In this document: positions 1-41,807 of the stretch, in pieces
Layout of the letters: each line of letters starts with the position of its first letter
Position numbering within the stretch: the stretch's first letter is position 1
Assembly (NCBI GenBank): GCA_903893975.1
Contig: CAITOL010000036.1
Span: 1-41,807, forward strand
Reading direction: 5' to 3'
DNA from: an uncultured Rhodospirillales bacterium
GTDB lineage: Bacteria > Pseudomonadota > Alphaproteobacteria > Acetobacterales > Acetobacteraceae
DNA: 41,807 nt
Program-made: the position numbers and the translations under genes
The notes under the pieces: generated by a model
What the model was told of the DNA's origin: nothing
The model's input: the letters and a program-made list of their open reading frames with translations, nothing else
The model's database searches: none

Positions 1-2
1 CC

Positions 3-80
3 GACGTGCGAACCACAATCGACACCGCCAGGCTCAAGGGCGCGAACCCCTTCGACGTCATCGTCGCCACGCTGGCCTGA
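3..80 (+). pseudogene. C-terminal tail of a possible transposase (partial)
   Basis: An open frame enters from the left edge and stops with TGA at 78-80, giving about 25 residues that contain TARLKGANPFDVI. A short 'TAR-x-x-G-x-N' stretch just before the stop is what I recall from the ends of IS66-type transposases. That is an impression from a very short piece, not a proven assignment. It lies inside the inferred integrated element bounded by the integrase. It could equally be the end of an unrelated cargo gene, complete outside the window. Confidence 0.25.
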
Positions 81-136
81 CAATCGCCCGGCGCGCCCCA
101 GCGCGGAAAATCACGCTTCAAAATGGGGGTGGGTAA

Positions 137-295
137 TTACATTTCATGGAAGCGAACTTTTGTTCGAACTTCAAATAATTCCTCATATAATGTATCTAGA
201 TAATCAGAGAGACGACCAATCGGCCTTTCGGGTGAAACATATATTTTGCCGATATCATCCCATTCACTCGGTTCACAGTGAGGGGGTTCGTTCAT
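137..295 (-). CDS. Small hypothetical protein (52 aa) downstream of the integrase
   Basis: ATG at 293-295, TAA at 137-139. The frame encodes 52 residues, acidic and rich in Tyr/Leu/Glu (LSDYLDTLYEELFEVRTK near the C-terminus, likely one amphipathic helix). A good ribosome site (AAGGA, 7 nt before the ATG) lies inside the integrase 3' end, and the start overlaps the integrase stop by 23 bp, so the two are probably translationally linked. The stretch is much more AT-rich than the rest of the window, which fits acquired DNA. There is no helix-turn-helix that I can recognise, so calling it an excisionase would be a guess. The coding call rests on the ribosome site, the overlap and the codon composition. 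Confidence 0.5.
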   Translation of the reverse strand: MNEPPHCEPSEWDDIGKIYVSPERPIGRLSDYLDTLYEELFEVRTKVRFHEM

Positions 296-1652
296 TGGTT
301 TTTCCTTCAGATTCGGAGTGATAACTACTGACTATTGCACAGCAATGCTTTGCCCAAGCTTCCATCAGCGGAACGCGCCGGTCAAATAGATCGCTGCGGC
401 GGTAAGCTCCGCTGACCTTGTTGGCGACTTCATGGGCCAGTGCGCGCTCTGCTGCTTCCCGATCCTCTGGACGGGTGTCATCGACCCAGGTGGAAAAACT
501 TGCCCGGAACCCGTGCGGGACGGCTTCACGCCCGTCTGCGTCGCGCCACGGGGGAAGCACACCTTCGGCTTGATTGGCATTCATGCGCCGTATGACAGCG
601 GAGAGCACCATGTCCGACAGCGGGGTCGTCAATTTGGATGACGGGAAAATCAGGCTGTTGCCCATCTTGGCCGCATATTCAGCCAATTTCTTGCTGGTCG
701 TCTCGGTGCCGTTTGCCATGGCATGTGCGCGGGCCAATGCATCTATTGCGGCAGGTGCCAGGGGCACGCGATGCAATTCCACCACCGTTGATTTTTTAGC
801 TTTCATCACCTCGCCTGGGACATTCAGCGTGGGGATGCCATCGAATGACAGCCAAGACCACCGGGCCGCGCGAATTTCCCCAGACCGCAAAGCTGTCAGG
901 ATCACCAGCCGCAACGCCAGTGCGCCAAGGCCGGAAATACCGTCAAGGGCGGTCATGAATGCCGGGACGCGAGACCAGGGCAGGGACGGTTGCTTCCTGC
1001 CGCCAGCAAGCGCCGGAAGCCCAATATGGCGCAGCATTTTGATGTCAGTGACGTTGTCATTGACCCGCCAGCCATTGGCAGCAGCGTAGCGCAACACCGC
1101 GCCGATACGACGCAGCACTTTCTTCCCGGTCGCCGGCCGCGTGGTCCAGACTGGCTCGATTGCAGCGTAGACAGCTTTGCGGTCGATGGTGGCGACCGGC
1201 ATGCTGCCCAAGACTGGATAGGCCCATTTTTCGAGCGACTTTTGCCAAAGCAACTCTGTGCGCTTGTTCTTCCAACTCGGCGCTTCAGCTGAGATGAATA
1301 ATTTCACCACTTTTGCGAAAGTTCTGGCTTCAGCTTGTTGGGCTGCGTCTGCCTCCGCCACCTTGACCTTCGCCGCCATTTTTCGGTGCGCAATGGGGTC
1401 GATGCCATTTTTGGCTTGCCGGCGCGCTTCATCGGCCTTTTGCCGGGCGTCCTTCAATGAAACGTCAGGGTAGCCGCCCAGGCCCATGTCGCGCCGCTTT
1501 CCGGCCACGGTCACGCGGGCAAACCATAGCTTGGCGCCAGTCGGACGAACTTCAAGCAGCAGGCCACCGCCGCCGGACAGGCGATAGACGGTTTCACGGG
1601 GGGCGGCGGCGTCGATGCCGCGCACGGTCAGGTTGGGAGCGTTCTTTGTCAT
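273..1652 (-). CDS. Tyrosine-type integrase, P4/DUF4102 family
   Basis: Site-specific recombinase that catalyses integration and excision of a mobile element. From the chosen ATG (1652) it is 459 aa. Residues 8-90 match the DUF4102 arm-type DNA-binding domain of P4-like integrases (LLLEVRPTG, MGLGGYPDVSL, ARQKADEAR). The core-binding domain covers about 110-210 and the catalytic domain 225-435. Catalytic residues can be read as Arg256 (LTALRSGE), His380-x-x-Arg383 (HGFR), His407 (ALAHE) and nucleophile Tyr417 (GAYRRSD). The frame stays open to 1763, but that extension is not DUF4102-like, so I start at MTKNAPNL. The full RHRHY set suggests an active enzyme. It is transcribed away from the candidate attachment site at 1833-1853, and its stop overlaps the small gene that follows. 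Confidence 0.93.
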   Translation of the reverse strand: MTKNAPNLTVRGIDAAAPRETVYRLSGGGGLLLEVRPTGAKLWFARVTVAGKRRDMGLGGYPDVSLKDARQKADEARRQAKNGIDPIAHRKMAAKVKVAEADAAQQAEARTFAKVVKLFISAEAPSWKNKRTELLWQKSLEKWAYPVLGSMPVATIDRKAVYAAIEPVWTTRPATGKKVLRRIGAVLRYAAANGWRVNDNVTDIKMLRHIGLPALAGGRKQPSLPWSRVPAFMTALDGISGLGALALRLVILTALRSGEIRAARWSWLSFDGIPTLNVPGEVMKAKKSTVVELHRVPLAPAAIDALARAHAMANGTETTSKKLAEYAAKMGNSLIFPSSKLTTPLSDMVLSAVIRRMNANQAEGVLPPWRDADGREAVPHGFRASFSTWVDDTRPEDREAAERALAHEVANKVSGAYRRSDLFDRRVPLMEAWAKHCCAIVSSYHSESEGKTNERTPSL

Positions 1653-1832
1653 CGGTGATGCCAGTGTGAGGGTGCCGGTGTTGAACCCCACAATAAACCC
1701 CACATATGCGCGTCGCAATGGCATGCTGAAACAGCGATGGTCAGGACGAGCCATATGGCACATAAACTATTGAGATAAAGAGATAAAAATATAAAAAATT
1801 GCACCGTTCTGCTTCGCGATGGTTGGATAAAA

Positions 1833-1853
1833 TGGCGTCCCTACGGGACGCCA
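1833..1853 (+). repeat. Candidate attR: perfect inverted repeat resembling a tRNA-Glu 3' end
   Basis: Nine-base arms around a TAC loop form a perfect inverted repeat. On the plus strand it ends CCCTACGGGACGCCA, which looks like the T-arm and acceptor end plus encoded CCA of proteobacterial tRNA-Glu genes (E. coli tRNA-Glu ends CCCCTAGGGGACGCCA). P4-type integrases typically target tRNA 3' ends, and this copy lacks the rest of a tRNA. It therefore fits the distal att copy of an element lying to the left. Because the repeat is palindromic, the other strand gives a similar ending, so the orientation is inferred. Confidence 0.45.
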
Positions 1854-1855
1854 AG

Positions 1856-1882
1856 TGATTTCAAAGCGTTAGGTTGAAATCA
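1856..1882. repeat. Inverted repeat with 9-bp arms next to the candidate att site
   Basis: TGATTTCAA (1856-1864) and TTGAAATCA (1874-1882) are perfect reverse complements separated by 9 bases. There is no T-run after it, so it is not a classic terminator. It could be a recombinase or host-factor site flanking the att core, or a weak hairpin. The structure is seen; the function is unknown. Confidence 0.45.
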
Positions 1883-1970
1883 GCGCAGCCCCCAGGGGGC
1901 GCATCGAACCCAATGTTCACCATTATGTCCCGCGCATCAGCGTGGGTTTGCCTGCGCGTGCGCCGTGGCG

Positions 1971-2537
1971 TCAGGGTTGGCCGAGGTGTTCGGCGGCGTG
2001 CAGCGCTTCGGCCAGGATGGCTTGGGATTGGGCGGCATCATCGGTGACGCGGGCCACGGTGAGGGCGCCGACCAGGAGGCTGGCGATGGCGGGGGCCCTG
2101 GGTTTGAGCGGTTCGGCGAGTGTGGCGGCGATGGTGGTGATGAAGCGTTGCAGGCCGGCGGTGGCGGCGGTGCGGGTGGCTTGCGGGGCGCGGGCGAGGT
2201 CGCTGCCGAGGGCGGCGAAGGGGCAGCCGGCGCTGGGTTCATCACGGTGGCTGGACGAGAGGTAAAGCCGCACCAAGGCGGAAAATTCGCGGCCGGGGTG
2301 ACGGTTTGCTTCCGCCGCGAGTGTGTCGAGTGCCGTGTCGACCGCATCATCCAGGGCTTCGGCGACCAGGGCCTCGCGGGAGGGGAAGTGGCGGTAAAAC
2401 CCCCCATGCGTGAGCCCAACCTCGGCCATGACGGCACCGAGGCTGACCGCCTCGATCCCGCGTGTGCGCAGTGCGCTGGAGGCGGAGGCAACGATGCACC
2501 GACGGGTTGCGGCGGTTTCGATTTTAGAGCGGCGCAT
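1971..2537 (-). CDS. TetR/AcrR family transcriptional regulator
   Basis: Ligand-responsive repressor of about 188 aa. The N-terminal helix-turn-helix lies at residues 28-51 (VSLGAVMAEVGLTHGGFYRHF, here split by the turn at GLTHGG), followed by the usual FPSREALVAEAL helix 4. The divergent C-terminal half is the ligand-binding and dimer region, with a CPFAALGSDLAR segment common in TetR proteins of the DUF1956/TetR_C_16-like type. The in-frame ATG at 2555 has no ribosome site; I prefer MRRSK at 2537 because most family members begin there. It is divergent from the acetyltransferase at 2637 across about 100 bp, which suggests it regulates itself and that gene. The ligand is unknown. Confidence 0.9.
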   Translation of the reverse strand: MRRSKIETAATRRCIVASASSALRTRGIEAVSLGAVMAEVGLTHGGFYRHFPSREALVAEALDDAVDTALDTLAAEANRHPGREFSALVRLYLSSSHRDEPSAGCPFAALGSDLARAPQATRTAATAGLQRFITTIAATLAEPLKPRAPAIASLLVGALTVARVTDDAAQSQAILAEALHAAEHLGQP

Positions 2538-2594
2538 CGCAACCATAGCCCCCATGCTTGACAGTGGAACGATAAATCCTTCTCATTAAGATGT

Positions 2595-2615
2595 CGATCA
2601 TAATCTATAATATCG
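2595..2615. promoter_or_regulatory. Candidate operator, imperfect AT-rich palindrome between tetR-like and GNAT genes
   Basis: CGAT (2595-2598) and ATCG (2612-2615) are the ends of a 21-bp imperfect palindrome centred at 2605; six of ten half-site positions are symmetric. It lies between the divergent TetR regulator and the acetyltransferase, in a locally AT-rich patch, where a TetR-type repressor would be expected to bind. Position supports it; the symmetry alone is modest. Confidence 0.35.
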
Positions 2616-2636
2616 CTTCAGTTGAAGGATATCGCC

Positions 2637-3320
2637 GTGACCCAATCCCCGCTCGACAATCCGGTCTGGTCGGCGCTGACGACGACGCATGCGGCGCTGG
2701 CCATTGGCGATGGCGCGGCGCGGCGATACCCGGAGGAGATCTGCCCGATGGTGGGCATCGCCACCACGGAGGCGGCCGGCTACGACGCTTTGCGGGAGGT
2801 GTTGCCGGGGGGCAGTCGGGTGCCGTTGTTCCTCGACACGCCCGCGCCGCCGCCGTTTCCGGTGCTGTATGCGCGTGACATTGATCAGATGGTGTTGCCG
2901 GGGGCGGTGCCGCCGCTCGACCCGGGGATGGCGGAGATGGTGCGGAGCCTGGAGGCGGAGAGTTCGGCGGAGATGCTGGAGCTGGTGGCGTTGACCAAGC
3001 CTGGCCCGTTTGGGCCGCGCACGGTGGAGTTGGGGGATTATGTCGGCATTCGCGACGGCGGCCGGCTGGTGGCGATGGCCGGGGTGCGGCTGCGCCCGGT
3101 GGGGTTTAGTGAGATTAGCGGCGTGTGCGTGCATCCGGACTGGCAGGGGCGCGGCTACGGCCGGGCGATGACGCAGGCGGTAGCGGCGCGGGTGGCCGCG
3201 CGTGGCGAGACCGCGTTTTTGCATGTCAAAACCGATAATCTGGCGGCGCGCAACGCGTATCTTAAACTCGGGTTTCAGGTTCGGCGCACGATCCACCTTC
3301 GGGTGGTCAGCCTGCCCTGA
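2637..3320 (+). CDS. GNAT family N-acetyltransferase (FR47-like)
   Basis: Acetyl-CoA-dependent acyltransferase of unknown substrate, 227 aa. The GNAT fold is in the C-terminal half: Leu/Val-rich strand at 145-152, SGVCVHPDWQGRGYGRAM (162-179) as motif A with the Q/R-x-x-G-x-G/A pyrophosphate loop, and TDNLAARNAYLKLGF (about 202-217) as motif B. The N-terminal 120 residues are typical of FR47-type family members. I chose GTG at 2637 over an upstream TTG at 2622 because GAAGGA (2624-2629) is placed 7 nt before the GTG. It ends 12 bp before the convergent ptsN-like gene. Its divergent TetR partner suggests induction by a small molecule, perhaps a toxic amine that is acetylated; that is inference. 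Confidence 0.88.
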   Translation: MTQSPLDNPVWSALTTTHAALAIGDGAARRYPEEICPMVGIATTEAAGYDALREVLPGGSRVPLFLDTPAPPPFPVLYARDIDQMVLPGAVPPLDPGMAEMVRSLEAESSAEMLELVALTKPGPFGPRTVELGDYVGIRDGGRLVAMAGVRLRPVGFSEISGVCVHPDWQGRGYGRAMTQAVAARVAARGETAFLHVKTDNLAARNAYLKLGFQVRRTIHLRVVSLP

Positions 3321-3332
3321 CGGCGGCGGCGT

Positions 3333-3785
3333 TCACGGCGCGGTCAGCCAGGCCAGCGCGTCCGCCGGGGTGGTGGCGTGGCGGAGGCCGGTTGCGACCG
3401 CGGGTGCGCGCAGCTTGCGGGAGATGGCGGCGAGCAGGCTGAGATGGGTGGCGTCGTCCGCGGCGGGGCTGAGCAGGAGCATGACCAGATCGACCGGGGC
3501 GCCGTCGATCGCGTCATAGGCCAGTTTGCGGTCCAGGCGCACGAAGGCGAGCAGCGGGGCGGCGAGGCCGGGGATGCGGGCATGCGGCACCGCGATGCCG
3601 CCGCCGAAGCCGGTGCTGCCGAGGGCTTCGCGGGTGAGCAGGGCGTGGCGCAGATCGGCCTCCGCCAGGCCGCAGCGCGCGGCGGCACGGCGGGCGAGGT
3701 CGGCGAGCAAGGCCGCTTTGCTGGCGCTGCGCAGGTTCAGGCTGATATCGGCGGCCGACAGATGGGGGGCGAGGGGGGCGGTCAT
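3333..3785 (-). CDS. ptsN: PTS EIIA domain protein (EIIA-Ntr/PtsN-like), last gene of the kdp operon
   Basis: Single-domain phosphocarrier of 150 aa matching PTS_EIIA_2. The signature GSTGFGGGIAVPHAR (56-70) carries the phosphorylatable His68, and LLLSPAADDATHLSLLAAISR matches the conserved LLSP...HL..L..I region. There is no sugar-specific EIIB or EIIC nearby. It starts 7 bp after kdpE and so is probably co-transcribed with kdpDE. In E. coli, unphosphorylated EIIA-Ntr binds KdpD and stimulates its kinase, so a kdp-linked EIIA suggests direct PTS-Ntr input to potassium signalling here. It may be a kdp-dedicated paralogue rather than the rpoN-linked ptsN; that cannot be settled from this window. 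Confidence 0.88.
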   Translation of the reverse strand: MTAPLAPHLSAADISLNLRSASKAALLADLARRAAARCGLAEADLRHALLTREALGSTGFGGGIAVPHARIPGLAAPLLAFVRLDRKLAYDAIDGAPVDLVMLLLSPAADDATHLSLLAAISRKLRAPAVATGLRHATTPADALAWLTAP

Positions 3786-3792
3786 GCGGCGC

Positions 3793-4479
3793 TCATTCAG
3801 TGTCGGGCACGGCGAGCCGGTAGCCGACCCCGGTTTCGGTGAGGATGATGCAAGGGCGTTCCGGGTCGGCTTCGATTTTCTGTCGGATCTGGCGCACGTA
3901 GACGCGGAGTTGCTGCACGTCGCCGCTGGCGCCCCAGAGTTTGCCCATGATGGTGCGATGGGTCAGCACGCGGCCGGCATGCAGGACCATGAGTTTGAGG
4001 ATGTCGTATTCGCGCGGGGATAGATGCACCTCCTGCGCATCGATTTTGACCAGGCGGCGCACCAGATCGACGCTGAGCGGGCCGCTGCGGAACAGCGGGG
4101 CGGCGCCTTCCTGCGCCAGCCGGTGGCGCAAGGCGGTGCGGATGCGGGCGTTGAGTTCGGCCATGCTGAAGGGTTTGGTAACGTAATCATCCGCCCCGAG
4201 ATCCAGCGCGGTGACCTTGCCGCGTTCGTCGTCACGGGCGGAGAGGATGACGATGGGGACGGCGGAGGTGGCGCGGATGCTGCGCACGAGGTCGATGCCG
4301 TCGCGATCCGGCAGGCCGAGGTCGAGCAGCACCAGATCGGGCGGCTCGGCGGCGATTTTGGCCAAAGCGGCGGCGGCGGTGGCGGCGTCTTGCGTGCGGA
4401 AGCCGCCGGCGGCGAGCCCGGTATGCAGCAGGCGGCGGATGGCCGGCTCGTCATCGACGATGAGGACGAGCGCGGTCAT
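3793..4479 (-). CDS. kdpE: KdpE, OmpR-family response regulator of potassium limitation
   Basis: 228 aa. Receiver domain 1-118 with acidic pocket Asp9/Asp10, phosphoacceptor Asp53 (LLDLGLPD), Ser80 and Lys102 (VTKPFS). A winged-helix Trans_reg_C domain covers 130-225 (LSPREYDILKLM, TGVGYRL at the end). Its start overlaps the kdpD stop by 4 bp (ATGA), implying translational coupling and fixing the start. Phosphorylated by KdpD, it activates the kdp transporter genes. The phased CCTAT boxes at 11783-11831 are candidate binding sites. Confidence 0.96.
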   Translation of the reverse strand: MTALVLIVDDEPAIRRLLHTGLAAGGFRTQDAATAAAALAKIAAEPPDLVLLDLGLPDRDGIDLVRSIRATSAVPIVILSARDDERGKVTALDLGADDYVTKPFSMAELNARIRTALRHRLAQEGAAPLFRSGPLSVDLVRRLVKIDAQEVHLSPREYDILKLMVLHAGRVLTHRTIMGKLWGASGDVQQLRVYVRQIRQKIEADPERPCIILTETGVGYRLAVPDTE

Positions 4480-7127
4480 GCGACGGGCAGCGTGAGGGTG
4501 AAGACCGCGCCGCTGCGGTCCGGACGGTTGCCGGCGGTGATCTGGCCGCCCATGGCCTGCATGAAGCCACGGCAGATGGCGAGGCCCAACCCGGTGCCGA
4601 CGCGAGTGCGGTCGGTGGCGTGGACGCGGAAGAATTTATCGAAAATCCGCTCGGTCAGTTCGGGCGGGATGCCCGGCCCTTCGTCGATGATCTGCAACTG
4701 CACGGTGGGCTCCTGTGGCATTTGCCGGGCGCGCAGAGTGATGGTGCTGCCGGTGGGGGCGTATTTGGTGGCGTTGTCGAGCAGATTGAAGAGCACCTGC
4801 TCGCCCAGCACCTCGTCCAGCGCGAGCAAGGGCAGGTCCGGCGGCAGGTCGAGCACGGTGTGGTGTTGGGCGAGCATTTTGCCGGCGCGAACCAGGGCGC
4901 TGCCGAGGAGTTCGGCCAGATCGACCGGTTGCGGGCGCAGCGGGACGGCGCCGGATTCCAGGCGGGTCATGTCCAGCAGGTTGGCGACGAAGCGGCCGAG
5001 GCGTTCGGTTTCCTCCGCGATGGTGGCGAGGAGGTCGGCCTGGGCCGGGCGGTCCAGCTGGTCGTGGTAGCTTTGCAGGGTGCTGGCGGCGCCGAGGATG
5101 GCGGCGAGCGGGGTGCGCAGGTCGTGCGAGATGGAGGTGAGCATGGCGTTGCGCAGGCGTTCGGTTTCCGCCACCAGCCGGGCGTGATCCACGGCCTCGG
5201 CCAGGGCGATGCGTTCGATGGAGACGGCGGCCTGATCGCCGAGCGCATCGAGCAGGCGGCGTTGGTCGGGGGTGAGTAGAGGGGTGGCGGTGCCGTCGAT
5301 GCCGACGACGGCGATGGGGCCGGCGCCGGTGCGCAGCGGCACGAACAGCCATTTGGCGCCGGGCAGGGTATCGGCACCGTGGCCGGTGGGGCGGTTGGAC
5401 TGGGCGCACCATTGGGCGGCGGCGAGGTCGGCCTCGTCCAGCGTATCCTCCGGCGGGTAGGCGCCGCGCAGCGCGAGGCGGCCGTCGGCATCGGGCAGCA
5501 ACACGACGACATGGCGTTTGAGCATGACGGCGATCTGGTAGGCGGTGGCCCAGAGCAGGTCGTCCAGGCTGACGATGCCGGCGAGTTTGCGGCTGAATTG
5601 GTAGAGATCCTCGGTGACGCGGGCGCGGGCGCGGGCGGTGACCGCCTGGGCGCGCACGCCGGCGGCGAGGTTGCTGGCGATGATGGCGGCGACGGTGAAG
5701 AAGAACAGCGTGACCACGTTTTCCGGGTCGGCGATGGTGAAGGTGTAGAGCGGTTCGAGGAAGAAGAAATTATAGGCAAGCACGCTGGCGAGGCAGGCGA
5801 ACAGGGATGGGCCGAGCCCGAAGGCGGCGGCGGCGCCGAGCACGGCGGTGAGGAAGGCCAGGCTGATGGAGGAGACGTTGAGCACATGGCGCAAGGCGAG
5901 CCCGACCAGGATGGCGGCGGCGACCAGGGCGGTGCTGGCCAGATAGGGCAGGGTTTGCAGGTGCGGCACGGCGGGCAGGCGCCAGATTGCGGGCCGGTCC
6001 GGCGCGGCGTCGACGCCGACGACGTGCACGGGGATATCTGGCGCGGCGGTGACCATGGCGGTGGCGCAGGGGCGGCGCCACCAAGGGCGCTGGGTTGGAT
6101 GGCCGATGACGATCTGGGTGAAATTCTGTTCCCGCGCATAGGCCAGCAGGTCCGCTACCACGGTGCTGCCGGGCAGGGTGATGGTGTCGGCGCCGAGTTC
6201 CTGCGCCAGGCGCAGGCTGCTGGCCAGGCGGTCGCGGGCGGGGTCTGGCAAGGTGGCGTCGGCGGCGGTTTCCAGATGGATGACGGTCCAGGGCACGCGC
6301 AGCCGTTCCGCGAGGCGGCGGCCGTAGCGGACCAGCGTGTCGCCGCCGGGATGGTCGATGCAGACCAGAATGCGGTCGCCGGCCGCCCAGGGGCCGGGAA
6401 TGGCGTGCGCCTGCATGTGGTCGCGCAACTGGGCATCGACGCGCTGGGCGGTGCGGCGCAAGGCGAGTTCGCGCAAGGCGGTGAGGTTGCCGGGGGAGAA
6501 ATAATGCGCCAGCGCGCGGCGCGCGGTGCCGGGCAGGTAGATTTTACCGGCGTGCAGGCGCTGGATCAGGTCGTCCGGGGTGAGGTCGATCAGTTCGATT
6601 TCATCGGCGGCGTCGATGATGCTATCGGGCACGGTTTCGCGCACCCGGATGCGGGTGATCTGCGCCACGACGTCGTTGAGGCTTGCGACATGCTGGATGT
6701 TGAGGGTGGCGTAGACGTCGATGCCGGCGGCGAGCAGGTCTTCGACATCGGAATAGCGCTTCGGGTGGCGGCTGCCGGGGGCGTTGGTGTGGGCGAGCTC
6801 ATCGACCAGGGCCAGGGTTGGGCGGCGGGCGAGCAGGGCGTCGAGGTCCATTTCGTCCAGCGTCTGGCCCTTATAGGCGACGTGGCGGCGGGGCACGGTG
6901 GGCAGGCCGGCCAGCAGGGCTTCGGTTTCGGCCCGGCCATGGGTTTCCACCACGCCGATGACGACATCGACGCCGTCGCGCTGACGGCTTTGGGCGGCGA
7001 GCAGCATGGCGTAGGTTTTGCCGACGCCGGGGGCGGCGCCGAGGAAGAGTTTCAGCTTGCCGCGCCGGTCGGCGCGGGCGGCTTTCAGCAGGGCCTCTGG
7101 CGAGGGGCGGCCGTTACGGTCGGGCAT
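4476..7127 (-). CDS. kdpD: KdpD, potassium-sensing histidine kinase
   Basis: 883 aa, full length. An N-terminal KdpD domain (about 22-230) has Walker A GAAPGVGKT (30-38) and a Walker B-like LVDELAHTN (108-116). A UspA-like domain covers about 250-370 and four DUF4118 membrane helices lie around 395-490. A GAF-like region (about 510-640) follows, then HisKA with His668 (SISHDLRTP), and an ATPase domain with Asn785 (NLLDNATKYA), DEGPGIP (815-821) and GTGLGLA (844-850). It senses low potassium or turgor and phosphorylates KdpE. The gene begins 15 bp after kdpC and overlaps kdpE. The stimulatory PtsN interaction known in E. coli is relevant because an EIIA gene closes this operon. Confidence 0.97.
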   Translation of the reverse strand: MPDRNGRPSPEALLKAARADRRGKLKLFLGAAPGVGKTYAMLLAAQSRQRDGVDVVIGVVETHGRAETEALLAGLPTVPRRHVAYKGQTLDEMDLDALLARRPTLALVDELAHTNAPGSRHPKRYSDVEDLLAAGIDVYATLNIQHVASLNDVVAQITRIRVRETVPDSIIDAADEIELIDLTPDDLIQRLHAGKIYLPGTARRALAHYFSPGNLTALRELALRRTAQRVDAQLRDHMQAHAIPGPWAAGDRILVCIDHPGGDTLVRYGRRLAERLRVPWTVIHLETAADATLPDPARDRLASSLRLAQELGADTITLPGSTVVADLLAYAREQNFTQIVIGHPTQRPWWRRPCATAMVTAAPDIPVHVVGVDAAPDRPAIWRLPAVPHLQTLPYLASTALVAAAILVGLALRHVLNVSSISLAFLTAVLGAAAAFGLGPSLFACLASVLAYNFFFLEPLYTFTIADPENVVTLFFFTVAAIIASNLAAGVRAQAVTARARARVTEDLYQFSRKLAGIVSLDDLLWATAYQIAVMLKRHVVVLLPDADGRLALRGAYPPEDTLDEADLAAAQWCAQSNRPTGHGADTLPGAKWLFVPLRTGAGPIAVVGIDGTATPLLTPDQRRLLDALGDQAAVSIERIALAEAVDHARLVAETERLRNAMLTSISHDLRTPLAAILGAASTLQSYHDQLDRPAQADLLATIAEETERLGRFVANLLDMTRLESGAVPLRPQPVDLAELLGSALVRAGKMLAQHHTVLDLPPDLPLLALDEVLGEQVLFNLLDNATKYAPTGSTITLRARQMPQEPTVQLQIIDEGPGIPPELTERIFDKFFRVHATDRTRVGTGLGLAICRGFMQAMGGQITAGNRPDRSGAVFTLTLPVA

Positions 7128-7142
7128 GGGGCGTGGCTGCGG

Positions 7143-7760
7143 TCATTTGGCCGCGGCATCCAGAGCCAGGTTCAAAGTCAGCACATTGACCCGCCTTTCA
7201 CCCAGCAGCCCCAGCAGCGGTTCCTCGGTATGGGCGGCGACCAGGGCGGCGACGGCATCATCGGCCAAATGCCAGGCTTTGGCCACCCGGGGGATCTGGA
7301 AGGCGGCGGCGGCGGGGGAGATATGCGGGTCTAGCCCGCTGGCGGAGGTGGTGAGGAGGTCGGCGGGGAGGCGGTCGCCGGGCGGGTGGGCGTCGGGGTT
7401 TTCGGCGCGCAGGTGGGCGATGTCGTCGCGCACCCGGTCGGCCAGGGCTTTGGCGGTGGGGCCGAGATTGGAGCCGGAGGAGTTGTCGGCCTTGTAGGGG
7501 GCGGGCACGGTTTTGCTGGCGTCGTTCGGGTCCGTCGCGGTGGTGGCCGACGGGCGGGGGTGGAAGTAGCGCGCGGCGGTGAAGGACTGGCCGATCAGCG
7601 CCGAGCCGACCACCTGGCCGTTGCGGTGTAGCAGGCTGCCGGCGGCCTGATCGGGGAAGAGCAGCCCGGCGAGGCCGGTGAGGGCGAGCGGGTAGGCGAT
7701 GCCGGTGAGCGCGGTCATGACCACGAGCACGACGACGGCGGGACGGAGATGCGAGCGCAT
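7143..7760 (-). CDS. kdpC: KdpC, subunit of the high-affinity potassium-transporting ATPase
   Basis: 205 aa. One N-terminal transmembrane helix (about 8-30, [21 protein letters not shown]) is followed by a periplasmic domain with family hallmarks [16 protein letters not shown] and [16 protein letters not shown]. In KdpFABC, KdpC stabilises the KdpA-KdpB complex and is needed for assembly. The gene starts 11 bp after kdpB. Length and motifs are normal for the family. Confidence 0.96.
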
Positions 7761-7771
7761 GGCGGCGGTCC

Positions 7772-9823
7772 TTATGCCAGGCCGAGTTGGCTGATGAGCA
7801 GGTCGATCAGTTTGATGCCGAGGAAGGGGGCGGCGATGCCGCCGAGGCCGTAGACCAGGAGGTTGCGGCCGAGCAGGGCGCTGGCGCCGATGGGGCGGTA
7901 GCGCACGCCTTTCAGCGCCAGCGGGATCAGCGCGATGATGATCAGCGCGTTGAAGATGATGGCCGAGAGAATGGCGCTTTGCGGGCTGGCGTGGTGCATG
8001 ACGTTGAGCGCCTGGAGCTGCGGGTAGAATGCCAGGAACATGGCCGGAATGATGGCGAAATATTTCGCCACGTCGTTGGCGATGGAAAACGTGGTCAGCG
8101 CGCCGCGGGTCATCAGCAGTTGTTTGCCGATCTCCACGATTTCGATCAGCTTGGTCGGGTCGCTATCGAGATCGACCATGTTGCCGGCTTCGCGGGCGGC
8201 CATGGTGCCGGTGTTCATGGCACCACCGACATCGGCCTGGGCGAGGGCGGGTGCGTCGTTGGTGCCGTCGCCGCACATGGCGACCAGCTTGCCTTGGGCC
8301 TGTTCTGCGCGGATCAGGGCCAGTTTGTCCTCCGGCGTGGCCTGGGCGAGGAAGTCGTCCACCCCGGCTTCGGCGGCGATGGCGGCGGCGGTGAGTGGGT
8401 TGTCGCCGGTGATCATTACGGTGCGGATGCCCATGCGGCGCAGGGCGCCGAAGCGTTCGCGGATGCCGCCTTTGATGATGTCTTTCAACTGGATCACGCC
8501 GAGCAGGCGCGGGCCGTCGCACACGGCCAGCGGGGTGCCGCCGGCGCGGGCGATGCCGTCGGCGATGGCTTGCAGGGCCTGGAGATCGGCGGGGCTGACG
8601 GCAGGGTTGAGGGCGTGCACATGGGCGAGCACGGCATCTACCGCGCCTTTGCGGATGTGGCGGCCGTCGATGTCCACGCCGCTCATGCGGGTTTGGGCGG
8701 TGAAGGGGATGAATTCGGCGTTCAGCGGCGCCATTTCGCGGCTGCGCAGGGCGTGGTGGTCTTTGGCGAGCACGACGATGGAGCGGCCTTCCGGGGTTTC
8801 ATCCGACAGCGAGGCGAGTTGGGCGGCGTTGGCCAGGGTGGCGGCGTCGATGCCGGGGATGGGCAGGAAGGCGCTGGCCTGGCGGTTTCCGAGGGTGATG
8901 GTGCCGGTTTTGTCGAGCAGCAGCGTATCGACATCGCCGGCGGCTTCGACCGCGCGGCCGGACATTGCCAGCACGTTGAAGCGCACCAGGCGGTCCATGC
9001 CGGCGATGCCGATGGCCGAGAGCAGGGCGCCGATGGTGGTGGGGATGAGGGTGACGAACAGCGCCACCAGCACCACGACCGGGATGCTGCCGCCGGCATA
9101 CTGGGCGAAGCTGGGCAGGGTGGCGACGGCGAGGACGAAGATCAGCGTCAAGCCGGCGAGCAGGATGTTGAGGGCGATCTCGTTGGGGGTTTTCTGCCGG
9201 CTGGCGCCTTCGACCAGGGCGATCATGCGGTCGATGAAGGTGGACCCCTGGGCGGCGGTGATGCGGATGCGCAACGTGTCGCTGACCACCGTGGTGCCGC
9301 CGGTGACGGCCGAGCGGTCGCCGCCGCTTTCGCGGATGACCGGGGCGCTTTCGCCGGTGATGGCGGCTTCGTTGACCGAGGCGACGCCGGCGATCACCTC
9401 CCCATCGCTGGGGATGAGTTCGTTGGTGGCGACCTGCACGATGTCGCCGACCGCCAGTTGGGTGGCGGGGATGGTCTCCAGCGTGCCGTCCGGGCGCAGG
9501 CGGTGGGCCATGGCCTCGGTTTTGGCGCGGCGGAGCGAGGCGGCCTGGGCCTTGCCGCGCCCTTCAGCGACGGCTTCGGCGAAGTTGGCGAAAAGCAGGG
9601 TGAACCAGAGCCAGAGATTGATCTGGAGCGCGAAGCCGGGATGCGGGGCGCCGGTGAGCAGGTCGCGGAGCAGCAGGATGGTGGTCATGGTGGAGACGAT
9701 TTCGACCACGAACATCACCGGGTTGCGCCACATCAGCCGCGGATCGAGCTTGCGGACGGCTTGCAGCAGCGCGGGGCGGAGGATGGTGGGGTCGAGGGTG
9801 GAGCGGGTGGGACGGTGGGACAT
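7772..9823 (-). CDS. kdpB: KdpB, P-type ATPase catalytic subunit
   Basis: 683 aa, full length. It hydrolyses ATP to drive potassium uptake through KdpA. Visible motifs are the actuator TGES at 156-159, the phosphorylation motif DKTGT with Asp304, and the hinge [16 protein letters not shown] in the P domain. Membrane segments flank [16 protein letters not shown] (about 258-273), which holds the intramembrane proline. The TGES serine (Ser159) corresponds to E. coli Ser162, whose phosphorylation is known to switch the pump off. It starts 12 bp after kdpA. Nothing appears degraded. Confidence 0.97.
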
Positions 9824-9835
9824 TGGGGGGCTCGC

Positions 9836-11545
9836 TTAATACAGGGTGCCGGCGGCGAGGGCGAAGTGCTCGACGATCGGGCCCAGGGCCAAAGCGGGGA
9901 AGAAGGTCAGGCCGCCGACGATGAGGATGACGCCGAGGACGAGGGCGACGAACATCGGGCCATCGGTGGGGAAGGTGCCGGAGGAGGGCGGCACGGTTTT
10001 CTTTGCCGCCATGGCGCTGGCGATGGCCAGAGCGGGGATGATGACGAAGAAGCGGCCGATCATCATGCCGATGCCCAGGGTGGTGTTCCAGAACGGGGTG
10101 TTGGCGGAGAGCCCGGCGAAGGCGCTGCCGTTGTTGCCGGCGGCGGAGACATAGGCATAGAGCGCTTCCGAAAAGCCGTGCGGGCCGCTGGCGGAGAGTG
10201 CGGAGGTGCCGGCATCGAGCACGACGGCGATGGCGGTGAAGCCGAGCATGACCAGAGGCAGCGAGAGGATGGCGAGCATGGTGAGTTTGACCTCTCGCGC
10301 TTCGATTTTCTTGCCGAGATATTCCGGGGTGCGCCCGACCATGAGGCCGGCGACAAAGACGGCGATGATGGCGAAGAGCAGGAAGCCGTAGAGGCCGGAG
10401 CCGACGCCGCCGAAGATGATTTCCCCCAGCATGATGTTGACCATCGGCACCAGGCCGCCCAGCGGCAGGAAGCTTTCGAGCATGCTGTTGACCGCGCCGC
10501 AGGAGGCGGCGGTGGTGATGGCGGAGAACAGGGCGGACTGGACGATGCCGAAACGGATTTCCTTGCCCTCCATATTGCCGAGGCTGCCGTCCATGCCGAG
10601 GGCGGTGAGGATGGGGTTGGCTTGCGCTTCCGACGCATAGAGGACGCTGACGCCGGCGAGGAACAGCAGCCCCATGGCGGCGAAAATCGCCCAGCCCTGG
10701 CGTTCATTGCCGACCATGCGGCCGAACATGTTGGTCAGCGCGGCGCCGAGGGCGAAGATCGACAGCATTTGCAGGTAATCGACCAGGGCGGTGGGGTTTT
10801 CGAACGGGTGGGCGGAGTTGGCGTTGAAGAAGCCGCCGCCGTTGGTGCCGAGCATTTTGATCGCTTCCTGCGAGGCGACCGGGCCGATGGCGAGGGTTTG
10901 ATGGGCGCCTTCGAGGGTGGTGAGGTCGATATAGGCGCCCAGGGTTTGCGGCACGCCCTGCCAGACCAGCACGAGGGCGAAGATGACGCAGATTGGCAGC
11001 AGGGCGTAGAGGGTGATGCGGGTGAGATCGACCCAGAAATTGCCCAGCGTTGCGGCCGAGCGCCGGGTGATGCCGCGCACGAAGGCCATGGCGATGGCAA
11101 TGCCGGCGGCGGCGGACATGAAGTTCTGCACCGTGAGCGCGACCATCTGCGAGGTGTTGCTCATCGTGGTTTCCCCACCATAGGACTGCCAGTTGGTGTT
11201 GGTGAGGAAGGAGATGGCGGTGTTGTAGGCCAGATCCGGGGTGAGGGCGGTTTGCCCCATCGGGTTGAGCGGCAGGCCGGCTTGCAGGCGCAGAATGGCG
11301 TAGGCGGCGAGGAAGCCGAGGGTTTTGAACACCAGCATGGCGCTGGCGTAGCCGACCCAGCCTTGTTCATCGGTGATCCGGATGCCGGCCAGGCGGTAGA
11401 TGCCGCGTTCCAGCGGGCCGATTAGGGGGGAGAGCAGCAGACGCTCGCCAGTGGCGAGGCGGGTGAGATAGCCGCCGAGCGGGCGGGTGATGCCGATGAT
11501 ACAGGCGCAGAAGACGGCGATCTGCGCCCAGCCGAGCATGGTCAT
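9836..11545 (-). CDS. kdpA: KdpA, potassium-binding and channel-like subunit
   Basis: 569 aa with about ten transmembrane helices. KdpA belongs to the superfamily of K+ transporters, with four pseudo-repeats each contributing a selectivity loop. Visible loops include [15 protein letters not shown] and [19 protein letters not shown], which are diagnostic for KdpA. It takes up periplasmic K+ and passes it through the intersubunit tunnel to KdpB. The start is ATG at 11545, 10 bp after kdpF. A second in-frame ATG two codons later is possible but has little effect. Confidence 0.97.
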
Positions 11546-11555
11546 GGCGGGGCCC

Positions 11556-11645
11556 TCAAAATTTTTCGGGACGCAGCAACGCCAGGATCAGGTAGGCGAA
11601 CAGCCCGACCGTGACCGCGGCGCCGAGGAAGAGATCCAGGGTCAT
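11556..11645 (-). CDS. kdpF: KdpF, 29-residue membrane peptide of the Kdp pump
   Basis: ATG at 11643-11645, TGA at 11556-11558, encoding 29 residues. It is one hydrophobic helix (about residues 4-24) ending in the KdpF hallmark LLRPEKF. The position directly before kdpA, with a 10-bp gap, is the expected one. KdpF sits in the membrane at the KdpA-KdpB interface and stabilises the complex. Confidence 0.9.
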
Positions 11646-11655
11646 GCGCCGGCCC

Positions 11656-11739
11656 TCACAACCGGTTGCAGAGCTGGACGAAGCCGAAGCAGACGGCGAA
11701 ACCGCCGAGACCGAGCAGGAGGTAGAGGATGTCAGCCAT
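11656..11739 (-). CDS. 27-residue membrane peptide encoded upstream of kdpF
   Basis: ATG at 11737-11739, TGA ending at 11656, 10 bp before kdpF. The peptide begins MADILYLLLGLGGFA, forms a single transmembrane helix, and ends in a short polar tail with CNRL. It is not KdpF: it lacks LLRPE and a separate KdpF follows. From general memory, similar tiny ORFs with an ILYL start and a C-terminal C(D/N)RL precede kdpF in other proteobacteria, without an assigned function; I cannot verify that here. Being the first cistron of the operon, it may be an additional small Kdp subunit or a leader peptide. A G-rich stretch before the ATG could serve as the ribosome site. Confidence 0.6.
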   Translation of the reverse strand: MADILYLLLGLGGFAVCFGFVQLCNRL

Positions 11740-11782
11740 GATGGGCCCCCGATGCGTGAGGGCCTGATGTCCTGCTTTGGGC

Positions 11783-11831
11783 ATAGGAATGCGATGCGGA
11801 GCCCGGGCGCGCGGCATAGGAAAGTTATAGG
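11783..11831 (-). promoter_or_regulatory. Candidate KdpE-binding region: three phased CCTAT boxes
   Basis: On the minus strand CCTAT occurs at 11827-11831, 11816-11820 and 11783-11787, so the boxes are 11 bp and 33 bp apart (one and three helical turns). Two of them extend to the identical 9-mer TTCCTATGC. The array lies 44-92 bp upstream of the first kdp-operon ATG. OmpR-family regulators such as KdpE bind direct repeats in phase with the helix. The sequence does not resemble the T-rich E. coli KdpE site, so the link to KdpE is inferred from position. Confidence 0.45.
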
Positions 11832-11886
11832 GGTGGCGGCGCGCGGCGGGGCTTTCTAGCATCGGGCCACAGACGAGGAGCCGAAA

Positions 11887-12855
11887 GTGACCGCACGACG
11901 CCGGTTTCGCGGGATTTACCCCGTGCTTTATGCGTTTTTCGACCGGGCCGGGCGGCTCGACCATGGGGCGATGCGGGCGCAGGTGGCGCACTGCCTCGCC
12001 GCCGGGGCGCATGGGATCATGGTGCTCGGACTGGTGACCGAGGTGCACCGGATGAGCACCGCCGAGCGGCAGGAGGTGGTGGAGGTGGTGGGCGCCGCGA
12101 TTGCCGGGCGGGTGCCGTATGCGGTGACGGTGGCCGAGCAGGCACCGGCGGCGCAGATCGGCTTCGCGCAGATGGCCGCGGGCGCGGGTGCGGACTGGGT
12201 GATTTTACAGCCGCCGCCGGGCAAGGGGCATACGGAGGCCGATTTGCAGCGGCATTTCGGCACCATTGCCGATGGATTGGCCGCCGACGGGCTGGCGCTG
12301 CCGTTGGCGATCCAGAACAACCCGGTCAACCTGGACAGTGCGCTGTCGCCCGAGGGGTTGATTGCGCTGGTGCGCGGGCATGGCAACATCGCGCTGCTGA
12401 AGGCCGAAGGCTGGTCGGTGGATATTGCCCGGGTGCTGGAGGCGCTGGGGGGCAGTGTGGATGCGTTTGGCGGGCATGGCGGGCTGGAGTTGCTCAGCCT
12501 GATCCGCAGCGGCGGGGTGGGGCTGATTCCGGCGCCGGATTGTCTGGCGGCGCAGGTGGCGATCTTTGACGGGCTGACATCCGGCGATGCGGCGGCGGTG
12601 CGGTTGGCGCAGCAGTTGCACAAGGAATTGCTGCCGTTGATCGTGTTCATGACCCCCGGGATTCCGGGCATTTTATGTTACGGCAAGCGGGTGATGGCGC
12701 GGCGGATGGGGCTGAGGCAGGTGTTTGACCGGGCGCCGGCGGAGGCACCGACCGGGTTTGGTCTGGCGGAAATGGAGCGGCTGTATGCCGAGGTGACCGA
12801 GGCGGAGGCCACGTTGCTGCCCCGGTTGCAGGCGCGGCTGGCGGCGATGCGCTAA
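11887..12855 (+). CDS. Dihydrodipicolinate synthase/N-acetylneuraminate lyase family aldolase
   Basis: Class I aldolase-type TIM barrel of 322 aa. The Schiff-base lysine is Lys172 (ALLKAEG). The usual catalytic tyrosine of DapA (YNVP) is replaced by glutamine (AIQNNP, Gln143), and the substrate loop GTTGE is replaced by GLVTE. It is therefore unlikely to be the lysine-pathway DapA; a keto-acid aldolase or dehydratase on another substrate is more likely. The start is GTG at 11887 with GAGGAG about 7 nt upstream. It is divergent from the kdp operon and alone on its transcript. Confidence 0.82.
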   Translation: MTARRRFRGIYPVLYAFFDRAGRLDHGAMRAQVAHCLAAGAHGIMVLGLVTEVHRMSTAERQEVVEVVGAAIAGRVPYAVTVAEQAPAAQIGFAQMAAGAGADWVILQPPPGKGHTEADLQRHFGTIADGLAADGLALPLAIQNNPVNLDSALSPEGLIALVRGHGNIALLKAEGWSVDIARVLEALGGSVDAFGGHGGLELLSLIRSGGVGLIPAPDCLAAQVAIFDGLTSGDAAAVRLAQQLHKELLPLIVFMTPGIPGILCYGKRVMARRMGLRQVFDRAPAEAPTGFGLAEMERLYAEVTEAEATLLPRLQARLAAMR

Positions 12856-12881
12856 GGCGCCTGCGCCGGGCGGTTGAATTT

Positions 12882-12896
12882 GCTTGCAGCGGTCGG
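12882..12896 (+). promoter_or_regulatory. 15-bp upstream element shared with the paralogue at 33731
   Basis: GCTTGCAGCGGTCGG is identical to 33755-33769 (minus strand). In both places it ends exactly 23 bp before the ATG of a member of the same protein family. Here TTGCAG within it doubles as a -35-like hexamer. Identity plus identical spacing suggests a shared binding site or a conserved promoter part. Confidence 0.6.
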
Positions 12897-12912
12897 GATA
12901 CGTTTTTATAAC
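12884..12912 (+). promoter_or_regulatory. Sigma-70-like promoter, probably giving a leaderless mRNA
   Basis: TTGCAG (12884-12889), a 17-bp spacer and TATAAC (12907-12912). The ATG of the next gene is at 12920, only 7 bp beyond the -10 box, where transcription would start. No Shine-Dalgarno sequence is present. Leaderless initiation is the simple reading. Confidence 0.5.
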
Positions 12913-12919
12913 TAACTAA

Positions 12920-13525
12920 ATGACCGAAGCCATCCCCGTATTGCGCGTGCAGGCGACCGCCCCGGAGATGGTGCGGCGGTTGGGGTTGATTGTGGGCGGG
13001 CTGGCGGCGGTGATTGCGCGGCGGTTTTTGCGTGACCCGAAATTTGGCGCGCTGGTGGCGCCGCTGTGGGGCTGGTTGAACCGGACGGTGCAGCGGGTTG
13101 GGCGGGCGCCGGTGGGGGCGCCTGTGCGGGTGCGTGCGCCGGTTGCGCCGCGTGTGGCGCCGGATGATGCGGCGGGGCGGGCGGTGCGGCCACGGCTGCG
13201 GCTGCCGACGGGGCGTGGCTGGCTGGTGCAGGCGTTGGGCTGGGAGGCGGCGGGCTATGGCAGCCAGTTGCAGGCGCTGCTGGCCGAGCCGGAGATGCAG
13301 GCTTTGCTGGACGCGGTGCCGGCGGTTGGCCGGGCGTTGCGGCCATTGGGGCGAATGCTCGGGGTGCAGGTGGGGCCGGCGCGGGTGAAACCGCCGGCAG
13401 CGCCGAAGCCGCGCGCGGTGCGGATACGGCGGCCGCGTGCCAAGTTGGTGCGGCCGGGCGATCCGTTGGCCTGGAGCCCTGGGCCGATCCCGTCATCGTG
13501 GTGGCCGGAGAAAAAACGCAGCTGA
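12920..13525 (+). CDS. Unknown-function protein, paralogue A of a two-member family
   Basis: 201 aa, very basic, not a family I recognise. Residues 17-37 form a hydrophobic or amphipathic helix ending RRFLRDP, followed by LVAPLW (45-50). A Pro/Val/Arg-rich linker runs to about 95. A conserved core at 98-149 contains GRGWLVQALGWEAAGYGSQL, PEMQALL, and RPLGRMLG. The tail is Pro/Lys/Arg-rich. The protein at 33105-33731 has the same layout and strong identity in the core and N-terminal helix (RFLR-x-P, PLW, GRGWLV, LG-x-EAAG-x-GSQLQA, RP-x-x-x-MLG). The N-terminal helix may anchor it in the inner membrane with the basic domain in the cytoplasm. Function unknown. Confidence 0.75.
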   Translation: MTEAIPVLRVQATAPEMVRRLGLIVGGLAAVIARRFLRDPKFGALVAPLWGWLNRTVQRVGRAPVGAPVRVRAPVAPRVAPDDAAGRAVRPRLRLPTGRGWLVQALGWEAAGYGSQLQALLAEPEMQALLDAVPAVGRALRPLGRMLGVQVGPARVKPPAAPKPRAVRIRRPRAKLVRPGDPLAWSPGPIPSSWWPEKKRS

Positions 13526-13681
13526 GGTGGTGGGGTGGTTGTTTGTGCTAAATGTTGCGTTATCGTAATATATAGGTATTTGTATGGCATTCGACGGTAT
13601 CGGGTCTGGCTTGCTTTTTCGGCGGCGAGCCATTCATAGTCTAAACCAGTGGTTTTGGTGGAAACTTCCGAGGTTTGGTAA

Positions 13682-13975
13682 ATGAAAATGCGGGTTATGC
13701 TGGCGATTTGTTGCGTTGTATTGGTGTCTGTTGCCGTGCCTTCGGCGGAGGCTTACACGGTGAAGGGGATGGGCAAATGCAGCGGCTGGATTGGTGGCGA
13801 GGATGATCGGTTCTGGCTGCTCGGGTTCCTGTCCGGCTATAATTACGCCAAGGATACCAATATCGGCCGGGGGGTGGAGCCGGCGCAGATCTACAAATTC
13901 GTCACCCGCTTCTGCAAGGAACGGCCGGGCGACGATCTGGGCGATGCGGTGACCGCCTTTATCGCCACCCACTAA
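13682..13975 (+). CDS. Small secreted protein, Rap1a/HdeA-like family
   Basis: 97 aa with a clear signal peptide (1-24, hydrophobic LAICCVVLVSVAV, cleavage after AEA). The mature part of about 73 residues has Cys33 (GKCSGW) and Cys78 (RFCKE), likely one disulfide. The pattern C-x-x-W...WLLGFLSGYN...C-x-x-x-P...A is that of small periplasmic alphaproteobacterial proteins related to the Rap1a/HdeA folds. I know of no defined role for the WLLGFLSGYN type. It has its own start (ATG 13682; a second ATG at 13688) and stands alone, convergent with the M20 gene 12 bp away. Confidence 0.75.
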   Translation: MKMRVMLAICCVVLVSVAVPSAEAYTVKGMGKCSGWIGGEDDRFWLLGFLSGYNYAKDTNIGRGVEPAQIYKFVTRFCKERPGDDLGDAVTAFIATH

Positions 13976-13987
13976 GCCGCCACGCGG

Positions 13988-15256
13988 TTAGAGCGGGGTG
14001 ACGCCGCACCAATCGGCGATGAAGGTGGCGATGGTGTGGGTACACTGGCGCAGATCCGCCAGCGAGGTGCGTTCATCGAAGCCGTGATTGCCTTCGCCAA
14101 GCGGGCCGTAGCACAAAGCGGGGATGTTGAAGTAGCGGCCGTAATAACGGGTATCGTTCACCGCCGTGGTGCGGCGGTCTTCCATGGCGGTGCCGTGGAC
14201 TTTGCCATGGGCGGCGGCGAGCACGGCTTCGGCGTCGCTGCCTGGTTCGAGCACGAAACCATCGGCCTGAAAGCCGTTCCAGATGATCTCCGGCGGGTTG
14301 TTGGCCAGGAAATGATCGCCGCTGACCGCGGCCTGCACCGCGCGCTCCACCCCGGCCATGGCGGCTTTCACGTCCATCGAGGGGAGCAGGCCGATGCGGC
14401 AATCGACCTCGCACCACGAGGGGGTGCTGGAGGCCCAGTCGCCGCCGCGGATGATGCCGGGGTTGAATTTGATCGGGTCGCGGATCGCGGCATACCAGGT
14501 GTCGGTCTTGGCGGCCTCGTTCAGGGTTTTGGTGTGGGCGTTCAGCGCCTGGATGAGGTGATAGGCCGACATGATGGCGTTGCTGCCATCTTGCGCGACG
14601 GCGACATGAACAGGCACGCCCTGCACGCGCAGGCGGAACCAGAGCGTGCCGGTATGGGTGCGGGTGATGGTGTGGTGCGTGGGTTCGGGGATCAGCACCG
14701 CATCGGCGCGGTAGCCACGCAGCAGGGTGGAGAGGGCGCCGTTGCCGGTGCTTTCCTCCTCGGTCACGGTTTGCAGATAGACATCGGCGGCCGGGGCGAG
14801 GCCGGCGGCGCGCAGGGCTTCGAGCGCGAAGACCATGCAGGAAACGCCGGCCTTCATGTCGTTGGCGCCACGACCATAGAGCCAGCCATCGCGGATGGTG
14901 GCGGCGTAGGGCGGGTGGGTCCACATCGCCGCCGGGCCTTCGGGCACCACGTCGATATGGCCTTGCAGGATCAGGCTGCGGCCGGTGCTGACCGGCGGGC
15001 GATGGGTGGCGACGACCTGGATGGAGCCGGCCGGATCGACGCCGAGCATGGGGGCGGATTTTTCATGCCCGGCGAGACCGACATCGGCCAGAGTGTAGCG
15101 ATCCACCGCGTAGCCGCGCCGGGCGAAATCGCGGGCGAGCCAGTCTTGCAGCGGGGCTTCCTCGCCGCGGCGGGAGGGGAAGCGGACGATGTCTTGCAGA
15201 AAGGCGACCTGCTGATCGAACACGGCATCAACGGCGTGGCGCAGAGCATCGGACAT
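13988..15256 (-). CDS. M20 family metallohydrolase (ArgE/DapE/CPG2-like)
   Basis: Cytoplasmic di-zinc amidohydrolase of 422 aa. Metal and catalytic residues can be read: His100-x-Asp102 (LQGHIDVVP), bridging Asp133 (GRGANDMKAG), Glu166/Glu167 (TVTEEEST), Glu191 (LIPEPT), and a C-terminal His in GEGNHGFDERT. The dimerisation (lid) domain lies about 200-315. It fits the ArgE/DapE/acetylornithine-deacetylase superfamily but no single substrate. I start at MSDALRH; the open frame upstream is not family-like. It follows the FMO gene by 22 bp on the same strand, so the two are probably one operon, suggesting that the hydrolase and monooxygenase act on a common N-acyl or amide compound. Confidence 0.9.
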   Translation of the reverse strand: MSDALRHAVDAVFDQQVAFLQDIVRFPSRRGEEAPLQDWLARDFARRGYAVDRYTLADVGLAGHEKSAPMLGVDPAGSIQVVATHRPPVSTGRSLILQGHIDVVPEGPAAMWTHPPYAATIRDGWLYGRGANDMKAGVSCMVFALEALRAAGLAPAADVYLQTVTEEESTGNGALSTLLRGYRADAVLIPEPTHHTITRTHTGTLWFRLRVQGVPVHVAVAQDGSNAIMSAYHLIQALNAHTKTLNEAAKTDTWYAAIRDPIKFNPGIIRGGDWASSTPSWCEVDCRIGLLPSMDVKAAMAGVERAVQAAVSGDHFLANNPPEIIWNGFQADGFVLEPGSDAEAVLAAAHGKVHGTAMEDRRTTAVNDTRYYGRYFNIPALCYGPLGEGNHGFDERTSLADLRQCTHTIATFIADWCGVTPL

Positions 15257-15278
15257 CAGGGCGGCTTTCTGGTTGCGG

Positions 15279-17030
15279 TCAGGTAAGGCCAAGTTCGGCC
15301 AGCTTGATCTGCATGGCAAGATGGCGTGAATACATGCGGCACTGGGAGAATGATCCGCCAGTGAACCAAAGCCCGGGCTGGGCGGTGGGCATCCACATAT
15401 TGGCCAGTTCCTGCTGTGCGTCGAAGCCCCAGACCTGGCCGACGCGGGCGGCGATTTCCGGGCCGAACAGGGTGCCGACGAGGTGGTCCGGACCCTTGTA
15501 GCCGGTGGCGAGGACGGCGAGGTCGGCCGGGAGGGTGCGGCCATCGTTGAGGGTGACGCCGTTGGCGGTGAAATGGGCGATGTCGTGATACTGGATCAGG
15601 CCGATTTTGCCTTGCACCAACAAGTCTGAGCAGCCGACATTGAAGTAATAGCCGCCGCCACGGGTGCGGTATTTCAGTGGCCAGCCAGTGCCGTCCTCGC
15701 CGAATTCCAGCCGGAAGCCGATGCGTTCCAGCCCTTCGAGCAGGGAGGCATCGAGCGCGCGGGCCTTGGCGGTGAGTTGCTGATGCGCCTGCTTCATCAC
15801 CGGCAGTGGGAAGGAGGTGTTGATGAGGTCGCGATCGGCGAGGGTGGGGCCGTCACCGTAATAAATGCCGTCGTAGAGCTGGGCGCTGGGCTCGACATTG
15901 ACCACCAGAGTGGGGCTGCGCTGCACCATGGTGACCTGGGCGCCGTTGCCGTGCAGTTCCTGGGCGATGTCATGCGCGCTGGTGCCGGTGCCGAAGACGA
16001 GGACCGGGCGGCCGCGCCATTGGGCGGGTTCGGCGAAGCGGCTGGAGTGCAGGGTGGTGCCGGTGAAGCGGTCCAGCGTCGGGATGGTGGGCAGGTTGGG
16101 GGTGCCGCTGACCGAGGTGGCCATGATGATGTGGCGTGGGTGGAGCAGGCGCTGGCTGCCATCGGCGAGGGTGAGGCGGGCGGTCCAGCGTTGGCGGGCC
16201 GGGTCGTACTCGGCGCCGTCGAAGCTGGTGGAGGTCCAGAAGGCGATCTCCATCGCCTCGACATACAGCTCCAGCCAGTTGGCGATTTTGTCTTTGGGGA
16301 TGTAGTTCGGCCAGGTTTTGGGGAAGGGCAGGTAGGGGAGGTGGTTGCTGTAGACCTGGTTGTGCAGTTTGAGGCCGTGATAGCGGCGGCGCCAGTTGTC
16401 GCCGATGCGGGCCATGCGGTCGACCACCAGCGTATCGACGCCGAGGGCACCGAGGGAGGCGGCGGCGGTGAGGCCGGCATGGCCGCCGCCGACGACGAGG
16501 ACGGCGGGATCGCGGTCGGTGTAGCGCAAGGCGGCTTCGCGTTTGTCGTGCCAGTTCGGGCCGCCGAAGTCGCGTTCGAAGGCGGGTTCCTCGCGGGCGA
16601 GGCGGGCGGATTCCTCATCATGGCCGGTGATGCTGTCGCGGGCGGTCATCAGGGTCCAGGCCAGCGGGGTGGGGCCGGGTTGCAGGCGGAGAATGCCGGC
16701 GCCGGGGCCGTGCTGGGTTTGGAAGCTGATAATGGCCTCGATGGTTTCCACGCCGGCGCGTTCGACGAAGCGGGGCGGGAAGCGGTCTGGCGCGATGATG
16801 AAGGTGTGGGCGTGGCTGTGCTGCAGGCCAGAGGCCAGGGTGGCGGCGATGCTGGGATGGCCGCTATAGGTGGCGATGCGGGTGGTGAGGCCGGCAATGT
16901 CGCGCCAATGACCGTCGGCGAGGAAGAGGGCGGCAAGGGCGGCAGGGTCGGCCGCGATGCTGGCGGCGTTGAAGCGGTTGAGCCAGGATTGGATGATCTG
17001 GCTCGCCGTTGGCTCCGTGGTTTGCAGCAT
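15279..17030 (-). CDS. Flavin-containing monooxygenase with N-terminal NTF2-like domain
   Basis: 583 aa. Residues about 5-140 look like a SnoaL/NTF2-type domain (nuclear transport factor 2 fold). An FMO follows: FAD Rossmann motif GGGHAG (181-186), NADPH Rossmann motif GTGTSA (347-352), the signature F-x-G-x-x-x-H-x-x-x-F (Phe322, Gly324, His328, Phe332) and ATGYKG near the C-terminus. The final aromatic of the signature is Phe, not the Trp of Baeyer-Villiger enzymes, which favours N- or S-hydroxylation. I start at MLQTTEP. It heads an operon with the M20 hydrolase and is divergent from the oxygenase at 17132. Substrate unknown. Confidence 0.9.
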   Translation of the reverse strand: MLQTTEPTASQIIQSWLNRFNAASIAADPAALAALFLADGHWRDIAGLTTRIATYSGHPSIAATLASGLQHSHAHTFIIAPDRFPPRFVERAGVETIEAIISFQTQHGPGAGILRLQPGPTPLAWTLMTARDSITGHDEESARLAREEPAFERDFGGPNWHDKREAALRYTDRDPAVLVVGGGHAGLTAAASLGALGVDTLVVDRMARIGDNWRRRYHGLKLHNQVYSNHLPYLPFPKTWPNYIPKDKIANWLELYVEAMEIAFWTSTSFDGAEYDPARQRWTARLTLADGSQRLLHPRHIIMATSVSGTPNLPTIPTLDRFTGTTLHSSRFAEPAQWRGRPVLVFGTGTSAHDIAQELHGNGAQVTMVQRSPTLVVNVEPSAQLYDGIYYGDGPTLADRDLINTSFPLPVMKQAHQQLTAKARALDASLLEGLERIGFRLEFGEDGTGWPLKYRTRGGGYYFNVGCSDLLVQGKIGLIQYHDIAHFTANGVTLNDGRTLPADLAVLATGYKGPDHLVGTLFGPEIAARVGQVWGFDAQQELANMWMPTAQPGLWFTGGSFSQCRMYSRHLAMQIKLAELGLT

Positions 17031-17131
17031 GATGGAGGCGATTCCCTGTTGGTTTTTCGGTGTTGGTTTTCTGATGAGCAGCGTAGGCGGAGCGCAGGCT
17101 GCACTGCAAATCCGCCGGAACGGGAGATGCG

Positions 17132-17800
17132 ATGACCAGGATTTCCGCTGAACGGGCAAAGGCGCTGGCGCTGCGCCGCTATGAAGCGACCGCGGTGCCG
17201 TGGGCGAGCGATCGGGCGGAGCCGCGGTTGGATTTTTACTCGCCGTTCGGGCCGATGATCGCCAAGACGCAGATTGCCCCGGAGTTGGTTGCGCGGCTGA
17301 ACCGGTATGCCGACCCGCAGGTGACGCCGGGCGTGTCGCGGGAATTTCATGTGCCGCAGGCGGCGGTGGTGGATGGGGGGACTCAGTCGCTGCAAGCGGT
17401 GACGGAGGCGGCGATTGCCCGGTATGTGAACGGGGTTTACGGCGCGCCGCCGGAGCAGGTGCGGGTGGAGACGTTCTGGATTGTGAGCCAGGTGGCGGGT
17501 TCGGCGAGCCCGATGCACCATCACTCCAGCGATATTTCCGGCGTGCTGTATCTGAAGGTGCCGGAGATTGCCGATCCGGCGGAGGAGGAGAAGACCTATA
17601 TCTCCAACCGGCGGGCGGGGTTCATCAATTTCATGATCGGCGGGCGGCAGGAGTTTTCCCGGTCGCTGATCAGCTTCAAGCCGGTGGTGGGGGATTTTTA
17701 TGTGTTCCCCGGCTGGCTGCTGCATGGGGTGGAGCCGTTTGATGGCCAGGGGGAACGGCGGTCGCTAGCGTTTAATGCCTATGTCGAGACGCAGCGATAG
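17132..17800 (+). CDS. Putative 2-oxoglutarate/Fe(II)-dependent oxygenase (TIGR02466-type)
   Basis: 222 aa. The C-terminal half shows the jelly-roll features of the TIGR02466 group: MHHHSSDISGVLYLKVP (128-144, likely metal ligands among His129-His131/Asp134), FYVFPGWLLHGVEPF (189-203, distal His198) and RRSLAFN (209-215, 2-oxoglutarate-binding Arg). The N-terminal half is poorly conserved. The start ATG has GGGAG about 6 nt upstream. It is divergent from the FMO gene (101 bp) and its last 36 bp overlap the end of the convergent methyltransferase gene. The substrate is unknown; these proteins hydroxylate small molecules or protein residues. Confidence 0.78.
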   Translation: MTRISAERAKALALRRYEATAVPWASDRAEPRLDFYSPFGPMIAKTQIAPELVARLNRYADPQVTPGVSREFHVPQAAVVDGGTQSLQAVTEAAIARYVNGVYGAPPEQVRVETFWIVSQVAGSASPMHHHSSDISGVLYLKVPEIADPAEEEKTYISNRRAGFINFMIGGRQEFSRSLISFKPVVGDFYVFPGWLLHGVEPFDGQGERRSLAFNAYVETQR

Positions 17801-18574
17801 AGCGAGGTAACGCAGGCGGCCGGAGCCGTGCAGCCAGCGGAGTGCCGCGCCGGCGCTGGGCTGGACGGTAGGCGGGGCCCCGGTATCGGGTGCGGTGAAG
17901 CGGTAGCTGGGGAGGGTGGCGGCGGTCCAGTCCTGCCCGGTCTCCAGACGGAAGCCGGCGGCCTCGGTATGGCGGAGCAGGGTTTCTGGCGGCATCCAGA
18001 CCTCGGGCCAGGGGCCGTATTCGCCGTGCAGCGCGGCGGCGATGCGCGAGTCGGGCCACGGGGCGGCAGCGGTTTGCGGGGAGATGGCGAAATCGGTGAG
18101 CACAAGCCGGCCATTGGGGCGTAGGACGCGGGCGGCCTCGGCGAGGAAGCGGGTGCGGGCGGGGAAGTGGAACATCGCTTCCACACAATAGACCTGATCG
18201 AAACTGGCGGCAGCGAAGGGTAGGGCACAGGCGTCGGCGGCGATGAGGCTGAGGCGGTTGCCGGGGCGTGCGGGGATTTCCTGGCAGACGCGGAGTTGGC
18301 GGGGATCGATATTCACCCCGGTGAGGTGGCAGCCGTGCAGCGACTGGTTCAGCAGGGCAAGCAGGCCGCCGAAGCCGCAGCCAATGTCCAGGATGGCGGT
18401 GGCCGGGGCAGGCGGGCCGAGGCTGGCGATCCGGCGGGTGAGGGCGAATTGTGCGGCGGCGAAGTCGTTGCCAGCCGGCGGGCGATCCCAAAACCCGAGA
18501 TGCACGTCGCGCGCCGGGTCATGCGGGCGGCGGGCGGCGAGCATGTGGTCGAAATACGGTGGCACCCGGCGCAT
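17765..18574 (-). CDS. SAM-dependent class I methyltransferase
   Basis: 269 aa. The Rossmann-type methyltransferase has motif I ILDIGCGFGG (61-70), an acidic motif II region (GVNIDPRQL, about 85-93), DACALPFAAASFDQVYCVEAMFHF (motif III/IV area) and VLRPNGRLVLTDF (post-I strand). It resembles sterol/UbiE-like and natural-product C- or O-methyltransferases; the acceptor is not deducible. It starts 3 bp after the 2OG oxygenase stop, so they form a tight operon. Its stop overlaps the convergent oxygenase at 17132 by 36 bp. Confidence 0.9.
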   Translation of the reverse strand: MRRVPPYFDHMLAARRPHDPARDVHLGFWDRPPAGNDFAAAQFALTRRIASLGPPAPATAILDIGCGFGGLLALLNQSLHGCHLTGVNIDPRQLRVCQEIPARPGNRLSLIAADACALPFAAASFDQVYCVEAMFHFPARTRFLAEAARVLRPNGRLVLTDFAISPQTAAAPWPDSRIAAALHGEYGPWPEVWMPPETLLRHTEAAGFRLETGQDWTAATLPSYRFTAPDTGAPPTVQPSAGAALRWLHGSGRLRYLALSLRLDIGIKR

Positions 18575-18577
18575 GGG

Positions 18578-19399
18578 TCAGCCCCAGCAATGCACGGACT
18601 GGCCATCGCGGGCTTCGGCCATGAAGCTGCAAACCGTCCAGCGGGTGCGGGTGCCGCCGACGGGCACGACCCGGTGGAGGAAGCGGCCGGAGTTGAAGAG
18701 CACGAGATCGCCCGGTGCCAGGCGGAGGCTGATATGGTCCACCCCTTGCAGGGGGATGTCGGCGGCGTTGCGGCCGTGGTCGGACATCTGCCAGGCCTGA
18801 CCGTCGTGCTTGATGTTGAAAATCTCCAGCGCGCCGCCGGTCTCGGCAATGGACAGGCCGAGCACGAAGGAGAAGATGTCGCCGCTGATGGCTTGGTTGA
18901 TGAATCGGTAGCTGGCGCGCAAGGCTTGCTCACTGTCGAAATGCGGCGGGATGAAGCCGCCGGGGCGATGGGCGCGGATTGTGGTGAACATGTGGCTCAG
19001 CCCGGGCTGCGGGCCGGGGGCGGGCTGATAGCGGCGGCCGCCATCGAGGGCGGAGAACAGGCCGGTGAGGCGGGGTTGCAGGTCGTCCATCCCGGCGCAG
19101 AGGCGGGTGAGGCCCTGCGCGAAGCCCGGCACGGCGGCGAAGTAGGCGCGTAGATCCGGGTGGGTGAGGTTGAGGTTCATGCCGAGGAAGAACGCGCGCA
19201 TGACCGGTGGGAAGTCGGTGCGGGGCAGGCCGTGCTGTTCGGCTTCCAGGCGTTCGCAGAGGGTGGCACAGTCGGCTGGCGTGTAGACGCCGCGCACGAG
19301 AATGCCGTCACACGCACCGGCGCGCATTTGCCGGATGATGGTGGCATGATCAGCACATGCATCGGCGGCGATTTCCGCCAGTTTGAAGAACGGCGCCAT
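18578..19399 (-). CDS. 2-oxoglutarate/Fe(II)-dependent oxygenase
   Basis: 273 aa double-stranded beta-helix enzyme. Metal ligands can be read as His153-x-Asp155 (IPPHFDSE) and His242 (RFLHRVVPV), with Arg253 (TRW) binding 2-oxoglutarate. LAPGDLVLFNSGRFLHRV is the characteristic strand before the distal His. It is likely a hydroxylase of a small molecule or peptide residue; the family is broad. It is first gene of a two-gene operon with the methyltransferase. With the second 2OG-type oxygenase and the FMO close by, it looks like a tailoring set, though no scaffold-forming synthase is present. Confidence 0.87.
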   Translation of the reverse strand: MAPFFKLAEIAADACADHATIIRQMRAGACDGILVRGVYTPADCATLCERLEAEQHGLPRTDFPPVMRAFFLGMNLNLTHPDLRAYFAAVPGFAQGLTRLCAGMDDLQPRLTGLFSALDGGRRYQPAPGPQPGLSHMFTTIRAHRPGGFIPPHFDSEQALRASYRFINQAISGDIFSFVLGLSIAETGGALEIFNIKHDGQAWQMSDHGRNAADIPLQGVDHISLRLAPGDLVLFNSGRFLHRVVPVGGTRTRWTVCSFMAEARDGQSVHCWG

Positions 19400-19454
19400 G
19401 CGGTCAGGGGGCGTTTCGGGTTGCGGCGACGGGCGGGCGGCGCCGAGGTGAGGA

Positions 19455-20138
19455 TTAGGTTTGGTCGAGGCTGGCGGGAGGTGCGGCGGGTGGTGGCACG
19501 GCCGGAGTGACCACGGTGGCTGGCGTCGCGGCCGGGGAGGCCTCGGCTGGGGCGATCGGGGTTGGTGTGGCGCTGGGTGAGGACGTGGGGGCGGCCGAGG
19601 GTGCAGGCAGCGGGGTGGTGGGCGGCACCACCGGGGTAACTTTGTCGGCTTTATTCGGCGGGGCGACCTTCACCGTGTAATCTGGCACAATCCGGGCCTG
19701 GGCACCGGCAATCACCAGAACATGCATGCCGACGACCAGCGGCAATTCATCCTGCTGGGTAACGCTGATCAGCTTATCGTCGGCTTTGCGGACGATGTAT
19801 TCATAGGCGGTGGTGGCGCCGGCGACCTTTTCGGTTGAGCGCCCGACCAGGGAGCCGATCAGGCTGCCGCCGAGGGCGCCGAGCGCGCTGGTGGCACCGC
19901 TGCCGGGAAGTTGTGAGCCGGCAATGCCGCCGGCGGCGGCCCCGGTAACGGCGCCGGTGCTGCCATCATTGGTGACGCCAACGGGGCGGGCGCCGATGAT
20001 GACGCCCTGATCCACTGGGTTGGCCTTTTGCACCGCGCCGCTGTCGTAGCTGTCGGGCGAGTAGCTGGGGCCACAGCCGGCCAAGGGTAGGGCGCACGCC
20101 AGCAGCATTGCCAGATAGGGGGCAGGGTTGAACGCCAT
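19455..20138 (-). CDS. Glycine-zipper lipoprotein (SlyB/2TM-like) with proline-rich tail
   Basis: 227 aa. Type II signal peptide with lipobox LAGC (Cys22), so lipidated and probably outer-membrane anchored. A glycine/alanine-rich segment (about 60-98, GAVTGAAAGGIAG, GALGGSLIGSLVG) is the glycine-zipper 2TM motif of SlyB/PcpY-type proteins. A small conserved region (YEYIVRKADDKLISVTQQ) follows, then about 60 residues of Pro/Ala/Thr/Val repeats. The start ATG at 20138 is set by GGAGAG 7 nt upstream. The proline-rich tail could reach towards peptidoglycan. Confidence 0.88.
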   Translation of the reverse strand: MAFNPAPYLAMLLACALPLAGCGPSYSPDSYDSGAVQKANPVDQGVIIGARPVGVTNDGSTGAVTGAAAGGIAGSQLPGSGATSALGALGGSLIGSLVGRSTEKVAGATTAYEYIVRKADDKLISVTQQDELPLVVGMHVLVIAGAQARIVPDYTVKVAPPNKADKVTPVVPPTTPLPAPSAAPTSSPSATPTPIAPAEASPAATPATVVTPAVPPPAAPPASLDQT

Positions 20139-20226
20139 CTCATCACTCTCCGTTGCTGCCCGCTGACGCATGCCGTATCGCACCGACGTGTTTTAAGGCG
20201 ATCGGGCCGGTGAGCGCAAACCGCGG

Positions 20227-22494
20227 TCAGGCCGAAACGCGCCCCCCCGGGGTGAGCCAATGGGGCTTCCCACACAAGGTTACATGCATCGCGGCACCGC
20301 GGAGCAGGATCACCTCCGAAGTGTCGCCGGTTATGCGCACTTTCAAGTGCCGGCCTTGCCATTGGGTGGAAAAGCGCATGCCCGGCCATTCCGGCGGCAG
20401 GCGGGGGGTGAGTGCGATGCCGTCGGCCAGCACCTGCAGGCCGGCGAAGCCGAGCACGGCGACCTGCCACAGCCCCCCCAGAGTTGCGATATGCACCCCG
20501 CCCGCGCTGCCGCCGGCGCTGTCGGTCAGGTCGATGGCGGCGCTATCGCGGAAGTAGCGCAGGGCCAGCGCGCTATCACCCAGCCGGGCTGCGACCAGCG
20601 CGTGCATGACCCGGCTGAGGGAACTGTCATGCGCGCATTTCGGGGCGTAGTAGTCGAAATTGGCCCGCTGGTCGGCGGCGTTGAACGCCTCGGGCAACAG
20701 GCCGAGCAGGGCGACGATATCGGCCTGCTTGCTCACCATCGAGCGCTGCATCCGCTCGCGGCCCAGCACATCGGCCATGGCGACGGCGCGGCCGTCATAT
20801 TGGCTGATGTCGATATCTTCCAGCGCGAAGAAGCCCTCGAACTGCGCCATCACGGGGCCAGCGCGGTCGCCGGTGACCACGCTTGCGGCCGCCGCCGCCC
20901 ATCGCGCCAATTCAGCATCCGTGATGGCCAGCCGGGTGGCGAGGTTGGGCCAGTGGCGGCCGAGCAGGGCCGGCAGGTCCAACGCCCGCTGTATTGTCCA
21001 GCGGGCCATCCAGTTGGTATAGGCGTTGTCGTCGATCGTCTCGTGATACTCATCCGGGCCGATCACACCGCGGATATGCCCGCGACCATCGGCTTCGCTG
21101 ACGATCCGGCTGGCCCAGAAGCGCGCTGTTTCCAGCAGGATTTCCGCGCCGGCGTCCAGGAGGAAGGCGCGGTCCCCGGTCACCTGCCAATATTGCCACA
21201 CGGCATACGCGACATCGGCGGTGATATGCTGTTCCTGCGCGCCACAGAGCACAGCGACCGGCTTGCCGTCGGCGCCGTTGAGGAAGTCTGGTGTGGTTTC
21301 GGCGCCGGTATCGGCGGACTCCCAGGCGTACATGGCGCCTTGCCAGCCGGCCTGAGCGGCCTTGGCGCGGGCACCGGCGAGGGTATGAAACCGATACATC
21401 AGCAACGCCCGCGCAGCCTCGGGCCAAGTGTAGGTGAAAAACGGCAGCGCGTAGATTTCCGTGTCCCAAAACACGTGGCCGAGATAGCCATCGCCGGTCA
21501 GGCCGCGGGCACCGATGGAGACATGCGGGTCGTCAGGGTTGGCCGAGCCGATCAGATGGTAGACCGCGAAACGCAAGGCCTGCGTTGCGGCAGCATCACC
21601 CTCGATCTCCACATCGCTCGCCGCCCAGCGCGCCATCCAGGCATCTTCATGCGCGGCGACCACAGCGCGCCAGCCAACCGAACTGGCGCGGATCAAAGCG
21701 GCTTGCGCGGCCCCGGCGGGATCGGCGTGCGCGCTGTCGCCGCGGCCAATGGCGACGAAGCGATAGAACTCGGCCGCGCCATCACCGCTGGTGCGATATC
21801 GCCAGCGCCATTGCAGATGATCGTGCTCCGCCGGGGTCAGCGGGCGGTCATCCACCAGCATGCCCGCTGCACCGGCCATTGCCAGCCGCTTGCCGGTATC
21901 CTGCGTGCTCCAGACGGCCAAATCGGCCTCTATCGTTTCCTGATCCAACCCCATCAGCGCCTGATCGAAGAACGCCTCGAACCGCACATCAACCCCGGCC
22001 GGCTCAACCTCTAGCCGCAGGAGCTGCAGGCCGATGGCGCGGTCGGCCTGCGAGACCATGCGCATGGTGCGAATACGCACCAGGATACCGGCCGGGTCGC
22101 GATGGTGCCACTCCTTGATCATCATCCCGCGGCGCAGATCCAGCGTTCGGCGTTGCAGGATCAACTCCCCCGTACGCAGTTGCAGGGCGTTGTCGTTGAG
22201 GTGGATTTGCACCCGTAGCCAATCGGCGGCGGGCATTAGCACCGGCACCGGCGGGTCGATATCGGGGATGTCGAATAGACCCGCGACATAGGTGCGCGGC
22301 CAGGAGCCGGAACTGACCGTATGGGTCCAGGATAGCCACATCGGGCTGCGGCTGATGCTGCGGGCGGCGCGGACCCCGATAAAGCCGTTGGCGACAGTGA
22401 AGCGGGACTCGATATCGCTCTCGCGCGCCTGATCGTAGCCCGTCTCGTCGAGGCGCCAGTCGGGGCTTGCGGTTGGTTCTAGTGCCTGCCACAT
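20227..22494 (-). CDS. Glycoside hydrolase family 65 disaccharide phosphorylase
   Basis: 755 aa, cytoplasmic. GH65 layout: N-terminal beta-sandwich domain (about 20-270), helical linker, (alpha/alpha)6 barrel, and short C-terminal sheet. GPDEYHE (479-485) holds the general acid Glu482, and GHVFWDTEIYALPFF (339-353) is the typical GH65 substrate stretch. It phosphorolyses an alpha-linked disaccharide (trehalose, maltose, kojibiose or nigerose; not decidable here) to beta-glucose-1-phosphate and a sugar. Its ATG shares one base with the stop of the beta-phosphoglucomutase gene (TGATG), which fixes the start at 22494. The pair forms a pathway to glucose-6-phosphate. Confidence 0.93.
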   Translation of the reverse strand: MWQALEPTASPDWRLDETGYDQARESDIESRFTVANGFIGVRAARSISRSPMWLSWTHTVSSGSWPRTYVAGLFDIPDIDPPVPVLMPAADWLRVQIHLNDNALQLRTGELILQRRTLDLRRGMMIKEWHHRDPAGILVRIRTMRMVSQADRAIGLQLLRLEVEPAGVDVRFEAFFDQALMGLDQETIEADLAVWSTQDTGKRLAMAGAAGMLVDDRPLTPAEHDHLQWRWRYRTSGDGAAEFYRFVAIGRGDSAHADPAGAAQAALIRASSVGWRAVVAAHEDAWMARWAASDVEIEGDAAATQALRFAVYHLIGSANPDDPHVSIGARGLTGDGYLGHVFWDTEIYALPFFTYTWPEAARALLMYRFHTLAGARAKAAQAGWQGAMYAWESADTGAETTPDFLNGADGKPVAVLCGAQEQHITADVAYAVWQYWQVTGDRAFLLDAGAEILLETARFWASRIVSEADGRGHIRGVIGPDEYHETIDDNAYTNWMARWTIQRALDLPALLGRHWPNLATRLAITDAELARWAAAAASVVTGDRAGPVMAQFEGFFALEDIDISQYDGRAVAMADVLGRERMQRSMVSKQADIVALLGLLPEAFNAADQRANFDYYAPKCAHDSSLSRVMHALVAARLGDSALALRYFRDSAAIDLTDSAGGSAGGVHIATLGGLWQVAVLGFAGLQVLADGIALTPRLPPEWPGMRFSTQWQGRHLKVRITGDTSEVILLRGAAMHVTLCGKPHWLTPGGRVSA

Positions 22495-23204
22495 CAACGC
22501 GGCTCCTCGGTTGCGGGTAGCGCGCATAAGGCGGCCACCGCGATATCGTCCAGGCTACGCACGACCCGGTTGGCTCCGGCGGCGCGCAGCCCTGCCGCGT
22601 CATTGTGCCGGGCGATGCCGAGTGCCGCCATCCCGCCGGCCCGCGCCGCGGCTATGCCCGCCGGTGCATCTTCTATCACTACGCAGGCGGTGGGCGGTTG
22701 GCGCAATGCCTCGGCAGCGGCGAGGAAAATCGCCGGGTCCGGTTTCCCGCGCGGTTCGTCCTGCCCACAGAGATTGGCGGTAAAGACGGTCTGTAAAGTG
22801 CCATAAGGCGGCATGGGGATTTGCCCCAGCATAGCGTTGGCGTTCTTGGATGATGATGCCGCGGCGATTGGCACCTGGGCGTGCCGCAAGGCCCGCAGCA
22901 GGTGCAGGGCATCTGGGAAGGCGGTGAATGCGCCGGCGGCGATCAGGCGCTGCAATGCCGCCTGCTTGCGTGCGGCATAGGCCTCCGGTGGCTCCGTCAG
23001 GGCGAATGCTTGCAGGACCGCGCGGGCACCGTCCAAGCGCGGCCGGCCGGCGACATGGGCTTGATAGAACGCGCTGGTGAACCGCGCCCGATCGGCGGCC
23101 TGCGCCAACGCCTCCCGCCATGCCCGTTCATGTGGGGAATCGATGACCACGCCATCGATATCGAAGATCACCGCAACCATCGTTTCGGTTCTGCCGTGCG
23201 ACAT
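22494..23204 (-). CDS. pgmB: HAD hydrolase, beta-phosphoglucomutase type
   Basis: About 236 aa. HAD motif I FDIDGVVIDS with nucleophile Asp15 and Asp17, motif II in AAASSS, motif III GKPDP, and motif IV VIEDAPAGI. The cap is of the C1 type. In partnership with GH65 it isomerises beta-glucose-1-phosphate to glucose-6-phosphate. Coupling by a 1-bp overlap supports the shared pathway. The start is uncertain: ATGs at 23237, 23204 and 23180 are in frame and none has a strong ribosome site; MVAVIFDIDG at 23180 is the shortest reasonable form. Confidence 0.86.
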   Translation of the reverse strand: MSHGRTETMVAVIFDIDGVVIDSPHERAWREALAQAADRARFTSAFYQAHVAGRPRLDGARAVLQAFALTEPPEAYAARKQAALQRLIAAGAFTAFPDALHLLRALRHAQVPIAAASSSKNANAMLGQIPMPPYGTLQTVFTANLCGQDEPRGKPDPAIFLAAAEALRQPPTACVVIEDAPAGIAAARAGGMAALGIARHNDAAGLRAAGANRVVRSLDDIAVAALCALPATEEPR

Positions 23205-23324
23205 GCGTTGGCGTTTCCCATTGTTCCGTGTGAGCATAGTCTAGGCTTGGCCGTAGTGGTTGATCCAGGTCATTACCCGACGGCCCGCGCCAGTCTAGCA
23301 CCGCCATGTGCCGAGGAGGTCGAG

Positions 23325-24311
23325 GTGGCAAGTTTGCAACGGATAGTGCCGGTCGCCGTCGTGTTGATCGCGATCGGTGGTGGACTGTGGCTGGCGGCGC
23401 AGCGATCCAGCGCCGGGGGCGCACCTGGAGTGTTGTTCGGCAATGTGGAAATGCGGCAGGTCGATCTCGCCTTCAATACCGAAGGCGCGGTGGGGGCGAT
23501 GCTGCATCAGGAGGGGGACCGGGTGCGGGCCGGTGACCGTCTCGCCAAACTCGACGACGCAACCTTGTTGCAGGTGGTAGCACTCTCCGAGGCCAAGCGC
23601 GATGCCGCCAAGGCGCAGCTCGATCTGTTGCTTGCTGGCACCCGGCCTGAGGAGATCGACCGCGCCCGCGGCGCCAGCGCCAATGCGGCCGCAGCGCTGG
23701 TGCGCGCGGAAGGGGTGTATGCCCGGCAGCAGGACCTGGCGAAGCGCGACATCGCCTCGCAACAAACCTTCGAGGACGCCCGCGCCGCGTTGGACCAGGC
23801 CCGCGCCCAACGGGTGCAGGCGGAGGCCGCCTTGGCCGAAGCCATCGCCGGCCCCCGTCCGCAGGAAGTGGTGGCGGCCCGAGCCCAGCTTCGGGCCGCC
23901 GAGGCAACTGCGGCGCTGGCGCATGTGCAACTGTCCCAAACCGATCTGGTCGCCCCGAGCGATGGGGTAATCATGACCCGGGTGGTGGAGAAAGGCAGCG
24001 TCGTGCTGCCGACCTCACCGGTCTTTTCGCTCGCGCTGACCAGCGAGGTGTGGGTGCGCACCTTTGCGCCCGAAACGTTACTGTCCCGCGCGGTCCCAGG
24101 TGCTGCGGCCAGCATCCGCGATGATGCGGGCCATCAATGGCAGGGTCATATCGGCTATGTCTCACCGATGGCGGAGTTTACCCCCAAAACGGTGGAAACA
24201 CCGGAATTGCGCACCCAGCTTGTCTACCGTCTGCGCATCCGGGTCGACACGCCCGACGATGCGCTCCGCCAGGGTATGCCGGTCTCGATCCTGTTGCCGG
24301 ACGGGAAATGA
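23325..24311 (+). CDS. HlyD-family periplasmic adaptor of an ABC exporter (YbhG-like)
   Basis: 328 aa. An N-terminal signal anchor (VPVAVVLIAIGGGLWLAA) is followed by a biotinyl-lipoyl-like half (VDLAFNTEGAVGAMLHQEGDRVRAGDRLAKLDD). A long helical coiled coil spans about 85-200 (ARGASANAAAALVRAEG...RAQRVQAEAALAEA). The second lipoyl half has VAPSDGVIMTRVVEKGSVV and a beta-barrel domain follows. It bridges the inner-membrane ABC transporter to the outer membrane. I start at GTG 23325, with GAGGAG 6 nt upstream; the open frame to the left lacks HlyD features. It overlaps the ATPase gene by 4 bp (ATGA). Confidence 0.92.
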   Translation: MASLQRIVPVAVVLIAIGGGLWLAAQRSSAGGAPGVLFGNVEMRQVDLAFNTEGAVGAMLHQEGDRVRAGDRLAKLDDATLLQVVALSEAKRDAAKAQLDLLLAGTRPEEIDRARGASANAAAALVRAEGVYARQQDLAKRDIASQQTFEDARAALDQARAQRVQAEAALAEAIAGPRPQEVVAARAQLRAAEATAALAHVQLSQTDLVAPSDGVIMTRVVEKGSVVLPTSPVFSLALTSEVWVRTFAPETLLSRAVPGAAASIRDDAGHQWQGHIGYVSPMAEFTPKTVETPELRTQLVYRLRIRVDTPDDALRQGMPVSILLPDGK

Positions 24312-26053
24312 CCGAGCCGGTCGCACCGCTCGCAACGATCGCCGGCCTGCGGCATCGCTTCCCCGGCGCCCGGCACGCGGCACCGCAGACGGCGTTGGAC
24401 GGGATCGACACCACCATCCTGCCGGGCATGATCACCGGCGTCGTCGGGCCAGATGGCGCCGGCAAAACCACCTTGCTCCGCCTGTTGGCCGGCCTGCTGC
24501 GCCCGACCGCGGGGCAGATCGCGGTCTTTGGCCTCGATCTCGCCGATCACGCGGCGACGGTGCATGACCGCATCGGCTATATGCCGCAACGCTTCGGCCT
24601 GTATGAAGACCTGACAGTCGCCGGCAATATCCAATTGCATGCCGACCTGCACGCCATGCCATCCGCCATCCGGGTGCCGCGCATCAGCATGCTGCTGGCG
24701 GCCACCGGGCTGGCGCCGTTCACCGATCGGCTGGCGGGCAAGCTATCCGGCGGCATGAAGCAAAAGCTCGGCCTGGTCTGCGCGCTGCTCGCCCGGCCGA
24801 AATTGCTGCTGCTCGATGAACCCTCGGTCGGGGTCGATCCCGCCTCGCGCCGGGAGCTTTGGGCCATCGTCGCGCATATGCTGGCGGAAGGTTTGGCCGA
24901 CGGTATGGGCGTGGTCTGGGCCACGGCCTATCTCGACGAAGCCGAACGCTGCGGCCGCGTTCTGCTGCTGCACGAAGGCCGCTTGCTGGCCGATGACACG
25001 CCGGAGGCCATCATGGCTCCGATGCGAGACCGGGTGTTCCTGCTCGACGTGCCACCTGGGCAACGGCGTGCCGCCGTGCGGCTGGCAGCCTCCGTCGCGG
25101 GCGTGGCGGATGCGTCGGTGCAGGGGGATCATCTGCGCATTGTGCTCCGGCCAGGCGCCGCGCTGCCCGACCCATCCGCCCTTGGCGGCAGCCACCTGTC
25201 GCCTGCCGCCCCCCGGCTTGAGGATGGTTTCATCGATCGCCTCGGCACCGTCGCGCCCACGCCGATCCCCGCGCCAGCCACGCGACCGGTCGCCCAAGGG
25301 CCGGCGATTGAGGTCGCGCATCTCGTCCGCCGCTTCGGGGATTTCCTCGCCGTCGATGATGTCAGCTTCTCCGTCGCGCGCGGGGAGATCTTCGGTTTGC
25401 TCGGCCCGAACGGTGCCGGCAAATCCACCATCTTCCGCATGCTCTGCGGCCTGCTGCGCCCCAGCGCCGGTCGCGCCCAGGTGGCCGGCGGCGACCTGAT
25501 CCGCGAACCGGCCGCCGCCCGCGCCCGGCTTGGCTACATGGCGCAGCGTTTCTCGCTCTACGGCGAACTCACTGCCCGTGAGAACCTGCGCTTCTTCGCC
25601 CGCGTCTACGGGCTTTCACGCGCCGCGCAGCAGGCCGCCGTCGCCGCCGCCCTCGCCGATTTCGACCTCGCCGACAGTGCCGACCAGGTGGCCGGCGACC
25701 TACCGCTCGGCGTCAAGCAGCGGCTGGCGCTGGCGGCCTCCCTGCTGCACGCGCCGGACATTCTGTTCCTCGACGAACCGACCTCTGGCGTTGACCCGCT
25801 GGCCCGGCGTGCGTTCTGGGCACGCATCGGCACGCTGGCCGAGGCCGGGGTTACCGTGCTGGTCACCAGCCATTTCATGGATGAGGCGGAGTATTGCGAC
25901 CGCCTCGCCATCGTCTCCTCCGGCCGGCTGATCGCCACCGGCACCCCGGCCGATCTGCGCGGCCGGGTTCGCAGCGATGCCATGCCCAACCCCACGTTGG
26001 AAGACGCGTTCATCGCCCTCGTCGGCGCCGACCTGCGCGCGAGGGCGGCATGA
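24308..26053 (+). CDS. Tandem ABC ATPase of the exporter (YbhF-like)
   Basis: 581 aa with two nucleotide-binding domains. NBD1: Walker A GPDGAGKTT (47-55), signature LSGGM (146-150), Walker B LLLLDEP (166-172). NBD2: Walker A GPNGAGKST (366-374), Walker B FLDEP (487-491), H-loop His522 (TSHFMDEAE). Two departures are seen. The NBD1 H-loop position reads TAYLDEAE, without histidine. The NBD2 signature is LPLGVKQR rather than LSGGQ. YbhF-type proteins tolerate both, but the asymmetry suggests one catalytically weaker site. It overlaps the adaptor (ATGA) and the first permease (ATGA). Confidence 0.93.
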   Translation: MTEPVAPLATIAGLRHRFPGARHAAPQTALDGIDTTILPGMITGVVGPDGAGKTTLLRLLAGLLRPTAGQIAVFGLDLADHAATVHDRIGYMPQRFGLYEDLTVAGNIQLHADLHAMPSAIRVPRISMLLAATGLAPFTDRLAGKLSGGMKQKLGLVCALLARPKLLLLDEPSVGVDPASRRELWAIVAHMLAEGLADGMGVVWATAYLDEAERCGRVLLLHEGRLLADDTPEAIMAPMRDRVFLLDVPPGQRRAAVRLAASVAGVADASVQGDHLRIVLRPGAALPDPSALGGSHLSPAAPRLEDGFIDRLGTVAPTPIPAPATRPVAQGPAIEVAHLVRRFGDFLAVDDVSFSVARGEIFGLLGPNGAGKSTIFRMLCGLLRPSAGRAQVAGGDLIREPAAARARLGYMAQRFSLYGELTARENLRFFARVYGLSRAAQQAAVAAALADFDLADSADQVAGDLPLGVKQRLALAASLLHAPDILFLDEPTSGVDPLARRAFWARIGTLAEAGVTVLVTSHFMDEAEYCDRLAIVSSGRLIATGTPADLRGRVRSDAMPNPTLEDAFIALVGADLRARAA

Positions 26054-27177
26054 TCGCCGCCGCCCTGCGCCTACGCGGCCTGCTGGTGAAGGAAGTCACC
26101 CAGGTGCGGCGTGATCCGTCATCTCTGCTGATCGCCTTCCTGCTGCCGCTGGTCCTGCTGCTGATCAACGGCTTCTCCATCACGCTCGACGCGCGGGCCG
26201 TGCGCCTCGCGGTGGTCATCGATGCCCCGACCGCGCCAACGCAAGACCTGTTCCAGGCCATGGCCGCCTCGCCCTATCTCGCCCCCATCCTGGTTGCCAC
26301 CACCGCGGACGGCGCCCGGCTCATCGCCAGTGGCAGCGCGCGCGGCATGCTGGTGGTGCGGCAGGATTTCGCCGAAACCCTGTTGCGCCCGCAACGATGG
26401 CCGGCGCATCTCGGCCTGCAGGTCAGCGGCACCGATCCCAACACCGCCCGTCTGGTGGAAGGCTATGTCGCCGGGGCGCTGCAAACCTGGCTCAGCAGCC
26501 ACGCGCTGGAAAATCGCCTGCTCGCCACCCCGGCGGCCACGCTAGAACATCGCTACTGGTTCAACGCCGAACTCCGCTCTTCCAACTCCATCATCCCCGG
26601 CATGATCGCCTTCGTCATGTCGATGACCGGCACTCTGCTGACCGCGCTGGTGGTGGCGCGGGAGTGGGAGCGCGGCACGATGGAAAGCATGCTGGCCAGC
26701 CCCGCCCGCATGGCGGAGCTGATCGCGGCCAAGCTGGTCGTGTATTTCGGCCTCGGCATGATCTCGATGCTCGAAGCCGTTTTGGTCGGCACGCTGGTCT
26801 TTGCGGTGCCATTTCGCGACGGCATCCTGCCCTTGCTCGCCGCCGCGGCCTTGTTCCTGCTCTTCGCCCTGGCGCTCGGCCTGTTCATCTCCACCCTGGT
26901 GCGCAACCAGTTCCTCGCCTCCCAACTCGCCTTCCTCGTCACGATGCTGCCGGCGATGATGCTGTCGGGCATGTTGTTCGACATCGCCTCCATGCCTCCC
27001 TGGCTGCAATGGCTCACCTATCTTTTCCCGGCCCGCTATCTGGTCTCGATCCTGCAAACCCTGTTCCTCGCCGGCTCGGTCAACGCCGTGCTGCTGCCCA
27101 ATCTCGCCGCGCTCGCCATCTCCGCCACCGTGGCCGTCGCCGCCACCCTCGCGGTCACCCGCCGCAGACTGGACTGA
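26050..27177 (+). CDS. ABC-2 type permease subunit 1 (YbhS-like)
   Basis: 375 aa. One N-terminal helix (about 23-43, LLIAFLLPLVLLLINGF), a large periplasmic loop with charged and Asn/Thr-rich content, then five C-terminal helices containing SIIPGMIAFVMSMTGTLLTALVVAREWERGTMESML, the ABC2_membrane_3 hallmark. It overlaps the ATPase by ATGA and is followed 3 bp later by the second permease. With the adaptor and the two-NBD ATPase it forms a YbhGFSR-like exporter; the substrate is unknown (E. coli YbhFSR has been linked to drug and cation efflux). Confidence 0.92.
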   Translation: MIAAALRLRGLLVKEVTQVRRDPSSLLIAFLLPLVLLLINGFSITLDARAVRLAVVIDAPTAPTQDLFQAMAASPYLAPILVATTADGARLIASGSARGMLVVRQDFAETLLRPQRWPAHLGLQVSGTDPNTARLVEGYVAGALQTWLSSHALENRLLATPAATLEHRYWFNAELRSSNSIIPGMIAFVMSMTGTLLTALVVAREWERGTMESMLASPARMAELIAAKLVVYFGLGMISMLEAVLVGTLVFAVPFRDGILPLLAAAALFLLFALALGLFISTLVRNQFLASQLAFLVTMLPAMMLSGMLFDIASMPPWLQWLTYLFPARYLVSILQTLFLAGSVNAVLLPNLAALAISATVAVAATLAVTRRRLD

Positions 27178-27180
27178 CCG

Positions 27181-28278
27181 ATGTTGCGCCGCATCCTCGC
27201 CCTCATCCTCAAAGAACTCTCCTCGCTCTGGAAAGACCCGAAATCCCGCATGGTGCTGGTGGTGCCGCCGCTGATCCAGGTCATCATCTTCGCCCATGCC
27301 GCCACCTTCGACGTCTCCGGCGCCGCGCTCGCCATCTGGAACGATGACCGTGGTAGCCTGGCCGGCGAACTCATCCGCCGGTTCGCCTATTCCAGCGCCT
27401 TCAAAATCGTCGCCGCCCCGCAATCCCAAGCCGAGGCGGCCGCGCTGATCGACGGCCAACAGGCGGTGGCCGTGCTGCACATCCCCGAACGCTTCTCCGC
27501 CGACCTGCTCGCCGGTCGCGGCGGCCGGCTGCAATTGCTGATCGACGCCCGCCGCTCCAACACCGCCTTGCTGGTGCAAGGCTACGCCAACGCCATCGTT
27601 GCCACCTATGCCGCCGAACACGCCCCCCGCCCGCCGCCGCTGGTGATTGAAACGCGGGACTGGTTCAACCCGACGCTAGAGCCAGAATGGTTCGTGCTGC
27701 CCGGCCTGGTCGCGGTGCTGTCGATGCTGATCGGCATGATGGTCGCCGCACTCTCTTTGGCGCGCGAGCGGGAACTCGGCACCTTCGAGCAAATGCTGGT
27801 CACCCCGCTGCGCCCGGCGGAAATCATGATCGGCAAGGCCATCCCGGCCATGATCGTCGGCCTGTTTGAAGCCAACATCGTCATCGCCGCCGCAGTGCTC
27901 TGGTTCCGGGTGCCCTTCGTCGGCAGCCTGGCCCTGCTTGAGGCCGGGCTCCTGGTCTACCTGCTCGCCGGCGTTGGCGTCGGCCTCGCCATCTCCTCGG
28001 TCGCGCAAACCCAGCAGCAGGCCATCCTCGGCGTGTTCATCTACGCCTCCCCCGCCGTCATGCTCTCCGGCTTCGCCTCCCCCATCGAGAACATGCCGCC
28101 CATCGTGCAATGGATCACCCTGGTGGACCCAATGCGCTGGATGCTGATCATCGCCCGCGGCGTGTTCCTGCAAGGCATGCCCGCCGCCATCGCCTGGTCG
28201 GCCATCTGGCCCATGGCGCTCATCGGCATCGCGCTGATGACCGCCGCCGGCCTGATGGTGCGCCGCGCGGTGGCCTAA
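27181..28278 (+). CDS. ABC-2 type permease subunit 2 (YbhR-like)
   Basis: 365 aa, same architecture as the preceding permease: N-terminal helix (MVLVVPPLIQVIIFAHA), periplasmic loop, then VLPGLVAVLSMLIGMMVAALSLARERELGTFEQMLVTPLRPAEIM, ending in helices around ISSVAQTQQQAILGVFIYASP. The two permeases heterodimerise in this family. It is last gene of the exporter operon, with only 13 bp before the convergent glycosyltransferase gene, so the transcripts probably share or overlap terminators. Confidence 0.92.
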   Translation: MLRRILALILKELSSLWKDPKSRMVLVVPPLIQVIIFAHAATFDVSGAALAIWNDDRGSLAGELIRRFAYSSAFKIVAAPQSQAEAAALIDGQQAVAVLHIPERFSADLLAGRGGRLQLLIDARRSNTALLVQGYANAIVATYAAEHAPRPPPLVIETRDWFNPTLEPEWFVLPGLVAVLSMLIGMMVAALSLARERELGTFEQMLVTPLRPAEIMIGKAIPAMIVGLFEANIVIAAAVLWFRVPFVGSLALLEAGLLVYLLAGVGVGLAISSVAQTQQQAILGVFIYASPAVMLSGFASPIENMPPIVQWITLVDPMRWMLIIARGVFLQGMPAAIAWSAIWPMALIGIALMTAAGLMVRRAVA

Positions 28279-28291
28279 CCGCCCCGGCGTT

Positions 28292-29581
28292 TCAGCCTTC
28301 CGCCAGCCACGCCCGTTGCCGGGCCATCCGCGCCAGGTTCATCACCCGCCATGCGATCCCCGGTCGGGCCGAGCGTGCGCGGATATCCCAGGCACGGGCA
28401 TCTTGGATCGCCTGCACCATCGCCGGTCGTTGCGCGACCGCCAAAGCGATCTGCGCACCCACATTGGCGGCGGCGAGCCCGCCCGTCGTGCCCGATTGCC
28501 CCGCCGCCAGCGGCAACGCCAGCCCCAGCGCCTGCGCCCGCGCCGCCACCGCTGGCTGATCACCAAAGAACGGCCAGGACAGCATCGGCACCCCCGCCGC
28601 GATCGCCTCATGCGTCGATCCGGTGCCCTGGTGGGTGATGAACAGATCCGCCTGCGCCAATTCACGCGCCTGATCGGCAAACCCCACCGTCCGCACTGCG
28701 GCGCAATTCAATCGCGCCACCACCTCGGCGCTCAGTGCCGCTCCGCCCAATCCAATCACCGCCGTCGCCCCAGGGATCGCCCGCACCGCCGCGGCAATTT
28801 CCCCCAGCGCCGCCAGCGCCTCATCCTGCCAGTAGCGCCAGATCACGGTGCCGAACGACACATACAGCCGCAGCCGCGCCGGATCGAAGCCGCGCCCGTC
28901 GGCGATGATCGTCCCCGCCGCAGCCGCCGAGCCAAAAAACGCCACCGGATGCAGCGCCGCCTGCTCGGCCGGCGTCCACCACTCCCCTGGCTCCATCTCG
29001 ATGTTCAGCCACGGGCTCGGGTCGGCGATGTAGGACCACGGCGTGATATCGCCGAACCCGTCAACCTGGCGCAATCGTGCCACCGCCGCCCGGCACGCAG
29101 GCCCGATCGAGGCCGGCTGGTCGCGTTGGATCGCCGCCCGGCAGGCGGCGGCATCGGCGATATGCCCCGGCAGCACGTTGATCCAGGGCAACCCCAATCG
29201 CGCCGCCACCACGCGCCCGACCACGGCAAAGCTCTCACACAGCACCAGGTCCGCGCCCCAGCCCTGCACCTCGGCCAGCAACCGATCGGCATGGGCGGCG
29301 GCAAAGCTCACAAACCGTGCCGGCACCGGCCGCGTTTCCGCGTCCGCCGCCGCCAGGTCGCCGGCCGCGAAGATATCCGTCACCCCGGCGCCGACCTCGG
29401 CCAAGGCGGCCCGGAACGCCGGATCGGTCCAGACATGAACCTCCGCGCCCGCCTGCACCAGTGCCGCGATCACCGGCAGAAAATTGCTGAAATGGTTGCG
29501 CTCCCCCATCGCGAAACCAGCAATCCGCGCCGGGTGGGTCCGGGGTTGCGTGCAGGCAACGGGCTGGCCGGTGGCATCCAT
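28292..29581 (-). CDS. GT1/MGT-family glycosyltransferase
   Basis: 429 aa, GT-B fold. The N-terminal acceptor domain starts with AGFAMGERNHFSNFLPVIAAL (catalytic-type His in ERNHFSN). The C-terminal domain has RLYVSFGTVIWRYW and the nucleotide-sugar binding stretch ITHQGTGSTHEAIAAGVPMLSWPFFGDQ, a UDP-glycosyltransferase hallmark (H-x-G...S...G-x-P-x-x-x-x-P-x-x-x-D-Q). It is related to macrolide/natural-product glycosyltransferases rather than to cell-wall GTs. I chose MDATGQP at 29581, 4 bp after the ligase stop, so the two are coupled. The acceptor is unknown; an adenylated carboxylic acid from the preceding enzyme is plausible. Confidence 0.88.
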   Translation of the reverse strand: MDATGQPVACTQPRTHPARIAGFAMGERNHFSNFLPVIAALVQAGAEVHVWTDPAFRAALAEVGAGVTDIFAAGDLAAADAETRPVPARFVSFAAAHADRLLAEVQGWGADLVLCESFAVVGRVVAARLGLPWINVLPGHIADAAACRAAIQRDQPASIGPACRAAVARLRQVDGFGDITPWSYIADPSPWLNIEMEPGEWWTPAEQAALHPVAFFGSAAAAGTIIADGRGFDPARLRLYVSFGTVIWRYWQDEALAALGEIAAAVRAIPGATAVIGLGGAALSAEVVARLNCAAVRTVGFADQARELAQADLFITHQGTGSTHEAIAAGVPMLSWPFFGDQPAVAARAQALGLALPLAAGQSGTTGGLAAANVGAQIALAVAQRPAMVQAIQDARAWDIRARSARPGIAWRVMNLARMARQRAWLAEG

Positions 29582-29585
29582 GCTC

Positions 29586-31001
29586 TCAGGTCTCCACCGC
29601 CGCCGGCAACGCGCTGACAAACGCCAGCAGCTTCCCGCTCGCGGTGCGAGGCAGGCTGTCCTGCACGGTAATGTCGATCGCGAATTCGCTGCCGAACCCC
29701 GTCACCGCCAGCGCATGGATCGCCGCCCGCGTCTCCGCCGTCAGCGGCTCGGCCATCACCAGGCGCAATTCGATCCGGTCCAGCGCGCGCTGCACGATCT
29801 GGTATTCCGCCACCGCCTCGATCTTGGCCATCTGATACACATTCAAATTCGCCCGCCGCCGCCCGCCCGATGGCAGATGCAGGTAATCATGCGCCCGCCC
29901 GACAATCCGCTTCAGCACCCCCAAGCCCCGGCCGCACGAACACGGCCCGCCGAGTTCCGCCTCGTCGCCCACCTCGTAGCGCAGCAGCGGGGTGGCGTAA
30001 TTATGCAGCGGCGTCACCACCACCCGGCCCACCTCGCCCGGCGCGCAGGCCCGCCCGTCGGCGTCCAGCACCTCCACCAACATGGTTTCAGCCTGGATAT
30101 GATACTGCCGCGCCTCCGGGCATTGCAGCGCCATGAAGCCGGTTTCCGCCGCCGAATACGTATCGATGATCTCGCAGCCCAGCACCTCCCGGCAGGCATC
30201 GCGCAGCGCGTCATCCACCAGCTCGCTCTGGGTCCAGACCGATTTCAGCGACGGCAACCGCACCCCCGCCCGGCGAAACTCCCCGATCAGCAGCCGCAGG
30301 TTGGACGGAAATATCAACAGATGGTTCGCCTGCACCCGTTGCATAAAGGCGAACTTCACCGCGAATGGCTGATGGTCGGACATATGCGCCACCTTGCCGG
30401 TCTGCCACAGCAGCTCGTCCACCCCGCCCCAACCGTCCAGCACCAGCCCTTCGGCGGACAGCACCGCCTCATAGCCCAGCGGGGTGAAGTAGTTCGGGTT
30501 GGACTGCCAGAACCGCACCAGCGTGCCGTCCGTCCCCTCCGCCGCCCACAGCCGTTCGCGGATATGGCTGCACTCCCACATCAGCTGCGCCAGCTCGGAT
30601 TTGCGCACCCGCACCGGCACCCCGGTTGAACCCCCGGTGGTCACCAGCCCGTAATTGCCATGCGCCAGCGGATAGCCGGGCGGATGCAGCGCCTCGCCCG
30701 CATCCCGCACCGCGCGGCGCGTCGACACCGGCACCGCGTCCCACATCGCCTCCGTCAGCGGCACCCCGGGCCGCAGGCCCGCCGCCTGCAAACGTTCAGC
30801 ATAAAACGGCACATGGCCCATGGCGAATTCCACCAGCGGCCGCAACTGCTCGAACTGCGCCGCCCGCATCCGCGCCGGCGGCCACCACTGGCTTTCGCCC
30901 AGCTGCTGCTGCACCGCCATCACCTTGGCCGCCTTATCGGTCAGCACCGCCGGCCAGGTCGCCGCCTCGATCGACGATCGCAGAAGCATCTTGTTTGCCA
31001 C
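29586..31001 (-). CDS. PaaK/CapK-like acyl-adenylating enzyme
   Basis: 471 aa. Phenylacetate-CoA ligase/CapK family of the ANL superfamily: phosphate loop TTGGSTGVPVRV (121-132), YSAAETGFMALQCPE as the A5-type motif, YATPLLRYEVGDEAEL, and GGPCSCGRGLGVLKRIVGRAHDYLHLPSGGRR with the characteristic Cys-x-Cys-Gly. The C-terminal subdomain is present but has few diagnostic residues. It activates a carboxylate as an acyl-AMP or acyl-CoA. I start at GTG 31001 because GAGGGG stands 5 nt before it; an open frame reaches 31145 but is not family-like. It is followed by the glycosyltransferase 4 bp later. Confidence 0.85.
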   Translation of the reverse strand: MANKMLLRSSIEAATWPAVLTDKAAKVMAVQQQLGESQWWPPARMRAAQFEQLRPLVEFAMGHVPFYAERLQAAGLRPGVPLTEAMWDAVPVSTRRAVRDAGEALHPPGYPLAHGNYGLVTTGGSTGVPVRVRKSELAQLMWECSHIRERLWAAEGTDGTLVRFWQSNPNYFTPLGYEAVLSAEGLVLDGWGGVDELLWQTGKVAHMSDHQPFAVKFAFMQRVQANHLLIFPSNLRLLIGEFRRAGVRLPSLKSVWTQSELVDDALRDACREVLGCEIIDTYSAAETGFMALQCPEARQYHIQAETMLVEVLDADGRACAPGEVGRVVVTPLHNYATPLLRYEVGDEAELGGPCSCGRGLGVLKRIVGRAHDYLHLPSGGRRRANLNVYQMAKIEAVAEYQIVQRALDRIELRLVMAEPLTAETRAAIHALAVTGFGSEFAIDITVQDSLPRTASGKLLAFVSALPAAVET

Positions 31002-31032
31002 GTCAACCCCTCGCCTGAACCGGATGCGCCAC

Positions 31033-31050
31033 GCACGCATCTGTGCGTGC
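31033..31050 (-). promoter_or_regulatory. Short perfect hairpin before the PaaK-like gene
   Basis: GCACGCA / TGCGTGC arms (7 bp) with a CAGA loop on the minus strand, 31-48 nt upstream of the GTG start. No U-tract follows, so it is probably not a terminator; it may be an operator or a leader hairpin. Confidence 0.4.
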
Positions 31051-31060
31051 CACTGCACTA

Positions 31061-31117
31061 CCGGGGCAATATGCGAGCAAAAAGCCTGGGTGCAATAAAA
31101 AACCCGAGTTGCCCCGG
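31061..31117 (-). promoter_or_regulatory. Long-range inverted repeat in the lysE-paaK-like gap
   Basis: CCGGGGCAA (31061-31069) pairs perfectly with TTGCCCCGG (31109-31117) across a 39-nt loop that is A/T-rich and contains a smaller GGGT/ACCC pairing. On the minus strand, TTTTTT and TTTTT runs lie inside the loop. It lies in the 185-bp gap 3' of the lysE-type gene, which also has to hold the promoter of the next gene. It may be a terminator or structured leader; it matches no riboswitch class I recognise. Confidence 0.35.
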
Positions 31118-31186
31118 CGCATCTTTCAAATACTGATAAATACAAACATTCGTTGTTATTGAGGCGTTTTATTTACCCAACCGCCC

Positions 31187-31804
31187 TCACGGCCGCCGCG
31201 CCAGCGCCAACCCCAACCCCGCCCCAACCAGCAACGCGCCGGTCAGCCGGTTGCGCACCCGGCCATGCATCCCCAGCACCCGCCGCGCCCGCCCGGCCGC
31301 CAGCGCCCACACCCCGTCCAGCCCCACCCCCAGCACCAGAAAGGTGAGCGACAGCAGCACGATCTGCGCCTCCACATCCCCGGCCCGGTCGAGGAACTGC
31401 GGAAAAAACGCCCCATAGAACAACAACGTCTTCGGATTGGTCAGCGACACCAGAAACCCGCGCAGATAAATCGCCCGCGCGGATTTCGGCTGCGCTTCCG
31501 TCCGGGTCAGATCGGTCGCCGGCGCCGTCCACGCCCGCAGCCCCAGCCACAGCAGATACCCCACCCCCAGCCAGCGCAGCGTATCGAACCACCCGGCCAG
31601 CGCCGTCATCACCGCCGTCATCCCCAGCGTCGTCAGCAGCAGCTGCACCACCATCGCCGACCCGGTCCCGGCCACCGTCAGCAGCCCGAACCGCGTGCCA
31701 TAGGCGATGGCATTGGCGACAATCAGCGACACGTTCGGCCCCGGGATCAGAATCAGCACCGTGGTCGCCGCGCAAAACGCCAGATAGAGCGACAGGCTCA
31801 TCAT
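31187..31804 (-). CDS. LysE/RhtB family amino-acid or metabolite exporter
   Basis: 205 aa, six predicted membrane helices. Diagnostic LysE features are ILIPGPNVSLIVANAIAYGTRFGLL near residues 17-41 (the P-G-P-N motif) and a later FLVSLTNPKTLLFYGAFFPQFLD motif (KTLLFY). It exports amino acids or related small molecules by proton antiport in known members; the substrate is unassigned. Its ATG overlaps the FAH-family gene stop by 4 bp (ATGA), so it is an operon partner, which suggests export of a compound related to the hydrolase. Confidence 0.92.
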   Translation of the reverse strand: MMSLSLYLAFCAATTVLILIPGPNVSLIVANAIAYGTRFGLLTVAGTGSAMVVQLLLTTLGMTAVMTALAGWFDTLRWLGVGYLLWLGLRAWTAPATDLTRTEAQPKSARAIYLRGFLVSLTNPKTLLFYGAFFPQFLDRAGDVEAQIVLLSLTFLVLGVGLDGVWALAAGRARRVLGMHGRVRNRLTGALLVGAGLGLALARRP

Positions 31805-32982
31805 CCCAGCAGGCCGCGCCGCGCCAGGTTGCGCATCAGCGCCCCGCTGCCAAACGTCCAGGCCTCGCACGCATCGGTCGGGCGGATGCGGTTCACCAAC
31901 CGGCCCAGTTTGGGGGTGGAAATCGTCACCACATCCCCGGTCCGATGGGTAAAGCCCTGGCCCGGCGCGCCCCGATCCTGTACCGGCGCGAACATGGTGC
32001 CGCAGAACAGCACCGCGCCATCGGGGAAGCGGTGATGCGCATTCAGCATCTGCCCGGCCAGATCCTCCGGATCGCGGCTGATCTGCGCCATGGATGACGA
32101 CCCTTCCAGCCGGAAATTATCCTCCCCGGCGACGGTCAGCGACACCACGGCCTGCCGCACATCGGCAATCCCGAACGTGGCATCAAAAAACCGGATGAAC
32201 GGGCCGAGCGCGGTCGCGGCGTTATTGTCCTTCGCCTTGCCCAGCAGCAACGCAGACCGGCCTTCAATGTCGCGCAGGTTCACGTCATTGCCCAAGGTCG
32301 CGCCCACAATCGCCCCGGCGGCGTTGACCACCAGCACCATCTCCGGCTCCGGATTGTTCCACGACGACGAAGGATGCACCCCGGCATCCATGCCCGTGCC
32401 CACCGCGGCCATCGGCTGCGCCTTGGTGAAAATCTCCGCGTCCGGGCCAATCCCCACTTCCAGATACTGGCTCCACGCCCCGGCCTTGATCAGCGCCGCC
32501 TTCAACGCCATCGCCTCGGCCGAGCCCGGCTTCAGTTTGGACAGATCATCCCCGATCAGCCGCGTCACCTCGGCGCGCAACGCGCCCGCCGCGTCCGAAT
32601 TGCCGCGCGCCCGTTCCTCGATCACCCGCTCCAGCATGGAAATCGCGAACGTCACCCCCGCCGCCTTAATCGCCTGCAAATCCACCGGCGCCAGCAGCCA
32701 GGGCCGGGCGGCATCACGATGATCCACCGGCGTATTGGCCAGAATCTCCGCCAACGGGCCGAGATTTTCCCCCGTCGCCGCCCGCAGCGCCGCCGCCGGG
32801 TCCGGCGCCTCGGCCAGATCGCGCATGGTCGCGAAATTGGCGGAAATATCGATCACCCCGGCATCCCGGATCGCCACCACACTCGGGCCGGCCATATCGG
32901 GGCGCCAAACCCGCCCGGCCAGCGCACCAGCAGTGCCGTCAACGGGAAGGGCAGGGGTCATGGTCTCAAGCAAACGCGACAT
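31801..32982 (-). CDS. Fumarylacetoacetate hydrolase family protein
   Basis: 393 aa. C-terminal FAH fold from about residue 110. Metal ligands are suggested by PEPEMVLVV (two Glu) and GNDVNLRDIEG (Asp). The sequence around GSGALMRNLARR at the end and DLSKLKPGSAEAM are those of a 390-aa FAH subgroup found near catabolic genes. Family members split C-C bonds of acylpyruvates or dehydrate or decarboxylate related keto acids; the substrate is not readable here. The start has a strong AGGAGG 7 nt upstream. It heads an operon with LysE. Confidence 0.9.
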   Translation of the reverse strand: MSRLLETMTPALPVDGTAGALAGRVWRPDMAGPSVVAIRDAGVIDISANFATMRDLAEAPDPAAALRAATGENLGPLAEILANTPVDHRDAARPWLLAPVDLQAIKAAGVTFAISMLERVIEERARGNSDAAGALRAEVTRLIGDDLSKLKPGSAEAMALKAALIKAGAWSQYLEVGIGPDAEIFTKAQPMAAVGTGMDAGVHPSSSWNNPEPEMVLVVNAAGAIVGATLGNDVNLRDIEGRSALLLGKAKDNNAATALGPFIRFFDATFGIADVRQAVVSLTVAGEDNFRLEGSSSMAQISRDPEDLAGQMLNAHHRFPDGAVLFCGTMFAPVQDRGAPGQGFTHRTGDVVTISTPKLGRLVNRIRPTDACEAWTFGSGALMRNLARRGLLG

Positions 32983-33042
32983 AAACGGTCCTCCTGCCGC
33001 CGACAGTGAAAGCCGCCCGGTCGGGTGTCAATCGCCGGGCCA

Positions 33043-33069
33043 CGATATCAGCAATATATATCGATATCG
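33043..33069. promoter_or_regulatory. AT-rich palindromic patch upstream of the FAH gene
   Basis: Two GATATC sites (33044-33049, 33063-33068) and the pair CGATAT...ATATCG lie in an AT-rich stretch about 61-87 bp upstream of the FAH ATG. It sits where a promoter or operator of that gene would be. The function is inferred only from position and symmetry. Confidence 0.3.
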
Positions 33070-33104
33070 GAACAAAAAGGACACGCAAAAGGCCAGCTTC
33101 AAGC

Positions 33105-33731
33105 CTATTTTCGTCGGGGTCGCACCCCCCACGCCGCCACCGGCCGCTCCCAGCCCGGACGGAAAACCTCCGCCTGCACCGGCATTGCCGGCCGCGGTCG
33201 CCACATCTTCGGCTGCGCCGGCGGCCGGGGCTCGCGCGCCACGGATGATGGCGGCGGTGCCACCCGCCCGTCCACCAGCGACAGGCCCAGCATATGGCAC
33301 ACCGGGCGCAACACCCGCGCCACCGCCGGATGCATCACCAGCAGCGCCGCCACGTCAGGCGCCTCCAGCACCGCCTGCAACTGCGATCCGAACCCCGCCG
33401 CCTCGTAGCCGAGGTCCCGCACCAGCCATCCGCGCCCTTGCGGTAGCCGAGGCGCGGTCACGCGGTCGCGGGCCGCGTCATCCGGAGTTGGCATGGCCCG
33501 CGCGCGAGGCGCCGCCCGGCGCGGGCGCACCGGCCGCAGCGCCGCCACCATCCGCCGCGCCACATGCGTCAACCGCCGCCACAGCGGCACAATCAGCCCG
33601 GCATGCCCAGGCCGCCGCAAAAACCGCGCCGCCACCAACGCCGCCAGCGCCGCCAGAATCACCCCCACGCGCCGCGCCAGGTCCTGCGGATCGGCCGGCG
33701 TCAGCGCCAAGGGGGGAGGGGAGGAATCCAT
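33105..33731 (-). CDS. Unknown-function protein, paralogue B of a two-member family
   Basis: 208 aa from the chosen ATG at 33731, which has GAGGA 8 nt upstream; a TTG at 33767 is in frame but falls inside the conserved upstream element. The layout equals paralogue A (12920): N-terminal helix about 17-38 ending ARFLRRP, then IVPLW, an Arg/Pro/Ala linker, core at 99-149 (GRGWLVRDLGYEAAGFGSQLQ written in two parts around LG-Y-EAAG), RPVCHMLG, and a Pro/Arg-rich tail. Conserved across both: RFLR-x-P, PLW, GRGWLV, EAAG-aromatic-GSQLQA, RP-x-x-x-MLG. No family assignment. It stands alone, convergent or divergent to nothing obvious. Confidence 0.75.
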   Translation of the reverse strand: MDSSPPPLALTPADPQDLARRVGVILAALAALVAARFLRRPGHAGLIVPLWRRLTHVARRMVAALRPVRPRRAAPRARAMPTPDDAARDRVTAPRLPQGRGWLVRDLGYEAAGFGSQLQAVLEAPDVAALLVMHPAVARVLRPVCHMLGLSLVDGRVAPPPSSVAREPRPPAQPKMWRPRPAMPVQAEVFRPGWERPVAAWGVRPRRK

Positions 33732-33754
33732 GAAAAAATTCCTCGCACATTCCT

Positions 33755-33769
33755 CCGACCGCTGCAAGC
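33755..33769 (-). promoter_or_regulatory. 15-bp upstream element shared with the paralogue at 12920
   Basis: On the minus strand this reads GCTTGCAGCGGTCGG, identical to 12882-12896, and is again separated from the ATG (33731) by exactly 23 bp. The sequences between element and start differ: an SD (GAGGA) here, a -10 box (TATAAC) there. Conservation of the element and spacing but not of the gap argues for function rather than recent duplication alone. Confidence 0.6.
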
Positions 33770-33786
33770 GAAATCGTTAGCGTGGC

Positions 33787-34896
33787 TTACAGTTGCCCCA
33801 GCGCCACGCAGATCCTGGCAAGCTCCGCCTCGGTCAATTCCGGATACATCGGCAGGCTCATCACCTCGCCAGCGGCCACCGCGCTCGCCCGGCAGCCCGC
33901 CGGCCCCAGCGCCACCCGCCCGGCATAGGCCGGCTGGGTGTGCACCGGCATCGGGTAATGCACCCCGGTGCCAATGCCCTGCGCCCGCAACCGCGCCTGC
34001 ACCGCCGGTCGGTCGGCCACCCGCACCACATATTGGTGGAACACATGCGCGCCCTCGGCCCGCCGCGCCGGCGGCGCGATATGGGCCGGCAGCGCCGCGT
34101 CATACGCCCCGGCAATCGCCTGCCGGCTGGCGTTATGCGCGTCCAGATGCGCCAGCTTCACCTGCAAAATCGCCGCCTGCACCTCGTCCAGCCGCGAATT
34201 CACCCCGGCGCTGTCGGAGATATAATGCTGCCGCCAGCCATATTGCCGCAGCGCCGCCAGCTCCGCCGCCAGCGCTGGGTCAGACGTCGCCACCACCCCG
34301 CCATCGCCCAGCGCGCCCAGATTCTTCGTCGGATACAGGCTGAACGTGCCCACCGCGCCGAACGTGCCCAATTTTTGCCCGCGCCAGGTCGCGCCATGCG
34401 CCTGGGCGCAATCCTCGATCAACCGCAGGTCATACCGCGCGCACAGCGCCAGAATCGCATCCAGATCGGCGGCCTGGCCATAGATATGCACGGGTATCAC
34501 CGCCCGGATCGGCGGCAGCCCGGCCGGCGGATGGGCCAGCAATTCCGCCAGTTCCACCGGGTCCATGGTGTAGTGCAGCGGGTCGATATCGATCAGCACC
34601 GGCGTCGCGCCCACCATCTCAATCGCCGCCACCGTCGCCACCGCGGTATGCGCCACGGTCGCCACCGCCGCCCCCGGCCCAATGCCCAGCGCGCGCAGCG
34701 CCAGGCACAGCGCATCGGTGCCGTTGGCGCAGCCCACCGCATGCGTGCTGCCGAGCCAGCCGGCGAACGCGGCCTCAAACGCCCGCCCTTCGGCGCCCAG
34801 AATATACCAGCCACTGTTCAGCGCCCGGGCAACGGCGGCATCAATCTCCGGCTTCAGGCCGCGATAGGACGCACCAGGATTGGCTTGCGGGATCAT
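33787..34896 (-). CDS. DegT/DnrJ/EryC1 family sugar aminotransferase
   Basis: 369 aa, fold-type I PLP enzyme. The Schiff-base lysine is Lys191 (YPTKNLGALGDGG), with Asp162 (IEDCAQAHGA) against the cofactor nitrogen and the GTDALCLAL (59-67) phosphate-binding loop. It transfers an amino group to a keto-sugar nucleotide, giving an amino sugar for glycans or natural products. It follows the epimerase-like gene by 12 bp (same strand) with GGAGG before its ATG. The combination suggests synthesis of a dTDP- or UDP-aminosugar; the exact sugar is unknown. Confidence 0.93.
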   Translation of the reverse strand: MIPQANPGASYRGLKPEIDAAVARALNSGWYILGAEGRAFEAAFAGWLGSTHAVGCANGTDALCLALRALGIGPGAAVATVAHTAVATVAAIEMVGATPVLIDIDPLHYTMDPVELAELLAHPPAGLPPIRAVIPVHIYGQAADLDAILALCARYDLRLIEDCAQAHGATWRGQKLGTFGAVGTFSLYPTKNLGALGDGGVVATSDPALAAELAALRQYGWRQHYISDSAGVNSRLDEVQAAILQVKLAHLDAHNASRQAIAGAYDAALPAHIAPPARRAEGAHVFHQYVVRVADRPAVQARLRAQGIGTGVHYPMPVHTQPAYAGRVALGPAGCRASAVAAGEVMSLPMYPELTEAELARICVALGQL

Positions 34897-34908
34897 GCCT
34901 CGCCTCCG

Positions 34909-35880
34909 TTACAAATACGCGGCCAGCCGGCTGCGATACCAGTCCAGCGACAGCCGGATGCCGTCCTCCAGCCCGGTTTTCGCCGCCCAGCCCGTGGCGT
35001 TGCGGAAGGCGCTGTCATCGGCGTGATAGCTGCCGATATCAATGCTTTTCCGATCGGCGGGAAATTCCCGCGTGGTGAACTGCGCCCCCGGCCCGGCCAC
35101 CCGGCAGGTAATCTCGGCAATTTCGCGCAACGATGCCGGCGGCGGCCCGCCAATGTTATACACCTGCCCGTAACAGCCCGGCGTGCTGGCCGCCAGCAGA
35201 AACGCCTCCGTCACATCGTCCACATACGTCATGTCGCGCAGTTGCTCGCCGCCCCACACCTCAAACCCGCGCCCCTCCAGCACACAGCGCAGCCATATGC
35301 CCAGAAACGTCTGCCGCGCATCCCGAATGCGCAGCCGCGGCCCATAGCAATTGGTCAACCGCAGCGACACCACTGGCCGGCCCACCGTGCGATGCTCGAT
35401 CATCCAATATTGCTCGCCGGCGAATTTGGACACGCCATTGGCATCCGGCGGCCGCACCGGGTGGCGCTCATCCACCGGCAGATAATCCGGCGTGCCATAG
35501 AATTGCCGGGTGGAGGCATGCACCACCACCGCCTCCGGCGCCGCTTCCCGTGCCGCCTGAATCAGCCGCACCTGCGCCACCGCGTTCACCGCGATATCGG
35601 CCAGCGGGTCGCGCTGCCCGCCCATATGGCTGGTCTGCGCCGCCAGGTTGAAAATCACGTCGCGGCCTTCGCACAGATTGCGCAGATCCACCTCGCGGAT
35701 ATCGGCGTTGACCAGCGTCACATCCGCGCCATCCAGATTGGCCGGATTGGCGCCGCCGCCAAACAGAAACCCGTCCAGCGCCGTCACCTTCGCGCCCCGC
35801 GCCGCCAGGGCATGGCACAGATTGGCGCCCAGAAACCCGGCCCCGCCCGTCACCAAAACCCGCCTGCCTGCCCACTCCAT
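34909..35880 (-). CDS. NAD-dependent epimerase/dehydratase (extended SDR) lacking the catalytic Tyr
   Basis: 323 aa. NAD-binding GGAGFLG (12-18) and D36, with ADIREVDL and NLAAQTSHM typical of extended SDRs such as dTDP-glucose dehydratases and UDP-glucuronate decarboxylases. At the catalytic Y-x-x-x-K, the text reads ANGVSK: Lys152 is kept but Asn148 replaces the Tyr. The upstream Ser/Thr is STRQFYG (Ser123/Thr124). Relatives with an Asn here appear to exist in my memory (NGINK types), so this may be a natural subfamily with altered chemistry, not a dead enzyme. I start at MEWAGRR. It precedes the aminotransferase by 12 bp. Confidence 0.87.
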   Translation of the reverse strand: MEWAGRRVLVTGGAGFLGANLCHALAARGAKVTALDGFLFGGGANPANLDGADVTLVNADIREVDLRNLCEGRDVIFNLAAQTSHMGGQRDPLADIAVNAVAQVRLIQAAREAAPEAVVVHASTRQFYGTPDYLPVDERHPVRPPDANGVSKFAGEQYWMIEHRTVGRPVVSLRLTNCYGPRLRIRDARQTFLGIWLRCVLEGRGFEVWGGEQLRDMTYVDDVTEAFLLAASTPGCYGQVYNIGGPPPASLREIAEITCRVAGPGAQFTTREFPADRKSIDIGSYHADDSAFRNATGWAAKTGLEDGIRLSLDWYRSRLAAYL

Positions 35881-35922
35881 CCACCCGCTCCCGCTTAACC
35901 CCACCCGCACGCCCACAACCAC

Positions 35923-35980
35923 GTAGGGCGGATGAAATCCGCCACCGCACCGCCCCAAAACCCCGCTGCATCCGCCCTGC
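35923..35980. repeat. REP-like inverted repeat
   Basis: GTAGGGCGGATG (35923-35934) and CATCCGCCCTGC (35969-35980) are reverse complements with one mismatch, and inside, GGCGGAT / ATCCGCC (35927-35943) makes a 7-bp hairpin with a GAA loop. The GTAGGGCGGAT head is typical of dispersed REP-type repeats in proteobacteria. It lies in the gap between the epimerase-like gene and the DUF2848 gene. No REP transposase is nearby. Confidence 0.5.
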
Positions 35981-36000
35981 TGGGAAATGACAACGCACCA

Positions 36001-36663
36001 CTAATCCGCAATCGGCAACGCGGTCATCGCATAGCGGCACACCAGCGTCCGGTCCAGCACCGGGTCGTGCAACGTCGCCTCGAACACATCCGCCCAGGCA
36101 ATCGGCGGCGCCGCCGCCAACGTGCCGCAGAACATCGCTGCCCCCTCGGCCAGCGCGCCAAAGCGGGCCAGCAAATCCTCCGGCCGCCGCAACCCAGCCA
36201 GCGTGCCGCGTTGGTACTCCCGCCAAACCCCGTTCTGCTGCACCCGGGACGACAGCTGCAACGCATCCCAGTGCCCGACCACCTCGTCGAACCGCCACAC
36301 CTCCGCCGCCACCGGCTTGGCGCACATCTGCTTGGACCACGTCACCCCCGCCGCCTCCGCCGCCCGGTCGGTATGGTCAGACCCCACGGTCACATACAGC
36401 GCCCCGCCCGCCGCGATCAGCACCGCCTCCGCCTCCCCGGTAGACCCATCCCCCGCCAGATCAATCGCCGCCGCCGTGGTCAGCAACTCCCGCCCCACCC
36501 GATAAAACAGCGGCGTCGTGCGCGGTGGCTTCACCCCCAGCGCCGCCAATTCGTCGATATGATGCTGCACCGCCGCCGCATCGCGCCCCGCCCACCCGGC
36601 GATGACCAGATGCTGGATGGCAATCTGAAGGCTCTCGCCGGTTGGCTGGACGGTGAACTGCAT
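36001..36663 (-). CDS. DUF2848 family protein
   Basis: 220 aa. It shows the DUF2848 pattern: GEAEAVLIAAGGALYVTVGSDHTDRAAEA, SKQMCAKPVAAEVWRFDEVVGHWDALQL, and the C-terminal GTLAAAPP...FEATLHDPVLDRTL. The fold is believed related to fumarylacetoacetate hydrolase; biochemical role unknown to me. I start at MQFTVQP (36663); the longer open frame is not family-like. It is divergent from yebC with a 73-bp gap, and not operonic with the upstream epimerase because a REP-like repeat and 120 bp separate them. Confidence 0.85.
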   Translation of the reverse strand: MQFTVQPTGESLQIAIQHLVIAGWAGRDAAAVQHHIDELAALGVKPPRTTPLFYRVGRELLTTAAAIDLAGDGSTGEAEAVLIAAGGALYVTVGSDHTDRAAEAAGVTWSKQMCAKPVAAEVWRFDEVVGHWDALQLSSRVQQNGVWREYQRGTLAGLRRPEDLLARFGALAEGAAMFCGTLAAAPPIAWADVFEATLHDPVLDRTLVCRYAMTALPIAD

Positions 36664-36736
36664 ATCGGTGCTCTTGCTTTCTGCGGCCCGCGCGCACAAA
36701 CCGCGCGGGGATTGATGATGACAGGAGAGGCTGGCG

Positions 36737-37486
36737 ATGGCCGGACATTCGCAGTTTAAGAATATCATGCATCGCAAAGGTGCACAGGACATCAAACGCG
36801 GGCGCATTTTCGCCAAGCTGATCCGTGAAATCACGGTATCCGCCAAGCTCGGCCTGCCCGACCCGGCGATGAACCCACGGCTGCGCGCCGCCATGACCGC
36901 CGCGCGCCAGCAGAACATGCCGAAAGACACCATCGACCGCGCGGTCAAAAAAGCCACCGGCGCGGGCGGGGAGGCGGATTACGTCGAAATGCGCTACGAG
37001 GGCTACGGCCCGGCCGGCGTCGCCGTCATCGTCGAAAGCCTGACCGACAATCGCAACCGCACCGCGTCGGACGTGCGCACTGCCTTCGCCAAAAGCGGCG
37101 GCGCGCTCGGGGAAACCAACTCGGTTGCTTTTTTGTTCTCTCGGCTCGGCGTGGTGCGCTATGCCGCCAGCGTGGCGGATGAGGACACGATGTTGGAAGC
37201 GGCGATCGAGGCCGGGGCGGAAAATGTGGAAACCACCGCCGACGGGCATGAAGTGACCGTGCCGGTGGAAGATTTCTTCGCCGTGCGCGACGCGTTGGAA
37301 GCCCGCTTCGGCGCGCCGGAAACCGCCAAGCTGGACTGGCGGCCCACCACCACCGTCACCCTCGACGAAGACAAAGCCGCCGCCGTGCTCAAACTGCTCG
37401 ACGTGCTGGAAGACAATGACGACGTGCAGAACGTCTACGCCAACTTCGATATCCCGGAGTCGGTGATGGCCAAGCTGTCAGGCTGA
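36737..37486 (+). CDS. yebC: YebC/PmpR family transcriptional regulator
   Basis: 249 aa. N-terminal [18 protein letters not shown] is the family signature, with K[10 protein letters not shown], [24 protein letters not shown] and [19 protein letters not shown]. It is a three-domain DNA-associated regulatory or translation-linked protein. AGGAGAGG lies before the ATG. It comes directly before ruvC, as in many proteobacteria. Confidence 0.96.
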
Positions 37487-37490
37487 TGCA

Positions 37491-37997
37491 TTGACCCGTC
37501 TGCTCGGCATCGATCCTGGGCTGCGCTTCACCGGCTGGGGCCTGCTGGATGTGGACGGCAACCGTCTGCGCCATGTCGCCGACGGCGTCATCGCCACCGA
37601 TTCGGCCGACAGCGTCCCCGCACGGCTGAAAGCGCTCTACGACCAGCTCGCCGCCGTGCTGGAACTCCACCGCCCCGATGAAGCGGCGGTGGAGGAAACC
37701 TATGTCAACGTCAACGGCGCCGCTACGCTCAAGCTCGGCTACGCCCGCGGCGTCGCGCTGCTCACCCCGGCGCTGTTCGGCATCACGGTCGCCGAATACG
37801 GTGCCAAATCGGTGAAAATGGCCGTCGTCGGCACCGGCGGCGCCGACAAGGCGCAAGTCGCCATGATGGTCCGCCGCCTGCTGCCCGGCGCAACCATCAA
37901 ACGCGCCGACGCCGCCGACGCGCTCGCGGTCGCCATCTGCCACGCGCATCATCGCGCCAGCGCCAATCGGGTGGCGATGGGGAGGCGGATGGCATGA
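37491..37997 (+). CDS. ruvC: RuvC, Holliday junction resolvase
   Basis: 168 aa. RNase H-fold nuclease cutting Holliday junctions with RuvAB. Catalytic acids can be read as Asp8 (LGIDPG), Glu68 (AVEET), Asp140 and Asp143 (RADAADALA). It starts with TTG at 37491: an in-frame stop (37464-37466) lies upstream, and no ATG or GTG occurs before the conserved LLGIDPG, so the rare start is forced. Only 4 bp separate it from yebC, and no clear ribosome site is visible, which suggests coupling to yebC translation. Confidence 0.95.
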
Positions 37998-38015
37998 AGG
38001 GCAGGGGAAGCACCG

Positions 38016-38148
38016 CTTTTTTGAAAAAAAGTAGCAAAAAACTTTTGCTCCTCGTTGCCTACGGCGTACTCTCACCGGTGAGAGTACGCCGTAGGCAAGG
38101 CCGTTTCGAAAAGTTTTTTTGGTTCTTTTTGTCCACAAAAAGAACACC
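38016..38148. repeat. Composite AT-rich palindromic repeat between ruvC and ruvA
   Basis: Several nested inverted repeats fill this gap. CTTTTTT/AAAAAAG (38016-38031) is followed by an outer arm AAAAAACTTTT (38036-38046) pairing with AAAAGTTTTTT (38109-38119) around the perfect 44-bp palindrome, and then GTTCTTTTT/AAAAAGAAC (38122-38130, 38137-38145) with a GTCCAC loop. The AT-rich motifs resemble a dispersed intergenic repeat that I recall from Acetobacteraceae genomes. It probably is a mobile-type or bidirectional terminator repeat that now separates ruvC from ruvAB. Confidence 0.7.
38055..38098. repeat. Perfect 44-bp palindrome without loop
   Basis: 22-bp arms (38055-38076 and 38077-38098) are exact reverse complements with no spacer, centred on CACC|GGTG. 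The next bases (G at 38054, G at 38099) do not pair. A palindrome this long and perfect is rarely kept in a genome unless selected or recent, since it can form cruciforms. It sits next to the Holliday-junction genes ruvC and ruvAB. It lacks a following T-run of its own. Confidence 0.85.
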
Positions 38149-38166
38149 TTACTTCGGTTCCCTCGT

Positions 38167-38760
38167 ATGATCGCCAAACTCACCGGCCGCATCTCTCTAG
38201 AGGCCGACCGCTGCATCATCGACGTCAACGGCGTCGGCTACCTCGTGCACGCCTCCACCCGCACCTTGTCCGCCTTGTCCGACGGCCAGGTCGCCGCCCT
38301 GCTGATTGAAACCAGCGTGCGGGAGGACGCCATCGTGCTCTACGGTTTTTCCGAAGCCGCCGAGCGTGAATGGTTCCGCCTGCTCACCACCGTGCAGGGC
38401 GTCGGCGCCAAAGTGGCGCTGGCCATCCTGTCGGCGCTGTCCCCGCGCGACCTCATCGCCGCTATCCAGGCCGGCGATCGCGGCAGCCTCACCCGCGCTG
38501 CCGGCGTCGGCGCCAAACTCGCCGTGCGCCTGCTGACCGAACTGCGCGACAAAGCCGGCGCCATGCCGGTCGGCATCGGCTTCGCCCCGGTGCTGCCGCC
38601 GCTGGCGGGCACCGAGGCCGATGCCCTCTCCGCCCTGGTCAACCTCGGCTACCGCCGCCCGGAAGCCCAGGCCGCCGTCGCCCGGGTGATGGAACGGCTC
38701 GGCGATGCGGCGCAGGTTGACCAGGTCATCCGCGCCTGCCTGCAGGAACTGGCCAAATGA
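38167..38760 (+). CDS. ruvA: RuvA, Holliday junction DNA-binding protein
   Basis: 197 aa. N-terminal OB-fold ([23 protein letters not shown]), double helix-hairpin-helix segments ([14 protein letters not shown] about 78-91 and [14 protein letters not shown] about 113-126) and a C-terminal domain ([19 protein letters not shown]) that contacts RuvB. There is no Shine-Dalgarno sequence; the palindromic repeat lies just upstream. Its stop overlaps the ruvB start by 4 bp (ATGA). Confidence 0.96.
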
Positions 38761-39803
38761 GCGACCGCGAAGTCTCCCCCCAACGCGCCGATGAGGACGC
38801 CGCCGAAGCCAGCCTGCGCCCGCAGGTTCTGGCCGAATTCGTCGGCCAGAAAGCCTCGCGGGAAAACCTTTCCATCTTCATCCAGGCTGCGAAGCATCGC
38901 GGCGAAGCGCTTGATCACGTTCTGCTTCATGGCCCGCCCGGCCTCGGCAAAACCACCTTGGCGCAAATCGTCGCCCGCGAACTCGGCGTCGGCTTCCGCG
39001 CCACTTCAGGCCCGGTCATCCAACGCGCCGGCGACCTCGCGGCCATCCTCACCAACCTCCAGCCGCGCGACGTGCTGTTCATCGACGAAATCCACCGCCT
39101 CCAGCCGGCGATCGAGGAAGTGCTCTACCCGGCGATGGAGGATTTCCAGCTCGACCTGATCATCGGCGAAGGCCCGGCCGCCCGCAGCGTCCGCATCGAC
39201 CTCGCCCCCTTCACCTTGGTGGGCGCCACCACCCGCGCCGGCCTGCTGGCCACCCCGCTGCGCGACCGCTTCGGCATCCCGCTGCGGCTGATTTTCTACA
39301 CGCCGGAGGAATTGCAGCAGATCGTCGCCCGCGGCGCGGAAAAGCTCGGCTTCGCCCTCACCGCCGACGGCGCGCGCGAAATCGCCCGCCGCTCGCGCGG
39401 CACCCCCCGCGTCGCCGGCCGGCTGCTCCGCCGCGTGCGCGATTTCGCCCATGTGCAAGGCAACACCCCGGTGGACAAAGCCCTGGCCGACGCCGCTCTG
39501 CGCCGGCTGGAGGTCGACCCGATCGGGCTCGACGCGATGGACCGCCGCTACCTCCGCCGCATCGCCGAACACCACAGCGGCGGCCCGGTCGGGGTGGAAA
39601 CCCTCGCCGCCGCCCTGGCGGAAGCGCGCGACACGTTGGAAGACGTCATCGAACCCTACCTGATCCAGGAAGGTCTGATCCTGCGCACCAGCCGGGGACG
39701 TATGCTTGGGGAGCGGGGCTGGCGGCATCTCGGCCTCACCCCGCCCGCAGGCACCCAGCCGGTGCTGGACCTGTTGGCCGACGATATCGGGCAGGATGGA
39801 TGA
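38757..39803 (+). CDS. ruvB: RuvB, Holliday junction branch-migration ATPase
   Basis: 348 aa. AAA+ motor with Walker A GPPGLGKT (59-66), Walker B LFIDEIHR (Asp110/Glu111), sensor GATTRAG, and a winged-helix C-terminus ([18 protein letters not shown]). It drives branch migration on RuvA-bound junctions. Both ends overlap neighbours by ATGA (ruvA before, ybgC after), so the three are translationally coupled. Confidence 0.97.
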
Positions 39804-40240
39804 CCGTTCATCTGCCATCCAGCATCCATGCCGGCGCGCATCTGTATGAAGTTCGGGTTTACTACGAGGACACCGATGCCGGCGGCGTCGTCTATCACGC
39901 CAATTATCTGCGCTTCGCCGAACGCGCCCGCACCGAAGCGTTGCGCGCGCTCGGTGTGCCGCATGCGGAAATGGAATCGCAGCATGGCCTGATATTCATG
40001 GTGCGGCGCGGCAAACTGGACTATCTCGCCCCGGCGCGGCTGGATGATTTAGTCATAGTCGCCACCGAGGTTGCAGCGATTCGCGGCGCATCGGTCAGCT
40101 TGCGGCAAACGGTGTGGCGCGACGGCAAACTGCTCGTCGAGATCGGCCTGGACCTCGCCTGCCTCCGGGCAGCCGACCAGCGGCCCTACCGCATCCCGCC
40201 GCGCTGGCGTGATGCGCTCATGAGCATGATTTCGCCCTGA
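39800..40240 (+). CDS. ybgC: YbgC-type acyl-CoA thioesterase of the Tol-Pal cluster
   Basis: 146 aa hot-dog fold. [26 protein letters not shown] (21-46) holds the catalytic Asp26 and the His-x-Asn-Tyr signature of 4-hydroxybenzoyl-CoA thioesterase-type enzymes. In other bacteria YbgC hydrolyses short acyl-CoAs and is linked to phospholipid synthesis and the Tol system. It overlaps ruvB by 4 bp and precedes tolQ by 62 bp. Confidence 0.94.
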
Positions 40241-40264
40241 TCGGGGCGTGATGGAAACACAATT

Positions 40265-40280
40265 CGGGACCAGCGTCCCG
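40265..40280 (+). repeat. Small hairpin upstream of tolQ
   Basis: CGGGAC (40265-40270) and GTCCCG (40275-40280) flank a CAGC loop, about 22 bp before the tolQ start. It may be a weak transcript hairpin or a degenerate dispersed repeat. No U-run follows. Confidence 0.35.
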
Positions 40281-40302
40281 GATGACGCATGAGGAGAGTA
40301 GC

Positions 40303-41019
<717 letters not shown>

Positions 41020-41487
41020 ATGGCCGGCGGACTGCAAGGCGGCAAAAAAGCCGGCGGTCGCTATAAGCCGCTCGCGGAAATCAACGTCACGCCGCTGGTC
41101 GACGTGATGCTGGTGCTGCTGATCATTTTCATGGTCACCGCGCCGCTGCTGTCCAATGCCGTGAATGTCGATCTGCCGAAAACCGCCGCCTCGGAAGTCG
41201 CGCAGGACGACAAACCGCTCAACGTCTCCGTCACCGCCGAAGGCAAAATCTTCCTGCAGGACGAGGAAATCCAACTGCCGGACCTGGTCACCAAGCTCGC
41301 CGCCATCGCCAAGGATGCCAAAGACCGCCGCATCTATGTCCGCGGCGACAAGGGCATCGGCTACGGCAAAATGCTGGAGGTCATGGGCGCCATAATCACC
41401 GGCGGCTTCACCAAGGTCTCGCTGATGACCGACCCGTCCGGTGCGGCCCCCACCCCGGTGGTCACCCCCACCCCGAACCACGGTTAA
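41020..41487 (+). CDS. tolR: TolR, Tol-Pal motor subunit
   Basis: 155 aa, one membrane helix (about 24-45, NVTPLVDVMLVLLIIFMVTAP) with the essential Asp28 (E. coli Asp23), then a periplasmic ExbD/TolR domain (VSVTAEGKIFLQDEEI, YGKMLEVMGAIITGGFTKVSLM). The ATG abuts the tolQ stop codon. Confidence 0.96.
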   Translation: MAGGLQGGKKAGGRYKPLAEINVTPLVDVMLVLLIIFMVTAPLLSNAVNVDLPKTAASEVAQDDKPLNVSVTAEGKIFLQDEEIQLPDLVTKLAAIAKDAKDRRIYVRGDKGIGYGKMLEVMGAIITGGFTKVSLMTDPSGAAPTPVVTPTPNHG

Positions 41488-41497
41488 GCAGGCCGGC

Positions 41498-41807
41498 GTG
41501 AAACGACTCTGGCAGCAACTTGGTCAGCAAAGCGGGCTGTCGCGCGGTGCCTTGGTCTCCGTGCTGGTCCATCTCGCGCTTTTTCTGGTGCTGCTGATCG
41601 GCATCGACCTCACCCCGACGACGGAGCCGCCGCCGGAGGTTGAGGTCGAACTGGCGATGAACCCGGGCGAACAGACCGCCCCGGCACTGCTTAACCCCAC
41701 CCCCGGCCCCACGGCGGCCACCGCCGTCGCGCCTGATGTGGTGCAGGCGCCGCCCGCGCCGGAACCGCCGAAAAACCAGCCGCCGGAGCCGCCGCCGCCT
41801 CCCCCGC
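41498..41807 (+). CDS. tolA: TolA, N-terminal part (runs off the window)
   Basis: GTG at 41498, 10 bp after tolR; 103 codons are visible with no stop before the window end. A cytoplasmic N-terminus (KRLWQQLGQQ) is followed by a signal anchor (about 18-38, VSVLVHLALFLVLLIGI) and a Pro/Ala/Glu/Val-rich periplasmic stretch (EPPPEVEVELAMNPG...) as in TolA/TonB-like proteins. The position after tolQR makes TolA the natural call. The C-terminal domain is out of sight. Confidence 0.88.
   Translation, partial: MKRLWQQLGQQSGLSRGALVSVLVHLALFLVLLIGIDLTPTTEPPPEVEVELAMNPGEQTAPALLNPTPGPTAATAVAPDVVQAPPAPEPPKNQPPEPPPPPP

Follow-up and report, generated by a model that had tools for sequence, protein, structure and literature searches.

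The two loci that share a 15-bp upstream sequence in the stretch of DNA analysed here (all 41,807 nucleotides of it, hereafter the window) very probably belong to a dispersed orphan gene family of the Acetobacteraceae, whose members appear to be autonomous units of promoter, open reading frame and 3' element. The number of copies, their dispersal, the presence and conservation of two cis elements at fixed positions, the constraint on the coding sequence and the restriction of the 3' element to the family are all well supported. In the model presented here, each unit of ~0.7 kb would be self-contained for expression, with a promoter, an ORF and a 3' dyad: a sigma-70-like promoter would place the transcription start (+1) on or beside the ATG and so produce a leaderless mRNA, which would be translated into a very basic helical protein of 163-247 aa, and the family-private dyad that follows the stop codon by ~24 nt would be recognised by a sequence-specific protein.

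The shared 15-mer and the family promoter

The sequence-only reading had described an identical 15-mer at identical spacing in front of two paralogous genes, and identity, spacing and coordinates were all confirmed: GCTTGCAGCGGTCGG lies at 12882-12896 (+) and 33755-33769 (-), both times 23 bp from the ATG (at 12920 for copy 1 and 33731 for copy 2). The encoded proteins, P0001 and P0002, are homologous and of the layout it described, with 43% identity in the family alignment, and the two copies are not mutually nearest paralogues. Their neighbours are ordinary metabolic and transport genes that suggest no common pathway. The features of both copies are collected in Table 1.

Table 1. Features of the two family copies in the window
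Feature	Coordinates	Strand	Remarks
Copy 1, -35-like hexamer TTGCAG	12884..12889	+	at -36 to -31 of the ATG, inside the 15-mer
Copy 1, -10-like hexamer TATAAC	12907..12912	+	17 bp past the -35 hexamer, 7 bp before the ATG
Copy 1, family gene P0001, 201 aa	12920..13525	+	homology; predicted helical, mean pLDDT 83
Copy 1, family-private 3' element GTTGCGTTATCGTAATA	13554..13570	+	
Copy 2, -35-like hexamer TTGCAG	33762..33767	-	at -36 to -31 of the ATG
Copy 2, -10 position, GAGGAA	33739..33744	-	TAGGAA in copy L070
Copy 2, family gene P0002, 208 aa	33105..33731	-	homology
Copy 2, family-private 3' element GTTCCGATATCGATATA	33057..33073	-	

The window's genome (G000) is a 4.2-Mb draft assembly of an uncultured member of the Acetobacteraceae, in 202 contigs, and the exact 15-mer occurs in it twice, both times in the window. 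With up to one mismatch allowed there are four matches genome-wide, against three for a reversed-pattern control, and the 15-mer was not found in any of the four congeners searched; on these two grounds it was rejected as a genome-wide motif. When 35 family copies from the window's genome were aligned on their start codons, a common GCTTGCA(GCGG) emerged at -38 to -28, together with an AT-rich GTTAnTnAAAATaAC immediately 5' of the ATG. Eleven of the 15 letters, GCTTGCAGCGG, are the commonest letters at -38 to -28 in this alignment, and the final four (TCGG) fall in the otherwise variable promoter spacer. As about six family copies have this 11-mer, it would be unremarkable for two of them to match at four further spacer letters, and the 15-mer is, as we read the alignment, the -35 region of the family promoter plus spacer letters that match by chance. 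The upstream element is nonetheless real and promoter-proximal, as its TTGCAG corresponds to the -35 box at the family-wide position. That the 15 bp are a true operator of just these two genes is very improbable: their exact identity and spacing, and their occurrence nowhere else in the genome, would suit such a site, but the pair are not nearest paralogues of one another, 11 of the letters are simply those of the family consensus, conservation within the promoter is lowest in the spacer, and what relatives retain is the -35 box at its spacing and not the 15-mer. Of the common regulation that had been proposed, the idea itself is plausible for the copies in general, given their shared promoter architecture; the 15-mer as its unit did not hold.

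The promoter itself was characterised on copies from four genomes (n = 109 or 113, depending on the statistic). TTG starts at -36 in 75 of 109 copies and within 1 nt of that position in 99 (counted by hand), compared with 2.1% at control offsets. The -10-like hexamer occupies -13 to -8, with an A at -12 in 88 of 113 copies, so that the geometry reads TTGC(A/G), 17 bp, AT-rich -10 hexamer, 7 bp, ATG. The same arrangement is seen in several copies from other genera. At copy 1 a strict consensus scan found no sigma-70 consensus, as neither TTGCAG nor TATAAC is a perfect match, and the poor -10 sequence of copy 2, GAGGAA, possibly weakens its promoter. Judged on sequence geometry, this fits a leaderless sigma-70-type unit (hexamers 16-18 bp apart) and would put +1 at the start codon, and Shine-Dalgarno-like tetramers are present in only 7 of 113 copies. 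The position of the -10 hexamer and the near-absence of Shine-Dalgarno sequences make the transcripts look leaderless, and we infer that the copies are transcribed from the family promoter and translated without a leader.

Basic helical proteins under coding constraint

The ORFs encode 163-247 aa, and nearly all copies are open over that span. The proteins are, as had been suggested, very basic with an N-terminal helix: the mean pI is 11.7 and the mean net charge +16, and the structural model (mean pLDDT 83) has helices at residues 10-36 and 40-62, four short ones within 101-147, and a basic tail of low confidence. The earlier failure to recognise a Pfam family agrees with our profile searches, as no significant match was obtained in Pfam, NCBIfam, PHROGs, PADLOC or PDB sequences. 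One of 35 members matched PF07704 with an E-value of 0.0034, which we took as chance. Structural comparison, in which a Ferritin/Dps-like four-helix bundle was considered, listed weak, generic helical bundles, with VIA-align Z-scores of at most 7.9 and Foldseek E-values above 3, which is within the range of generic helical matches. A strongly basic helical protein would most likely bind nucleic acid or a membrane surface, and we infer that it acts at an anionic surface, be this DNA, RNA or the inner membrane.

Twelve positional pairs between the congeners G001 and G004, some of which match at one flank only and may not be strict orthologues, gave dN/dS values of 0.32-0.59 at protein identities of 50-79%, indicating real but fast-evolving proteins. 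Two more pairs, between G001 and the window's species, gave 0.79 and 1.13, each with one matched flank and possibly not orthologous. Across the same 12 pairs, identity is 87% in the core of the 3' element, 72% in the -35 box and 70% in the 15 nt next to the start, whereas the spacer reaches 42% and the DNA upstream of the unit 29%, the last figure arising partly from indels as the comparisons were ungapped. Since the cis elements are conserved where neighbouring DNA has diverged, they appear to be maintained. These observations bear on the notion that the family consists of functionless repeats in decay, for which one might cite their fast divergence and the internal stop codons found in one copy of the window's genome and a few in others; with nearly all reading frames open over 163-247 codons, dN/dS of 0.32-0.59 in the 12 pairs and both cis elements retained, we regard it as scarcely credible.

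A family-private element downstream of the stop codon

The most distinctive feature of the family, more so than the upstream element and absent from the sequence-only reading, lies on the other side of the gene. TTTTGTTACGATATCGTAATTA follows nearly every family stop codon by ~24 nt; more generally, nearly every copy has some version of TTTTGTTACGATATCGnAATA on the sense side ~24-27 nt after the stop. The element is a dyad, TTACGATATCGTAA, in a conserved context of TTTTGCG, ~8 nt and TTTGTTACGATATCGTAATTA, and is recognisable in 128 of 140 copies; that of copy 1 is divergent. The context is asymmetric, as 110 of 114 distinct elements have a G 17 nt to the left of their centre.

Searching the window's genome with the pattern GTTNCGATATCGNAATA at up to two mismatches gave 41 matches, nearly all of which are at family copies or are the reverse reading of the palindrome; the five remaining ones, in unrelated coding sequence, were dismissed as chance matches and not as extra elements. 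A stricter pattern matched 11-60 times in each of five genomes of the genus and 13, 11, 7 and 2 times in the family-bearing genomes G022, G008, G031 and G024, compared with 0-1 times in all other genomes, so that the matches are concentrated in genomes with the family. G014 and G027 have 3-4 family copies each, yet no match to the strict pattern. The element is also predictive: when 20 sites with the element but no family copy listed nearby were inspected, 18 proved to follow closely on the end of a family member, in several cases a very divergent one, and the 3' element thereby led to members absent from the first protein search. Both failures are in G008, where the element looks to be in the opposite orientation and the piece of sequence fetched barely covers the gene's side.

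What might read such an element? An RNA signal, such as a stem-loop or a pairing site through which the 3' UTR would govern how mRNA ends form or how stable the mRNA is, would account for the fixed placement on the sense side, ~24-27 nt past the stop codon, and for the asymmetric context with its nearly invariant G, but the arms show no covariation beyond chance at nine of the ten innermost pairs and a weak signal at the central pair, there is no G+C-rich stem, and the element has no Rfam match in the window. The lack of covariation favours a DNA site over an RNA stem, and an RNA hairpin was rejected on this ground and for want of an Rfam match; we place an RNA signal third and consider it improbable. 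The element was also considered as a promoter in either direction, and the hexamer spacing, judged by eye, is wrong. It would seem to be recognised, as DNA, by a sequence-specific protein. Our preferred candidate for that protein, at a little short of an even chance, is a common regulator or a 3'-end/termination factor; second, and a good deal more doubtful, is the possibility that the element is an end used in the copying of the unit. Whichever it may be, the 3' element (TATTTTGTTACGATATCGTAATTAATA) offers a sharp handle with which to pull out the putative binding protein.

Dispersal, turnover and relation to known systems

The family had been taken to be small. When the assembly that contains the window was searched at the protein level, 44 rows were returned, ~43 of them convincing, over many contigs; each of four congeners has 30-53 copies, some occur in several other genera of Acetobacteraceae, and by profile search the family turned up in 24 of the 102 sampled genera, often with at least 22 copies. 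These copy counts are uncertain to the extent that many copies in the draft assemblies sit at contig ends. Public sequence matches come from MAGs of Acetobacteraceae, apart from a single weak one in a Myxococcales MAG; one of the Acetobacteraceae MAGs, CALQTN02, bears the label Asaia bogorensis, which looks doubtful. Searches for plasmid, phage and viral homologues found none. The copies are dispersed singly and limited to one lineage, as is characteristic of a multigene family. The family is apparently undescribed so far, as the open-access literature searched (that library only) held nothing relevant to the family, the lineage or the letters of the element.

In G001, G002 and G004 many copies occupy the same positions, and the copies of these three genomes interleave in the tree. 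Those of the window's species cluster apart (6 label changes in a quick tree, compared with 31 in shuffles) and are mostly at positions different from those of the congeners' copies. Species-specific sets, together with positions common to close congeners, indicate that the family turns over between species and, as far as the sequences tell, is largely stable between close relatives. The window's genome also contains a recently amplified subfamily (L044, L045, L054, L064, L078, L079, L080 and L081), roughly 80-95% identical in comparable pairs; six of its eight copies are at contig ends, and their number in the draft is therefore probably too low or the result of collapsed repeats.

Individual loci offer a more local view. 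For 17 copies of G001 whose flanks were sought in G002, the matches were mostly one-sided, due to contig breaks. At the L129 locus, where fragments resembling a glutathione S-transferase gene lie directly upstream (~260 bp) of the G001 copy, G002 has neither the copy nor the adjoining GST-like sequence, and this is not a clean insertion. The positional pair L122 (G001)/L196 (G002) has distant flanks that are mostly 80-98% identical around proteins that are only 69% identical, and its near flanks fall to 40-65%, as from fast local evolution or replacement by another copy. In the G001/G002 pairs L135/L209 and L130/L205, similarity continues through the 3' element and fades over the ~30 bp beyond it, as might follow from an insertion, loss or rearrangement of DNA close by. 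Dispersed repeats of the types GGATTGCTTCGCAAGGGCTCGCAATGACG and CCCTCACCCCGGCCCTCTCCC are frequent near the 3' element downstream of many copies (for example L046, L060, L078-L080, L102, L111 and L114) and match widely in G002 as well. L186 (G024:C126) and L237 (G001:C12) may contain tandem or fused partial second copies in or beside one reading frame. At the second window locus, congeners have no family copy where the comparison can be made, the neighbours being rearranged or at contig ends.

It is tempting to speculate that the unit is a mobile gene cassette, copied or moved by a trans-acting recombinase through its private 3' element, with the basic protein as cargo or accessory. The dispersal of copies with fixed 5' and 3' limits, a 3' element that travels with the family gene only, the recently amplified subfamily and species-specific sets, the absence of copies from the second window locus in comparable congeners, and the two syntenic pairs that lose similarity just past the 3' element are all consistent with this. 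Against it, inverted sequence is no commoner between the 5' and 3' borders than between shuffled partners, which gives no sign of terminal inverted repeats, and flank repeats are at chance level for borders known to within ~20 bp, which gives none of target-site duplications; neither the second window locus nor the L129 locus is a clean empty site; many positions are common to G001, G002 and G004; the search for homologues on plasmids, phages and viruses was negative; and the cis elements keep fixed positions, as expression signals would. On balance we consider a mobile cassette unlikely, and rate no higher the related idea that an enzyme recognising the 3' site spread promoter-ORF-site units to dozens of chromosomal positions across many Acetobacteraceae and that the basic proteins are products or helpers of this system. 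Were the 3' element nevertheless a recombination end, it would represent a new kind of gene-dispersal system; as a site for a regulator or for 3'-end formation, it would mark a single-factor regulon spread over the chromosome. Dozens of constrained, dispersed paralogues per genome, nearly all with one leaderless-type promoter and an apparent private 3' DNA site, are unusual in bacteria.

Several known systems share some of these properties. Integron gene cassettes, which are found in arrays next to an integrase and have an attC site with the core GTTRRRY, likewise consist of one small gene with a conserved site shortly after it. However, the copies here form no arrays but are dispersed singly on many contigs, each has a promoter of its own, and GTTACGATATCG, the consensus on the 3' side, does not, judged by eye, fit the attC core. 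Xer-dependent pdif modules are also small gene units with a dyad site of similar length, but the family has a single site per unit, on the 3' side, and no plasmid copies were found. In leaderless sigma-70-type units the -35/-10 geometry puts +1 on the ATG; the family resembles them in the predicted +1 and in having hardly any Shine-Dalgarno sequences, and differs in that the geometry, as predicted from sequence, is a common property of one amplified family. The mycobacterial PE/PPE genes are an example of a lineage-specific expanded bacterial multigene family, and families of this type similarly comprise dozens of dispersed, divergent paralogues per genome, within one lineage and mostly of unknown function. 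No sequence relation to them was found, and what sets the Acetobacteraceae family apart is that nearly every copy has the promoter geometry and the private 3' element.
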